From a virus: a DNA stretch of 36,267 nucleotides. The first letter of the stretch is position 1. Each line of letters starts with the position of its first letter. The stretch spans positions 1 through 36,267 of IMG/VR virus record IMGVR_UViG_3300044681_000429; one strand, given 5' to 3'. Below, in pieces: positions 1-36,267 of this stretch. The notes under the pieces are model-generated. The model was not told the origin of the DNA, made no database searches, and saw only the letters and a program-made list of their open reading frames with translations. The translations under genes and the position numbers were made by a program.

Positions 1-416
1 GTAGTCGCATACAGGTTCGTACCCGAAGTCGAATACACCTTCGTTGTATCCCGCAACAACGAAAGACGGCCACGAGTCCAAACATCCACACCCTTGCTCG
101 TGTAGAACCTGAACGCCTCAGCATCAGCCGTATCGGAATACTCTTGACCGGCACCGTAATGCCACGACGACTGGCTGCGACGCCACAAGCCCTGCGGGTT
201 GATGGCGCCTTCGCCTGGTTCCGTTGACTGGTCAACCGAATCACGAACACGGGCATCGAACGCACGAGAAAATTGGTTTGTTGCCATATCCAACATGTAT
301 GGGCGGCCGTTGATGGCAATGGGAAATACATCGGGGACGAGTTCCGTAGAACCGGTACCTGTGTAATAAGAGCTGGCAGGTTTGAAAGCGTCAACAAAAC
401 GCGTCAGCGCAGCCAT
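1..416 (-). CDS. Phage tail protein, N-terminal part (runs off the left edge)
   Basis: The ATG at 416 lies 3 nt after the stop of the preceding gene (TAG at 420-422), and the frame stays open to base 1, giving 138 complete codons. The protein begins MAALTRFVDAFKPASSYYTG and contains INGRPYMLD, a DSVDQS stretch and a GLWRRSQSSWHYGAGQEY-type block. I recognise this architecture from tail proteins of actinobacteriophages, where the same Trp/His/Gly-rich block precedes a long beta-rich virion protein. Its position after the connector-like gene fits a tail role. The C-terminus is outside the window, so the exact type of tail protein cannot be fixed. Recognition is by memory of the family. Confidence 0.7.
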   Translation of the reverse strand, partial: MAALTRFVDAFKPASSYYTGTGSTELVPDVFPIAINGRPYMLDMATNQFSRAFDARVRDSVDQSTEPGEGAINPQGLWRRSQSSWHYGAGQEYSDTADAEAFRFYTSKGVDVWTRGRLSLLRDTTKVYSTSGTNLYAT

Positions 417-419
417 CGG

Positions 420-1304
420 CTACTTCCTGAACTTGATTGGGTACTGCGCCTTTAGTCGTCCCGCCTCAGCAATGATTCGCTCACGGCGTAACCTCTGAAT
501 GTTTGCGATCGACTGAGTAACCGCACCGGCCTGAACCTCATCGGAACGACGAGTATCAAACTGTGCCTCCGTAAAGTTCCTCTTGATTTCCCTACCGGCC
601 ATCATTCGCATCACTACACCAAGCTCAATGATGTCATCGCAAGTGGCGGGCAAGAAGCAGTCGGTAGTCAGATCGCTCGACTCGGAGGTAGCACGAACAA
701 ACGGGGCTTTGTATCTGACCCGAACCGTACCTGCCATAATGTCGTCATCAAACACGAGGGTGTTGCCCGATGCAAAATCTGTGGTCGGCAAACCAGTCTG
801 CAAACGGACACCGTGAATCACGGGATGGTCGTCAGCTAGATAACGCAAACGCACATCCAACAATTCGAGGATTGTGCCAGAACTTGTAATGTTGATTTGA
901 CGATCTGACCCATTGTATGTAAGGTCAACACTTACGACACGGAACAAACCATTCATTGTCGAAGACAAATCATCCAAGTCGGCGTTCACCGCATCCAACA
1001 TCTGCATCCTCGGAAAACGGGGGTTTAGTGTAAGGAGTGCGCCCGATGAGTGGGATGCCGCAGTCGTGCCCGAATAACCGCGTTCAACCGTAAGTGTCTT
1101 GGACGCAGGGTTGGCTTCCCAAACATAGAAAAGTTCGGCGTCGATTTCGAATACTGAACCAGAACGAAGGCCGCCAAGATCGTAAGCAATGACAACACTC
1201 GTCGCACTGCTATCGAGGCTCGACGCCAATTTGTTGCGTTCTTCAACGACCCCTGCCAACATCTGACGCGAGGCCCTGTTGAGGACCTGCGCTACCGTAG
1301 TCAT
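420..1304 (-). CDS. Putative head-tail connector/adaptor-like structural protein
   Basis: A 294-aa protein starting at the ATG at 1304, directly after the stop of the 51-aa gene. The N-terminal third has a short helix and then a block (roughly residues 50-105) reading FEIDAELFYVWEA and LTVERGYSGTTAASHS, a beta-rich segment I associate with actinophage connector or tail-assembly proteins. The C-terminal 70 residues are helical and charged. Its position between the capsid-proximal genes and a tail protein supports a head-tail joining or tail-tube attachment role. No catalytic motif or membrane segment is visible. Function is inferred mainly from context and should be treated as structural protein of uncertain type. 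Confidence 0.6.
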   Translation of the reverse strand: MTTVAQVLNRASRQMLAGVVEERNKLASSLDSSATSVVIAYDLGGLRSGSVFEIDAELFYVWEANPASKTLTVERGYSGTTAASHSSGALLTLNPRFPRMQMLDAVNADLDDLSSTMNGLFRVVSVDLTYNGSDRQINITSSGTILELLDVRLRYLADDHPVIHGVRLQTGLPTTDFASGNTLVFDDDIMAGTVRVRYKAPFVRATSESSDLTTDCFLPATCDDIIELGVVMRMMAGREIKRNFTEAQFDTRRSDEVQAGAVTQSIANIQRLRRERIIAEAGRLKAQYPIKFRK

Positions 1305-1460
1305 CTAGTAGGAATACCCTCCGTAACCTGGAAACGAACCGGCCTGAGCTTTTGCTGAGGACTTCATCGTGCGCTTACCCCTTTTTGCTTTGGGGGCAGG
1401 ACGCTGCTCTTTGGTTGATGCGCCCTTTACGGACGAACGCTTACGCTTCGGGAGGGGCAT
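1305..1460 (-). CDS. Small basic hypothetical protein, 51 aa
   Basis: A 51-aa, strongly basic protein (MPLPKRKRSS... ending FPGYGGYSY). I chose the internal ATG at 1460 because it sits 1 nt after the stop of the preceding gene, whereas the longer frame to 1628 would lie inside that gene. The composition, Lys/Arg/Ser with a Gly-Tyr tail, suggests nucleic-acid contact or disorder. It is the last of a run of tiny basic genes between the tail protein genes and the connector gene. No family recognised. Confidence 0.55.
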   Translation of the reverse strand: MPLPKRKRSSVKGASTKEQRPAPKAKRGKRTMKSSAKAQAGSFPGYGGYSY

Positions 1461-1461
1461 T

Positions 1462-1764
1462 TTAGTTTTTCCTTTTGTTGCGTGCGGAGATTGCCTTAGC
1501 CTTGCGACGCGCATCAGCCTTGCTGGACGCACCCCAAGCCTGAAGCGATAATAGCAGGCGAGTTGGCTTGCCTTTGTCGTCACGTTCAGGTCCAGGCATG
1601 TTACCCATCCGCGCAAGGAATTTTGCACGGCGAGGATTGTCGCCAGATTTTACAGGTGCTTTCAGGTTCATGCCCTGACGTCGGGCAGATGCTCGACCCT
1701 TCTCGTTTAAACCGCCCTTAGGGTTCTTTCCTTCCTTGCGTTGCCACGCCGGAGTCTTAGCCAT
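1462..1764 (-). CDS. Conserved small basic phage protein (DUF6321-like), 100 aa
   Basis: Start chosen at the ATG at 1764 (MAKTPAWQRKEG). The 120-aa alternative start at 1824 would lie deep inside the upstream gene. The sequence has a GGLNEKGRA block, a NLKAPV block and then ARMGNMPGPERDDKGKPTR followed by LLSLQAWG, ending in a basic Ala/Lys tail. This order matches what I recall of the DUF6321 family, found in many phages of aquatic bacteria and thought to be virion or nucleic-acid associated. It overlaps the preceding gene by 8 nt. Function unknown; the family label is from memory. Confidence 0.65.
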   Translation of the reverse strand: MAKTPAWQRKEGKNPKGGLNEKGRASARRQGMNLKAPVKSGDNPRRAKFLARMGNMPGPERDDKGKPTRLLLSLQAWGASSKADARRKAKAISARNKRKN

Positions 1765-1918
1765 TGCGTTTCGCCCAAGCGTTATCGACAAGATTTGGAT
1801 ACGGGCGTCCAGCATCAGCGGCACGACGCTTGGCAGCAGCCTTCTGTTTTGAGGTTAGAGACTTAGATCCCTTGTTTGGATTCTTCTTATCCCAGAACGC
1901 CTTTTTACCTTTTGCCAC
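1757..1918 (-). CDS. Small basic hypothetical protein, 53 aa, GTG start
   Basis: I place the start at the GTG at 1918, not the ATG at 1939, because a GGAGG Shine-Dalgarno sequence lies 7 nt upstream (GGAGGCTCGTC then GTG). The protein begins (M)AKGKKAFWDKKNPNKG and contains GRPYPNLVDNAW, a pattern I recall from small phage proteins of unknown role. It overlaps both neighbours by a few bases, as is usual in this cluster. It is highly basic and has no Cys or membrane segment. Confidence 0.6.
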   Translation of the reverse strand: MAKGKKAFWDKKNPNKGSKSLTSKQKAAAKRRAADAGRPYPNLVDNAWAKRNG

Positions 1919-2042
1919 GACGAGCCTCCGACATGGCAATAGCCACCGCCTGCTTACGAGACTTGACCTTCTTGCCCGATGACGACTTTAGCGTTCCACG
2001 CTTGAACTCGCCCATTACCTTCTTTGCTTTGTTTTTGCGCAT
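1905..2042 (-). CDS. DUF6496-like small basic protein, 45 aa
   Basis: Start at the ATG at 2042, supported by a GGGGGA ribosome-binding site just upstream; the frame extends further to 2138 but without comparable support. The short protein reads VMGEFKRGTLKSSSGKKV then KSRKQAVAIAMSEARR, which matches my memory of the DUF6496 family found in many phages and some bacterial genomes. Function of the family is unknown; the Lys/Arg content and short length suggest a nucleic-acid-associated or virion accessory protein. The stop lies inside the start region of the next gene. Confidence 0.65.
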   Translation of the reverse strand: MRKNKAKKVMGEFKRGTLKSSSGKKVKSRKQAVAIAMSEARRGKR

Positions 2043-2055
2043 GGTTCCCCCAATG

Positions 2056-2289
2056 CTAATCAACTGTTGCTTCAAACTTGGCGGACCCGTTGATTTGTTC
2101 CGGTTGTCCACCTGACTTACGTATTCGCTTGTAGGCATCCAAGTCCCTGTCCAACACTCGTTCCTTGCGGTTCAACTCTTGGACATTCTTGCGGGTTGGC
2201 ATAGCAGATCCAGACATTCTGACGTGGCTGACTCGGCAGGCAAAACAGCCATCGACATCGAGGCTTGGATGTGTTTCTGCGTGCTTCAT
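2056..2289 (-). CDS. Conserved actinophage protein with CxxC...H motif, 77 aa
   Basis: Starts at the ATG at 2289 with a good AGGGGAT ribosome-binding site upstream. The N-terminus carries HPSLDVDGCFACRVSHV, a Cys-x2-Cys with nearby His that could bind zinc, followed by a charged helical part containing DRDLDAYKRIRKSGGQP. I recognise this arrangement from short proteins encoded near tail genes of many actinobacteriophages; their function is not known to me. It sits 13 nt from the next tiny gene and 6 nt from the previous one, so it is part of the same tail-region operon. Confidence 0.65.
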   Translation of the reverse strand: MKHAETHPSLDVDGCFACRVSHVRMSGSAMPTRKNVQELNRKERVLDRDLDAYKRIRKSGGQPEQINGSAKFEATVD

Positions 2290-2295
2290 GATCCC

Positions 2296-2580
2296 CTAAC
2301 TGATGTATTCGCCGTAACCTGCTGCCGTAAGACTAGCCGCTTCTGTTGCAGTCACCTCGGTTGCGTGCCCTCCGTAGTAAATGACCGAAACCGTTGTCAT
2401 GTCTGAAGGCTCATTCTCCGTGTAGGTTCCATCATTCAGTTTGTAGACGTTCCTGCCCCTGGCGGTTGGGGCATAGTGGCGATACAACTTGTATGCCAAC
2501 CTCACCTCGGTGGATGAGAACTCGTCAGGCATGATTGCCTGCTGCACGAAATCGTCGGTCGGTGGAGTAAAGATGCTCAT
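2296..2580 (-). CDS. Tail-associated protein, paralogue of the C-terminus of the 617-aa neighbour
   Basis: A 94-aa protein whose ATG overlaps the TGA of the 617-aa gene (ATGA at 2577-2580), so the two are translationally coupled. Residues about 41-94 align without gaps to residues 564-617 of that neighbour: both have RGxNVYKL, GTxTE, YxGGH, a VT/E stretch and end AAGYGxY. By my count 29 of 54 positions are identical. This shows a duplicated C-terminal module, once free-standing and once fused. I recall similar YGGH...AAGYG modules in actinophage tail regions; a carbohydrate-binding or trimerising role is possible but unproven. Confidence 0.65.
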   Translation of the reverse strand: MSIFTPPTDDFVQQAIMPDEFSSTEVRLAYKLYRHYAPTARGRNVYKLNDGTYTENEPSDMTTVSVIYYGGHATEVTATEAASLTAAGYGEYIS

Positions 2581-4430
2581 GTTACGTAACTACCGTAGCC
2601 TGCCGCCACCAACTCATCTTTCTCCGCTTGGGTTACAAAGTTCGTATGGCCGCCGTGATACACCTTTGCCACCACCGTGGCATCCCTTTGCTCGGCCTCC
2701 GTGAATGTTCCATTCGTCAACTTGTAGACGTTGTTTCCACGCGACCCCTGCCCCGCATAGGAAAACAGGCGGTTGGCTATCGAGCCGTCACGATACGAAG
2801 CTGACGGGAAATTGCTGGTCGGGGTGCGGAAGATGAACAGTTTGAGGAAGATTGCCGACTGTGCGCCGACACCCAAACCGGTGGCCGTGCGCTGAGTCAA
2901 CCTGGCACCAACGGACGTTTCTGTGCCCGTCCCAGAACCAACAGCAATACGTGGGGCAATGTGTACCCCAACTGCTTCGGACGCTCCGAGTGACTGCTTG
3001 AACACTGTGCGTAGCAGCACTATGACAGATACGGCAGTAGAAGAACCAACGGCAGAATCGGTGCCAAACCTGGCACGGATAGAAGCACCAACAGACGTAG
3101 ACGATCCCGTACCGGAACCAGTTGCGGTTCGTGGCGCAACATGCAAACCAACCGCAGTAGCCGACCCAGTACCGCTACTAGATGCCGTGTAAGCACGGGT
3201 AACGACACCAGTAGCCGAAGCCGAACCAGCCCCCGAACCTGTTGCGGTACGAGGTGCCACATGCAAACCGACGGCAGTGTCAGCCGTCGTTCCCTGACCG
3301 CTACCCGTAGCCCCACGGGGAGCCACATGCTCACCGATAACAACCGAGCCGCTTTCGCTGGCTCCGATTGCCGTACGCTTCGCAGTAAGCACAGTAAGGG
3401 TCGAAGATGAACCTGACCCTGAACCTGTCGCAGTACGCAACGATACAACTAGACGTAGCGCAGTTGACGACCCTGTACCTGCTGCTGAAGCAGTACGGTC
3501 AACGACGACTAGACCGCGATAGAAACCTTGCGTCGTCTTATAAGGGGAAGCAAAATAGACGACCTTGCGAGGCGTATAGTTCGGTACTTCCTCAAACTCT
3601 CGGAACCCAGGAGTGTTAGCAAACCCAAACACGAAGTCGGTGACATCATCGGCGCTCGGATTTGCTGGAATCATTGCATACTCGGTGCCAGTTCCAGAAC
3701 CAGTAGCGGTCCTTGTCAGAGTATTCACAGCCGCCACTTCATCAAAATTGAGATAAATCGCTGCATAACTACTGCTTGAAAATGTCACATTCCAGGTTTG
3801 AGTGCCGCTGGTTGTAGCAATTTTGTATTGCGAAACAACCTGCATGGATGTGGTGGCAGTGCCAGAATCAGCAACCGCTGAATGGGCAGATGACCACGAG
3901 CCTCTGGTTGTATCTGAATCGGCGGTTACTGCACCATTGTTTTCAATAGCCGCTGCTAACACACAGGCCTTACCTGCACCTATCGTTCCAGTACCGCGCG
4001 AAATCGCAGTACCGTCATTAGATGGTGATGTACCGCTAGAAGCGAACACATTGGGTTTTTGACCAGTGCCAGCAACAATTTGCCAGACAACCGCGGCTTT
4101 CGCTGTCGTATCATTTGGCAGGTTGAGAGTTATCGTGTCTGATGTTGTCAGCGAACTTGTCAATACAGAAAAGAACCCTGCCACGCACGCAAGATTGTTT
4201 TGCGATGCACCTTGTTGCTGGCGGGTTATAACAAGGTTGTAGGTATTGGATTTAGAATCAGTAACCGTAGATGTGGAAAGTGGGTTCCCGCCCGAAACAG
4301 CCGAATTGTCTGCGGCTACCAAAACAATGACGCCATCCCCAACAGAAAATGACACTGTTGGCGTAATCGCCAAAGAAGTTGAAGCAGTAGTAGATGTAGC
4401 ACTTCCCGCTTGCGAAATCGTTAGAGCCAC
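2577..4430 (-). CDS. Large repeat-containing tail/fibre protein, 617 aa
   Basis: The start is a GTG at 4430 with an AGGAG ribosome-binding site 7 nt upstream. The protein has three parts. Residues 1-235 form a Ser/Thr-rich beta domain. Residues about 312-533 are a regular array with a period of 20 residues, typified by RTATGSGxGSxxxVGLHVAP; the leading R (once Y) falls at about 312, 332, 352, 372, 394, 414, 434, 454, 474, 494 and 514. Residues 563-617 are a module shared with the next gene. Length, composition and location after the capsid genes point to a tail fibre, spike or virion decoration protein. The regular period suggests a beta-solenoid or elongated shaft. No enzymatic motif seen. 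Confidence 0.65.
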   Translation of the reverse strand: MALTISQAGSATSTTASTSLAITPTVSFSVGDGVIVLVAADNSAVSGGNPLSTSTVTDSKSNTYNLVITRQQQGASQNNLACVAGFFSVLTSSLTTSDTITLNLPNDTTAKAAVVWQIVAGTGQKPNVFASSGTSPSNDGTAISRGTGTIGAGKACVLAAAIENNGAVTADSDTTRGSWSSAHSAVADSGTATTSMQVVSQYKIATTSGTQTWNVTFSSSSYAAIYLNFDEVAAVNTLTRTATGSGTGTEYAMIPANPSADDVTDFVFGFANTPGFREFEEVPNYTPRKVVYFASPYKTTQGFYRGLVVVDRTASAAGTGSSTALRLVVSLRTATGSGSGSSSTLTVLTAKRTAIGASESGSVVIGEHVAPRGATGSGQGTTADTAVGLHVAPRTATGSGAGSASATGVVTRAYTASSSGTGSATAVGLHVAPRTATGSGTGSSTSVGASIRARFGTDSAVGSSTAVSVIVLLRTVFKQSLGASEAVGVHIAPRIAVGSGTGTETSVGARLTQRTATGLGVGAQSAIFLKLFIFRTPTSNFPSASYRDGSIANRLFSYAGQGSRGNNVYKLTNGTFTEAEQRDATVVAKVYHGGHTNFVTQAEKDELVAAGYGSYVT

Positions 4431-4445
4431 GTCAGGCTCCTATGC

Positions 4446-4814
4446 TCAATCGAGGCTGAGCGTCAGCGAAGTAATTTGGAACGTGTCTCCAGCCGTAACA
4501 GAGGCAGAAGAAGAAAGCGCGCCACTCCACAACGCGTTGCCGCCGGTTGAGGCATCCCAAGCCGACCAATGGCTGTAGGTCTCGGTTGTGGAAACATTCG
4601 TCCACTCGATAGTTGCAGAAGTGGCAATGGAACCAGACGATGCTGCCGACCATGCCGCAGACTGGCGAGTTGTTTCAGTTGCGGCATTGCTTGTCGCATC
4701 CTCGCCGGGGTCGCCAGTGTGAAGTTTGATGTACACCGTAGTTGGTGCAGTCCAAGCGGCACGACCAGTCAAGTGATCGAGAATCTTCAGTTCGGCATAG
4801 TTGGAAATTGACAT
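4446..4814 (-). CDS. Conserved phage tail-fibre-type structural protein, 122 aa
   Basis: Starts at the ATG at 4814 after a CGAGGT-type ribosome-binding site. The sequence NYAELKILDHLTGRAAWTAP, then VYIKLHTGDPGEDAT, a central RQSAAWSAAS block, SHWSAWDA and GALSSSASVTAGDTFQI, ending LTLSLD, is a pattern I know well from phage proteins annotated as tail fibre or virion structural proteins. The length is normal for that family. It is the first gene after the capsid gene, separated by two hairpins and a TGCTATTCT promoter-like element. It is followed after 15 nt by the repeat-containing tail protein. Confidence 0.75.
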   Translation of the reverse strand: MSISNYAELKILDHLTGRAAWTAPTTVYIKLHTGDPGEDATSNAATETTRQSAAWSAASSGSIATSATIEWTNVSTTETYSHWSAWDASTGGNALWSGALSSSASVTAGDTFQITSLTLSLD

Positions 4815-4831
4815 CAGTTACCTCGCACGAA

Positions 4832-4840
4832 AGAATAGCA
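4832..4840 (-). promoter_or_regulatory. Extended -10-like element TGCTATTCT
   Basis: On the minus strand the sequence TGCTATTCT lies 17 nt before the ATG at 4814, in the gap after the capsid gene and its hairpins. It matches the TGCTAnnnT motif repeated in other gaps of this genome (6433, 17567, 20451, 21226, 33427). No convincing -35 is present. It could restart transcription of the tail genes after the capsid hairpins. Confidence 0.35.
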
Positions 4841-4852
4841 GAAGTGAGGGAC

Positions 4853-4910
4853 GGGGCAGGGGAGGAAACCCCGCCCCCCACCAATCTGTTACTCCTAACT
4901 AATTAGGAGT
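4853..4910 (-). terminator. Two hairpins after the capsid gene (attenuator or terminator-like)
   Basis: Two stem-loops lie at the 3' end of the capsid gene. The first, 4891-4910, is ACTCCTAA / TTAGGAGT with a 4-nt loop and overlaps the TAA stop. The second, 4853-4877, pairs GGGGC with GCCCC and GGGG with CCCC around a 6-nt loop, with one unpaired A. Neither is followed by a T-run on the minus strand, so a classical intrinsic terminator is not proven. RNA processing or partial attenuation after the abundant capsid message would fit. Confidence 0.45.
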
Positions 4911-5868
4911 TTGCGCCAATGCTGGAGCAAGCCTCGATGCGACGCAGTGAAGCCTCGCGGAATCGGGCGTAGCCACCCAGCCAGTACCAGCCGACAGGCT
5001 GGAAACGCATGAGGGTGTCGGTCACCGGACCGCGAACAACCTTCGGGAACGGACCGTTGCCGTCCACGATGCTGTGCGCCTTCGCAAGTGCCTGACGACC
5101 ACAGATGTGCGTGCAGTACACGTCGATGTTTCCTGCGCCGCCTGCGCCATCCGAGGCATCTGCGAACAACTTGGCTCGCGGAGTCTCAATGAAACGGACA
5201 CCTTCGAAGGCTCCGATTTCACCGTTGTAGATGTTCGCTGGATCGCTGTACACGTGCGGGTCACGCCACGAAGCCACACCCGTCTCACGACGAAGATCGT
5301 ACGACACGTCGGGGTGAATGTAACCCATGTACATGCCGTTGAACGACACTGCATTGTCCTTGCGGAGAGCGGCGACAACCTTGCGGACGTCGTTCGCTTC
5401 GATGATGTCTTCGGTCGCAATCGTGGTGCGCGAACTCGGGGTGGTCGTACCGCCACCTCCGTACACGACGTTGGTTCCTGCGGCCAACACGTCGCGGATG
5501 ATTCCGTCGACGCTGATACCAGCGTTGTAACCGACAACGTTCGCGGCAGCCGCATCCACGTCGAGGAACGAAGTTCCGCGCAGTTTGGCGGTCGTCGAGA
5601 CGGCGTTACCGTACTCAGCGAGCGTGACGGTCACTTGGCTGTCGCCCATGGCGACCGCGGTGACATCGGAGGTTTCAGTCAGAGCCGACGACGCTTCAGC
5701 CAAATCGTTGAAAATGGTGAAGGTAACTGCCGAACCTGGCATTGCTTGTGCAACCGGCATTACGTCTGCCACCGCGTCGAACAAGAGTTCGCTGCGGAGC
5801 GCAAAGTACGCAATCCGGTCAAATGCTGTCTGGTCTGTTGACAGACTTGACTGCTGTGTATAGGCCAC
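4903..5868 (-). CDS. Major capsid protein, N4-gp56/HK97-fold type
   Basis: A 321-aa protein starting at a GTG (5868). The N-terminus LSTDQTAFDRIAYFALRSEL and the following PVAQAMPGSAVTFTIF, LTETSDVTAVAMGDSQVTVTL, AEYGNAVSTTAKL, MYMGYIHPDVSYDLR and GYARFREASLRRIEA blocks are typical of the N4 gp56-like major capsid family, and the length is right. It forms the icosahedral shell. The scaffold-like gene lies immediately upstream, the usual order. The 43-nt gap between the two holds a 7-bp hairpin, and two further hairpins follow the stop, consistent with separate control of this highly expressed gene. The GTG start with only a weak upstream AGG is slightly unexpected for an abundant protein. Confidence 0.9.
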   Translation of the reverse strand: MAYTQQSSLSTDQTAFDRIAYFALRSELLFDAVADVMPVAQAMPGSAVTFTIFNDLAEASSALTETSDVTAVAMGDSQVTVTLAEYGNAVSTTAKLRGTSFLDVDAAAANVVGYNAGISVDGIIRDVLAAGTNVVYGGGGTTTPSSRTTIATEDIIEANDVRKVVAALRKDNAVSFNGMYMGYIHPDVSYDLRRETGVASWRDPHVYSDPANIYNGEIGAFEGVRFIETPRAKLFADASDGAGGAGNIDVYCTHICGRQALAKAHSIVDGNGPFPKVVRGPVTDTLMRFQPVGWYWLGGYARFREASLRRIEACSSIGANS

Positions 5869-5892
5869 TGTGATTTACCTGTGGTTCTTTCC

Positions 5893-5911
5893 CCCACAGG
5901 GTCACTGTGGG
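5893..5911 (-). promoter_or_regulatory. Perfect 7-bp hairpin between scaffold and capsid genes
   Basis: CCCACAG at 5893-5899 pairs with CTGTGGG at 5905-5911 around a 5-nt loop. It begins directly after the scaffold stop codon (5912-5914) and ends 24 nt before the capsid GTG. There is no following T-run. It may be an RNA-processing site or stabiliser at the 5' end of the capsid message. Confidence 0.4.
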
Positions 5912-6364
5912 CTAGAGGTTTTCTGCTTCCTGTCGGGCTTGAGCCAAAATCTGCATGACCTCTTGTTCGTTACGAGCCTGATTCAACTTGGTGTTCCAGT
6001 CAACAACAGGTTCGCTTGTCTCGCCAGCACGTTGAGCCTTCGTAATACGACTCCACGCATCGGCCTCAGATTTTGCTTTCGCATCCTCTACGGCCCTCTG
6101 GATAAGGTTTGCTTCCTGTGCTGCTGCCCTGATTGCTTCAGCCGTGATTTCACCGTCGTAACCCTTTACGAAATACTTGGCCATCGGATCATCCATTGGG
6201 ATGCCCGCTTTCATAAACGCGTTTTCGCGCTTGATGGCTTCCGCTTCCGCTAGTGCCTGCTTTGATTGCTGCAACTCTTTTTCCAGTTGCTTCATCCGTG
6301 CCCGCACTGGGTCTTTCGGTGTCTCGTCGGTTTCGTCTTCGAACGAATCGTGGACATTAGACAT
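5912..6364 (-). CDS. Putative capsid scaffolding protein, 150 aa
   Basis: I start the protein at the ATG at 6364, which has an ideal AAGGAG site 8 nt upstream; the frame extends to 6463 but that part would run through the promoter region. The product is acidic at the N-terminus (DSFEDETDETPKD), then has a long charged helix from about residue 18 to 50 (RMKQLEKELQQSKQALAEAEAIKRE), a short MKAGIPMDDPMAKYFVKGYDG segment and a helical, Gln/Glu-rich C-terminus. The helix-rich character, size and position immediately before the capsid gene are those of phage scaffold proteins, which template procapsid assembly and are then released. Confidence 0.75.
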   Translation of the reverse strand: MSNVHDSFEDETDETPKDPVRARMKQLEKELQQSKQALAEAEAIKRENAFMKAGIPMDDPMAKYFVKGYDGEITAEAIRAAAQEANLIQRAVEDAKAKSEADAWSRITKAQRAGETSEPVVDWNTKLNQARNEQEVMQILAQARQEAENL

Positions 6365-6432
6365 TAGCTCACTCCTTCTACCCACACCACAGGGGAGGTC
6401 CTTGTGGCGGCTGTATCTTTTACGACACTCTG

Positions 6433-6463
6433 AGAGTAGCACACCACCCTGGGTGGTTGTCAA
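6433..6463 (-). promoter_or_regulatory. Promoter with a palindromic operator in the spacer
   Basis: On the minus strand a perfect TTGACA (-35, 6458-6463) is followed after 19 nt by TACTCT (-10, 6433-6438) in the extended form TGCTACTCT. A 15-nt palindrome, ACCACCC-N-GGGTGGT (6443-6457), fills nearly the whole spacer. A run of nine C residues (6464-6472) precedes the -35. It would drive the scaffold and capsid genes; a repressor bound to the palindrome would block polymerase. The 19-nt spacer is longer than ideal. Confidence 0.5.
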
Positions 6464-6474
6464 GGGGGGGGGTG

Positions 6475-7614
6475 TTACTGAGCCATTCCGACACCAGTTT
6501 CAGTGGTGCCAGATGTAGCGCCCGTGGTACGAGCAAACTGTCCGCCGCCCTGAAACTCAGCCAAACGTTGGCGCTGTCGTTTCATGAGTTCCTGCTGTGC
6601 CTTAACGTCATAGCCAAACGTGGCTCCAAGCATTTGCTCTTCGGTCAATCTTTCTTCTCCGTAAATTGGTTGATATAGACCCTCGAGTGCTCCACGCTCA
6701 GCAAAGCGCTGTTGAGCTTCCTCTGGCGTTATGCCCCTAGCGGCCAACGACTCTGCCGTTTCGGCGGTAAGTTGAAGACCGGCCTGCTCCTTGCCCCTGG
6801 CAGCTATCTGTGCTGCTCTGGCTTGGCGAGTTAGGAGTGGCGCAGCTTTTTGGGGATCAAGGAAGTAGGCGGTAAGGGCCGTGTCATCAACGCCGTAGAG
6901 TTGCTGCATCTGGCGTTTTACTTCCGGGTCGGCATCCCTGACCTTGGCATATCCCTGCTCAATCCTGTCCTGCAATTCCATTGGGGAAACGTCGCCCTCG
7001 ATGAGGGTTTGAAAATCACTAACCTCATCAAAAAACCCCAAAGGAAGTCCATTGGAACGCATTAGTTGTCGATATGACTCTTCGAGTGATACGTAGGTTG
7101 ACGGGTCCAGTTCCGGCAATCCCTTCTTGGCCCTTGCTGCATTTGCGGCAAACCGTTTTTGGTAGGCGGGTTGATCGCGCAGCGCAAACAAGATGGCGTC
7201 TGAGTCCGATAGGTCAACGGTGCCGCCCGTAATTATGCCCTGAACCGCACCCTCAAGTTCGGATAATCCAACTTTGCTGAGCAAAGCACGAAGACGACTA
7301 AAGGCGTCAGTGCGCTGTTGCGCAAGTTGCCGTTGGGCAAGCGCAGTTGCGGGATCTTCTCTATTGTCACCCGTGCTACCATCGTCCTCAACTGGCCCCA
7401 GGTCGGTTTCTTGGCGAACCTCACCATTAAAATCTTTAATTACCTCAATGCGTCGACCACCACGCTCAATAATTTCCGAATAGGTGCGATACCGATTTTG
7501 GCTGTAGTAGGGGTCTTGGGTTTCGGTAGCTCTACCAGCAGTAGCAGCCTCACGAACAGATTGTTCAAGAGCATCAAAATCAAAGTTTGAAAAATTAAAA
7601 TCTACGTTGCTCAT
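6475..7614 (-). CDS. Putative virion-associated protein, 379 aa
   Basis: Starts at the ATG at 7614, overlapping the stop of the preceding gene by 4 nt (ATGA). The N-terminal 25 residues are Asn/Phe/Asp-rich, followed by a Tyr/Gln-rich stretch; the rest is mainly helical, with blocks such as LFALRDQPAYQKRFAANAARAKKGLPELD and VDDTALTAYFLDPQKAAPLLTRQARAA, and a Gly/Thr-rich tail. Its central part resembles that of neighbouring unknown proteins in helix content. No enzyme motif or membrane segment was seen. It is part of the block between portal and scaffold and is followed by a promoter, so it ends that transcription unit. A minor capsid or ejected internal protein is the best guess. Confidence 0.6.
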   Translation of the reverse strand: MSNVDFNFSNFDFDALEQSVREAATAGRATETQDPYYSQNRYRTYSEIIERGGRRIEVIKDFNGEVRQETDLGPVEDDGSTGDNREDPATALAQRQLAQQRTDAFSRLRALLSKVGLSELEGAVQGIITGGTVDLSDSDAILFALRDQPAYQKRFAANAARAKKGLPELDPSTYVSLEESYRQLMRSNGLPLGFFDEVSDFQTLIEGDVSPMELQDRIEQGYAKVRDADPEVKRQMQQLYGVDDTALTAYFLDPQKAAPLLTRQARAAQIAARGKEQAGLQLTAETAESLAARGITPEEAQQRFAERGALEGLYQPIYGEERLTEEQMLGATFGYDVKAQQELMKRQRQRLAEFQGGGQFARTTGATSGTTETGVGMAQ

Positions 7615-8516
7615 CGCCGTAACCCGAATGCCCTTTCAAGAGTAGACACAACGCTGTTGACTTGTTGATTGGCTTGATTGGTAAATTTCCAACCATACTT
7701 TGGATCGGTCTTTAGTTTGTCTTGCCATGCGGATAAGGACAACATTCCAGTCTTTTCATTGCCAAAAGCTTCAGCCCACTTGGGATCTGAGGCAAAGTCA
7801 ATTTCGGTTGGATCGATTTCGAGAATCGTTGCAGCAAATTGTTTGTAGTTCTTGAATACATCGTCCAGTGATAGGCCGGCATCGAGCTGTTGCGAAAGGT
7901 GCGGATACAGTCCCTTGGCTGCATTCTTAGCCCGTTCAATTAGCGTGTTCTTGTTGAGCAACATGCCCTTTCGGTCGGGTTGTCCGGTAAGCACGGAGTT
8001 GATTTCATCGTCGGACGGGTTATACCCAAACTCCCGAACCGTACTCCTCAGGGTGTCGGCTTCGTTTGTGGTAAGTGTTGGGGCCGCGATGGCGGCTGGC
8101 TTGAGTCGCAGGGCTTCGGCAAATACGAAAGTCTTTAGTCTGTTCCCAGTCAGGCCCAAACGTGCAACGTTCTCTGCTATTTGCTCAGCAATGGCGCTGG
8201 CGCCTTCAAAGTCAAACAGGTCGGCGTAGTCTGCCTGCAGATCCGCCAGCTTGGCCTTTGTTTCTTCCTTCTGTTGTTCTGGAGATTTGCCGTTCCACAA
8301 CCTGGCCTTATCGGAAGTTTCTTTGTAGTAGTTCGTTTGCTTGTATGCAGCATCGAACTTTGTAATTGTCCAGTTTTCCTTGTAGGCCTGGATCAAAATC
8401 TGTCGAACGTCATCACCAAAACCGCCAGCATCCTGGTCGAAAAAGAACCCGTAATCGGGATAAGTTTCCTTGATCTTGGCGATCGTGTCTTGTACGTCTT
8501 TGTCTGTTTTGGCCAT
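7611..8516 (-). CDS. Putative virion-associated protein, 301 aa
   Basis: An ATG-started (8516), mostly helical protein lying 1 nt after the previous stop and overlapping the next start by 4 nt. It contains TYPDYGFFFDQDAGGFGDDVRQILIQAYKENW near the N-terminus and several segments rich in Lys, Asp and aromatic residues with no recognised catalytic motif. Internal similarity is suggested by recurring Trp-x2-Lys/Asp helix pairs (for example KWAEAFGNEK and WQDKLKTDPKYGWKF). Context, between portal and scaffold and translationally coupled to two other unknowns, argues for an internal virion or minor head protein. I do not recognise a family. Confidence 0.55.
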   Translation of the reverse strand: MAKTDKDVQDTIAKIKETYPDYGFFFDQDAGGFGDDVRQILIQAYKENWTITKFDAAYKQTNYYKETSDKARLWNGKSPEQQKEETKAKLADLQADYADLFDFEGASAIAEQIAENVARLGLTGNRLKTFVFAEALRLKPAAIAAPTLTTNEADTLRSTVREFGYNPSDDEINSVLTGQPDRKGMLLNKNTLIERAKNAAKGLYPHLSQQLDAGLSLDDVFKNYKQFAATILEIDPTEIDFASDPKWAEAFGNEKTGMLSLSAWQDKLKTDPKYGWKFTNQANQQVNSVVSTLERAFGLRR

Positions 8517-8517
8517 G

Positions 8518-9297
8518 TCAGGTCTTCAAAATGTGGTCGATGTATTGGATGGCTTTGTATGATTCGGATTCCGCACCAAAGCCCTTTTGTAATCCCTGTT
8601 CAATGAGGGTTGCCGTGCTGGTTGGTTGCTCTCCTGCTTTGGCCTGTTGCTCGACTTCTTGCTTCTGGACTCTTTCGGCAAGAGTTCGAGCTTCCTTGCC
8701 ACGCAGCTCCCGGCCCAACTCACTCCTTGCCTGTGTTTGAATGGCTGCTTGGATATCGGCAACACTGGTTGGCTTGTAAACTCTTCCCTCGCCGGGAAGC
8801 ATTCTTGCACGTGAAGCAATGATCGGCAGTACGGCGCGCCAGGTTCGACCCTCAACATTTGCGGAATAGAGAACGCTCGAAAAAGCTTGAAGCTCTACGT
8901 TGCCCACCAGGTTTGGATCAAGGCGTTGATTCTTGCTAATAAGTTTCATTTCCTTAAACCTGTCCACGTACTGTTGCCGAACGTTGAATGGGAGTTGCAG
9001 CCATTCGTAGCGAATATCGGAATCAAGGTATTGTTCACGAACCGTTCCGTCCGGCCTCATTTCCGGACGACCACCTTGATCCACCAAACCGCGACCCTCA
9101 TAGGGTGTTAGATTCGAAACGCCCATTCCGCCACTGACATCACCGCGCACGAGGCGGGGCGGCGGTGTGTAACCCGGAGGAAGTTGAATGGTGCTGGATG
9201 GAAGCGTTTGCGAAACTAGGGCTCCAATGTTTGCTGCTTCGACGGCGGCTTCTTCCTCCAGGCTCATGCCCTGATTGTCTTGAGGTTTTGGTGCCAC
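8518..9297 (-). CDS. Putative virion-associated protein, 259 aa, GTG start
   Basis: The start is a GTG at 9297 whose G overlaps the stop of the 1810-aa gene by one base. The first 60 residues are Pro/Gly-rich and probably flexible (IQLPPGYTPPPRLVRGDVSGG). The middle part contains YEWLQLPFNVRQQYVDRFKEM and VELQAFSSVLYSANVEGRTWR, and the C-terminal third is a charged helical region with several QxQxxxE repeats. No enzyme motif found. Its coupling to the giant upstream protein suggests the two act in the same virion substructure. Confidence 0.55.
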   Translation of the reverse strand: MAPKPQDNQGMSLEEEAAVEAANIGALVSQTLPSSTIQLPPGYTPPPRLVRGDVSGGMGVSNLTPYEGRGLVDQGGRPEMRPDGTVREQYLDSDIRYEWLQLPFNVRQQYVDRFKEMKLISKNQRLDPNLVGNVELQAFSSVLYSANVEGRTWRAVLPIIASRARMLPGEGRVYKPTSVADIQAAIQTQARSELGRELRGKEARTLAERVQKQEVEQQAKAGEQPTSTATLIEQGLQKGFGAESESYKAIQYIDHILKT

Positions 9298-12200
9298 TAT
9301 TGCTCCATCCCGGCTGGATCTGTTTCTGACGACAAAAGATTATCGTACAACCTTTCGAAGGACTTGTTTTGGCGAGCTAGCTCCTCGCCAATTGAGTCAA
9401 GCTTCATCCTAAACGGAGTTGCCGCTTTGCTGCGGAACGTAGACATACCAAGCTTTTTCATCTCCGTGAGGAATGCGTCGCGGTACGTCATGTACTGCCT
9501 AAGTGGATTTACCAACTCGCTGTCGGCAAAAGAGCCCTCGTCCAAAATAAGCCTGAGGGATTTGATGTTCGTCTCAAAGTCTTCAGTGGCGTACTTCACG
9601 GCCACGAAACCGCGATATCGCTTGTTCAGGTCTTCTCGGACGGCCCTCAATTGATCTTGCTGCTGACTGTTCAGGAATGTTGGTAGTCGGTTGCGGATGT
9701 ACCGGTAGAACGACGAACCGACAACATATTGTGCCGCCAAAACGCGCTCCGAAACATTGGCATATCTGGCTTTGCCGCCTTGCAGGAGATAACTGCGGAC
9801 TCCAAACTCGTATTCACTTACGTCTTCTTGTGGTCCAAAAAAGTGCGCAACTGATCCACCATATTTGTCAATGGTGTTTTGATTTTGTTTGAGCCAGCCA
9901 AGATATGCGGGAGTGTAGAGAATCCCCCTTGCGTCTTTGGACATCTGGAGTTTTCCAGAAAGAAAGATCAAAGCTTCTTCCCCAAAGGTGTCGACCCAAC
10001 GCAACGCTGCGTCGCTTGGGTCCATGTCTCGCATTTTCTGTAGCTCTGCAGCCATTGAACCCATGTGTATGTCCATGCCATCAAGGGTCACAATGTAGTC
10101 CGGGTTGGCCGATGCGGGTCCGGAAAATGTTGACAGTGCACCAAACATGTACATGGTTAAACCAAGCTTGGCCGCATCGTCTTCCAGTTTTTTCAGTCCG
10201 TCCGCCGTGTTTGTATCGTATTTTCCGGTTAGGTGAAGTGCTGCGCCAGCATCAAGTATTTCTCGCTTAATTGCATCGCTTCTATTTCCAAACGCCATTG
10301 CATTAATTCCGTTTAGGGTTTTGTACATCCATGCCGGAAGGAGTTTTTCTGCAGTGGTTTTTTCCGCCTGCAAAGATTCGAATGGCAACAGGGTCTTGCG
10401 CAACTCGATAAATCCCGTCGAGTCTTCCCCAACAAAAGATTGCGCCAGATCGAGCACTTTTCCAATTCCCACCTGGCCCAATGGGTTTGCTTGTGGAACG
10501 CCAACAAGACCAATGTTTAGACCCTGCACCTGTGATTCCAGTATCGGGGTAACGGCACCATCCGTTTGTATATCCGTAAATAGATTGGTGGCGGTTTTGC
10601 TCAAGAATCCAAACGGGTGGCGAAATACGTATTTCCCGGTTACGGGGTGAACGTAGACGATTCCTCGTTCGGTGTCTCCGGGCAAATCAAGATCCATGGT
10701 TCCATTGATTGCCCTTCCCACTCGATAAACTTTGTCCGGTCTTAGGGCGGCCAACCTGGCCATATCCGTCATAATGATTCTGGTTGCCGCAATGAACTGG
10801 AACAATGCCGAAACGCCGGCAGTGGTTTCGAAGTTCAGTTTTTGCGGCAGGTCGTAAAACAAATTCCTCATTCGTTTTTCAGCGAGAGCTGCGGCAAAGT
10901 TGTCCATATCCTCAATCGAATAGCCGGCTTTGAGGGCATTTGTGGATTGCCCAAGTTCTTTTAGTTTTTTGTACCTACCGGGAATGCCGCCCATGTAATT
11001 GTCGTAGGACATTCCTATTGCATCTGCCTCTGTTTTGATGCGTCGAATTGCGTCTTGGATAGCTACGCCGGAAAGGGAGTCGTAGTACTCTTCGTAAATA
11101 GACCATTTGAACTGACGAAACGCCGGCAATTTTTCTAGCGCGTTTACACCCCTGCCCATTTTGCCAGTGAAAATGCTGTCAATGAAAGATCTCCACTGCG
11201 CACGCAACCCGGTAATGTCCCTGGCAACACGCGTGTACGAAGGAAGGGTGGCTGGAAAAGCTTTTGCAACTGCGGGATCGGTGCTGGACAACATCTGTCG
11301 AACAACGTTTTCCATCTCTGACGCAAAACCTTCTCTTCTGGGTGCCCATCCGGTCATGAACTCAAAGTTTCTGCCCTTGTCCCAGCCATCTCTTGCAACC
11401 GTTTCCAACTCGATTAACTTGGCATTGACAACACCGCCCTTGGGGCCACTGCGAACCACGTCGTCAATGTAAAAAGCTTGCCCGGTTGCGGGGTTGTAAA
11501 AGATTCCGCCAATGATGTTTTCGTTGGCTGGTTTATCACCCCAGGCCCAGTCTTCTACTTGTTTAAGGAAATTCTTGGTTACGCGTTCGGTGCTTACAAC
11601 GGCCCTATTGTTGGGCCCCAGCTTTGGAACAGCGTTTTGCGCAAGCATTGGCCGCAGTTCTGGAACGGTCGACAGTTTTTCTACTCTTCCGCGAATCTGG
11701 GTTTCAATTGTTCCTCGCAGAAAAGATCGGCGTTGGGCCCTATTGCTTAAATTCATTTTTGCCAAAGCCTGTGCACCGATTGGATAATCGCCAATCTTTT
11801 GTCCGGGTCCAACAGTTAAGCCATAATCCTGCACCATCTCCAGCATCCTGCTTTGCACATGGGCGCCGGCATCGCTCTTGTACAAATACTCCATTGCGAT
11901 GTCGATCTGCCTGTCCACCGGAAAATGGCTAATTCTGGAAAGCAGGGCCTCCAGTGGATCTGCATGAATTTTGCGAATGGCATCAAAAGCAGCAGTGCTG
12001 TAGGCAGAAATGCTTGCTTTGTTGATGATCTCGACCTGTCCGGTTTTGACAAGGTTGGTTAGTGAATCAAGAAAGGCATTTGTGTAGCCCCAACTTGATG
12101 CGCTGGTGACGCTAACAAGATTCTTTTCTGCGGGAGTTAGTTCATCAAAGATTTTAATAGAAATATTGTCAAGCTCGTCTTGGGTCATGAATCGACCGAT

Positions 12201-14729
12201 AAGGTCTTGAACGCCGGCTTTGTTTTTGATTGTTTTCCAATACAGGAATGGACGATGAAACAAACTTCCAACGTGATCGGGGTCGGCAAGATACATGCGC
12301 AGATTGCCTTCAACGATGTTGCGGACAAAGTAGCCAAGGTTGGCCAAGGTCATTGGCTTCCATACGTCATTGACGATTACGTCCACCGCATTTGCGCCAA
12401 GCGTAAGTTTTCCGGTGTCCGGATTGCGAACCAATCTGCCAATTCCCCTTGGGTCGCCCTCAACCATGGACTTAATCATTCGCCAATCGGGCATGGTTAG
12501 CACGTGGTTGTAGGCCTCTTGAATGGCAGCGGCACCAATCACCTGAAGATCTGATGGCTTAACAGGAACGCCAAGCTCCTTCGCCATGTCATTTGCAATT
12601 TGTTTTAGGTCAATAAGTCCTTCGTCGGCAAGTTTTTGAAGTTGGCCATAATCTGTTGGCAAACCGTTCTTGATGGCAAAAGTTCTTGATGCTTGACGTG
12701 CACCCTTGATCTTGTCAATAATTTCAACAATTTGGCCCTCGTCAAGGTTTTGTTTTCTCATGTATTCGGACATGACTTCGTACGTAATATCCTCAACTGC
12801 TTTAATGCCGGCCCTGCTTGCGTCTCCGGCAATGGTTTCCGTTACCAATCTGCCGCGACGAAGGCGCTCTATTTGGCGTGGGGTGTTTGTCATTGCTGCG
12901 TGCACTTTGCCCATTACGCTCTGCACGTAAAGATCGTCTGCCGTATCCGGCAAAAGATTCTTGGCCCAGGAGTAAAAGTTGTCAACTGCATCTGCTCTTT
13001 GGCCAGCAGATCCATTAATCATGATTTCAACCTGGGGAGAAACCCTGAACATGTGGCGGAATCGATCCTTGACCCACGTGTAACTGCCGGTATCAAGGCC
13101 GATTTTGCCCGCGTACTTGCTTGCAGTTACGGGAAGAACTCCTGGTTTGATTGCACCGTACGCAAGATTTGGTGGCATGACGTATCTGTCAAAGTCTGGG
13201 GTGATTCGGCCGGCGGTTAGTTTGTCAACCAGTCTTCGCGTGCGTCCACCAAAGTCTGTAATCTTTTCGGGCAAAACTGCATCGCCCCGACCCAGTCCAT
13301 CGGCGGCTTTTAAAAATACATTTCTGTATCCGTCGATTGATGTTTGTTGGGCAAGACTGGTTGCGTCTTCAAGGCTAATTTGATTTTTGAAAATCTTGTT
13401 GCGAATTACCCATGCGCGTTGGCCAACGTCCTGGATTGCGCGTGAAGAGTCAAGGAGGTTGAAAAAATCTTGAAATCTGGAATCGGTCCTAATCATTTCC
13501 GACAAAGCATCTTTGTTCCAAATGTCCGTCTCTGCTTTTGTGAGGGTGCGATCGGCCATGTCCAGCAAGTCGTTGGCTTCTTTTGCGGTAATTACTTTGT
13601 TTGCCCGAGCTCGCTTAGCCTTTGCTACGTCCTCCGAGTAAATGCGGCGAGCTTCCTGTATCTCCGACCAGGACTTCGAGGTGGATGGAAGATCATTGGC
13701 AGTTTTGCCAAGCTCTATCCATTGCCCGATGGTTGTTTTTGCCCCAGTGGCAATTGCTCTTTCTTCGCTAACCGCTTGAGAAATTTTGCTTCCTTTAATT
13801 AAAGCTTTTGTTGTTCCAACAGCCTTGGCAGCAAAAACGCTTGGGTCAAGGACCAATTCAAACGCAGCGTCAAAAAATCCGCTCAAAAAACTTCCGGCTG
13901 CAGAATCGGGGTTCAATCCCTTGTAGGAGGTTATTGCTCCATTTGGAGTTATCTTTCTTGGAAGTGCGGTAATAAAAGTGCCCATTGTTGCCGGCTGTTT
14001 CATCATTTGCGGTCGGCCTTCGTATTCCGGAATTGGGGCTTTTACGTAAGCGTCGTCAAAGTAAACCCTTCCCGCATAATCAATCGGGCTTCCATCGGGA
14101 CTAATGCCCATCACCTCAAGCATCTGCTCGTACTGCATCTGCGCAGACATGAAGAATCCATTGCCCTGCCTGCTTCCGTCGCGAATAAGTTTTCCGAGTT
14201 CGGTGTACCTTAATGATCGCTTCATGTCCTGGTCAAACCAAAGAAGCGCTGGTGAGGCAATTAATTTTCCAAATCTCTTGGCAAATTCCTCTCTTGATAT
14301 GTCTCGCTCGAGTAAGTAGTTGTTGACAAAAGAGGTTCCACTTTCCCCTGTTGCGGTCAGGTATCTCGATGCCGCTTTTACGCTCTCGTAAGTTGCGTCT
14401 TTGGTGGTGGACAAAACATCGCCAATGGCATTGAAGACTGGATTAACTAGCTTCTTGCCAAAATCAAATACTGCATTTGTTTGTTCTGCCGCAAGTGCGT
14501 TTTCCCGAGCGGCATTGTTCATAAGTGCCAACGTCTCATCGGACGTGTCATATCGAGCAGTGTTCATCAACGTGCGCGGAGACAAATACGGTGCAAGTCG
14601 AGCGCTTCTCTGAAGGCGTGATACGTAGTCGTCGGTCAAGCCTTCGGTGGCGCGGCGTTCTATTTCAAGTCTGCGATTTACCTCATCGGCAATTCTGGTA
14701 TCAAATACTGGATGGCCCGCTGGCGACAT
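9297..14729 (-). CDS. Very large uncharacterised virion-associated protein, 1810 aa
   Basis: This single ORF fills 5.4 kb, about 15% of the window, starting at the ATG at 14729 and overlapping the previous stop by 1 nt. It is mostly helical and soluble-looking, with short hydrophobic or aromatic stretches such as ANLGYFVRNIVEGNLRMYL and FHRPFLYWKTIKNKAG, and a later FQFIAATRIIMTDMARLAAL segment. Its C-terminal end is charged and helical. I see no polymerase, protease, lysozyme or MuF signature. Size and position, between portal and scaffold, resemble large ejected or internal virion proteins of podovirus-like phages and big unknown virion proteins of actinophages. A role in DNA ejection or capsid interior is inferred, not shown. 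Confidence 0.65.
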   Translation of the reverse strand: MSPAGHPVFDTRIADEVNRRLEIERRATEGLTDDYVSRLQRSARLAPYLSPRTLMNTARYDTSDETLALMNNAARENALAAEQTNAVFDFGKKLVNPVFNAIGDVLSTTKDATYESVKAASRYLTATGESGTSFVNNYLLERDISREEFAKRFGKLIASPALLWFDQDMKRSLRYTELGKLIRDGSRQGNGFFMSAQMQYEQMLEVMGISPDGSPIDYAGRVYFDDAYVKAPIPEYEGRPQMMKQPATMGTFITALPRKITPNGAITSYKGLNPDSAAGSFLSGFFDAAFELVLDPSVFAAKAVGTTKALIKGSKISQAVSEERAIATGAKTTIGQWIELGKTANDLPSTSKSWSEIQEARRIYSEDVAKAKRARANKVITAKEANDLLDMADRTLTKAETDIWNKDALSEMIRTDSRFQDFFNLLDSSRAIQDVGQRAWVIRNKIFKNQISLEDATSLAQQTSIDGYRNVFLKAADGLGRGDAVLPEKITDFGGRTRRLVDKLTAGRITPDFDRYVMPPNLAYGAIKPGVLPVTASKYAGKIGLDTGSYTWVKDRFRHMFRVSPQVEIMINGSAGQRADAVDNFYSWAKNLLPDTADDLYVQSVMGKVHAAMTNTPRQIERLRRGRLVTETIAGDASRAGIKAVEDITYEVMSEYMRKQNLDEGQIVEIIDKIKGARQASRTFAIKNGLPTDYGQLQKLADEGLIDLKQIANDMAKELGVPVKPSDLQVIGAAAIQEAYNHVLTMPDWRMIKSMVEGDPRGIGRLVRNPDTGKLTLGANAVDVIVNDVWKPMTLANLGYFVRNIVEGNLRMYLADPDHVGSLFHRPFLYWKTIKNKAGVQDLIGRFMTQDELDNISIKIFDELTPAEKNLVSVTSASSWGYTNAFLDSLTNLVKTGQVEIINKASISAYSTAAFDAIRKIHADPLEALLSRISHFPVDRQIDIAMEYLYKSDAGAHVQSRMLEMVQDYGLTVGPGQKIGDYPIGAQALAKMNLSNRAQRRSFLRGTIETQIRGRVEKLSTVPELRPMLAQNAVPKLGPNNRAVVSTERVTKNFLKQVEDWAWGDKPANENIIGGIFYNPATGQAFYIDDVVRSGPKGGVVNAKLIELETVARDGWDKGRNFEFMTGWAPRREGFASEMENVVRQMLSSTDPAVAKAFPATLPSYTRVARDITGLRAQWRSFIDSIFTGKMGRGVNALEKLPAFRQFKWSIYEEYYDSLSGVAIQDAIRRIKTEADAIGMSYDNYMGGIPGRYKKLKELGQSTNALKAGYSIEDMDNFAAALAEKRMRNLFYDLPQKLNFETTAGVSALFQFIAATRIIMTDMARLAALRPDKVYRVGRAINGTMDLDLPGDTERGIVYVHPVTGKYVFRHPFGFLSKTATNLFTDIQTDGAVTPILESQVQGLNIGLVGVPQANPLGQVGIGKVLDLAQSFVGEDSTGFIELRKTLLPFESLQAEKTTAEKLLPAWMYKTLNGINAMAFGNRSDAIKREILDAGAALHLTGKYDTNTADGLKKLEDDAAKLGLTMYMFGALSTFSGPASANPDYIVTLDGMDIHMGSMAAELQKMRDMDPSDAALRWVDTFGEEALIFLSGKLQMSKDARGILYTPAYLGWLKQNQNTIDKYGGSVAHFFGPQEDVSEYEFGVRSYLLQGGKARYANVSERVLAAQYVVGSSFYRYIRNRLPTFLNSQQQDQLRAVREDLNKRYRGFVAVKYATEDFETNIKSLRLILDEGSFADSELVNPLRQYMTYRDAFLTEMKKLGMSTFRSKAATPFRMKLDSIGEELARQNKSFERLYDNLLSSETDPAGMEQ

Positions 14730-15103
14730 TAGAAACCATCTTCGTAGAACTGCAAGATGTCTGCCAACTCCTGTGATGGATAAAGCTCATATATGGCTCG
14801 AAGTTCGCGAATTGCATCGTCCATCATTTCGGCTTCGCTCATTGCCAATCCAGGAATAAAAGAAGCTCCGGGACCAACCGGTGCACCGGATGTAATTGGC
14901 TCCGTTGGCCTGGAAGACGGTGACAAAAATTCGCCAGGTTGATTTGGCTGTGGTCTGCGTGCAACTTCCTGGGCTTGCATTTCCACCGGAGTTCGACCCA
15001 TTGGCACGGCGCGCTGAGCATCTTCCTGCTCTTTGCGTTTTCCATAGGTCTGTCCCCGAGCAGCCTGCATTGCTGGAGATGCGTTGTATGCGGTATCGCT
15101 CAT
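14729..15103 (-). CDS. Small Pro/Gln-rich virion-region protein, 124 aa
   Basis: ATG at 15103, 1 nt from the end of the portal gene (15104); its stop overlaps the next ATG by 1 nt. The first 85 residues are rich in Gln, Pro, Gly and Ser and look disordered; the last 35 form an acidic helix (MDDAIRELRAIYELYPSQELADILQFYEDGF-like, shown here in part). Such layout is common for assembly adaptors with one short binding helix. No known family. Tight coupling to portal and to the giant protein suggests it acts with them. Confidence 0.55.
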   Translation of the reverse strand: MSDTAYNASPAMQAARGQTYGKRKEQEDAQRAVPMGRTPVEMQAQEVARRPQPNQPGEFLSPSSRPTEPITSGAPVGPGASFIPGLAMSEAEMMDDAIRELRAIYELYPSQELADILQFYEDGF

Positions 15104-16858
15104 TTAAGCCCCCAGTTGAGCCAATAGTGCTTCCAACGGTGGTGCCCCCTGTGGACCGGCAATGGGAGCTTCCGCGCCCAAGCCAGGCATTGCCAATCCC
15201 GGCATTGTCTCGGGTGCACCCATTGGCATTGCCATTGCTTGACGTTCTCGAGCACGTTCATCAGTCTTGCGCACAGCATCAAACAATGGCTCGTCATTCT
15301 CCACAACAAGCTTGACAAGGTAGGCCAGGTCTTCTGGTTGATATGGACCTTCTGGGTTTGCGGCCTGCTGTTGTATGGACTGCAACAAAGCTGACTCCAC
15401 GCCTTCTGCGATGATTCGGTCATGCTCCAGGTCTGGATCGGAGATGAGCGGATCTGCTTCCCGTGCAGATTCCTTGGACATAAGCCCAACACCCAAACGT
15501 TGTCCCAATCCGATAATAAGCGAGTTGACATCCGATCCAGCAGCCGAATACGCAACGTAGTGGAAATCTGTTTGCCAAACCTTGTTTGGGGTGTACTGCT
15601 CCTGGCCCTGTGTCGTACGACCAGACAAAAAGAATGTCTTGGGTTGGTTACCCCAATAGGCTTTTTCGAGTGCAATCGCAATCTTGTCCTCATGCAACAA
15701 CGAGTTTGCAAAAATTTCTTGCGCTTCTTGTACGCGGTAGTCAACGGTTGCTGAAAGGACGGATTCGCCTCGTCGTCCAGTTCGGATGTTGGTGGCGGAC
15801 TCGCCGCCGAACTCGGCAGGTATCGCACCTTCAAGCCGTTCTTGGCGTTCTAGACGGTCGAGGGCGGTGTCGGTTTTGTAACCAGGATTTAGTTGCAACT
15901 GCTGGATGTCGCCACCTTTAACGACGCCGAGAACGCCAGCTTTACCATCAGCAAGTTGCATAATCTCAGGGTTTTCACCTGGGCGAGCAACAAGATATTC
16001 TTCCGGAAAGATGCCGCGCTCAATCGCAATCTCCGTCAATGCCTGCAAACGGGCACGGGTGTAATACATTCCGAGTACACCATCAAATTGACCACGTGGC
16101 TTGTCAAGCGTGATGCGCGATGGTACAACTGCAAGTGGCATACCGGTGCGGTTGGGGATTGCTTCAAGAAGGATTGCTTCCAATCCCGCACGTTCCGATT
16201 GTGTTAGTTCTGGATTGTCTTCTGCGCCCAACACAATAAGTTGCAGTGAATCGTCACAAACGTATTCAAGGAGCGTGTAGCGGGAGTCGGAGTCAACGCG
16301 ACCAAAACGCAATTGGTCTGCAACAAGCGGACCGTAGTTCTTCAACAGATATGAAGCGGTGACTCGAGAGGTGAAGATGCAGTTTTCTGGCACCATTTCG
16401 TCGTCGTCCATCGGTGCAGCAAACGTGTCCAATGGGTTGCGAATCTCCCACTTGGGGGTCAGGGTGCGGAAGTCTGGCTTCAAGAACACGGGGCTAGACG
16501 AATAGGCAAGAAGGTGGCGGGAGCGACGACGCAATTTCATTTGCATTCGGTTTTCATCCCAAAAACCAAGCATTGCCTTCTTGCGCATACGCGCCATCTT
16601 CTTTGCGTTTTCCGAACCTTCTTTTACCGGAGGAAAGAATGGCGACGGCATTGTGCTAGAGACACGCATTGACATCTGATCCAACCCCTGTACGAGCAAG
16701 TTGGCTACGTTGGTTTTGGCGTTGCGGTCCAACTCGTTGAGTGGTACCACGACATCACCGTTGGCAAGATCGCGCACGCGGCGCATCTGCTCATGTACTG
16801 GTCCTGCAGCCAATCGCCGCTGGTGGTACAGTTCAACGATTTCGTCTAGTGACCTCAT
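15104..16858 (-). CDS. Portal protein, 584 aa
   Basis: ATG at 16858, overlapping the preceding stop (ATGA). The protein has typical portal traits: an N-terminal helix with RSLDEIVELYHQRRLAAGP, a segment GSENAKKMARMRKKAMLGFWDENRM, a beta-rich middle, a PAEFGGESATNIRTGRRGES block, and a long C-terminal helical region ending in a Met/Pro/Gly-rich tail. I recognise this combination from portal proteins of actinobacteriophages. It would form the dodecameric ring through which DNA is packaged and ejected, at one capsid vertex. Length fits the family. The neighbouring terminase and the downstream scaffold and capsid genes support the call. Confidence 0.8.
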   Translation of the reverse strand: MRSLDEIVELYHQRRLAAGPVHEQMRRVRDLANGDVVVPLNELDRNAKTNVANLLVQGLDQMSMRVSSTMPSPFFPPVKEGSENAKKMARMRKKAMLGFWDENRMQMKLRRRSRHLLAYSSSPVFLKPDFRTLTPKWEIRNPLDTFAAPMDDDEMVPENCIFTSRVTASYLLKNYGPLVADQLRFGRVDSDSRYTLLEYVCDDSLQLIVLGAEDNPELTQSERAGLEAILLEAIPNRTGMPLAVVPSRITLDKPRGQFDGVLGMYYTRARLQALTEIAIERGIFPEEYLVARPGENPEIMQLADGKAGVLGVVKGGDIQQLQLNPGYKTDTALDRLERQERLEGAIPAEFGGESATNIRTGRRGESVLSATVDYRVQEAQEIFANSLLHEDKIAIALEKAYWGNQPKTFFLSGRTTQGQEQYTPNKVWQTDFHYVAYSAAGSDVNSLIIGLGQRLGVGLMSKESAREADPLISDPDLEHDRIIAEGVESALLQSIQQQAANPEGPYQPEDLAYLVKLVVENDEPLFDAVRKTDERARERQAMAMPMGAPETMPGLAMPGLGAEAPIAGPQGAPPLEALLAQLGA

Positions 16859-17550
16859 TTGGTTCGCTTTAGTGAGCCTCCGCCACCACGACCACCTTGA
16901 CCGTATTGGCCGCCACGAACTCCTGCTCCGGCACGTGCGGACAAAGATGTTGAGCGCGGTCCAGTAGTTGTGCGAACTTTTGGCTTGCTGCTTGCCTTTG
17001 GTGCTGAAGCAGCTGCTTTCTTTGCTGCTGCAGCCTTGGCTTGGTTGGCTCTGTCGATTGCATCGAGGCGCATTCTTCGCAAAGCTAAAGCTCCGACCCC
17101 GGCTCCACCGCCGACAAGCAAAACTTTTTGTGCGTTGCTCAAACCGCTGGATTGGGATGCGGAAACTGGTGTTCGGACAACATCTACGGAATATTTTTGA
17201 ACGGGTGCCTTGTACGGCATCGGGTTTGACCTAAACGCAGTTTCGGTTTGAGCTTCCGTGTATGTGCGCTTGGCTGCAACGCCAAAACCAGGAAGCGATG
17301 ATCCCGTATTCTTGGTGTTGTTTGTTGAGGTCTTGGACTTTGGTGCCGAGTAAGCAGCACGCAAATTCTTGCGGACGCCGGAAAGGCCGGTTACTTGCTG
17401 AATCTTGGCACGGCCAGATGGAGTGGTGGCAAGTTTTTCAAAGCGTTGACGAAACTTTGCTTTATCTTCCGTGCTCGTTTTGCCGGTTTTCTCAGCAAGG
17501 GACTGTATATAAGCCCTGCGCACTTGGGTAACTTTGTTCTTTTTGGCCAT
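16855..17550 (-). CDS. Basic Ala/Lys/Gly-rich protein with one hydrophobic segment, 231 aa
   Basis: Starts at the ATG at 17550 with an AGGAGCG ribosome-binding site and a TGCTATCTT element 16 nt upstream. The protein is very basic, with N-terminal RRAYIQSLAEKTGK, a Ser/Asn/Thr-rich middle, a hydrophobic stretch near residue 140-155 (VLLVGGGAGVGALALRRMRL) and a Gly/Arg-rich tail (QYGQGGRGGGGSLKRTK). It lies between terminase and portal. I do not recognise a family. The composition would suit a DNA-contacting or membrane-associated internal protein; nothing stronger can be said. Confidence 0.55.
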   Translation of the reverse strand: MAKKNKVTQVRRAYIQSLAEKTGKTSTEDKAKFRQRFEKLATTPSGRAKIQQVTGLSGVRKNLRAAYSAPKSKTSTNNTKNTGSSLPGFGVAAKRTYTEAQTETAFRSNPMPYKAPVQKYSVDVVRTPVSASQSSGLSNAQKVLLVGGGAGVGALALRRMRLDAIDRANQAKAAAAKKAAASAPKASSKPKVRTTTGPRSTSLSARAGAGVRGGQYGQGGRGGGGSLKRTK

Positions 17551-17566
17551 GTCACGCTCCTAGATC

Positions 17567-17575
17567 AAGATAGCA
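17567..17575 (-). promoter_or_regulatory. Extended -10-like element TGCTATCTT
   Basis: In the 27-nt gap between the terminase stop and the 231-aa gene, the minus strand reads TGCTATCTT, 16 nt before the ATG at 17550. It fits the recurring TGCTAnnnT motif. A promoter here would give the portal and head genes their own transcript. No -35 match was found upstream in the terminase coding region. Confidence 0.3.
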
Positions 17576-17577
17576 TA

Positions 17578-19554
17578 CTAAATCCAAGACGGACGCCACA
17601 GACGAGGCGGCTGCTTCACCGGGCCCAACTGAGGCATGTGCAACTCGGCAAACCAATGCGCCATTACCAGGTCGGTACCGTTCTTTTTGTTACGGGTCCA
17701 CGTGGACATTTCTTCGATAAACGCGAGTGTCTTCCAGTTGTCGCGCATGGTGGGTATGCGCACCTGCCCGGAACGCCAAAGCGGCGGCAATAGCGCCTCA
17801 ACACCAAGGTTTTCGTCTAGCTTATTCCTGGAGGTTGTATGAGGAATGACAAGAACACCGTGGAGGGCCTGCCACTTTCGAACGAAGTCGTGTGCAAGGA
17901 GGAAGCGCTGAGCGGCGTTGACCTCAACGATCCAGTGCGAAATTGGGTAGCCCATCTCGAACGACCGGTTTTGCCAAATGTCCATTACGCCGCCATACTC
18001 TCTGCTTCCCGTATCAAATCCGAGAAGTTCCTCCGCCGTTAACTTCGTACGCTCCATGTCAACCAAATAACGAAGGTTGGTATTGGGCTGGTATAGCCAC
18101 CATTGGATGGCCCAGAAGTTGGTGGGGCTTGGGTCAACCGAAGCTATGGAGATAATCGGTGGCTCAAGATTGGGTGGAATGTAACCGGGGCGTCTGTCGT
18201 TGTCGATGCAGCCTGGATACAGGACTCCATCCGGCCCCATGCCACCAGTTGCCCAAACGCGTTCGATCAAGTACTGTCCTTGCGCAAGATCTTCCTGCTG
18301 GTAAATGACTTGGAACTTTGCCGGAGTCGAATGTTTCAGGTACGAAAGATCCTTCCACGACAAGCGATACGGATCGAGTAGTGGTCCTTCCGGCCATGGC
18401 TTGGCCGTGGTCTTTCGTGAGTCGCGTCCGGTATCAAGGTCTTCGTAGTAGGCCTTATAGACCAATCTTTCGTACTTTGATCTGCGCTCTGGCTCTTCTT
18501 CCGGGTTTATTTCCGTAACGTCAGAACCGTCGTATGCGTCCGGATCCTCTTCGTAGGTCACTTTCGATAGACAATGTGCGTAAAGATCTCCGGGCCCAAG
18601 ACGTTGGCCAATGACGGCAAGCAATCCACCCGGATCGCATCGAGCTTCGGCTACGGTGTCCCAGCGTTCAAGTAGTTTGTCGCGGGCAACCGACTCCTTT
18701 GCGTTCTCTGGTGTTGCAACGTCGTCAAACAAACAGAGATCGGCACGGTGGCCGATGAACTCTGAGTCAATGCCATACGAAGAAACCGTTGGTTCCTTGT
18801 TGTCGAGGCCGGATAGGTCCTCTTGTTCGACAATGAACTCTTCCGCACGCCACAATGCGCCAGAAGAGGACGGCTTGAAGCGTCCGTAGTCAACAGACAA
18901 ACATGCTTCTGCGTTTACGGCCAGACCCTTCTCGATGAGGATTGGATCCGGGCTTAGCGGAAAGGGTCTTTCCAGTGTTTCCCTGATGCGTCGGCTGTAC
19001 ATCTTGGCCAATGTCTGAGTTGCGGAGCCAATCAACACGCGAATCTTGCGATTGCGCACGATCATCCATACCGCAAAGTCGTGAAACAAGGTGGACTTGC
19101 CAGCTCCCGGTGGGCAATTGATGACAATAAACTCTTTTTCTGGAGATTCCAGCATTTGAACAATTTTGTATGCGGCATCCACCTGCCACGGACTGGGAAC
19201 TCGGCCTAGGTACCGTTTGCGAAAGTAATCAAAGTCGTCCCATGCACGCTTGGCCTCCGGTTCGAGACGGTCGTACGGAATTACCGGTGGAAGATCGGCA
19301 ACATCCATGGCTGCTTTCCATGCATCCGCCTGAACCCCACCCTGTTTTTTGCGTACCTGCCCCACCTCAACTTCGGCCAAAGCAATTTCAGCTTGTGCTT
19401 TTCTGCGTTTAGCTTCCCACTTTGATGCAGTGTTCACGTGCACGCCGGCAACAGCGGCAGCATCTTTGATTGCCATACCCGCGGCCCTGGATTGCCAGTA
19501 GCGGGCTACGTCTTGTGGGGGGATTTGACGTCTCCCCGAACGACCAGCAGGCAT
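17578..19554 (-). CDS. Terminase large subunit with N-terminal HTH, 658 aa
   Basis: ATG at 19554. Residues about 10-50 read as a helix-turn-helix (DVARYWQSRAAGMAIKDAAA then VAGVHVNTASKWEAKRR). Walker A is CPPGAGKST (147-155) and Walker B is LCLFDD (273-278), followed by an IGQRLGPGDLYAH coupling motif around 315-327. The C-terminal RNase H-like nuclease part begins near IASVDPSPTNFWAIQW. The protein pumps DNA into the prohead through the portal and cuts concatemers. Length is on the large side because of the HTH region, which may bring DNA recognition that is usually supplied by a small subunit; no separate small terminase is recognisable nearby. Confidence 0.9.
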   Translation of the reverse strand: MPAGRSGRRQIPPQDVARYWQSRAAGMAIKDAAAVAGVHVNTASKWEAKRRKAQAEIALAEVEVGQVRKKQGGVQADAWKAAMDVADLPPVIPYDRLEPEAKRAWDDFDYFRKRYLGRVPSPWQVDAAYKIVQMLESPEKEFIVINCPPGAGKSTLFHDFAVWMIVRNRKIRVLIGSATQTLAKMYSRRIRETLERPFPLSPDPILIEKGLAVNAEACLSVDYGRFKPSSSGALWRAEEFIVEQEDLSGLDNKEPTVSSYGIDSEFIGHRADLCLFDDVATPENAKESVARDKLLERWDTVAEARCDPGGLLAVIGQRLGPGDLYAHCLSKVTYEEDPDAYDGSDVTEINPEEEPERRSKYERLVYKAYYEDLDTGRDSRKTTAKPWPEGPLLDPYRLSWKDLSYLKHSTPAKFQVIYQQEDLAQGQYLIERVWATGGMGPDGVLYPGCIDNDRRPGYIPPNLEPPIISIASVDPSPTNFWAIQWWLYQPNTNLRYLVDMERTKLTAEELLGFDTGSREYGGVMDIWQNRSFEMGYPISHWIVEVNAAQRFLLAHDFVRKWQALHGVLVIPHTTSRNKLDENLGVEALLPPLWRSGQVRIPTMRDNWKTLAFIEEMSTWTRNKKNGTDLVMAHWFAELHMPQLGPVKQPPRLWRPSWI

Positions 19555-19563
19555 TACTTGGTT

Positions 19564-20409
19564 CTAAAAATCTTCGTCAATTATCGGGTAAGACTTTTTC
19601 TTTGTTGAACCTTTAGGGACCTTGCCGCCAGCCTTTTTGATTTTTTTTGACAGTCGAATTGCTCGCTCAACACTGTCCTCGTATTTAGAAACATCCATTT
19701 GGTCAACAACTCGAAGCGGTTGATTAGTGACCATGCCCGCTTCTTTGAAACCTTTTACTCTTTCAAGATCGGTCAAAGGCCCAGGAGAGGGTTGGGCGTC
19801 ACTGATTCGTTTGAGATTTTTTGTTGGAGTTTTCGCAACATAAATCGTCGGTTCACGATAACCGGTGGGGACCTGTTTGGAGGTATATGACCTGGTGTCC
19901 CAAAGCAAATCTTTTATGCTGTCAGACTTTTTGTAGGCTTTGGGATTCCAGCCGTAAGCCGCTAAATCGTATGGCATGGCCGCGGAACCAAGTTGGGGTT
20001 TGATTGTTGACAAACCGCTAGTGGCCGATCCATGAACAACAACACTTTGACCAGTCACCTTGTTCACCAGGCGAGCGGGAACACCGGACTCAACAACTTT
20101 ACTCCCTACCTTACTTGCTGCCTTCCCAGCCACTTTTGCTGCCCCCACACCAGCAGCAGCAGCACCCAGATTCACCGCAGCCGTCTTATACAAAGCCGAA
20201 GGCGTAGACGAACCCGTCATCGCCATCCGTTGAGCATCAGAAAGAAGCGCCTGCCCGAACCCGCCAGTAGCCGTATCCGCCGTTTGAGCAATAGCCCTCG
20301 TCGCCTGCATAGCCGCCTGAACCTGCGGATTCGTCCCAGGACCACGACCACCCAACCAAGCACCAACCGTATCCACGATGTCGTTGATCGGATTCTTTTT
20401 ACGTGCCAC
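19564..20409 (-). CDS. Unknown protein with weak ADP-ribosyltransferase-like signature, 281 aa
   Basis: I start at the GTG at 20409 (V/M-ARKKNPINDIVDTVGAWLG); the longer frame to 20592 runs through an inverted repeat and promoter element and looks non-coding. An AAGGG site lies about 12 nt upstream. Residues 79-100 are Ala/Gly/Val-rich and hydrophobic. From residue 124 the sequence reads VVHGSATSGLSTIKPQLGS and later TIYVAKT (188-194). An HG...GL..I.P..GS block followed by a YV-A/T strand is reminiscent of ADP-ribosyltransferase/PARP-like folds, but I cannot identify the catalytic Glu. It is encoded just before terminase; an ejected or virion enzyme is possible. Low confidence in function, high that it is a gene. 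Confidence 0.55.
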   Translation of the reverse strand: MARKKNPINDIVDTVGAWLGGRGPGTNPQVQAAMQATRAIAQTADTATGGFGQALLSDAQRMAMTGSSTPSALYKTAAVNLGAAAAGVGAAKVAGKAASKVGSKVVESGVPARLVNKVTGQSVVVHGSATSGLSTIKPQLGSAAMPYDLAAYGWNPKAYKKSDSIKDLLWDTRSYTSKQVPTGYREPTIYVAKTPTKNLKRISDAQPSPGPLTDLERVKGFKEAGMVTNQPLRVVDQMDVSKYEDSVERAIRLSKKIKKAGGKVPKGSTKKKSYPIIDEDF

Positions 20410-20450
20410 TATTTTTTGCAACCCTTGTTGATTTGTGTCGTGTGGATGAT

Positions 20451-20459
20451 AGGATAGCA
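20451..20459 (-). promoter_or_regulatory. Extended -10-like element TGCTATCCT upstream of the 281-aa gene
   Basis: Minus-strand TGCTATCCT sits 41 nt before the GTG at 20409 and directly downstream of the inverted repeat at 20463-20520. It fits the recurring TGCTAnnnT motif. Because the inverted repeat occupies the -35 position, an activator or repressor may control it. It could start the packaging and head transcript. Confidence 0.4.
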
Positions 20460-20462
20460 CCC

Positions 20463-20520
20463 GTCGGTCCGCGGGCCGTGTTCGGGTTGTTCGCGGTGTC
20501 TCTTTGTGCCGCGGGCCGAC
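20463..20520. repeat. Inverted repeat, 12-bp arms with 34-bp spacer
   Basis: GTCGGTCCGCGG (20463-20474) pairs with CCGCGGGCCGAC (20509-20520), perfect except for one G.T pair. Both arms contain the palindrome CCGCGG. It lies in the 452-bp gap between the 118-aa and 281-aa genes, next to a minus-strand -10 element and about 8 bp from a plus-strand promoter-like sequence, so a regulatory binding site is plausible. No T-run follows on either strand. Confidence 0.45.
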
Positions 20521-20527
20521 ACTTAAG

Positions 20528-20556
20528 TTGCAAACCCAAAAACAACCTGCTACGCT
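20528..20556 (+). promoter_or_regulatory. Plus-strand promoter-like sequence, TTGCAA-17-TACGCT
   Basis: TTGCAA (20528-20533) and TACGCT (20551-20556) are separated by exactly 17 nt, and TGC precedes the -10, giving the same extended form seen in minus-strand elements. It points away from the packaging genes towards 20600-21200, where no plus-strand gene is credible. It could make a short non-coding or antisense RNA over the 118-aa gene, or be chance. Confidence 0.3.
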
Positions 20557-20861
20557 CTGAGCGCCACGTCGAGAGACGCGCACAACACCCAAAGAATACG
20601 GACCCTAAACGGTTACATTCCTCCTCGCTTGCAACAGCCAGGGCAGCATGGTTAGACCGCACGGGATTAGTGGCCTGAAAAGGGGACCGATGATTGTCGT
20701 CTTCTTTCGGTATTCAGACAGACGGGTTCAGACGTAAAACAGAACTTGGGGGGGCTTAGAACTGTTGCGACCGGATCCAGCGACGAAGATGCCCATCGCA
20801 AATACGCCAACGGTTACGAGGGGCGGATAGATAAATATTAACCCTCCCCTCTCCCACGGTG
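20557..20861. other. Intergenic stretch with no gene recognised
   Basis: About 300 bp between the plus-strand promoter-like sequence and the stop of the 118-aa gene. I found no credible ORF on either strand and no tRNA. On the minus strand, just after the 118-aa gene, GAGGGG and CCCCTC could pair across an AT-rich loop (around 20818-20852), a weak terminator candidate. A run of seven G residues lies near 20747. Confidence 0.4.
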
Positions 20862-21218
20862 CTACCTGCTCTTAAAGCCTTTGCTGCCCTTGCCCCGAGT
20901 GCGCTCAAGGGACCGACGACGCTCCTTCTCTATGCCCTGCTGGATATTTTGCAAAATATCCTCCTGCTTTTGATACGGGGTCTTCCACTCCTCAAGCTTC
21001 TTCGCAGAAGGCTTCTTCATGTCTAGAGCCAAAGTTCGCTTAACAACAAACTCAAGAGCTTTGGACGGAGCAGCAGTAACCTCCTTCATATAGCCACCGG
21101 CAATGGCAGCCGACTTGGCAATCTGCTGAAGGGCATAACTGTAGCCCTTGGCCTTCTTGCCGCTTGCGCGCATGTTCTTCTCGAAGTCGTCGTATGGATC
21201 ATTGAGTCCTAGAGGCAT
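20862..21218 (-). CDS. Hypothetical basic helical protein, 118 aa, leaderless
   Basis: Start chosen at the ATG at 21218 (MPLGLNDPYDDFEKNMRASG); the longer frame to 21440 runs into the GC-rich repeat block. No Shine-Dalgarno is present, but TACACT lies exactly 7 nt before the ATG, which fits a leaderless transcript. The protein is helical and basic, with KGYSYALQQIAKSAAIAGGYMK in the middle and a C-terminal KERRRSLERTRGKGSKGFKSR-like tail rich in Arg/Lys. It is the first gene of the packaging side after the GC-rich island. It could be a small terminase-type or other DNA-binding protein by position, but no family is recognised. Confidence 0.6.
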   Translation of the reverse strand: MPLGLNDPYDDFEKNMRASGKKAKGYSYALQQIAKSAAIAGGYMKEVTAAPSKALEFVVKRTLALDMKKPSAKKLEEWKTPYQKQEDILQNIQQGIEKERRRSLERTRGKGSKGFKSR

Positions 21219-21225
21219 GTCGAAG

Positions 21226-21234
21226 AGTGTAGCA
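21226..21234 (-). promoter_or_regulatory. Promoter of a leaderless gene, TGCTACACT
   Basis: Minus-strand TGCTACACT with -10 TACACT at 21226-21231, 7 nt from the ATG at 21218. This spacing puts the transcription start at or next to the A of the ATG. A TTGCAA (21247-21252) lies 15 nt upstream, shorter than ideal for a -35. The same 7-nt geometry recurs at 33427. Confidence 0.5.
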
Positions 21235-21300
21235 GAGTGCAAACATTTGCAAGCACCCCGCAAACAAAAATGAACACACAGATCTGGGGTTATAGATGTA

Positions 21301-22197
21301 TTAGGGGGGGCCTGCCGCGGCACACCCCCGGCTCGAGCTGGCGACGAGCTGGCAGCTTCGCCCGGTTGCGAATGGGGCGTGGGACACCGGGCGAGTGTGC
21401 GAATGGGCGAGGTGCTCCCCGGGTGGGAGCTGCTCGGCAACTCGAACCCGTATGTGCCGGCGTGGCGTGCCTTGCTCGGAATACGGCCGCGTTGTTTGTC
21501 CGGACATTTGCCGGAGAATGTACGGACATTTGCCGGAGAGCTCTACCCGGGCGACATCGAGCACGCTCCCGGAGAGCTCCCGGCGAGCTGCTCGAGTCGC
21601 CCCGGGCGACCTCGAGCTCGTCACCGGGAGCGAGCTCGAGCTCCCGGGCGTTCTGCCGGGGACGAGTCACCGGGGACGAGCTGCCGGGACGCTCCCGGCG
21701 AGCTGCCGGAGAGCTCCCGGTGACATCGAGCTCGAGCTCCCGGGGAAACTGCCGGAGAGCTACCGGGGCGTTCCCGGTGACCTCGAGCTCCCGGGGACGA
21801 GCTGCCGGGGAGCGAGCACCGGGGCGACATCGAGCACCCGGGAGAGCTGCCAGGGGAGCTGCCAGGGGAGCTGCCAGGGGAGCTCTCGATCCACCGGGGA
21901 GCTACCGGGGCGACATCGAGCTCGAGCACCCGGCGAGCTCCCGGTCGTGCTCGAGCACCGGGAGCGCTCGAGCGTCCCGGAATAGCCCGCACCCATCACC
22001 CCGCCCGGCGAGTTTCGAGAGCTCCTAGCGGCTCCTATTGCGTGGTTTCCGCCGGGTCGAGCCCATTCGAGCCCATTCGAGCTCGAGCACCGGGAGCTCG
22101 AGGGGAGCCCGCCCGGTGGAAGGAGCCACCACCACCGGGCGGGACATGGGGACGAGCTCGAGGGAGTCGAGGGAGCTCCCCCGAGCTCGCGGCCGTA
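21301..22197. repeat. GC-rich, palindrome-saturated repetitive block without credible genes
   Basis: Some 900 bp built from permutations of GAGCTC, CTCGAG, CCCGGG, CCGGGGAGCT and GCTGCCGGG. In 21601-21660 alone I count three GAGCTC, two CTCGAG and two CCCGGG. GACATCGAGC recurs near 21553, 21722, 21825 and 21912. A 12-bp unit, GAGCTGCCAGGG, repeats three times at 21844-21882. Long open frames exist on both strands, but they encode only Arg/Gly/Pro/Ser/Glu-rich low-complexity peptides with no start signals, as expected for GC-rich DNA. It follows the last gene of the island operon. Role unknown; recombination-prone or protein-loading DNA, or decayed sequence, are possible. Confidence 0.6.
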
Positions 22198-22734
22198 TCA
22201 CCCAGGCGCGTCGGCTCCGAGCTGCTTCCGCATGGCGCGGAAGGTTTCGGCGTGCGTCGCCACGCGCTCGAGCTGCGCGGTGAGCGGGGAGTCCGGGGCG
22301 ACTATGCCCTCGCCGCACTCGGTCACTTCGGCAAGGCTGCCGAGCTCAACCGCCCGGGCTCGGAATACCGGGTGCTCCTCGAGCGTCACCGCCACGGAGA
22401 GCGCTATTTCCCGGCGCTCCGGGTGCTCGCTCGGTGGGTGGCTCGTATCGGGAGCCGCCGACGCTTCGCACACCACCACGAGCGCCGCCACCCGGTCGAA
22501 CCTCGAGCGGGCGAGCACTCGAGCGGAGCCCTTCGCCACGGCGGTGCGATAGTCCGGGGCTTCGCCTACGACCTCGAGCTCGAACTCGCCCGCCTCGAGC
22601 GGAGTAACCGCGAGCACTCGCACCGGGAGAGTCGAGCGGGCTCCCGCCCTCGAGCGCCGGGCGCGTTCGTTCGCCTGCTCGAGTGTGAGCCGCTCGAGCT
22701 CGAGCACGAGCGGGCTCGAGTTGTGCGCGTTCAT
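22198..22734 (-). CDS. Unknown protein, 178 aa, last gene of the MoxR-VWA operon
   Basis: ATG at 22734 overlaps the stop of the 30-aa gene (ATGA). The N-terminal 40 residues form a charged helix (LELERLTLEQANERARRSRAG). The rest alternates beta-like and helical stretches, including LPVRVLAVTPLEAGEFELEVV, a Val/Ala-rich VAALVVVCEAS strand and a Ser/Pro/His/Glu segment. No catalytic motif or membrane segment is visible, and I do not recognise a family. Codon use is extremely GC-rich and biased to GAG, CTC and CGG, like the rest of the operon and unlike the phage genes outside. By position it belongs to the MoxR-VWA system. Confidence 0.6.
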   Translation of the reverse strand: MNAHNSSPLVLELERLTLEQANERARRSRAGARSTLPVRVLAVTPLEAGEFELEVVGEAPDYRTAVAKGSARVLARSRFDRVAALVVVCEASAAPDTSHPPSEHPERREIALSVAVTLEEHPVFRARAVELGSLAEVTECGEGIVAPDSPLTAQLERVATHAETFRAMRKQLGADAPG

Positions 22735-22823
22735 AGGTCGCCCCCCATCTCGCCCGCTATCGCGGCGGCGATGAGCGCGCCGACGATAACGAGCGCCTGT
22801 GTGAGCTGCGGCTCGTCGTTCAT
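22731..22823 (-). CDS. 30-aa single-pass membrane peptide in the MoxR-VWA operon
   Basis: A very short gene whose ATG (22821-22823) overlaps the stop of the VWA gene by 4 nt and whose own stop overlaps the next ATG by 4 nt, so both ends are coupled. It encodes an acidic N-terminus followed by one hydrophobic helix (ALVIVGALIAAAIAG) and an acidic C-terminus. The precise ATGA overlaps at both ends are the main argument that it is real. A small membrane anchor or regulator for the ATPase-VWA pair is a reasonable guess; too short to assign to a family. Confidence 0.55.
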   Translation of the reverse strand: MNDEPQLTQALVIVGALIAAAIAGEMGGDL

Positions 22824-24295
22824 TCTGTCCCCCCTTCGGGTACTAGTCCCTTGTTCTCGGCAACCCGGGCGAAGCGCTCGGAGTTGGGCGGGCGAACCTT
22901 GCCCCGCCGTAGATCGTCGAGCGCCGCTAGTGCGTCCTCGACATCGAGCTCTATTCGGGCTCCGTAGTGCTCGGCTACCTTCCGGCACTCCTCGAGCACC
23001 TCGAATGTCTGCCCGGTATGCCCTACCGCTTCGCAATCGGTCACCCACAGGATGGGAGTGCGCGACCGGGCGAACTTACGCACCGCCCACACGAAGGCGG
23101 GAGCGTCCACTCCGTTACCGCCGGAATAGCGCTCGATTTCGCGCACTCGTCGCCCTCGGTGGGCGAGTAGCTGCGTGTTTGGCAGCGTGTCGTTGTGTGC
23201 CGAGTATCCGACGACGGTAGCGCCGGGTGAAGCGTCGAGTATCTGCTCGAGGTCGTTCGCGCTCAGGCTCATGCTGCCGCTCATGTCCACGACGACGAGC
23301 GCCCTAGTGCCTCGGCTCATTCTCGAGAACACTCGCCGCTCCGGGTCGGTAATGAGCCGGGAGAGATACCGGGGAGCCTTCCCGGTAAGGGTTGCCGTCC
23401 TCGAGCGGCCGCACCGCCCGGTGTGGGCGATAGGTCGCTCTGGCTCTATCGGAACGAGCTTGTTCCACCTCGAGTACCGCACCATGCCGGAAGGCGGCTC
23501 ACCTCGAAGGGTTGAGCCCTTCGGCTTCGCTGCCTCGAGTCGAGCCTGCTCGACCTCGCGCACCTTGCGAGAGTTGAGCGCGTCCTCGGCGGCTCCCTTG
23601 CCTAGTTGTGCGGAGTACTCGAGCGCCGCTACTGCGAGGTCATGGGCGACCATGTGCGGAGCCGACACCCGGAGCTTCTTCGATGTCCCGCCCGGTGTCT
23701 TAATCCGTAGCGGGACACACTTCCGGAGTGCGCTCGGGTGCGCCCAATGCTCTAGGGCGTGCTGCTCGACCCGGAGCGCTCGGAGCGCGACGCGGTAGTC
23801 ACGACCGAGCGCCCGCTCGTATGTCTCGAACGCTGCCCGGTCGTCCATGAGCGCGAGTACTTCGAGCGCTATCCGGTGGGCGGGTACTGTCTCCGGTAGC
23901 CCTTGCGCCTGCGCCTCGAACGCCCGGGCGTGCTGCCGGGCGAGTACCGAGGGGACGACCGGGAGCTCGAGCGCCTCGCCGTACACACTCCGAACGGTTG
24001 CCCGGTTGCGTGCGTCGGTTGCTGCGTCCCACACCTCGAGCCGCTCCCGGTCGCTCGAGCCGAGGGAGCCGAGCCACCGGGCGGGCGTGCTTCGTCGTTG
24101 TCTGCCGTTGTAAGTTCCGGCTACTAGGGCGAGCAACCTCGACACGCGGGCGGTCGGGTCGTCGGTGTCGTGGTCGGCTCGAGTTATCCCCCGGAGCGGG
24201 TCGGCTCGTAGCTCGCCGTGGAGCGGGGAGCCCTCGAGGTGCTTCCACCTCGAGCGACTCCCCGCCACGAACTCCGGGCGTGGCTTCGTGGTCAC
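22820..24295 (-). CDS. CobT-like VWA-domain protein with intact MIDAS, 491 aa
   Basis: Starts at a GTG (24295) overlapping the ATPase stop (GTGA). Residues 1-320 are helical and Arg-rich. The C-terminal von Willebrand A domain starts near 330: TRALVVVDMSGSMSLS carries the MIDAS DxSxS (D337, S339, S341); GGNGVD (392-397) and WVTD (D420) provide later metal-site positions. In MoxR-VWA and CobS-CobT pairs the VWA protein binds substrate through a metal ion while the AAA+ ATPase remodels it. The gene directly upstream is such an ATPase, so the pair probably forms one complex. The long helical N-terminus may define the target. Codon use is very GC-rich compared with the flanking genome. Confidence 0.8.
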   Translation of the reverse strand: MTTKPRPEFVAGSRSRWKHLEGSPLHGELRADPLRGITRADHDTDDPTARVSRLLALVAGTYNGRQRRSTPARWLGSLGSSDRERLEVWDAATDARNRATVRSVYGEALELPVVPSVLARQHARAFEAQAQGLPETVPAHRIALEVLALMDDRAAFETYERALGRDYRVALRALRVEQHALEHWAHPSALRKCVPLRIKTPGGTSKKLRVSAPHMVAHDLAVAALEYSAQLGKGAAEDALNSRKVREVEQARLEAAKPKGSTLRGEPPSGMVRYSRWNKLVPIEPERPIAHTGRCGRSRTATLTGKAPRYLSRLITDPERRVFSRMSRGTRALVVVDMSGSMSLSANDLEQILDASPGATVVGYSAHNDTLPNTQLLAHRGRRVREIERYSGGNGVDAPAFVWAVRKFARSRTPILWVTDCEAVGHTGQTFEVLEECRKVAEHYGARIELDVEDALAALDDLRRGKVRPPNSERFARVAENKGLVPEGGTE

Positions 24296-25005
24296 GGCTG
24301 CGCCGCGTTCGCGAGTTGTGCCGCCGCGAGTATCTGCTCCCGGTGCTGCGGCACGACTATCTCGAGCGCCCGGTCGAGTCCGTGGACTGCTGCCACCCGG
24401 GCGACAGTCTCGAAGGCTCGAACACTTGCCCGGTCGTCGGGCTCGGCTTCGGCTCCGAGTGTCCGGGCGATGTCGCGCAAGTAGTCCGGGAGCTGCTCGA
24501 GGGCGTGCGGGTGAACCTCGTCAATGCGTACCCGAGCCGCGAAGCGGTCGAGGAGTGCCGGGTCGAGGTCGTTCGGCTCGCCGTTCATCGTGAGCACGAC
24601 CGAGAAACCCGGGGCAGGCTTCACGATCTCATGCGTGACCGGGTGCTCCCACGAGCTCGAGGCGGTGGTGTCGGTGAACGCTAGGAGAAGGCTCATCACA
24701 TCGCCGTTAGCTCGCGCCACTTCGTCCACTACGAGCCGAGCACCTTCGCGCCATGCTCGCACGGCTACGCCTTCCCGATACTCGAAGCCCTCAGAGGACG
24801 GATAGAACGCGCCTTCTATCTGCGCGGTCGTCATCTCCTCGGAACAGATGAGGCGGTAAGCCGGGCGACCTTGCGGGGCGCTCGTCAGTCCGTAGTAAGT
24901 TTTCCCGGTTCCGCTCGGGCCGAATAGTAGTACTCGGTCAATGCCTGCGGCCTCGAGGTCGGCTACTGCGCGCCAACACTCGGGGAGTGTGTTCGGTTGG
25001 GTCAT
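24292..25005 (-). CDS. MoxR/CobS-like AAA+ ATPase, 237 aa
   Basis: ATG at 25005 with the leader GAAGGAGCTAGAACA. Walker A is GPSGTGKT (29-36), followed by an EEMTTAQIEGAFYP segment typical of MoxR/CobS ATPases, Walker B LVVDE (91-95) with VARAN, and sensor 1 and arginine-finger region VVLTMNGEPNDLDPALLDRF (136-155). It is short, essentially the AAA+ module plus a small helical lid. Members of this family work as hexamers with a VWA partner to insert metals or remodel proteins. The VWA gene overlaps its stop by 4 nt. In a phage the substrate is unknown; host takeover, virion maturation or defence/counter-defence are all open. Confidence 0.85.
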   Translation of the reverse strand: MTQPNTLPECWRAVADLEAAGIDRVLLFGPSGTGKTYYGLTSAPQGRPAYRLICSEEMTTAQIEGAFYPSSEGFEYREGVAVRAWREGARLVVDEVARANGDVMSLLLAFTDTTASSSWEHPVTHEIVKPAPGFSVVLTMNGEPNDLDPALLDRFAARVRIDEVHPHALEQLPDYLRDIARTLGAEAEPDDRASVRAFETVARVAAVHGLDRALEIVVPQHREQILAAAQLANAAQP

Positions 25006-25211
25006 TGTTCTAGCTCCTTCGTTGTTGTTGTTGTTCCCCCGAGGCGGTCGCCCCGGGTGACTGCGTGGCGGCGTATCGCTGCGCGCCGCCTATTGTTGAG
25101 CGCTCGCTCGCGCTCGAGTAGCTCGAGCCCGAGGCAGAAGCCGAAGCACGCCCCGAGTACTGCGCCGACGATAAACACGACGAGTGGCAAGTGCGTAGGG
25201 AAACTAAGCAC
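25002..25211 (-). CDS. Small single-pass membrane protein, 69 aa
   Basis: ATG at 25211, overlapping the end of the 204-aa gene by 8 nt; its stop overlaps the ATPase ATG by 4 nt. Residues 8-30 form one hydrophobic segment (LPLVVFIVGAVLGACFGFCL) followed by a basic cytoplasmic-type region rich in Arg and a run of Thr residues encoded by ACA/ACC repeats. The ribosome-binding site of the ATPase gene is embedded in its 3' end. With the 30-aa peptide, it makes two predicted membrane proteins in one operon, suggesting the ATPase-VWA complex acts at the membrane. No family recognised. Confidence 0.6.
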   Translation of the reverse strand: MLSFPTHLPLVVFIVGAVLGACFGFCLGLELLERERALNNRRRAAIRRHAVTRGDRLGGTTTTTKELEQ

Positions 25212-25818
25212 GAGCCCGCCGCCTTGCCATGTCGAGGAGCGCCTCGAGAGTCTGACGCAGGTCGTCGGGAGTGTGCTCGTTCTCGAGTAGCTCCGTGCCG
25301 TCGCCCGCGTTGCTCGTCATCTCTCCGTCGTCCTGTCGTTGGGCGTTGGCTGCGATGATGAACGGCTCGCCCGCTTCGGCGCCCGCTTCGTCGGGCTTCA
25401 CGCCACCCATGAGAACGATGACGGCGAAGGGTCGCCCGGCTTCGTTCGAGACAATGCGGAACAATGCGAGAAACTCGTCCCGCTTCGATGGGAGATACCG
25501 GGCTAGTGCGTCGGTCGTATTGCCTCGACAAGTGAAGTGTTCGGAGAGCTCGACACCGCCGAGTTCTCGCTCGCCGCTCGAGTCTCGAGTGTCGGCTCCG
25601 AAGCTATGGAACACGACCGAGCAGAAGTGAACCACCGGGGCTGCCGTGTCCGGGTCGTCGGCGTTCTCGAGTGCGTTCTCGAGCACGCCCCGGGCGATGA
25701 GCTCGACCACATCACACACCGAGTTAGTGGCGGGTAGGTCGTCGGGTATTGCCGTGGCGAGCAACTCGTCGGCTATGCGCCGCAGGTCGTCGGGGTCGTC
25801 GGGTATGCGTGGGTTCAT
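25204..25818 (-). CDS. Unknown acidic protein, 204 aa, first gene of the MoxR-VWA operon
   Basis: ATG at 25818 with an AAGGAG site 9 nt upstream. The protein is acidic, with an N-terminal helical region (DPDDLRRIADELLATAIPDDLP), a central VVHFCSVVFHSFGADTRD and PFAVIVLMGGVKPDEAG that look like core beta strands, and a C-terminal acidic and Arg-rich helix. I recognise no family. It is the promoter-proximal gene of the GC-rich operon, and its 5' leader closely resembles that of the YqaJ exonuclease gene 4.7 kb upstream. Function unknown; a specificity or sensor component of the system is a guess from position only. Confidence 0.6.
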   Translation of the reverse strand: MNPRIPDDPDDLRRIADELLATAIPDDLPATNSVCDVVELIARGVLENALENADDPDTAAPVVHFCSVVFHSFGADTRDSSGERELGGVELSEHFTCRGNTTDALARYLPSKRDEFLALFRIVSNEAGRPFAVIVLMGGVKPDEAGAEAGEPFIIAANAQRQDDGEMTSNAGDGTELLENEHTPDDLRQTLEALLDMARRRARA

Positions 25819-25822
25819 GGTG

Positions 25823-25868
25823 TCTAGCTCCTTCGTTGTGTGTATTCGGGTCGCCTTCCACCATAGCG
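25823..25868 (-). promoter_or_regulatory. Promoter and leader of the island operon, shared with the YqaJ gene
   Basis: On the minus strand, CGCTATGGT (25860-25868) carries a TATGGT -10, followed by a leader containing GACCCGAATAC and AACGAAGGAGCTAGA. The 42-nt stretch 25828-25869 matches the leader at 30501-30542 at 34 positions by my alignment. The 17-mer TCTAGCTCCTTCGTTGT (plus strand, 25823-25839) is repeated exactly at 25009-25025, before the ATPase gene. No clear -35 is visible. Confidence 0.5.
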
Positions 25869-26197
25869 GGCGCTCGGCGTGGGGTGGTGGATACCTCGGA
25901 GCCGCCTCGGAGCCGCCTCGGAGCCGCTTCGGAGCTTGTCCCCCGGCTCCCCCGGCTCCCCGGGCTCCGGGTCGAAGGACTCCCGGCTCGAGTTTCCCGG
26001 GTGATCGTGGCTCGACGCTCCCGGGTGATCGTGGCTCGACGCTCCCGGGTGATCGTGGGGAGCGCGCTCGAGCGCTAACGAACTCGACGAGGCGGGAGCG
26101 ACGACGAAGCGGGCGGAACTACGCGCCGGGCGAAGCAAGTACCACTAGCGGGACTTGCCGAAACTCGATTTCGACGAACGGACACACCCTGTCTCGC
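25869..26197. repeat. GC-rich tandem repeats upstream of the island operon, no credible gene
   Basis: Two short tandem arrays: a 12-bp unit CTCGGAGCCGCC about 3.5 times (25894-25935), and CCCGGGTGATCGTGG three times with a 24-bp period (25996, 26020 and 26044). Between them lies CCCGGCTCC-type low-complexity DNA. A minus-strand frame through here encodes HDHPGASS repeats, but it would overlap the promoter and has no start signal. The rest, 26059-26197, shows nothing I can identify. Confidence 0.55.
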
Positions 26198-26247
26198 AGT
26201 GCTAGCACTACGCACGCATATGGCATGAAGTGATAGCACTACGCACG
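26198..26247. repeat. Two 19-bp direct repeats, operator-like, at the island edge
   Basis: AGTGCTAGCACTACGCACG (26198-26216) and AGTGATAGCACTACGCACG (26229-26247) differ at one position and are 31 bp apart, three helical turns. The first contains the perfect 12-bp palindrome AGTGCTAGCACT. They lie between the 39-aa gene and the GC-rich island. Spacing and symmetry suggest a pair of protein-binding sites facing the same side of the helix, or a remnant of an insertion junction. Confidence 0.5.
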
Positions 26248-26251
26248 GTTG

Positions 26252-26371
26252 CTAGACCAGCGGCTTGAGTCCCATCTCTTTGCGCCAGATGTTTAGCACG
26301 AGTGCATAGTCCTCGTCGGTGATGTATGGGTTATTGCAGGGGGCTTTGTCAAACTCCGGGTGTTGGGTCAT
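26252..26371 (-). CDS. Small acidic hypothetical protein, 39 aa
   Basis: ATG at 26369-26371 overlaps the stop of the 83-aa gene by 4 nt (ATGA). The product begins MTQHPEFDKAPCNNPYITDE and ends in a helical MGLKPLV tail. The start overlap and normal codon use make it credible despite its size. It is the last gene of the early-type cluster before the GC-rich island. No family recognised. Confidence 0.5.
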   Translation of the reverse strand: MTQHPEFDKAPCNNPYITDEDYALVLNIWRKEMGLKPLV

Positions 26372-26619
26372 TTGCTCCATCCTAGGTTCGATGCGCGCCA
26401 TACGGACGGTGAATGGTTCGCCTCGACTGCTCGTTCGTGTTCTTCGTCCTCGTACAAGCGTACTAAGTGCAGGCAGGGATCACCACCATCGAGCTCGGAG
26501 TCCTCGAATATGGAGGTGGGTAAACCGTCGTGCGTGTAACAAACGGGTGGCGAACAGTAGCCGTTGCGATAACCGTATTCGAGCCATTCGTCTAGGTCGA
26601 GGTGAATGGACATCTTCAT
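26368..26619 (-). CDS. Conserved actinophage protein, 83 aa
   Basis: ATG at 26619 after GGAGAG. The sequence LDEWLEYGYRNGYCSPPVC then YTHDGLP, GGDPCLHLVRLYEDEE and EANHSPSVWR is one I know as a widespread family of small actinobacteriophage proteins without assigned function. The order W-x2-YG, C-x4-C, HDG, DPC and SPSVWR is complete here, so the gene looks intact. Cys residues at about positions 22, 27 and 49 could bind metal. Overlaps both neighbours by 4 nt. Confidence 0.7.
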   Translation of the reverse strand: MKMSIHLDLDEWLEYGYRNGYCSPPVCYTHDGLPTSIFEDSELDGGDPCLHLVRLYEDEEHERAVEANHSPSVWRASNLGWSK

Positions 26620-26747
26620 CTGCTCTCCATCTTTTGTGGATTTGAACCATGGGACTTAGGGTTTTTGCATATTGGCAAATCGGAAGGCTTGACATGCAGG
26701 ACTATGGACGATCCGCACTTGGGGCATGTGTAACGTGTGCCCTTCAT
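26616..26747 (-). CDS. Zinc-ribbon mini-protein, 43 aa
   Basis: ATG at 26745-26747 overlaps the upstream TGA, and its own TGA overlaps the next ATG, so both junctions are coupled. The protein has YTCPKCGSSIVLHVKPSD then LPICKNPKSHGS: a CxxC pair, then Cys and His about 20 and 27 residues on, which reads as a small zinc ribbon. I recall similar Cys-Pro-x-Cys-Gly mini-proteins in actinophages, probably nucleic-acid or protein adaptors. A longer frame at 26656-26841 in another phase is a shadow of this gene and its neighbour. Confidence 0.6.
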   Translation of the reverse strand: MKGTRYTCPKCGSSIVLHVKPSDLPICKNPKSHGSNPQKMESR

Positions 26748-26920
26748 ACGACATCCCATCTTGCTTGCGAAAAACCCTTGACCATATTGTTCTCAATGTA
26801 AACCCACGTTGGTGCATCAGGGTCGCAGTTGCATCCAGCAATGCGTCGTGGTTCTGCAGTCACGGTCGTATCGCACTTCAGGCACTTCGCTTTTTTTGTT
26901 TCGGGTTTTTCCTCTGCCAT
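26744..26920 (-). CDS. Small Cys-containing protein, 58 aa
   Basis: ATG at 26920 with GGAGG close upstream; the 77-aa alternative from 26977 would overlap the preceding gene much more. The protein begins MAEEKPETKKAKCLKCDT and continues RRIAGCNCDPDAPTWVYIENN. CxxC and CxC pairs could form one zinc site. The C-terminus is FSQARWDVV. It overlaps the following zinc ribbon by 4 nt. No family recognised; intact. Confidence 0.55.
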   Translation of the reverse strand: MAEEKPETKKAKCLKCDTTVTAEPRRIAGCNCDPDAPTWVYIENNMVKGFSQARWDVV

Positions 26921-27063
26921 CTGTCCTCCGATGCATTGAGTTTGCCCTGCCGGTATAGGTGACACCGGCAAGGGCAACTACTTTCTATTTCCTTGGGCCA
27001 TTTGGCTAATGCTTTTTCTATGGTGCCGCAGTGATCGCAGCTGTAATCAGAAGGGTTCTTCAT
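26878..27063 (-). CDS. Small Cys-rich protein, 61 aa
   Basis: ATG at 27063, 17 nt inside the end of the preceding gene and without a good ribosome-binding site; its 3' end overlaps the next gene by 43 nt. The product contains YSCDHCGTIEKALAKWP then SSCPCRCHLYRQGK: CxxC followed by CxCxCH, a likely zinc site. The basic C-terminal tail (RKNPKQKKRSA) lies in the overlap. The unusual overlaps lower confidence, but the two Cys clusters argue for a real protein. Confidence 0.45.
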   Translation of the reverse strand: MKNPSDYSCDHCGTIEKALAKWPKEIESSCPCRCHLYRQGKLNASEDRWQRKNPKQKKRSA

Positions 27064-27268
27064 CGAGGGTCGGTGCAGACTGCTCCGGTTCCTCTTCGCT
27101 GACTTCCCACAACTGTGCGTCGTCGAACTTGGCTGCTCGCTTGACGAGCCACACCTCTTTCGTTTCTCCGCTCTTGTTGGTTACTTCCACCTGGTCACCG
27201 ATCATGCCCTCGTGGCGTATCTTCACGCCCCAAGAACCTGACTTGAGTTTGTACCACGTTGCTGACAT
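27047..27268 (-). CDS. Small conserved phage protein, 73 aa
   Basis: ATG at 27266-27268 overlapping the previous stop by 1 nt (TAATG). A beta-rich N-terminal part reads MSATWYKLKSGSWGVKIRHEG then GDQVEVTNKSGETKEVWL, of a type I remember from short actinophage proteins thought to be OB- or SH3-like. The C-terminus is acidic (EVSEEEPEQSAPTLDEEPF), reminiscent of ssDNA-binding-protein tails. Function unassigned. Confidence 0.55.
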   Translation of the reverse strand: MSATWYKLKSGSWGVKIRHEGMIGDQVEVTNKSGETKEVWLVKRAAKFDDAQLWEVSEEEPEQSAPTLDEEPF

Positions 27269-27444
27269 TATTCGTCTCCCCTTCTTTGGATGAGGTTATT
27301 TATCTTGTTGCCGTATTCCGCCACGAGACTCTCCAGATCAGAGACCTTGCGCAATAGTTCGCGCTTGTCCTCCCTCAGCTGGTCGAGGTCACGTTGCAGA
27401 TCATTAATCCATGCCTGGTATGTAATCATTTCGTTTTCGCTCAT
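27268..27444 (-). CDS. Small coiled-coil protein, 58 aa
   Basis: ATG at 27442-27444, 2 nt after the WhiB stop; ends with TAA overlapping the next ATG. The whole product is one charged amphipathic helix (MSENEMITYQAWINDLQRDL, then DQLREDKRELLRKVSDLESL) with a heptad-like pattern of Leu, Val and Ile. Too short for a family call. Its exact fit into the space between two genes supports it. Confidence 0.55.
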   Translation of the reverse strand: MSENEMITYQAWINDLQRDLDQLREDKRELLRKVSDLESLVAEYGNKINNLIQRRGDE

Positions 27445-27446
27445 GA

Positions 27447-27719
27447 TTACAGGCTATCTCTATCGAAATGTCGGCGCAAGGGTTTGCGTTGTTTGGGTGT
27501 AGCGCCACCCCAAATACCGTAATCAATCTCGTTGACAATGGCAAACTCTAGGCAATCCTCTTTGACCGGACAGTCTTTGCACAATTTCAGGGCCAGCTTG
27601 GACTCGGTATCGTACGACACGTCGGGGAAAAAATTGACGCCATCAACGTTGCGACAAGCTGCCTCGTCCATCCACTTAAAGTCCTGCATCACCAAGGCAA
27701 AATCGCTTAACAGCTGCAT
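27447..27719 (-). CDS. WhiB-family iron-sulphur transcriptional regulator, 90 aa
   Basis: WhiB proteins hold a 4Fe-4S cluster with four Cys and bind RNA polymerase sigma factor. Here the four Cys fall at 22, 47, 50 and 56 (AACRNVD, then LCKDCPVKEDC), followed by the GIWGG turn at 68-72 and a basic C-terminal KQRKPLRRHF DNA-contact segment. I chose the ATG at 27719, just after the upstream gene's stop, with a G-rich ribosome-binding site; the longer frame to 27776 would only add translation inside that gene. WhiB is restricted to actinobacteria and their phages, so it is the strongest host indicator in the window. It likely retunes host or phage transcription. Confidence 0.9.
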   Translation of the reverse strand: MQLLSDFALVMQDFKWMDEAACRNVDGVNFFPDVSYDTESKLALKLCKDCPVKEDCLEFAIVNEIDYGIWGGATPKQRKPLRRHFDRDSL

Positions 27720-27723
27720 GTAG

Positions 27724-28275
27724 TCATACCCCCCATGGTTGCCAACCGTTGCCGTTTGTTTCCTGTGCGTAGTCATAGATTGCCTTTGCTGCTACGAGGT
27801 TGTTGAAAGGATCGAACAACTCTTCACATCCAACATTACGCAATATGCCAATGGTTTGCAAGTATCCACCCGGATACCACCTAGTCGGCATACACCAAGA
27901 CCTATCGTTTACCTGGGTCAGGCCAATGTCCGTTGACTTGTCCCTGTTCAAGGTCTTGTTGTGCTGGGCTGGGTCACACCTGGACTCGCGCCACATCACG
28001 TAGTCGAGAGTCTCCATATGCTCCGGTTGCCAGCCGGCCCGGGCAGCTAACCCCCACCATTGACCACACCGAGCCGTGGGCGGAATATGGGCTATGGCAG
28101 TCGTGGTGGGGGTAGCCGCCGGCTCAGGCATGGCCTGAGACGCGATAGGAAGCGATATGAGCGTAGTTATGGGGCGGGGGGTAGGGGGAGTGGGGGTATT
28201 GGCCTCTTGTCCACCAAGCACAAACAGTGCGAAGGTGGCAGAGACAAGGGCAAAGATTCTTGGCAACCATTCCAT
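27724..28275 (-). CDS. Secreted lytic transglycosylase/lysozyme-like protein, 183 aa
   Basis: ATG at 28275 after AAAGGATC. The N-terminus has a hydrophobic segment (RIFALVSATFALFVLGG, residues 6-22) suited to a signal peptide or anchor, followed by a Thr/Pro-rich linker to about residue 65. The SLT-type domain has WRESRCDPAQHN with the catalytic Glu at 97, then DIGLTQVNDRSWC (117-128) and FDPFNNLVAAKAIYDYA near the C-terminus, ending GWQPWGV. Such enzymes cleave the peptidoglycan glycan strands. It lies 4 kb from the M15 endolysin and next to WhiB, so it may serve a role outside final lysis, such as wall remodelling or entry. Confidence 0.8.
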   Translation of the reverse strand: MEWLPRIFALVSATFALFVLGGQEANTPTPPTPRPITTLISLPIASQAMPEPAATPTTTAIAHIPPTARCGQWWGLAARAGWQPEHMETLDYVMWRESRCDPAQHNKTLNRDKSTDIGLTQVNDRSWCMPTRWYPGGYLQTIGILRNVGCEELFDPFNNLVAAKAIYDYAQETNGNGWQPWGV

Positions 28276-28290
28276 GGCTGATCCTTTCGA

Positions 28291-28743
28291 TTAGGGGTTC
28301 GTAAGCAAAGAGGCAAGTTCGCTGAACTCGGACAGTGACATCAACACTATCCCATCCGTCGTCCCGTCCGGCATGGCTACCATGACGAACGGTCGAATGT
28401 CGCCCAACGCCTTCGCCGCATCAGACTGGGCTTTAGCGGCGTAGAAACGGGTAGCAATCGGACCGACTTGCGCGCCTGCTTTGATCTCGGTACGAAAAGC
28501 ACCACCCCAGTTCTCCTCGTGACGTGTAAGGTGACCGCCCAACCCCAACTTTTTACGGGCACGACGCGCCTTCGCATCCCCTTTAGTCCGATTTCTACGA
28601 CCGCGAGCGGCAGGATCGGCACACCCTCTAATTCGGCGTACGCCACGACGGTCGGGTCGTCCCAGAGTGCCAAACAACGGGCAGTTGTCCAGGGAACATT
28701 TGTCCCTGTTGCCTTGACATTCGCCTTTGCGTTCATCGGTCAC
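28291..28743 (-). CDS. Putative Holliday-junction-resolvase-like PD-(D/E)XK nuclease, 150 aa
   Basis: GTG start at 28743 overlapping the previous stop (GTGA). The N-terminal 45 residues hold Cys at 9, 16, 21 and 41, a possible zinc site, followed by a basic region. From residue 75 the sequence HEENWGGAFRTEIKAG provides Glu, then the E-x-K (E86, K88) of a PD-(D/E)XK nuclease, followed by QSDAAKALGD and RPFVMVAMPDG...IVLMSLSEFSELASLL, which parallels the Hjc-type fold order. It follows the annealing protein and YqaJ exonuclease, consistent with resolving recombination intermediates. Family recognition is partial, so the exact substrate is uncertain. Confidence 0.5.
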   Translation of the reverse strand: MTDERKGECQGNRDKCSLDNCPLFGTLGRPDRRGVRRIRGCADPAARGRRNRTKGDAKARRARKKLGLGGHLTRHEENWGGAFRTEIKAGAQVGPIATRFYAAKAQSDAAKALGDIRPFVMVAMPDGTTDGIVLMSLSEFSELASLLTNP

Positions 28744-29552
28744 TTCATTTCCTCGATGAGGTCAATGAGTCGTGATGCCTGGCCCTTGGTTAGGTGTTCA
28801 ATCTTTTTGAGGTCTGGCATGTTGAGTAAATCCTGCACCTTCTCGAGCTTGTCCGCATAGGACATACATCCCTTGCCCTGTAGTTGTGCACGTATCCTGC
28901 CAACTTGCGACTTGGTTGATGGTGCATCAGGGTCGGAGATTTCAACCTTGACCTCTTGGGAACTGGGGAACGCATCTTGAATCATCTGCTCCATGAACGA
29001 GGCCACCTGTTTTTTGGCCTGCTCCTGCGCTTGTGCCGGAGCTGTAGACAGCGACTTGAATGCGTCACGCAGCTTTGGCGCATCGCTGTCTTTCAATTCA
29101 TTCATGTCCACGCCAGCCTGCTTTGCCACATCTTGCGGGTCTACGCCCTTCTTGGCGCAGGCTTCACGAAACTTGGTAACAAAGTCAGCGGTCAGTCGTT
29201 CCGGCTTTGGCTGCTCCGTCATGCGCTGCACCTTCTCCATCTCCTGACGGCTGGGCCGTGGCTGGGTCTTGGATGCATAGCGCCAGTTGGCCAACGCCCT
29301 TCCGATTGAACTCGTCTCTGCGTTTTCGACGTGAGACGTGCGGTTTACTGGGCTAGCGTCACGCACCTCTTCGGCAAAGCCAGTAGCCACCGGGCGTGGG
29401 TCACTGATGTCCTTGTAAACCTCGGCCTTGAATACCACCCGGTTGTCGTCGTAGTGGTGAATCGAGGTAAAGATCTGACCGTTGGGGCAGTCCTCCCAGA
29501 ACTTGGCGAGTCGTGCCTCTACTGTCTCGTAGTTGTCCAGATTGAATCTCAT
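28740..29552 (-). CDS. Probable single-strand annealing protein (Sak/ERF-like), 270 aa
   Basis: I start at the ATG at 29552 with a strong AAGGAG upstream, 2 nt after the YqaJ stop; the longer frame to 29774 lies within that gene. Residues 1-100 contain FWEDCPNGQIFTSI, VVFKAEVYKDISD, PVATGFAEEVRD and SHVENAETSSIGRALANWRY. The NAETSSIGRAL block is the hallmark I associate with phage Sak/ERF-type annealing proteins. The rest is a helical, charged tail. With the exonuclease directly upstream it forms a typical phage two-component recombination pair. Confidence 0.7.
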   Translation of the reverse strand: MRFNLDNYETVEARLAKFWEDCPNGQIFTSIHHYDDNRVVFKAEVYKDISDPRPVATGFAEEVRDASPVNRTSHVENAETSSIGRALANWRYASKTQPRPSRQEMEKVQRMTEQPKPERLTADFVTKFREACAKKGVDPQDVAKQAGVDMNELKDSDAPKLRDAFKSLSTAPAQAQEQAKKQVASFMEQMIQDAFPSSQEVKVEISDPDAPSTKSQVGRIRAQLQGKGCMSYADKLEKVQDLLNMPDLKKIEHLTKGQASRLIDLIEEMK

Positions 29553-29554
29553 GA

Positions 29555-30496
29555 TTATTTCTCCTTGTTGGTTACACGGAAAGTGCGGTAGTTGGATTGT
29601 TTCTTGTATTTCGCGGCCAGAGCTGGATGCTCCGCCTCGAACTTCTTGGTGTCGAACGTTGTGCGACTGGAGTTTCTCCACGTGCACACAAGCTCGTCTT
29701 GCACTGTTCCAAACTCGGAGTCGCCCATCATGTCGCACAACTCCGCCTTGGCCAGTGACTCGGCTACCTCGCACACTCTGACTTGTTCCTTTGCGAGCAG
29801 GTAGCGCTCTAGTGCGTCGAGGGCTTGTGGTCCTAGTTCTTTCGTATTGTCTACGCCACCTTTGCCTTCGGGATAACGCTTGGCTACGTGTTCGTACTCC
29901 ATCACCACATTGTCGGGCACTATGCCCATGTCAATGAAGGCCAAGAATTGTCGGCACTTTTCGATGTGCATACGCTTCTCATCGCTGGTTACGCGCTGGG
30001 TGTAAAACGTCAGCTCGAGAGTTGAGTCAAAGATGACCCAGGTAATCTCGTCTACGTCACAACAAATGGCTTGTTGTACGCCTTGCCAATACCAGTGTCC
30101 GGAGAGTTGACCCCGCCAGATCTTGTTCATGGTCTTTTGTTCGTAAACCTTGCCATCCTCGGTCATTGAGTCGATGGTGGCAATAAGCCTGACCCCGGGT
30201 TCTTCGTAACAGTACAGCTCCGATGGTTCGTGGAGTTTCTTGCCGATGATGTCGGACGCCCATTGCCTGATGGGTGGTTCAAGACGAATGCCCCGATCCA
30301 TGGCCGAATTGGTTTCCTTTGGTTGCGGTGGCGCATCTGCCAATAGTTCAACTGCCAAGTCGGCAGCACTGACATATTGGTGCTCGTTGTGTACTGCGGC
30401 AGACGACGAAGCGGCTATGCGCTTTTCGCCTCGCTCATTAATCCACCTATCAACAAGCCAGTTGGCTCGGTCGCGTTTGGGTATGCGGTAATGCAT
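29555..30496 (-). CDS. YqaJ-type exonuclease, 313 aa
   Basis: ATG at 30496 with GAGGAGG close upstream. The core has GIRLEPPIRQW (69-79), then ATIDSMTEDGKVYEQKT with D109, E119 and K121 of the PD-(D/E)XK site, and WYWQGVQQAICC (135-146), the Q/Y motif of lambda-exonuclease-like YqaJ proteins. These degrade duplex DNA ends to give 3' single strands for the adjacent annealing protein. The C-terminal third is helical. The leader upstream resembles that of the GC-rich operon. Length is usual for the family. Confidence 0.85.
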   Translation of the reverse strand: MHYRIPKRDRANWLVDRWINERGEKRIAASSSAAVHNEHQYVSAADLAVELLADAPPQPKETNSAMDRGIRLEPPIRQWASDIIGKKLHEPSELYCYEEPGVRLIATIDSMTEDGKVYEQKTMNKIWRGQLSGHWYWQGVQQAICCDVDEITWVIFDSTLELTFYTQRVTSDEKRMHIEKCRQFLAFIDMGIVPDNVVMEYEHVAKRYPEGKGGVDNTKELGPQALDALERYLLAKEQVRVCEVAESLAKAELCDMMGDSEFGTVQDELVCTWRNSSRTTFDTKKFEAEHPALAAKYKKQSNYRTFRVTNKEK

Positions 30497-30500
30497 CTGT

Positions 30501-30561
30501 CCTCCTCGTTGTTTGTATTCGGGTCGGACTCCACCTTAGCGGTGGTTGCCGATGTTCACAA
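30501..30561 (-). promoter_or_regulatory. Promoter and leader of the YqaJ/annealing-protein operon
   Basis: On the minus strand, TTGTGA lies 17 nt before TAAGGT (30533-30538), in the context CGCTAAGGT. It is followed by a leader with GACCCGAATAC and a GAGGAGG ribosome-binding site. The stretch 30501-30542 matches 25828-25869 at 34 of 42 positions by my alignment. The preceding gene ends at 30563, so the promoter fits exactly in the gap. Confidence 0.5.
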
Positions 30562-30562
30562 C

Positions 30563-30850
30563 CTAGAAAAGGGGTGTACCAAGGTTTACTATTTTTTGCA
30601 CCATGCCCACAGGGATGTGGGTAACCATGCCAATGGTGTCGGGCTCCGGATCTTCGTCCGGGCAATAAGAACAAGTTACCGATACGTAATCCTCGAGCAA
30701 GTCGGGCCATAGCCAACCAACCGAAACTACGTGTTGTGGCTTGGCTTTGTATTCCCTGATGCTTATCCAGCCATTGGATGAATCGAATGCGTCGATCCAA
30801 TGAATCGCCACAAGGGCCCAAGGAGAGGGACTAATCGAGCCAGCAGACAT
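30563..30850 (-). CDS. Conserved actinophage protein, 95 aa
   Basis: ATG at 30850, overlapping the phosphoesterase gene by 20 nt. It reads ALVAIHWIDAFDSSNGWISI, SVGWLWPDLLEDYVSVTCSY and GMVTHIPVGMVQKI. I recognise this order (WLDAFD, VGxLxPDLL, THIPxGMV) from a common actinophage family of unknown function. The gene looks complete. No metal or membrane motif. Confidence 0.65.
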   Translation of the reverse strand: MSAGSISPSPWALVAIHWIDAFDSSNGWISIREYKAKPQHVVSVGWLWPDLLEDYVSVTCSYCPDEDPEPDTIGMVTHIPVGMVQKIVNLGTPLF

Positions 30851-31832
30851 ACTCGCAGGTTACCCTGCCCTTGTCCGGATCGACAAACATCAATCTTTGG
30901 CTGGGTTTTCCAACCGCAGCCACGAAGCTCTTGGCGTATTGGTTGTCCGACTCTGGGCTTCCAGTAACCCAGATGCGCCCGCCATTAGCCATGGTTAGGT
31001 TGATCGGGGTATGGAAATGACCCATGATTGCGTCGTTGAAATCCATGAACGTGGCCCATGCGTTGCACTTGCGCAGAATTGAATACGCCGGAGTCTGACC
31101 ACCAAACGATGGAATCTCGTCGCCATGCACCACCAGCATCCTGTAGTTGCCAATGGTCGCAACTTGGTACCAGTCAGCAGACTGCTGCCATGTCACGTTC
31201 TTGAGGTGCGAACAACGCTCGGAGGCAATCTGATATGCCATGCGATCCACGTTGTCCGAACCCGGCATGTCACCCTTGCGTCCAATGCGCCCGTGGTTGC
31301 CGTACTCGCAGACAACATGCACGTTCTTGAAGTAACCAGAAAGTCTGTGCACCGTTGACTCGATGATGTTGGCAACCGTGAACATCTGCTCAAACAGATG
31401 GGCTTCAACTTCATACTGTTGTCCGGGGAACACCGTAAGTCCCTCAACCATGTCGCCACCCAAAATAAGAACGCAGTCCGATACTGGATGATGGGCACGC
31501 TGAATGTCGGTAAGGCTCATAACCTTGTCCACCATCTGGTCAATGCGCTTGCGCAACACCTCCAAGTTGTAAGAAACGGACACCTTTCCTGCTTGCCAGT
31601 CCGTTAGGTGCACTACCGCAACCTCCGGCTTACCCCGTCTAATGCGCTTTGGCGCTGGCTTTACCTTGATTCGAGGTTGCACTAACGCTGCTGCGCGTGC
31701 ACCCTGGTAGACAGCTTCAACCAAGTCTTCGGTCTTTTTCTTTGCTCTTGCTGCTGCGCGTTGAGCGGTTTCCAACGCACGCTTTAGATCGGCTATCTCT
31801 TGTTCGGCCCTTGCTTCGTCACTTATTGTCAT
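30831..31832 (-). CDS. Calcineurin-like phosphoesterase, 333 aa
   Basis: The ATG at 31832 has GGAGGAG 7 nt upstream and is preferred over a longer frame to 31949 that would overlap the previous gene. Residues 1-50 form a coiled-coil-like helix, then a basic linker. The phosphoesterase core shows VVHLTDWQAG (D78), LILGGDMVEG (D127), EYGNHGRIG (N179, H180), VVHGDE (H236) and GHFHTP (H272, H274). These are the metal-site blocks of calcineurin-like enzymes that cut phosphodiesters in nucleotides or nucleic acids. The first block is D-W-Q rather than the usual D-x-H, so one metal ligand is atypical. Actinophages often carry such genes near replication functions. Confidence 0.8.
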   Translation of the reverse strand: MTISDEARAEQEIADLKRALETAQRAAARAKKKTEDLVEAVYQGARAAALVQPRIKVKPAPKRIRRGKPEVAVVHLTDWQAGKVSVSYNLEVLRKRIDQMVDKVMSLTDIQRAHHPVSDCVLILGGDMVEGLTVFPGQQYEVEAHLFEQMFTVANIIESTVHRLSGYFKNVHVVCEYGNHGRIGRKGDMPGSDNVDRMAYQIASERCSHLKNVTWQQSADWYQVATIGNYRMLVVHGDEIPSFGGQTPAYSILRKCNAWATFMDFNDAIMGHFHTPINLTMANGGRIWVTGSPESDNQYAKSFVAAVGKPSQRLMFVDPDKGRVTCEYVCWLD

Positions 31833-32055
31833 TGAGAATCTCCTCCCGGTACTGCCAAATGGTGTTTGCTGCACAATCGATTCCACGCTTCTTGAGCGCC
31901 CTAGAAATGGCAGGGCAAGGAATATCCCTGTCACGTACGGCTTGCTCAAACTCCTGGAAATCTTTTGGTGGCATCTTCTTTCTTACTTCGTCTATCTTCG
32001 TGCGGCCCCGACCGCCCGCACGTATCTGCTGTTTTGTTTCAGTCAGGAATCCCAC
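31819..32055 (-). CDS. Small HTH-like conserved phage protein, 78 aa, GTG start
   Basis: GTG start at 32055 with GGAGG 7 nt upstream. The product contains GGRGRTKIDEVRKKMPPKDF then IPCPAISRALKKRGIDCAAN and TIWQYREEI. The C-terminal half reads as a helix-turn-helix in which ISRALKKRGI is followed by a recognition-type helix. I recall comparable proteins in actinophages with no assigned role. It overlaps both neighbours slightly. Confidence 0.6.
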   Translation of the reverse strand: MGFLTETKQQIRAGGRGRTKIDEVRKKMPPKDFQEFEQAVRDRDIPCPAISRALKKRGIDCAANTIWQYREEILNDNK

Positions 32056-32344
32056 GACGAGTCCTCCTTATCATGTTGAGACAACCCAAGTATCCAATGG
32101 CATCTCGCGTGTTGTCCGGTACGTCGAGCGCCTTTTTGATTTCATTGCTCAACCGTGACAACTTGACAGCAATCATGAACATCACTGCCTCTTCAGCGGT
32201 GAGTTTGATGCCGGTCATTGCCCGGAAGATATCTGCTGTTCTGGTGTAATCGTCTAGCGGGTGGTTGTAATCGTTTTGCCGATCACCGGTAACGAGGTTA
32301 AATGCCTCGCTAATTATCTCCGCGCCTGCGGCTTGCTGTTGCAT
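32039..32344 (-). CDS. DUF6378-like phage protein, 101 aa
   Basis: ATG at 32344 with AAGGGG upstream. It has IISEAFNLVTGDRQNDYNHP, DDYTRTADIFRAMTG, AVMFMIAVKLSRLSNEI and a final DAIGYLGCLNMI. This is the order of the phage DUF6378 family as I remember it (GDRxxxYG/NHP, KLSR, D..GY). The fold may be related to all-alpha nucleotide hydrolases, which is speculative. Overlaps the 78-aa gene by 17 nt. Confidence 0.65.
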   Translation of the reverse strand: MQQQAAGAEIISEAFNLVTGDRQNDYNHPLDDYTRTADIFRAMTGIKLTAEEAVMFMIAVKLSRLSNEIKKALDVPDNTRDAIGYLGCLNMIRRTRRGIPD

Positions 32345-32480
32345 GTTTCCCCTTGCTAATTAGTTGTTCTGTTTTCTCTATTAGAAACCAGAGTTCGTCT
32401 TGGTCAGACGCCCCTGGGTATACCTTACGAAGAAACTTCGCGAGTTGCTTCAATTCCATTCTTGTGTATTGTTCGCTCAT
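32310..32480 (-). CDS. Small hypothetical helical protein, 56 aa
   Basis: ATG at 32478-32480 with GGAGGGG 11 nt upstream. The product is a charged helix (MELKQLAKFLRKVYPGASDQ, then DELWFLIEKTEQLIS) with an Arg-rich tail. It overlaps the gene before it by 56 nt and the one after by 35 nt, more than usual here, so a start at the internal ATG 21 nt later is also possible. The ribosome-binding site of the next gene lies in its 3' end. Confidence 0.4.
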   Translation of the reverse strand: MSEQYTRMELKQLAKFLRKVYPGASDQDELWFLIEKTEQLISKGKHATASRRRGDN

Positions 32481-32712
32481 TGTCAAGCATCCCCTCCGAT
32501 GCGTGTGACTCTAGGTGACTGGTGAGCCGTTCGTCAACTCGGTCAACTTTATGTTCGATACGATTCTGGGACTTGTAGAGCATGGTGAGAAGACCCCGCA
32601 CATAGGCGTGATCGTCGTGGTTTTCTTTGCGGAACTTGTTAATTACCGCGACAAGGATTCCACCGACCGCCGTAATGGTAGCAACGATGATGCTTGCGGT
32701 GGCCATGTCCAT
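32425..32712 (-). CDS. DUF2746-like membrane/coiled-coil protein, 95 aa
   Basis: ATG at 32712, 1 nt after the endolysin stop. Residues 3-24 form a membrane segment (MATASIIVATITAVGGILVAVI), then a charged coiled-coil-type helix HDDHAYVRGLLTMLYKSQNR and RIEHKVDRVDERLTSHLESH. This is the layout of DUF2746 proteins found beside actinophage endolysins. It may be a holin partner or spanin-like protein. Role is inferred from position. Confidence 0.65.
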   Translation of the reverse strand: MDMATASIIVATITAVGGILVAVINKFRKENHDDHAYVRGLLTMLYKSQNRIEHKVDRVDERLTSHLESHASEGMLDNERTIHKNGIEATREVSS

Positions 32713-32713
32713 T

Positions 32714-33208
32714 TCAAATCTGTTTCACCTTAGCAAAAGCAGCCTTCACTGCCTGTGGTGAGTCCGCCATTTTGGGTGAGATTTCTATGTGTATCCAGTC
32801 GCCACCTGGGGCACCGGTGATCGTGTGGCGTGTGTACTTGGTCCAAGCTTGCCGGTCGCAACGCCAGCCGCGTCCATGCGGAACTGGAAAGTAGTCGAGG
32901 ATCATCTCGATGCCGAGTTCTTCGTTGTTCGCTACGAGAAGTTTGATTAGTTCTCGTGCGTGTTCTCTGCCATCTGGCTTACCTTTGGAGCCAGTCTTGC
33001 GGTAGGACAAGTCCATTGCCCTGCCGGTGGCGTGAACGGACAGCGATTCTTTACCGCGTTTGTTGCGCACGACCCACGTGCCGTTGTTCCACAACGCACC
33101 GCCCGTGAGTTTGGCTACCTGTTTGACGAACTCCTCTGTGCCAGCCCGTTTGCCTGGGGCTGCTCCGTCGCTGGTGCCTGTGTATTTACGCTTCCGAGCC
33201 ACGTCCAA
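32714..33208 (-). CDS. Endolysin, M15-type peptidase, 164 aa
   Basis: ATG at 33208 (a GTG two codons in is an alternative); overlaps the holin-like gene by 23 nt. The catalytic signature is SVHATGRAMDLSY with zinc ligands H59 and D66, and GGDWIHIEIS with D137 and H140, as in M15 DD/LD-carboxypeptidase and L-Ala-D-Glu peptidase families. It would cut peptide stems of host peptidoglycan at lysis. It has no signal peptide or separate wall-binding domain, so a holin would be required; holin-like genes flank it on both sides. Confidence 0.8.
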   Translation of the reverse strand: MDVARKRKYTGTSDGAAPGKRAGTEEFVKQVAKLTGGALWNNGTWVVRNKRGKESLSVHATGRAMDLSYRKTGSKGKPDGREHARELIKLLVANNEELGIEMILDYFPVPHGRGWRCDRQAWTKYTRHTITGAPGGDWIHIEISPKMADSPQAVKAAFAKVKQI

Positions 33209-33419
33209 AAGCCTGGTCGTTCGGGTTGATCCAGCGCAGGACGGGCGGGATGAGGGCTGCGACGAACGCTTTGGCTAGGTCCATTGGTTCGTAGTCGAGG
33301 GTGGCGACTACGGCTACGACGGCTCCGAGTGCTGAGCGTAGGTAGGAGAGGCACATCTGCCATTGCTGGTGGGTGATGCCGACTTTGACGCTTGGCTTTG
33401 AGGTACGCTTCTTTGTCAT
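33186..33419 (-). CDS. Holin-like membrane protein, 77 aa, leaderless
   Basis: ATG at 33419. TAGTCT lies 7 nt before it, with no Shine-Dalgarno, so a leaderless message is likely. Residues about 20-40 (MCLSYLRSALGAVVAVVATL) and 48-63 (LAKAFVAALIPPVLRW) are hydrophobic, with a basic N-terminus and charged tail. Two short membrane segments directly upstream of the endolysin are what is expected of a holin. Sequence alone cannot prove pore formation. Confidence 0.6.
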   Translation of the reverse strand: MTKKRTSKPSVKVGITHQQWQMCLSYLRSALGAVVAVVATLDYEPMDLAKAFVAALIPPVLRWINPNDQAFGRGSEA

Positions 33420-33546
33420 GGTTGAAAGACTAGCACTTGGCGCAGGCGTATTTCTATGCCTGTTCGTGAGCGTGGGTGTAGTTTTGGCTGCTGGTTTGTT
33501 GTGGTTGTTGTCGTTGTGGGGTGACGACGAACTGCCGCTCGATTAG
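33418..33546 (+). CDS. Possible plus-strand membrane mini-protein, 42 aa
   Basis: On the plus strand an ATG (33418-33420) interlocks with the minus-strand start of the holin-like gene (CATG), and the frame is open across the whole gap to a TAG at 33544-33546, which overlaps the stop of the 86-aa gene. It encodes a basic-acidic N-terminus, one long hydrophobic stretch (GVFLCLFVSVGVVLAAGLLW) and an acidic tail, DDELPLD. Only a weak AGG lies 14 nt upstream. It would be the only plus-strand gene in the window. The good membrane profile and precise fit are in its favour; the absence of other evidence is not. Confidence 0.35.
   Translation: MVERLALGAGVFLCLFVSVGVVLAAGLLWLLSLWGDDELPLD
33427..33435 (-). 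promoter_or_regulatory. Promoter of the lysis genes, TGCTAGTCT, leaderless geometry
   Basis: Minus-strand TGCTAGTCT with -10 TAGTCT at 33427-33432, exactly 7 nt from the ATG at 33419, as at 21226. No -35 match 16-18 nt upstream. It lies in the only sizeable gap between the tail fibre and lysis genes, so it would start the lysis transcript. Confidence 0.5.
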
Positions 33547-33803
33547 TTTTCGTCGGCAGGGGCCGGTGCTACGAATACGTCGTTCACCGCATCATAAATG
33601 TCACCGATACCTGCGTACTTGGAACGGAAGTTCGCGTTGTACGAAGTCTGCTTCCAAGTCTTACCTGAACCGTGAACCGAAGTCAGATAGGTGATACCCA
33701 CCGCTTCGCTTTCGTTTCCGTCAGCATCAAGCAGGTTGTGGTTGTCCACCACCGATACTTGATAAACAATGTTGTTGTCATCCAGCCAAGCGAAATGTGC
33801 CAT
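33543..33803 (-). CDS. Tail-region 'AHFA' protein, 86 aa (copy 2)
   Basis: ATG at 33803, 2 nt from the end of the glycine-rich gene. The protein starts MAHFAWLDDNNIVYQVSVVD and has a W-x-Q/RTSxNAN block then RSKYAGIGDIYDAVNDVFV. It is a paralogue of the 84-aa protein at 34696-34950, which shares MAHFA, TSxNANxRxKxAGxGDxYDAxNDVFV. Related short proteins occur in many phages of aquatic bacteria near fibre genes. They may be fibre assembly factors or tip proteins; no proof here. It closes the tail region. Confidence 0.65.
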   Translation of the reverse strand: MAHFAWLDDNNIVYQVSVVDNHNLLDADGNESEAVGITYLTSVHGSGKTWKQTSYNANFRSKYAGIGDIYDAVNDVFVAPAPADEN

Positions 33804-33805
33804 CG

Positions 33806-34699
33806 TTAGACCTTGAACCTTACATAGACGATGCCTGAGCCACCGTTTGCGCCGTATGCGCCATCCCTACTTCCACCACCGCCACCGCCAGTGTTGGCGG
33901 TTCCTGCTGTTCCACTACCGCTACCCGAACCACCAGCACCACCACCGTCTGTCGCTGTTCCTACGGTTCCCCCTGTTCCGTTTTGAGCCGCACCGCCACC
34001 ACCACCCATCTTCCTAGTGGTATTTGCCGCTTGACCCAACCACGACGAGATGTCTATTCCACTTCCGCCGTTGCCACCATTTGAGTTTGTATTGGTTCCA
34101 CCTGCGCTTCCTGCGCCTCCTCCACCATCGCCACCATTTCCGAATGTTCCCGACCTTTTACCACCAGCATTTCCAAACAATGTGTAGGTGGATGAGCCGC
34201 CATAATACACACCGTCGTTCTGCCCACCAGCCGAACCACCTAACGGCTCTTTACCGCTACCGCCGCCAGCGAATCCAATAATGTCATCATCATTACCGAA
34301 ACTTCGTGAAGATAGAACAACACGAGAAGGATTCGCACGACCACCAAATGTTGTATTGCCAGCACCTCCGCCACCAACCACGATGCTTGCGTTAGCGTCA
34401 AGATACACAGTTACTTCCGACAAACCACCAGCACCTCCGCCACCGCCGCCACCACCATCGCCTGCGTTCGTACTACCACTGCCACCGCCGCCTCCACCAA
34501 TAGCGAGAATGTCAAACACACCAGCCTGAGTAACAGTCAAAGTAGCGTCACCCGTAAACTGCAACACACGGTAAGTCACTCCGCCAATAACGGGGTCGGG
34601 CGAGATGGCAGTACCACCCGTCGCCGTACCGTAGAAACCCGTCAAAGTAACCGTGTCCGTTGTCTGCGATGACACATAACCTAAATACGAACGGGTCAT
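33806..34699 (-). CDS. Glycine-rich tail fibre/adhesin, 297 aa (copy 2)
   Basis: ATG at 34699 overlapping the previous stop by 4 nt. The N-terminus is MTRSYLGYVSSQTTDTVTL. Residues 45-65 read YRVLQFTGDATLTVTQAGVF followed by DILAIGGGGGGSGS, a pattern of the Gly_rich_2-type domains in phage adhesins. From there to the end glycine runs dominate, with short NxGG and SxGG strands, closing with GSGIVYVRFKV. Such polyglycine lattices form the receptor-binding tips of tail fibres. It is a paralogue in layout of the 267-aa protein at 34950-35753. Confidence 0.75.
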   Translation of the reverse strand: MTRSYLGYVSSQTTDTVTLTGFYGTATGGTAISPDPVIGGVTYRVLQFTGDATLTVTQAGVFDILAIGGGGGGSGSTNAGDGGGGGGGGAGGLSEVTVYLDANASIVVGGGGAGNTTFGGRANPSRVVLSSRSFGNDDDIIGFAGGGSGKEPLGGSAGGQNDGVYYGGSSTYTLFGNAGGKRSGTFGNGGDGGGGAGSAGGTNTNSNGGNGGSGIDISSWLGQAANTTRKMGGGGGAAQNGTGGTVGTATDGGGAGGSGSGSGTAGTANTGGGGGGSRDGAYGANGGSGIVYVRFKV

Positions 34700-34950
34700 T
34701 CCACTACCTCACTAACACGCGGAACGAACACATCATTGTCGGCATCGTAAGTGTCACCGACACCTGCGAACTTGCCACGAATGTTGGCGTTGATGCTGGT
34801 GCGTATCCAATGACCTGAGATGCCACAAGCGTGAATGAACGCCTGACCTGCCTCATCTGTTTCTACACCGTTTGCGTCTGTGCAGTCAGCGTCACCAATA
34901 ACGAGAACTTCACGAACCACGCCATCTTCAATCTTTGCAAAGTGTGCCAT
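34696..34950 (-). CDS. Tail-region 'AHFA' protein, 84 aa (copy 1)
   Basis: Start chosen at the ATG at 34950, which overlaps the TAA of the upstream glycine-rich gene by 1 nt; the frame extends to 34992 but inside that gene. It begins MAHFAKIEDGVVREVLVIGD and continues GHWIRTSINANIRGKFAGVG then DTYDADNDVFVP. The MAHFAKIE(D/N)G(V/I)V start is familiar from short fibre-associated proteins in many marine and freshwater phages. Its stop overlaps the next glycine-rich gene. Together the two genes make one unit of a tandem duplication. Confidence 0.7.
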   Translation of the reverse strand: MAHFAKIEDGVVREVLVIGDADCTDANGVETDEAGQAFIHACGISGHWIRTSINANIRGKFAGVGDTYDADNDVFVPRVSEVVE

Positions 34951-35753
34951 TACGAAATCACCAGCGTTCCCGTACTGTTCCAGTAGTACCAAGTGTAAGA
35001 ACCATCAGTTCCGTTTACCGTTGTGCCAGTCGTCGAGATCGTCAAACCTGTTGCGTCTGCGGTAAGCCAACGAAGAATAACACGACCTGAGTAGCCAAGC
35101 TGTGCGCCTGCTGCGTAACCAGGGTAACCTAATCCGCCGCCGCCTTGATTGACTGCTTGACCGCCACCTGAACTGCCACCACCGCCAGAACCGATACCAC
35201 GCCCACCGCCAGCGTAAGTGATACTCGTGCCTGTCCAAGTGTTGACTGTTCCTGCGCCGCCGTTTCCGCCTACCGTTGATGAACCGCTAGTTCCAGCACC
35301 AGCACTACCGCCGCCGCCGCCGCCACCCAATGCTGTTGAGCCGCCACCGTTGTATCCTTCGCCTGAGATACCGACACCACCACTTTGTCCAGCCGTACTT
35401 CCACCGCCGCAACCGCCGTCACCGCCCCTGCCAGCATCGGATGTTCCGCCACCACCACCGCCGTTGGCAACATAACCCATAAATCCGCTTGATGAGCCGT
35501 GACTGCCGTGACTTCTGGTGTTGTCGTACGCCGCACCAGCCGCACCGACAGTCACGGGGTACGTTCCACCGAGAAATACTGTCGTCGTTCCTGTGCGAAC
35601 ACCACCAGCACCACCGCCTGCACCTGCGTACACACCGCCAGAAGCACCACCACCGACAAGGAAATATTCAACGTCCAGCGACGGTGCTTCTATGAACGAA
35701 GTCTGCGCCGTTAATGACGACACATACCCAAGTTGCCGACGAGCCGTAGCCAT
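34950..35753 (-). CDS. Glycine-rich tail fibre/adhesin, 267 aa (copy 1)
   Basis: ATG at 35753, 3 nt after the stop of the 120-aa gene. N-terminus MATARRQLGYVSSLTAQTSF shares LGYVSS-T with copy 2. A short VEYFLVGGGASGGVYAGAGG segment opens a long glycine-rich region (about residues 30-215) with GGGGGG runs, then a beta-like GYSGRVILRWL end. The last 40 residues (TGLTISTTGTTVNGTDGSYT and on) are Thr/Gly/Ser-rich and absent from copy 2. Likely receptor-binding fibre. Sequence divergence from copy 2 suggests an old duplication with different specificities. Confidence 0.75.
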   Translation of the reverse strand: MATARRQLGYVSSLTAQTSFIEAPSLDVEYFLVGGGASGGVYAGAGGGAGGVRTGTTTVFLGGTYPVTVGAAGAAYDNTRSHGSHGSSSGFMGYVANGGGGGGTSDAGRGGDGGCGGGSTAGQSGGVGISGEGYNGGGSTALGGGGGGGSAGAGTSGSSTVGGNGGAGTVNTWTGTSITYAGGGRGIGSGGGGSSGGGQAVNQGGGGLGYPGYAAGAQLGYSGRVILRWLTADATGLTISTTGTTVNGTDGSYTWYYWNSTGTLVIS

Positions 35754-35756
35754 CAG

Positions 35757-36119
35757 TTACGCCGTAATCTGATTGACAAACCCGTGAATCACAACCACAT
35801 CAGCAGTCGCCGCAAACGCTCGAACAACCAACGGAGTCGCATTACCCTTAATGACAAGACCAGGCACCACCGTCACTAAACCGGCCTCCGGCAAAACCGT
35901 CAACTCAATCAAATCATCAGGTGAAGACGTGTCACCCCACTCAATCGTCAACTTGACACTCGAAGCCGAAGTGTTCACCGCATACAACCACACCTCATCG
36001 TAGGTTGTCGCCGTAGCCGAACCAGTATGAATCGTCGTACCAGCCGTCGCGGTAGCCGCAACCTTGACACCACGACCATCGGTCGAACCACTCAACTTGA
36101 CTTTGCTGTACGTTGCCAT
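35757..36119 (-). CDS. Conserved virion structural protein, 120 aa
   Basis: ATG at 36119 with an AGGATAGG region upstream. It reads MATYSKVKLSGSTDGRGVKV, then TTIHTGSATATTYDEVWLYA, LTIEWGDTSSPDDLIELTVL, and ends VVVIHGFVNQITA. I recall this family from phages of aquatic bacteria, usually between fibre genes and annotated as a virion protein. The predicted all-beta fold and size suit a fibre or decoration module. Lies 12 nt after the partial fibre gene. Confidence 0.65.
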   Translation of the reverse strand: MATYSKVKLSGSTDGRGVKVAATATAGTTIHTGSATATTYDEVWLYAVNTSASSVKLTIEWGDTSSPDDLIELTVLPEAGLVTVVPGLVIKGNATPLVVRAFAATADVVVIHGFVNQITA

Positions 36120-36131
36120 GTGTTACCTATC

Positions 36132-36267
36132 CTAACTGAATACCTGTACTTGAAGAACATCCGCCCCCGCAGGAAGCGCAGCCCACTTTAGCCCAGTCGC
36201 TTCCGACGAATCAGCCGTCAACACATAATCATTCGTCCCGACCGCCAACGCAGCAACCGTCGTCCCA
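36132..36267 (-). CDS. Tail fibre protein, C-terminal end (runs off the right edge)
   Basis: Only the last 44-45 codons are present, ending at the TAG at 36132-36134. The visible C-terminus reads TTVAALAVGTNDYVLTADSS then EATGLKWAALPAG and ends DVLQVQVFS. TNDYVLTADSSEATGLKW is a repeat-type ending very common in phage tail fibres. The gene begins outside the window. Its position directly upstream of the other fibre genes supports the call. Confidence 0.7.
   Translation of the reverse strand, partial: GTTVAALAVGTNDYVLTADSSEATGLKWAALPAGADVLQVQVFS

Follow-up and report, generated by a model that had tools for sequence, protein, structure and literature searches.

A swapped MoxR-VWA cassette with anomalous palindrome usage in a variable slot of uncultivated phages

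Results

A six-gene MoxR-VWA operon within a sharply bounded island

Analysis of viral DNA defined an accessory MoxR-VWA cassette that abundant uncultivated phages swap at a slot used by their relatives for anti-restriction genes, which makes it a concrete candidate for an AAA+ machine in phage-host conflict. The cassette was found in the window—that is, the whole 36,267-nt stretch analysed here (IMGVR_UViG_3300044681_000429; at 36 kb, the record may be a fragment)—as an operon of six ORFs on the minus strand (25818-22198), whose successive junctions overlap by 8, 4, 4, 4 and 4 nt (Table 1). The ORFs of the preliminary description, with their positions, minus-strand order, 4-8-nt overlaps, Walker A and MIDAS motifs, were all confirmed on the sequence. 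The surrounding island is sharply bounded, with 63-71% GC against 50-55% outside.

Table 1. Features of the MoxR-VWA cassette in the window
Feature	Position	Strand	Basis or remark
204-aa protein, operon gene 1	25204..25818	-	ORF; 182-aa counterpart at the equivalent place in L084
69-aa single-TM protein, GTG start, basic C-terminal tail	25002..25211	-	ORF
MoxR-class AAA+ ATPase, 237 aa	24292..25005	-	AAA_5 and PDB matches
Walker A GPSGTGKT, MoxR residues 29-36	24898..24921	-	Sequence
VWA-domain protein, 491 aa, N-terminal part helical	22820..24295	-	phrog_33218, AF2 model, VWA fold
MIDAS motif DMSGS, VWA residues 337-341	23273..23287	-	Sequence and conservation
30-aa single-TM peptide MNDEPQLTQALVIVGALIAAAIAGEMGGDL	22731..22823	-	Sequence
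178-aa protein, final operon gene	22198..22734	-	ORF; 154-aa counterpart in L084
Island, 3' non-coding part, rich in TCGA, AGCT and CCGG	21300..22197	.	Word counts
5' non-coding part of island	25822..26110	.	Holds a 24-bp tandem repeat, x2.7 (25995-26058)
Complete GC-rich cassette island, within the variable slot	~21300..26240	.	GC, palindrome usage, slot comparison

At locus L084, the nearest relative, a 182-aa protein, a 57-aa TM protein, a MoxR of 63% identity, a VWA protein, a 29-aa TM peptide and a 154-aa protein follow one another exactly as in the window. Because the six-gene order is repeated there with matching sizes, sequence comparison indicates that the operon is real and not a chance cluster. 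A chimeric assembly was ruled out, since collinear flanks and the operon in the equivalent slot recur in independent contigs.

Elsewhere in the window, the recognisable proteins include a terminase, a portal, a major head protein, a RecE-like exonuclease and lysozyme-like proteins. A further protein (27447-27776), assigned as WhiB-like from its cysteine pattern, points to a probable actinobacterial host. The window had no near match in the phage collection.

The encoded proteins combine a MoxR ATPase, a MIDAS-bearing partner and membrane peptides

The ATPase matches AAA_5 (PF07728; E=1.2e-16) and, among PDB chains, midasin (E=5e-25), NorQ (E=7.5e-13) and CbbQ (E=8.9e-9), all of them AAA+ modules that work with VWA or MIDAS domains; the Walker A residues G29, G32, G34, K35 and T36 are invariant in the MoxR alignment (A1). 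These matches assign it to the NorQ/CbbQ/midasin-like MoxR-class AAA+ ATPases. PADLOC, whose models cover defence and not counter-defence, gave no match, the best hit being IetA at 15 bits over 31 residues around the Walker A motif.

Its partner matches phrog_33218 (E=3e-49) and no Pfam family. Across 56 aligned VWA proteins, the MIDAS residues D337, S339 and S341 are invariant together with D397 and D420, and no column corresponding to an HExxH-type peptidase motif appears among the invariant positions. An AlphaFold (AF2) model built from the 56 sequences (mean pLDDT 79) places a VWA fold at residues 325-467, preceded by a helical part. Structure matches to this fold reach a Z of 8.4 and include a chain of the NorQD complex at a middling 6.5; a Foldseek search with the full-length model returned nothing with E below 0.001.

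The 69-aa and 30-aa proteins have one hydrophobic stretch each (17-residue Kyte-Doolittle maximum 2.6 and 2.3, respectively). In the longer one, hydropathy reaches 2.63 at residue 11 and the tail carries a net charge of +4, while the gene of the shorter one comes with a Shine-Dalgarno-like AGGGGGG. Counterparts occur at L069, L070, L084 and L090, measuring 57-60 aa with a like layout for the former and 25-29 aa for the latter. It is these TM peptides that suggest an action of the cassette at the membrane. The 204-aa protein reached no Pfam, PHROG, NCBIfam or PADLOC family above cut-off, and neither it nor the 178-aa protein showed an effector, VMAP or STAND domain, their sequences diverging too fast for sequence search.

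The MoxR-VWA pair is common and its companions recur

Profile scans of viral contigs returned 80 MoxR loci and 19 VWA loci, on contigs of up to 170 kb, with MoxR and VWA adjacent in every complete locus. The pair is thus common in uncultivated phages. Among 50,697 phage records, the VWA queries from the window, L070 and L112 had zero matches, as had the L112 query in plasmids; the MoxR query matched 11 phage records at 26-33% identity. In a single genome-contig scan for bacterial relatives, the sole match spanned 18 residues, in a Clostridia MAG, and was judged to be due to chance.

Small-phage cassettes of the window's kind come in at least two layouts, namely 204-TM-MoxR-VWA-TM-178 (window and L084) and MoxR-VWA-TM-TM followed by a third protein of ~300 aa (e.g. 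L069, L070 and L090). Third proteins from nine loci align as a single family. Overall, these proteins are the fastest-changing part of the cassette and form several groups that sequence profiles could not join; profile comparison likewise yielded no link between the 204- and 178-aa proteins and the third-protein family seen elsewhere. A model of the L069 third protein (nine rows, mean pLDDT 75) consists of a helical bundle and an alpha/beta part; its fold matches were generic coiled coils and were set aside.

The module is conserved, and the earlier suggestion that it is dedicated is upheld by the constant adjacency of the pair in complete loci and by the small TM peptides and third protein that recur alongside it. 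The flanking genes are found at other loci, and the pair could not be equated with a cobaltochelatase of a cobalamin locus, there being, among the genes scanned, neither such a family at cut-off nor a cobalamin gene. The suggestion that the system is undescribed has to be narrowed: since MoxR-VWA pairs in viruses have been published (PMC7824862), the kind is known, and it is the variant seen in the window that is new.

The cassette occupies a slot shared with anti-restriction genes

Relatives identified by their terminase are collinear with the window on either side of a variable stretch (~20756-27100), in which the operon slot lies between the WhiB/lysin genes and the terminase. MoxR-VWA was present in just 13 of 51 distinct resolved slots, in line with the view already put forward that the module is accessory. 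An alternative module, made up of other small genes that frequently lie on the opposite strand, was found in 27 of the 38 MoxR-less slots and never in the 13 that have MoxR (Fisher p=5e-6; as the contigs are related, the p-values given here overstate independence and are indicative only). ArdA occurred in six MoxR-less slots (E=2.4e-18; confirmed by anti-restriction PHROGs), too few when taken alone (p=0.32). C5 methylases were seen at 18 of 38 MoxR-less slots versus 2 of 13 MoxR slots, and N6/N4 methylases were found at the slot as well.

The window's nearest kin, whose terminases are 88-92% identical, carry no MoxR where the slot was resolved. Between L070 and L088, the flanks are 91% identical on both sides and the cassette ~68%; the cassette is therefore an accessory element that is exchanged as a unit.

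A putative remodelling machine that may act in phage-host conflict

Because of the slot neighbours and the cassette swapping, our best single guess is counter-defence or host takeover, with an accessory MoxR-VWA cassette that would act against a host function, probably at a membrane target; we favour this tentatively. On the model of NorQ-NorD, a ring of MoxR subunits would carry the docked VWA protein, whose MIDAS metal would hold the target protein by an acidic residue, so that ATP hydrolysis could pull on that target. In the mechanism proposed for NorQD, a finger of the VWA domain enters the ATPase pore and the MIDAS engages an acidic patch of the membrane target (PMC9976466, PMC13036017). 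Placement at the membrane and adaptation to the target would fall to the two single-TM peptides together with the divergent 204- and 178-aa proteins, and a slot that holds ArdA and DNA methyltransferases in relatives suggests that this target belongs to host defence or takeover. The families, intact motifs, conserved gene order, distribution and slot content described above are observations; that the ATPase assembles into a ring, and that the machine sits at the membrane, remodels its target and counters defence, is inferred. Against counter-defence, C5 methylases are found next to slots with MoxR as well as those lacking it, and reasoning from gene neighbourhood does not distinguish this role from phage exclusion or a metabolic one.

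The likeness to NorQ-NorD and CbbQ-CbbO lies in a small MoxR ATPase gene beside the gene of a VWA protein whose MIDAS is intact and whose N-terminal part is separate. The window pair differs from those systems in being phage-borne, in having added TM peptides and the 204- and 178-aa proteins, and in a VWA protein that is unmatched outside its core; genes for nitric oxide reductase or Rubisco were not recognised in its vicinity.

Virus-encoded MoxR genes beside VWA genes have been described in group 2.2 jumbo phages and in Acidianus two-tailed virus, where they were proposed to serve the particle and tail growth, respectively (PMC7824862). With these proposals as precedent, the cassette could be a chaperone that builds or matures the virion: the operon adjoins the terminase and portal genes on the same strand, and large phages carry the pair too, with contigs reaching 170 kb. 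We nonetheless consider this unlikely. The 38 of 51 collinear relatives without MoxR in the slot include the nearest kin, at 88-92% terminase identity, and the cassette is swapped while its flanks stay 91% identical. Moreover, the jumbo-phage VWA is fused to an N-terminal metallopeptidase (PMC7824862), whereas that of the window has neither a Pfam domain nor a conserved peptidase motif, and the window pair further differs from the jumbo-phage and Acidianus pairs in being accessory, swapped, carried by small actinophages and accompanied by membrane peptides. Similarly doubtful is a phage-exclusion or conflict module that would act in the infected cell with the third protein as effector, after the fashion of cellular MoxR-vWA ternary systems. 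Such VMAP/iSTAND systems exist, their effectors diversify (PMC7159879), and they share with the cassette a MoxR, a vWA and a divergent third component, which fits third proteins that change fastest and split into unjoinable groups. However, the window MoxR does not reach bpMoxR (PF20030; 16.8 bits against a cut-off of 27), sequence searches, which such fast-changing proteins can elude, found no effector, VMAP or STAND domain in the 204- and 178-aa proteins, and the known systems belong to multicellular bacteria whereas the cassette resides in a phage.

More improbable still is an auxiliary metabolic gene, in the form of a CobS/CobT-like metal chelatase that would raise host cobalamin or metallate a host enzyme. 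Phage MoxR proteins of the window MoxR's group do match phrog_249, labelled 'porphyrin biosynthesis' (E=6.8e-15), phage CobS/CobT likewise combines an AAA_5 ATPase relative with a VWA partner, and several papers on phages name CobS/CobT among auxiliary genes. Yet no NCBIfam cobaltochelatase or chelatase model was matched at cut-off (Cob-chelat-sub scored 13.6 bits against 779), no CobN or cobalamin gene was present among the window proteins scanned, from a record that may be incomplete, and the midasin and NorQ matches are stronger.

The cassette DNA departs from its flanks in palindrome usage

Neither the slot's anti-restriction neighbours nor the palindrome anomaly of the island figured in the preliminary description. 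The window island has 95 copies of TCGA where 14 would be expected (6.7x) and 54 of AGCT (3.8x expectation), whereas it contains no ACGT, TGCA, AATT, ATAT or TATA, and GGCC stands at 0.1x expectation; the hexamer CTCGAG is found 50 times against 1.7 expected. Usage of 4-bp palindromes in the flanks is near normal. The all-or-nothing usage spans coding and non-coding cassette DNA alike, the 3' non-coding part holding 23 TCGA (2.3 expected), 31 AGCT (2.3 expected) and 39 CCGG (14 expected). This is a separate, measurable anomaly, in which 4-5 kb of a phage genome are unlike their own flanks.

Fourteen small-phage cassettes make up the palindrome-rich kind, and the favoured palindromes differ between sister cassettes, to the point that the sign of a preference is reversed. 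At L069, TCGA reaches 10x and GATC 6.7x expectation and CCGG is absent, while L087, L088 and L121 favour CGCG/GCGC and show no TCGA enrichment. The cassettes of another group (L074, L076, L078, L105 and L163) instead lack 8-12 of the 16 palindromes, beyond what their flanks lack. Across rich islands, the rms Z of palindromes is 4-11 versus 2.4-4.6 for other 4-mers, both being near 2 in the flanks. Counting intervals with any one palindrome above Z 8 numbered 102 of 1,314 near MoxR versus 10 of 3,255 elsewhere. Those ten fall on three contigs, of which L060 and L032 represent the equivalent slot without MoxR; the L060 island, rich in TCGA without a MoxR gene, shows that MoxR-VWA as such is not what the pattern depends on.

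The VWA genes of TCGA-rich islands exceed synonymous shuffles (z ~3-8), and in non-coding island DNA the enrichment is about tenfold; codon usage explains the enrichment in part, not all. As an observation the pattern is robust; its mechanism is unexplained. It comes close to an even call whether it is simply leftover donor-genome composition after transfer, which would be functionally uninformative and compatible with the other readings. Most rich islands exceed their flanks in GC, cassettes are swapped between phages, and the MoxR-less island of L060 is equally rich in TCGA. On the other side, the GC content of islands follows that of their flanks (r=0.88, mean offset +0.08), and TCGA density is kept while sites turn over, L069 and L090 sharing 39 sites with 58 and 27 unshared and 46% of four-fold sites changed; turnover at kept density and GC tracking therefore argue against a simple donor relic, as does enrichment beyond synonymous shuffles and in non-coding DNA. 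The search, whose range ended short of actinobacterial genomes, found no donor.

We regard as improbable a reading in which the cassette DNA takes part in the mechanism: its palindrome usage would be actively maintained and, together with MoxR-VWA, would counter or exploit restriction-modification or some other host system that reads palindromes. If the pattern is maintained, selection or mutation on short palindromes can target one cassette and not the whole genome. Helical phasing of the TCGA sites in non-coding DNA was suggestive at 11 and 22 bp and not significant (p=0.10 at 11 bp). The favoured motif had no consistent link to a neighbouring methylase, because neighbours vary by cassette and a motif scan saw no methylase in the window: a DPPY-motif protein, with no Pfam or PHROG match, lies beside L069, L090 and L167, and a C5 methylase beside L070, L086, L087 and L088.

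Palindrome content and borders of the variable slot

Inspecting the variable slot between the WhiB/lysin genes and the terminase in related viral contigs revealed palindrome-rich DNA also in versions that lack MoxR. The genes within these stretches lie on the opposite strand, with a GP88-family protein among those of L060.

Palindrome-rich versions of the slot without MoxR
Contig	Position	Enriched word
L060	5300-8900	TCGA
L032	5000-8000	ATAT

The terminase flank of the slot includes a non-coding stretch (20525-20756 of the window) that retains 79-89% identity across many relatives, even in phages with just 72-73% terminase identity. Rfam and tRNA searches of this stretch returned no match; it is possibly a packaging or regulatory site. 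Immediately upstream of the operon (26202-26245), two copies of GTGCGTAGTGCTA lie 31 bp apart, an arrangement suggestive of an operator. The matching border in L084, the nearest relative, and in the small-phage cassette L069 carries different short repeats.

In L070, another small-phage contig, non-coding DNA following the cassette (8690-9420) harbors several copies of a CTAAGTCGATTAGA-like palindrome. Within L112 and other large-phage MoxR loci, 10-13 kb spanning MoxR-VWA are nearly devoid of TCGA, which returns at ~2x expectation a few kb downstream in many large-phage contigs.
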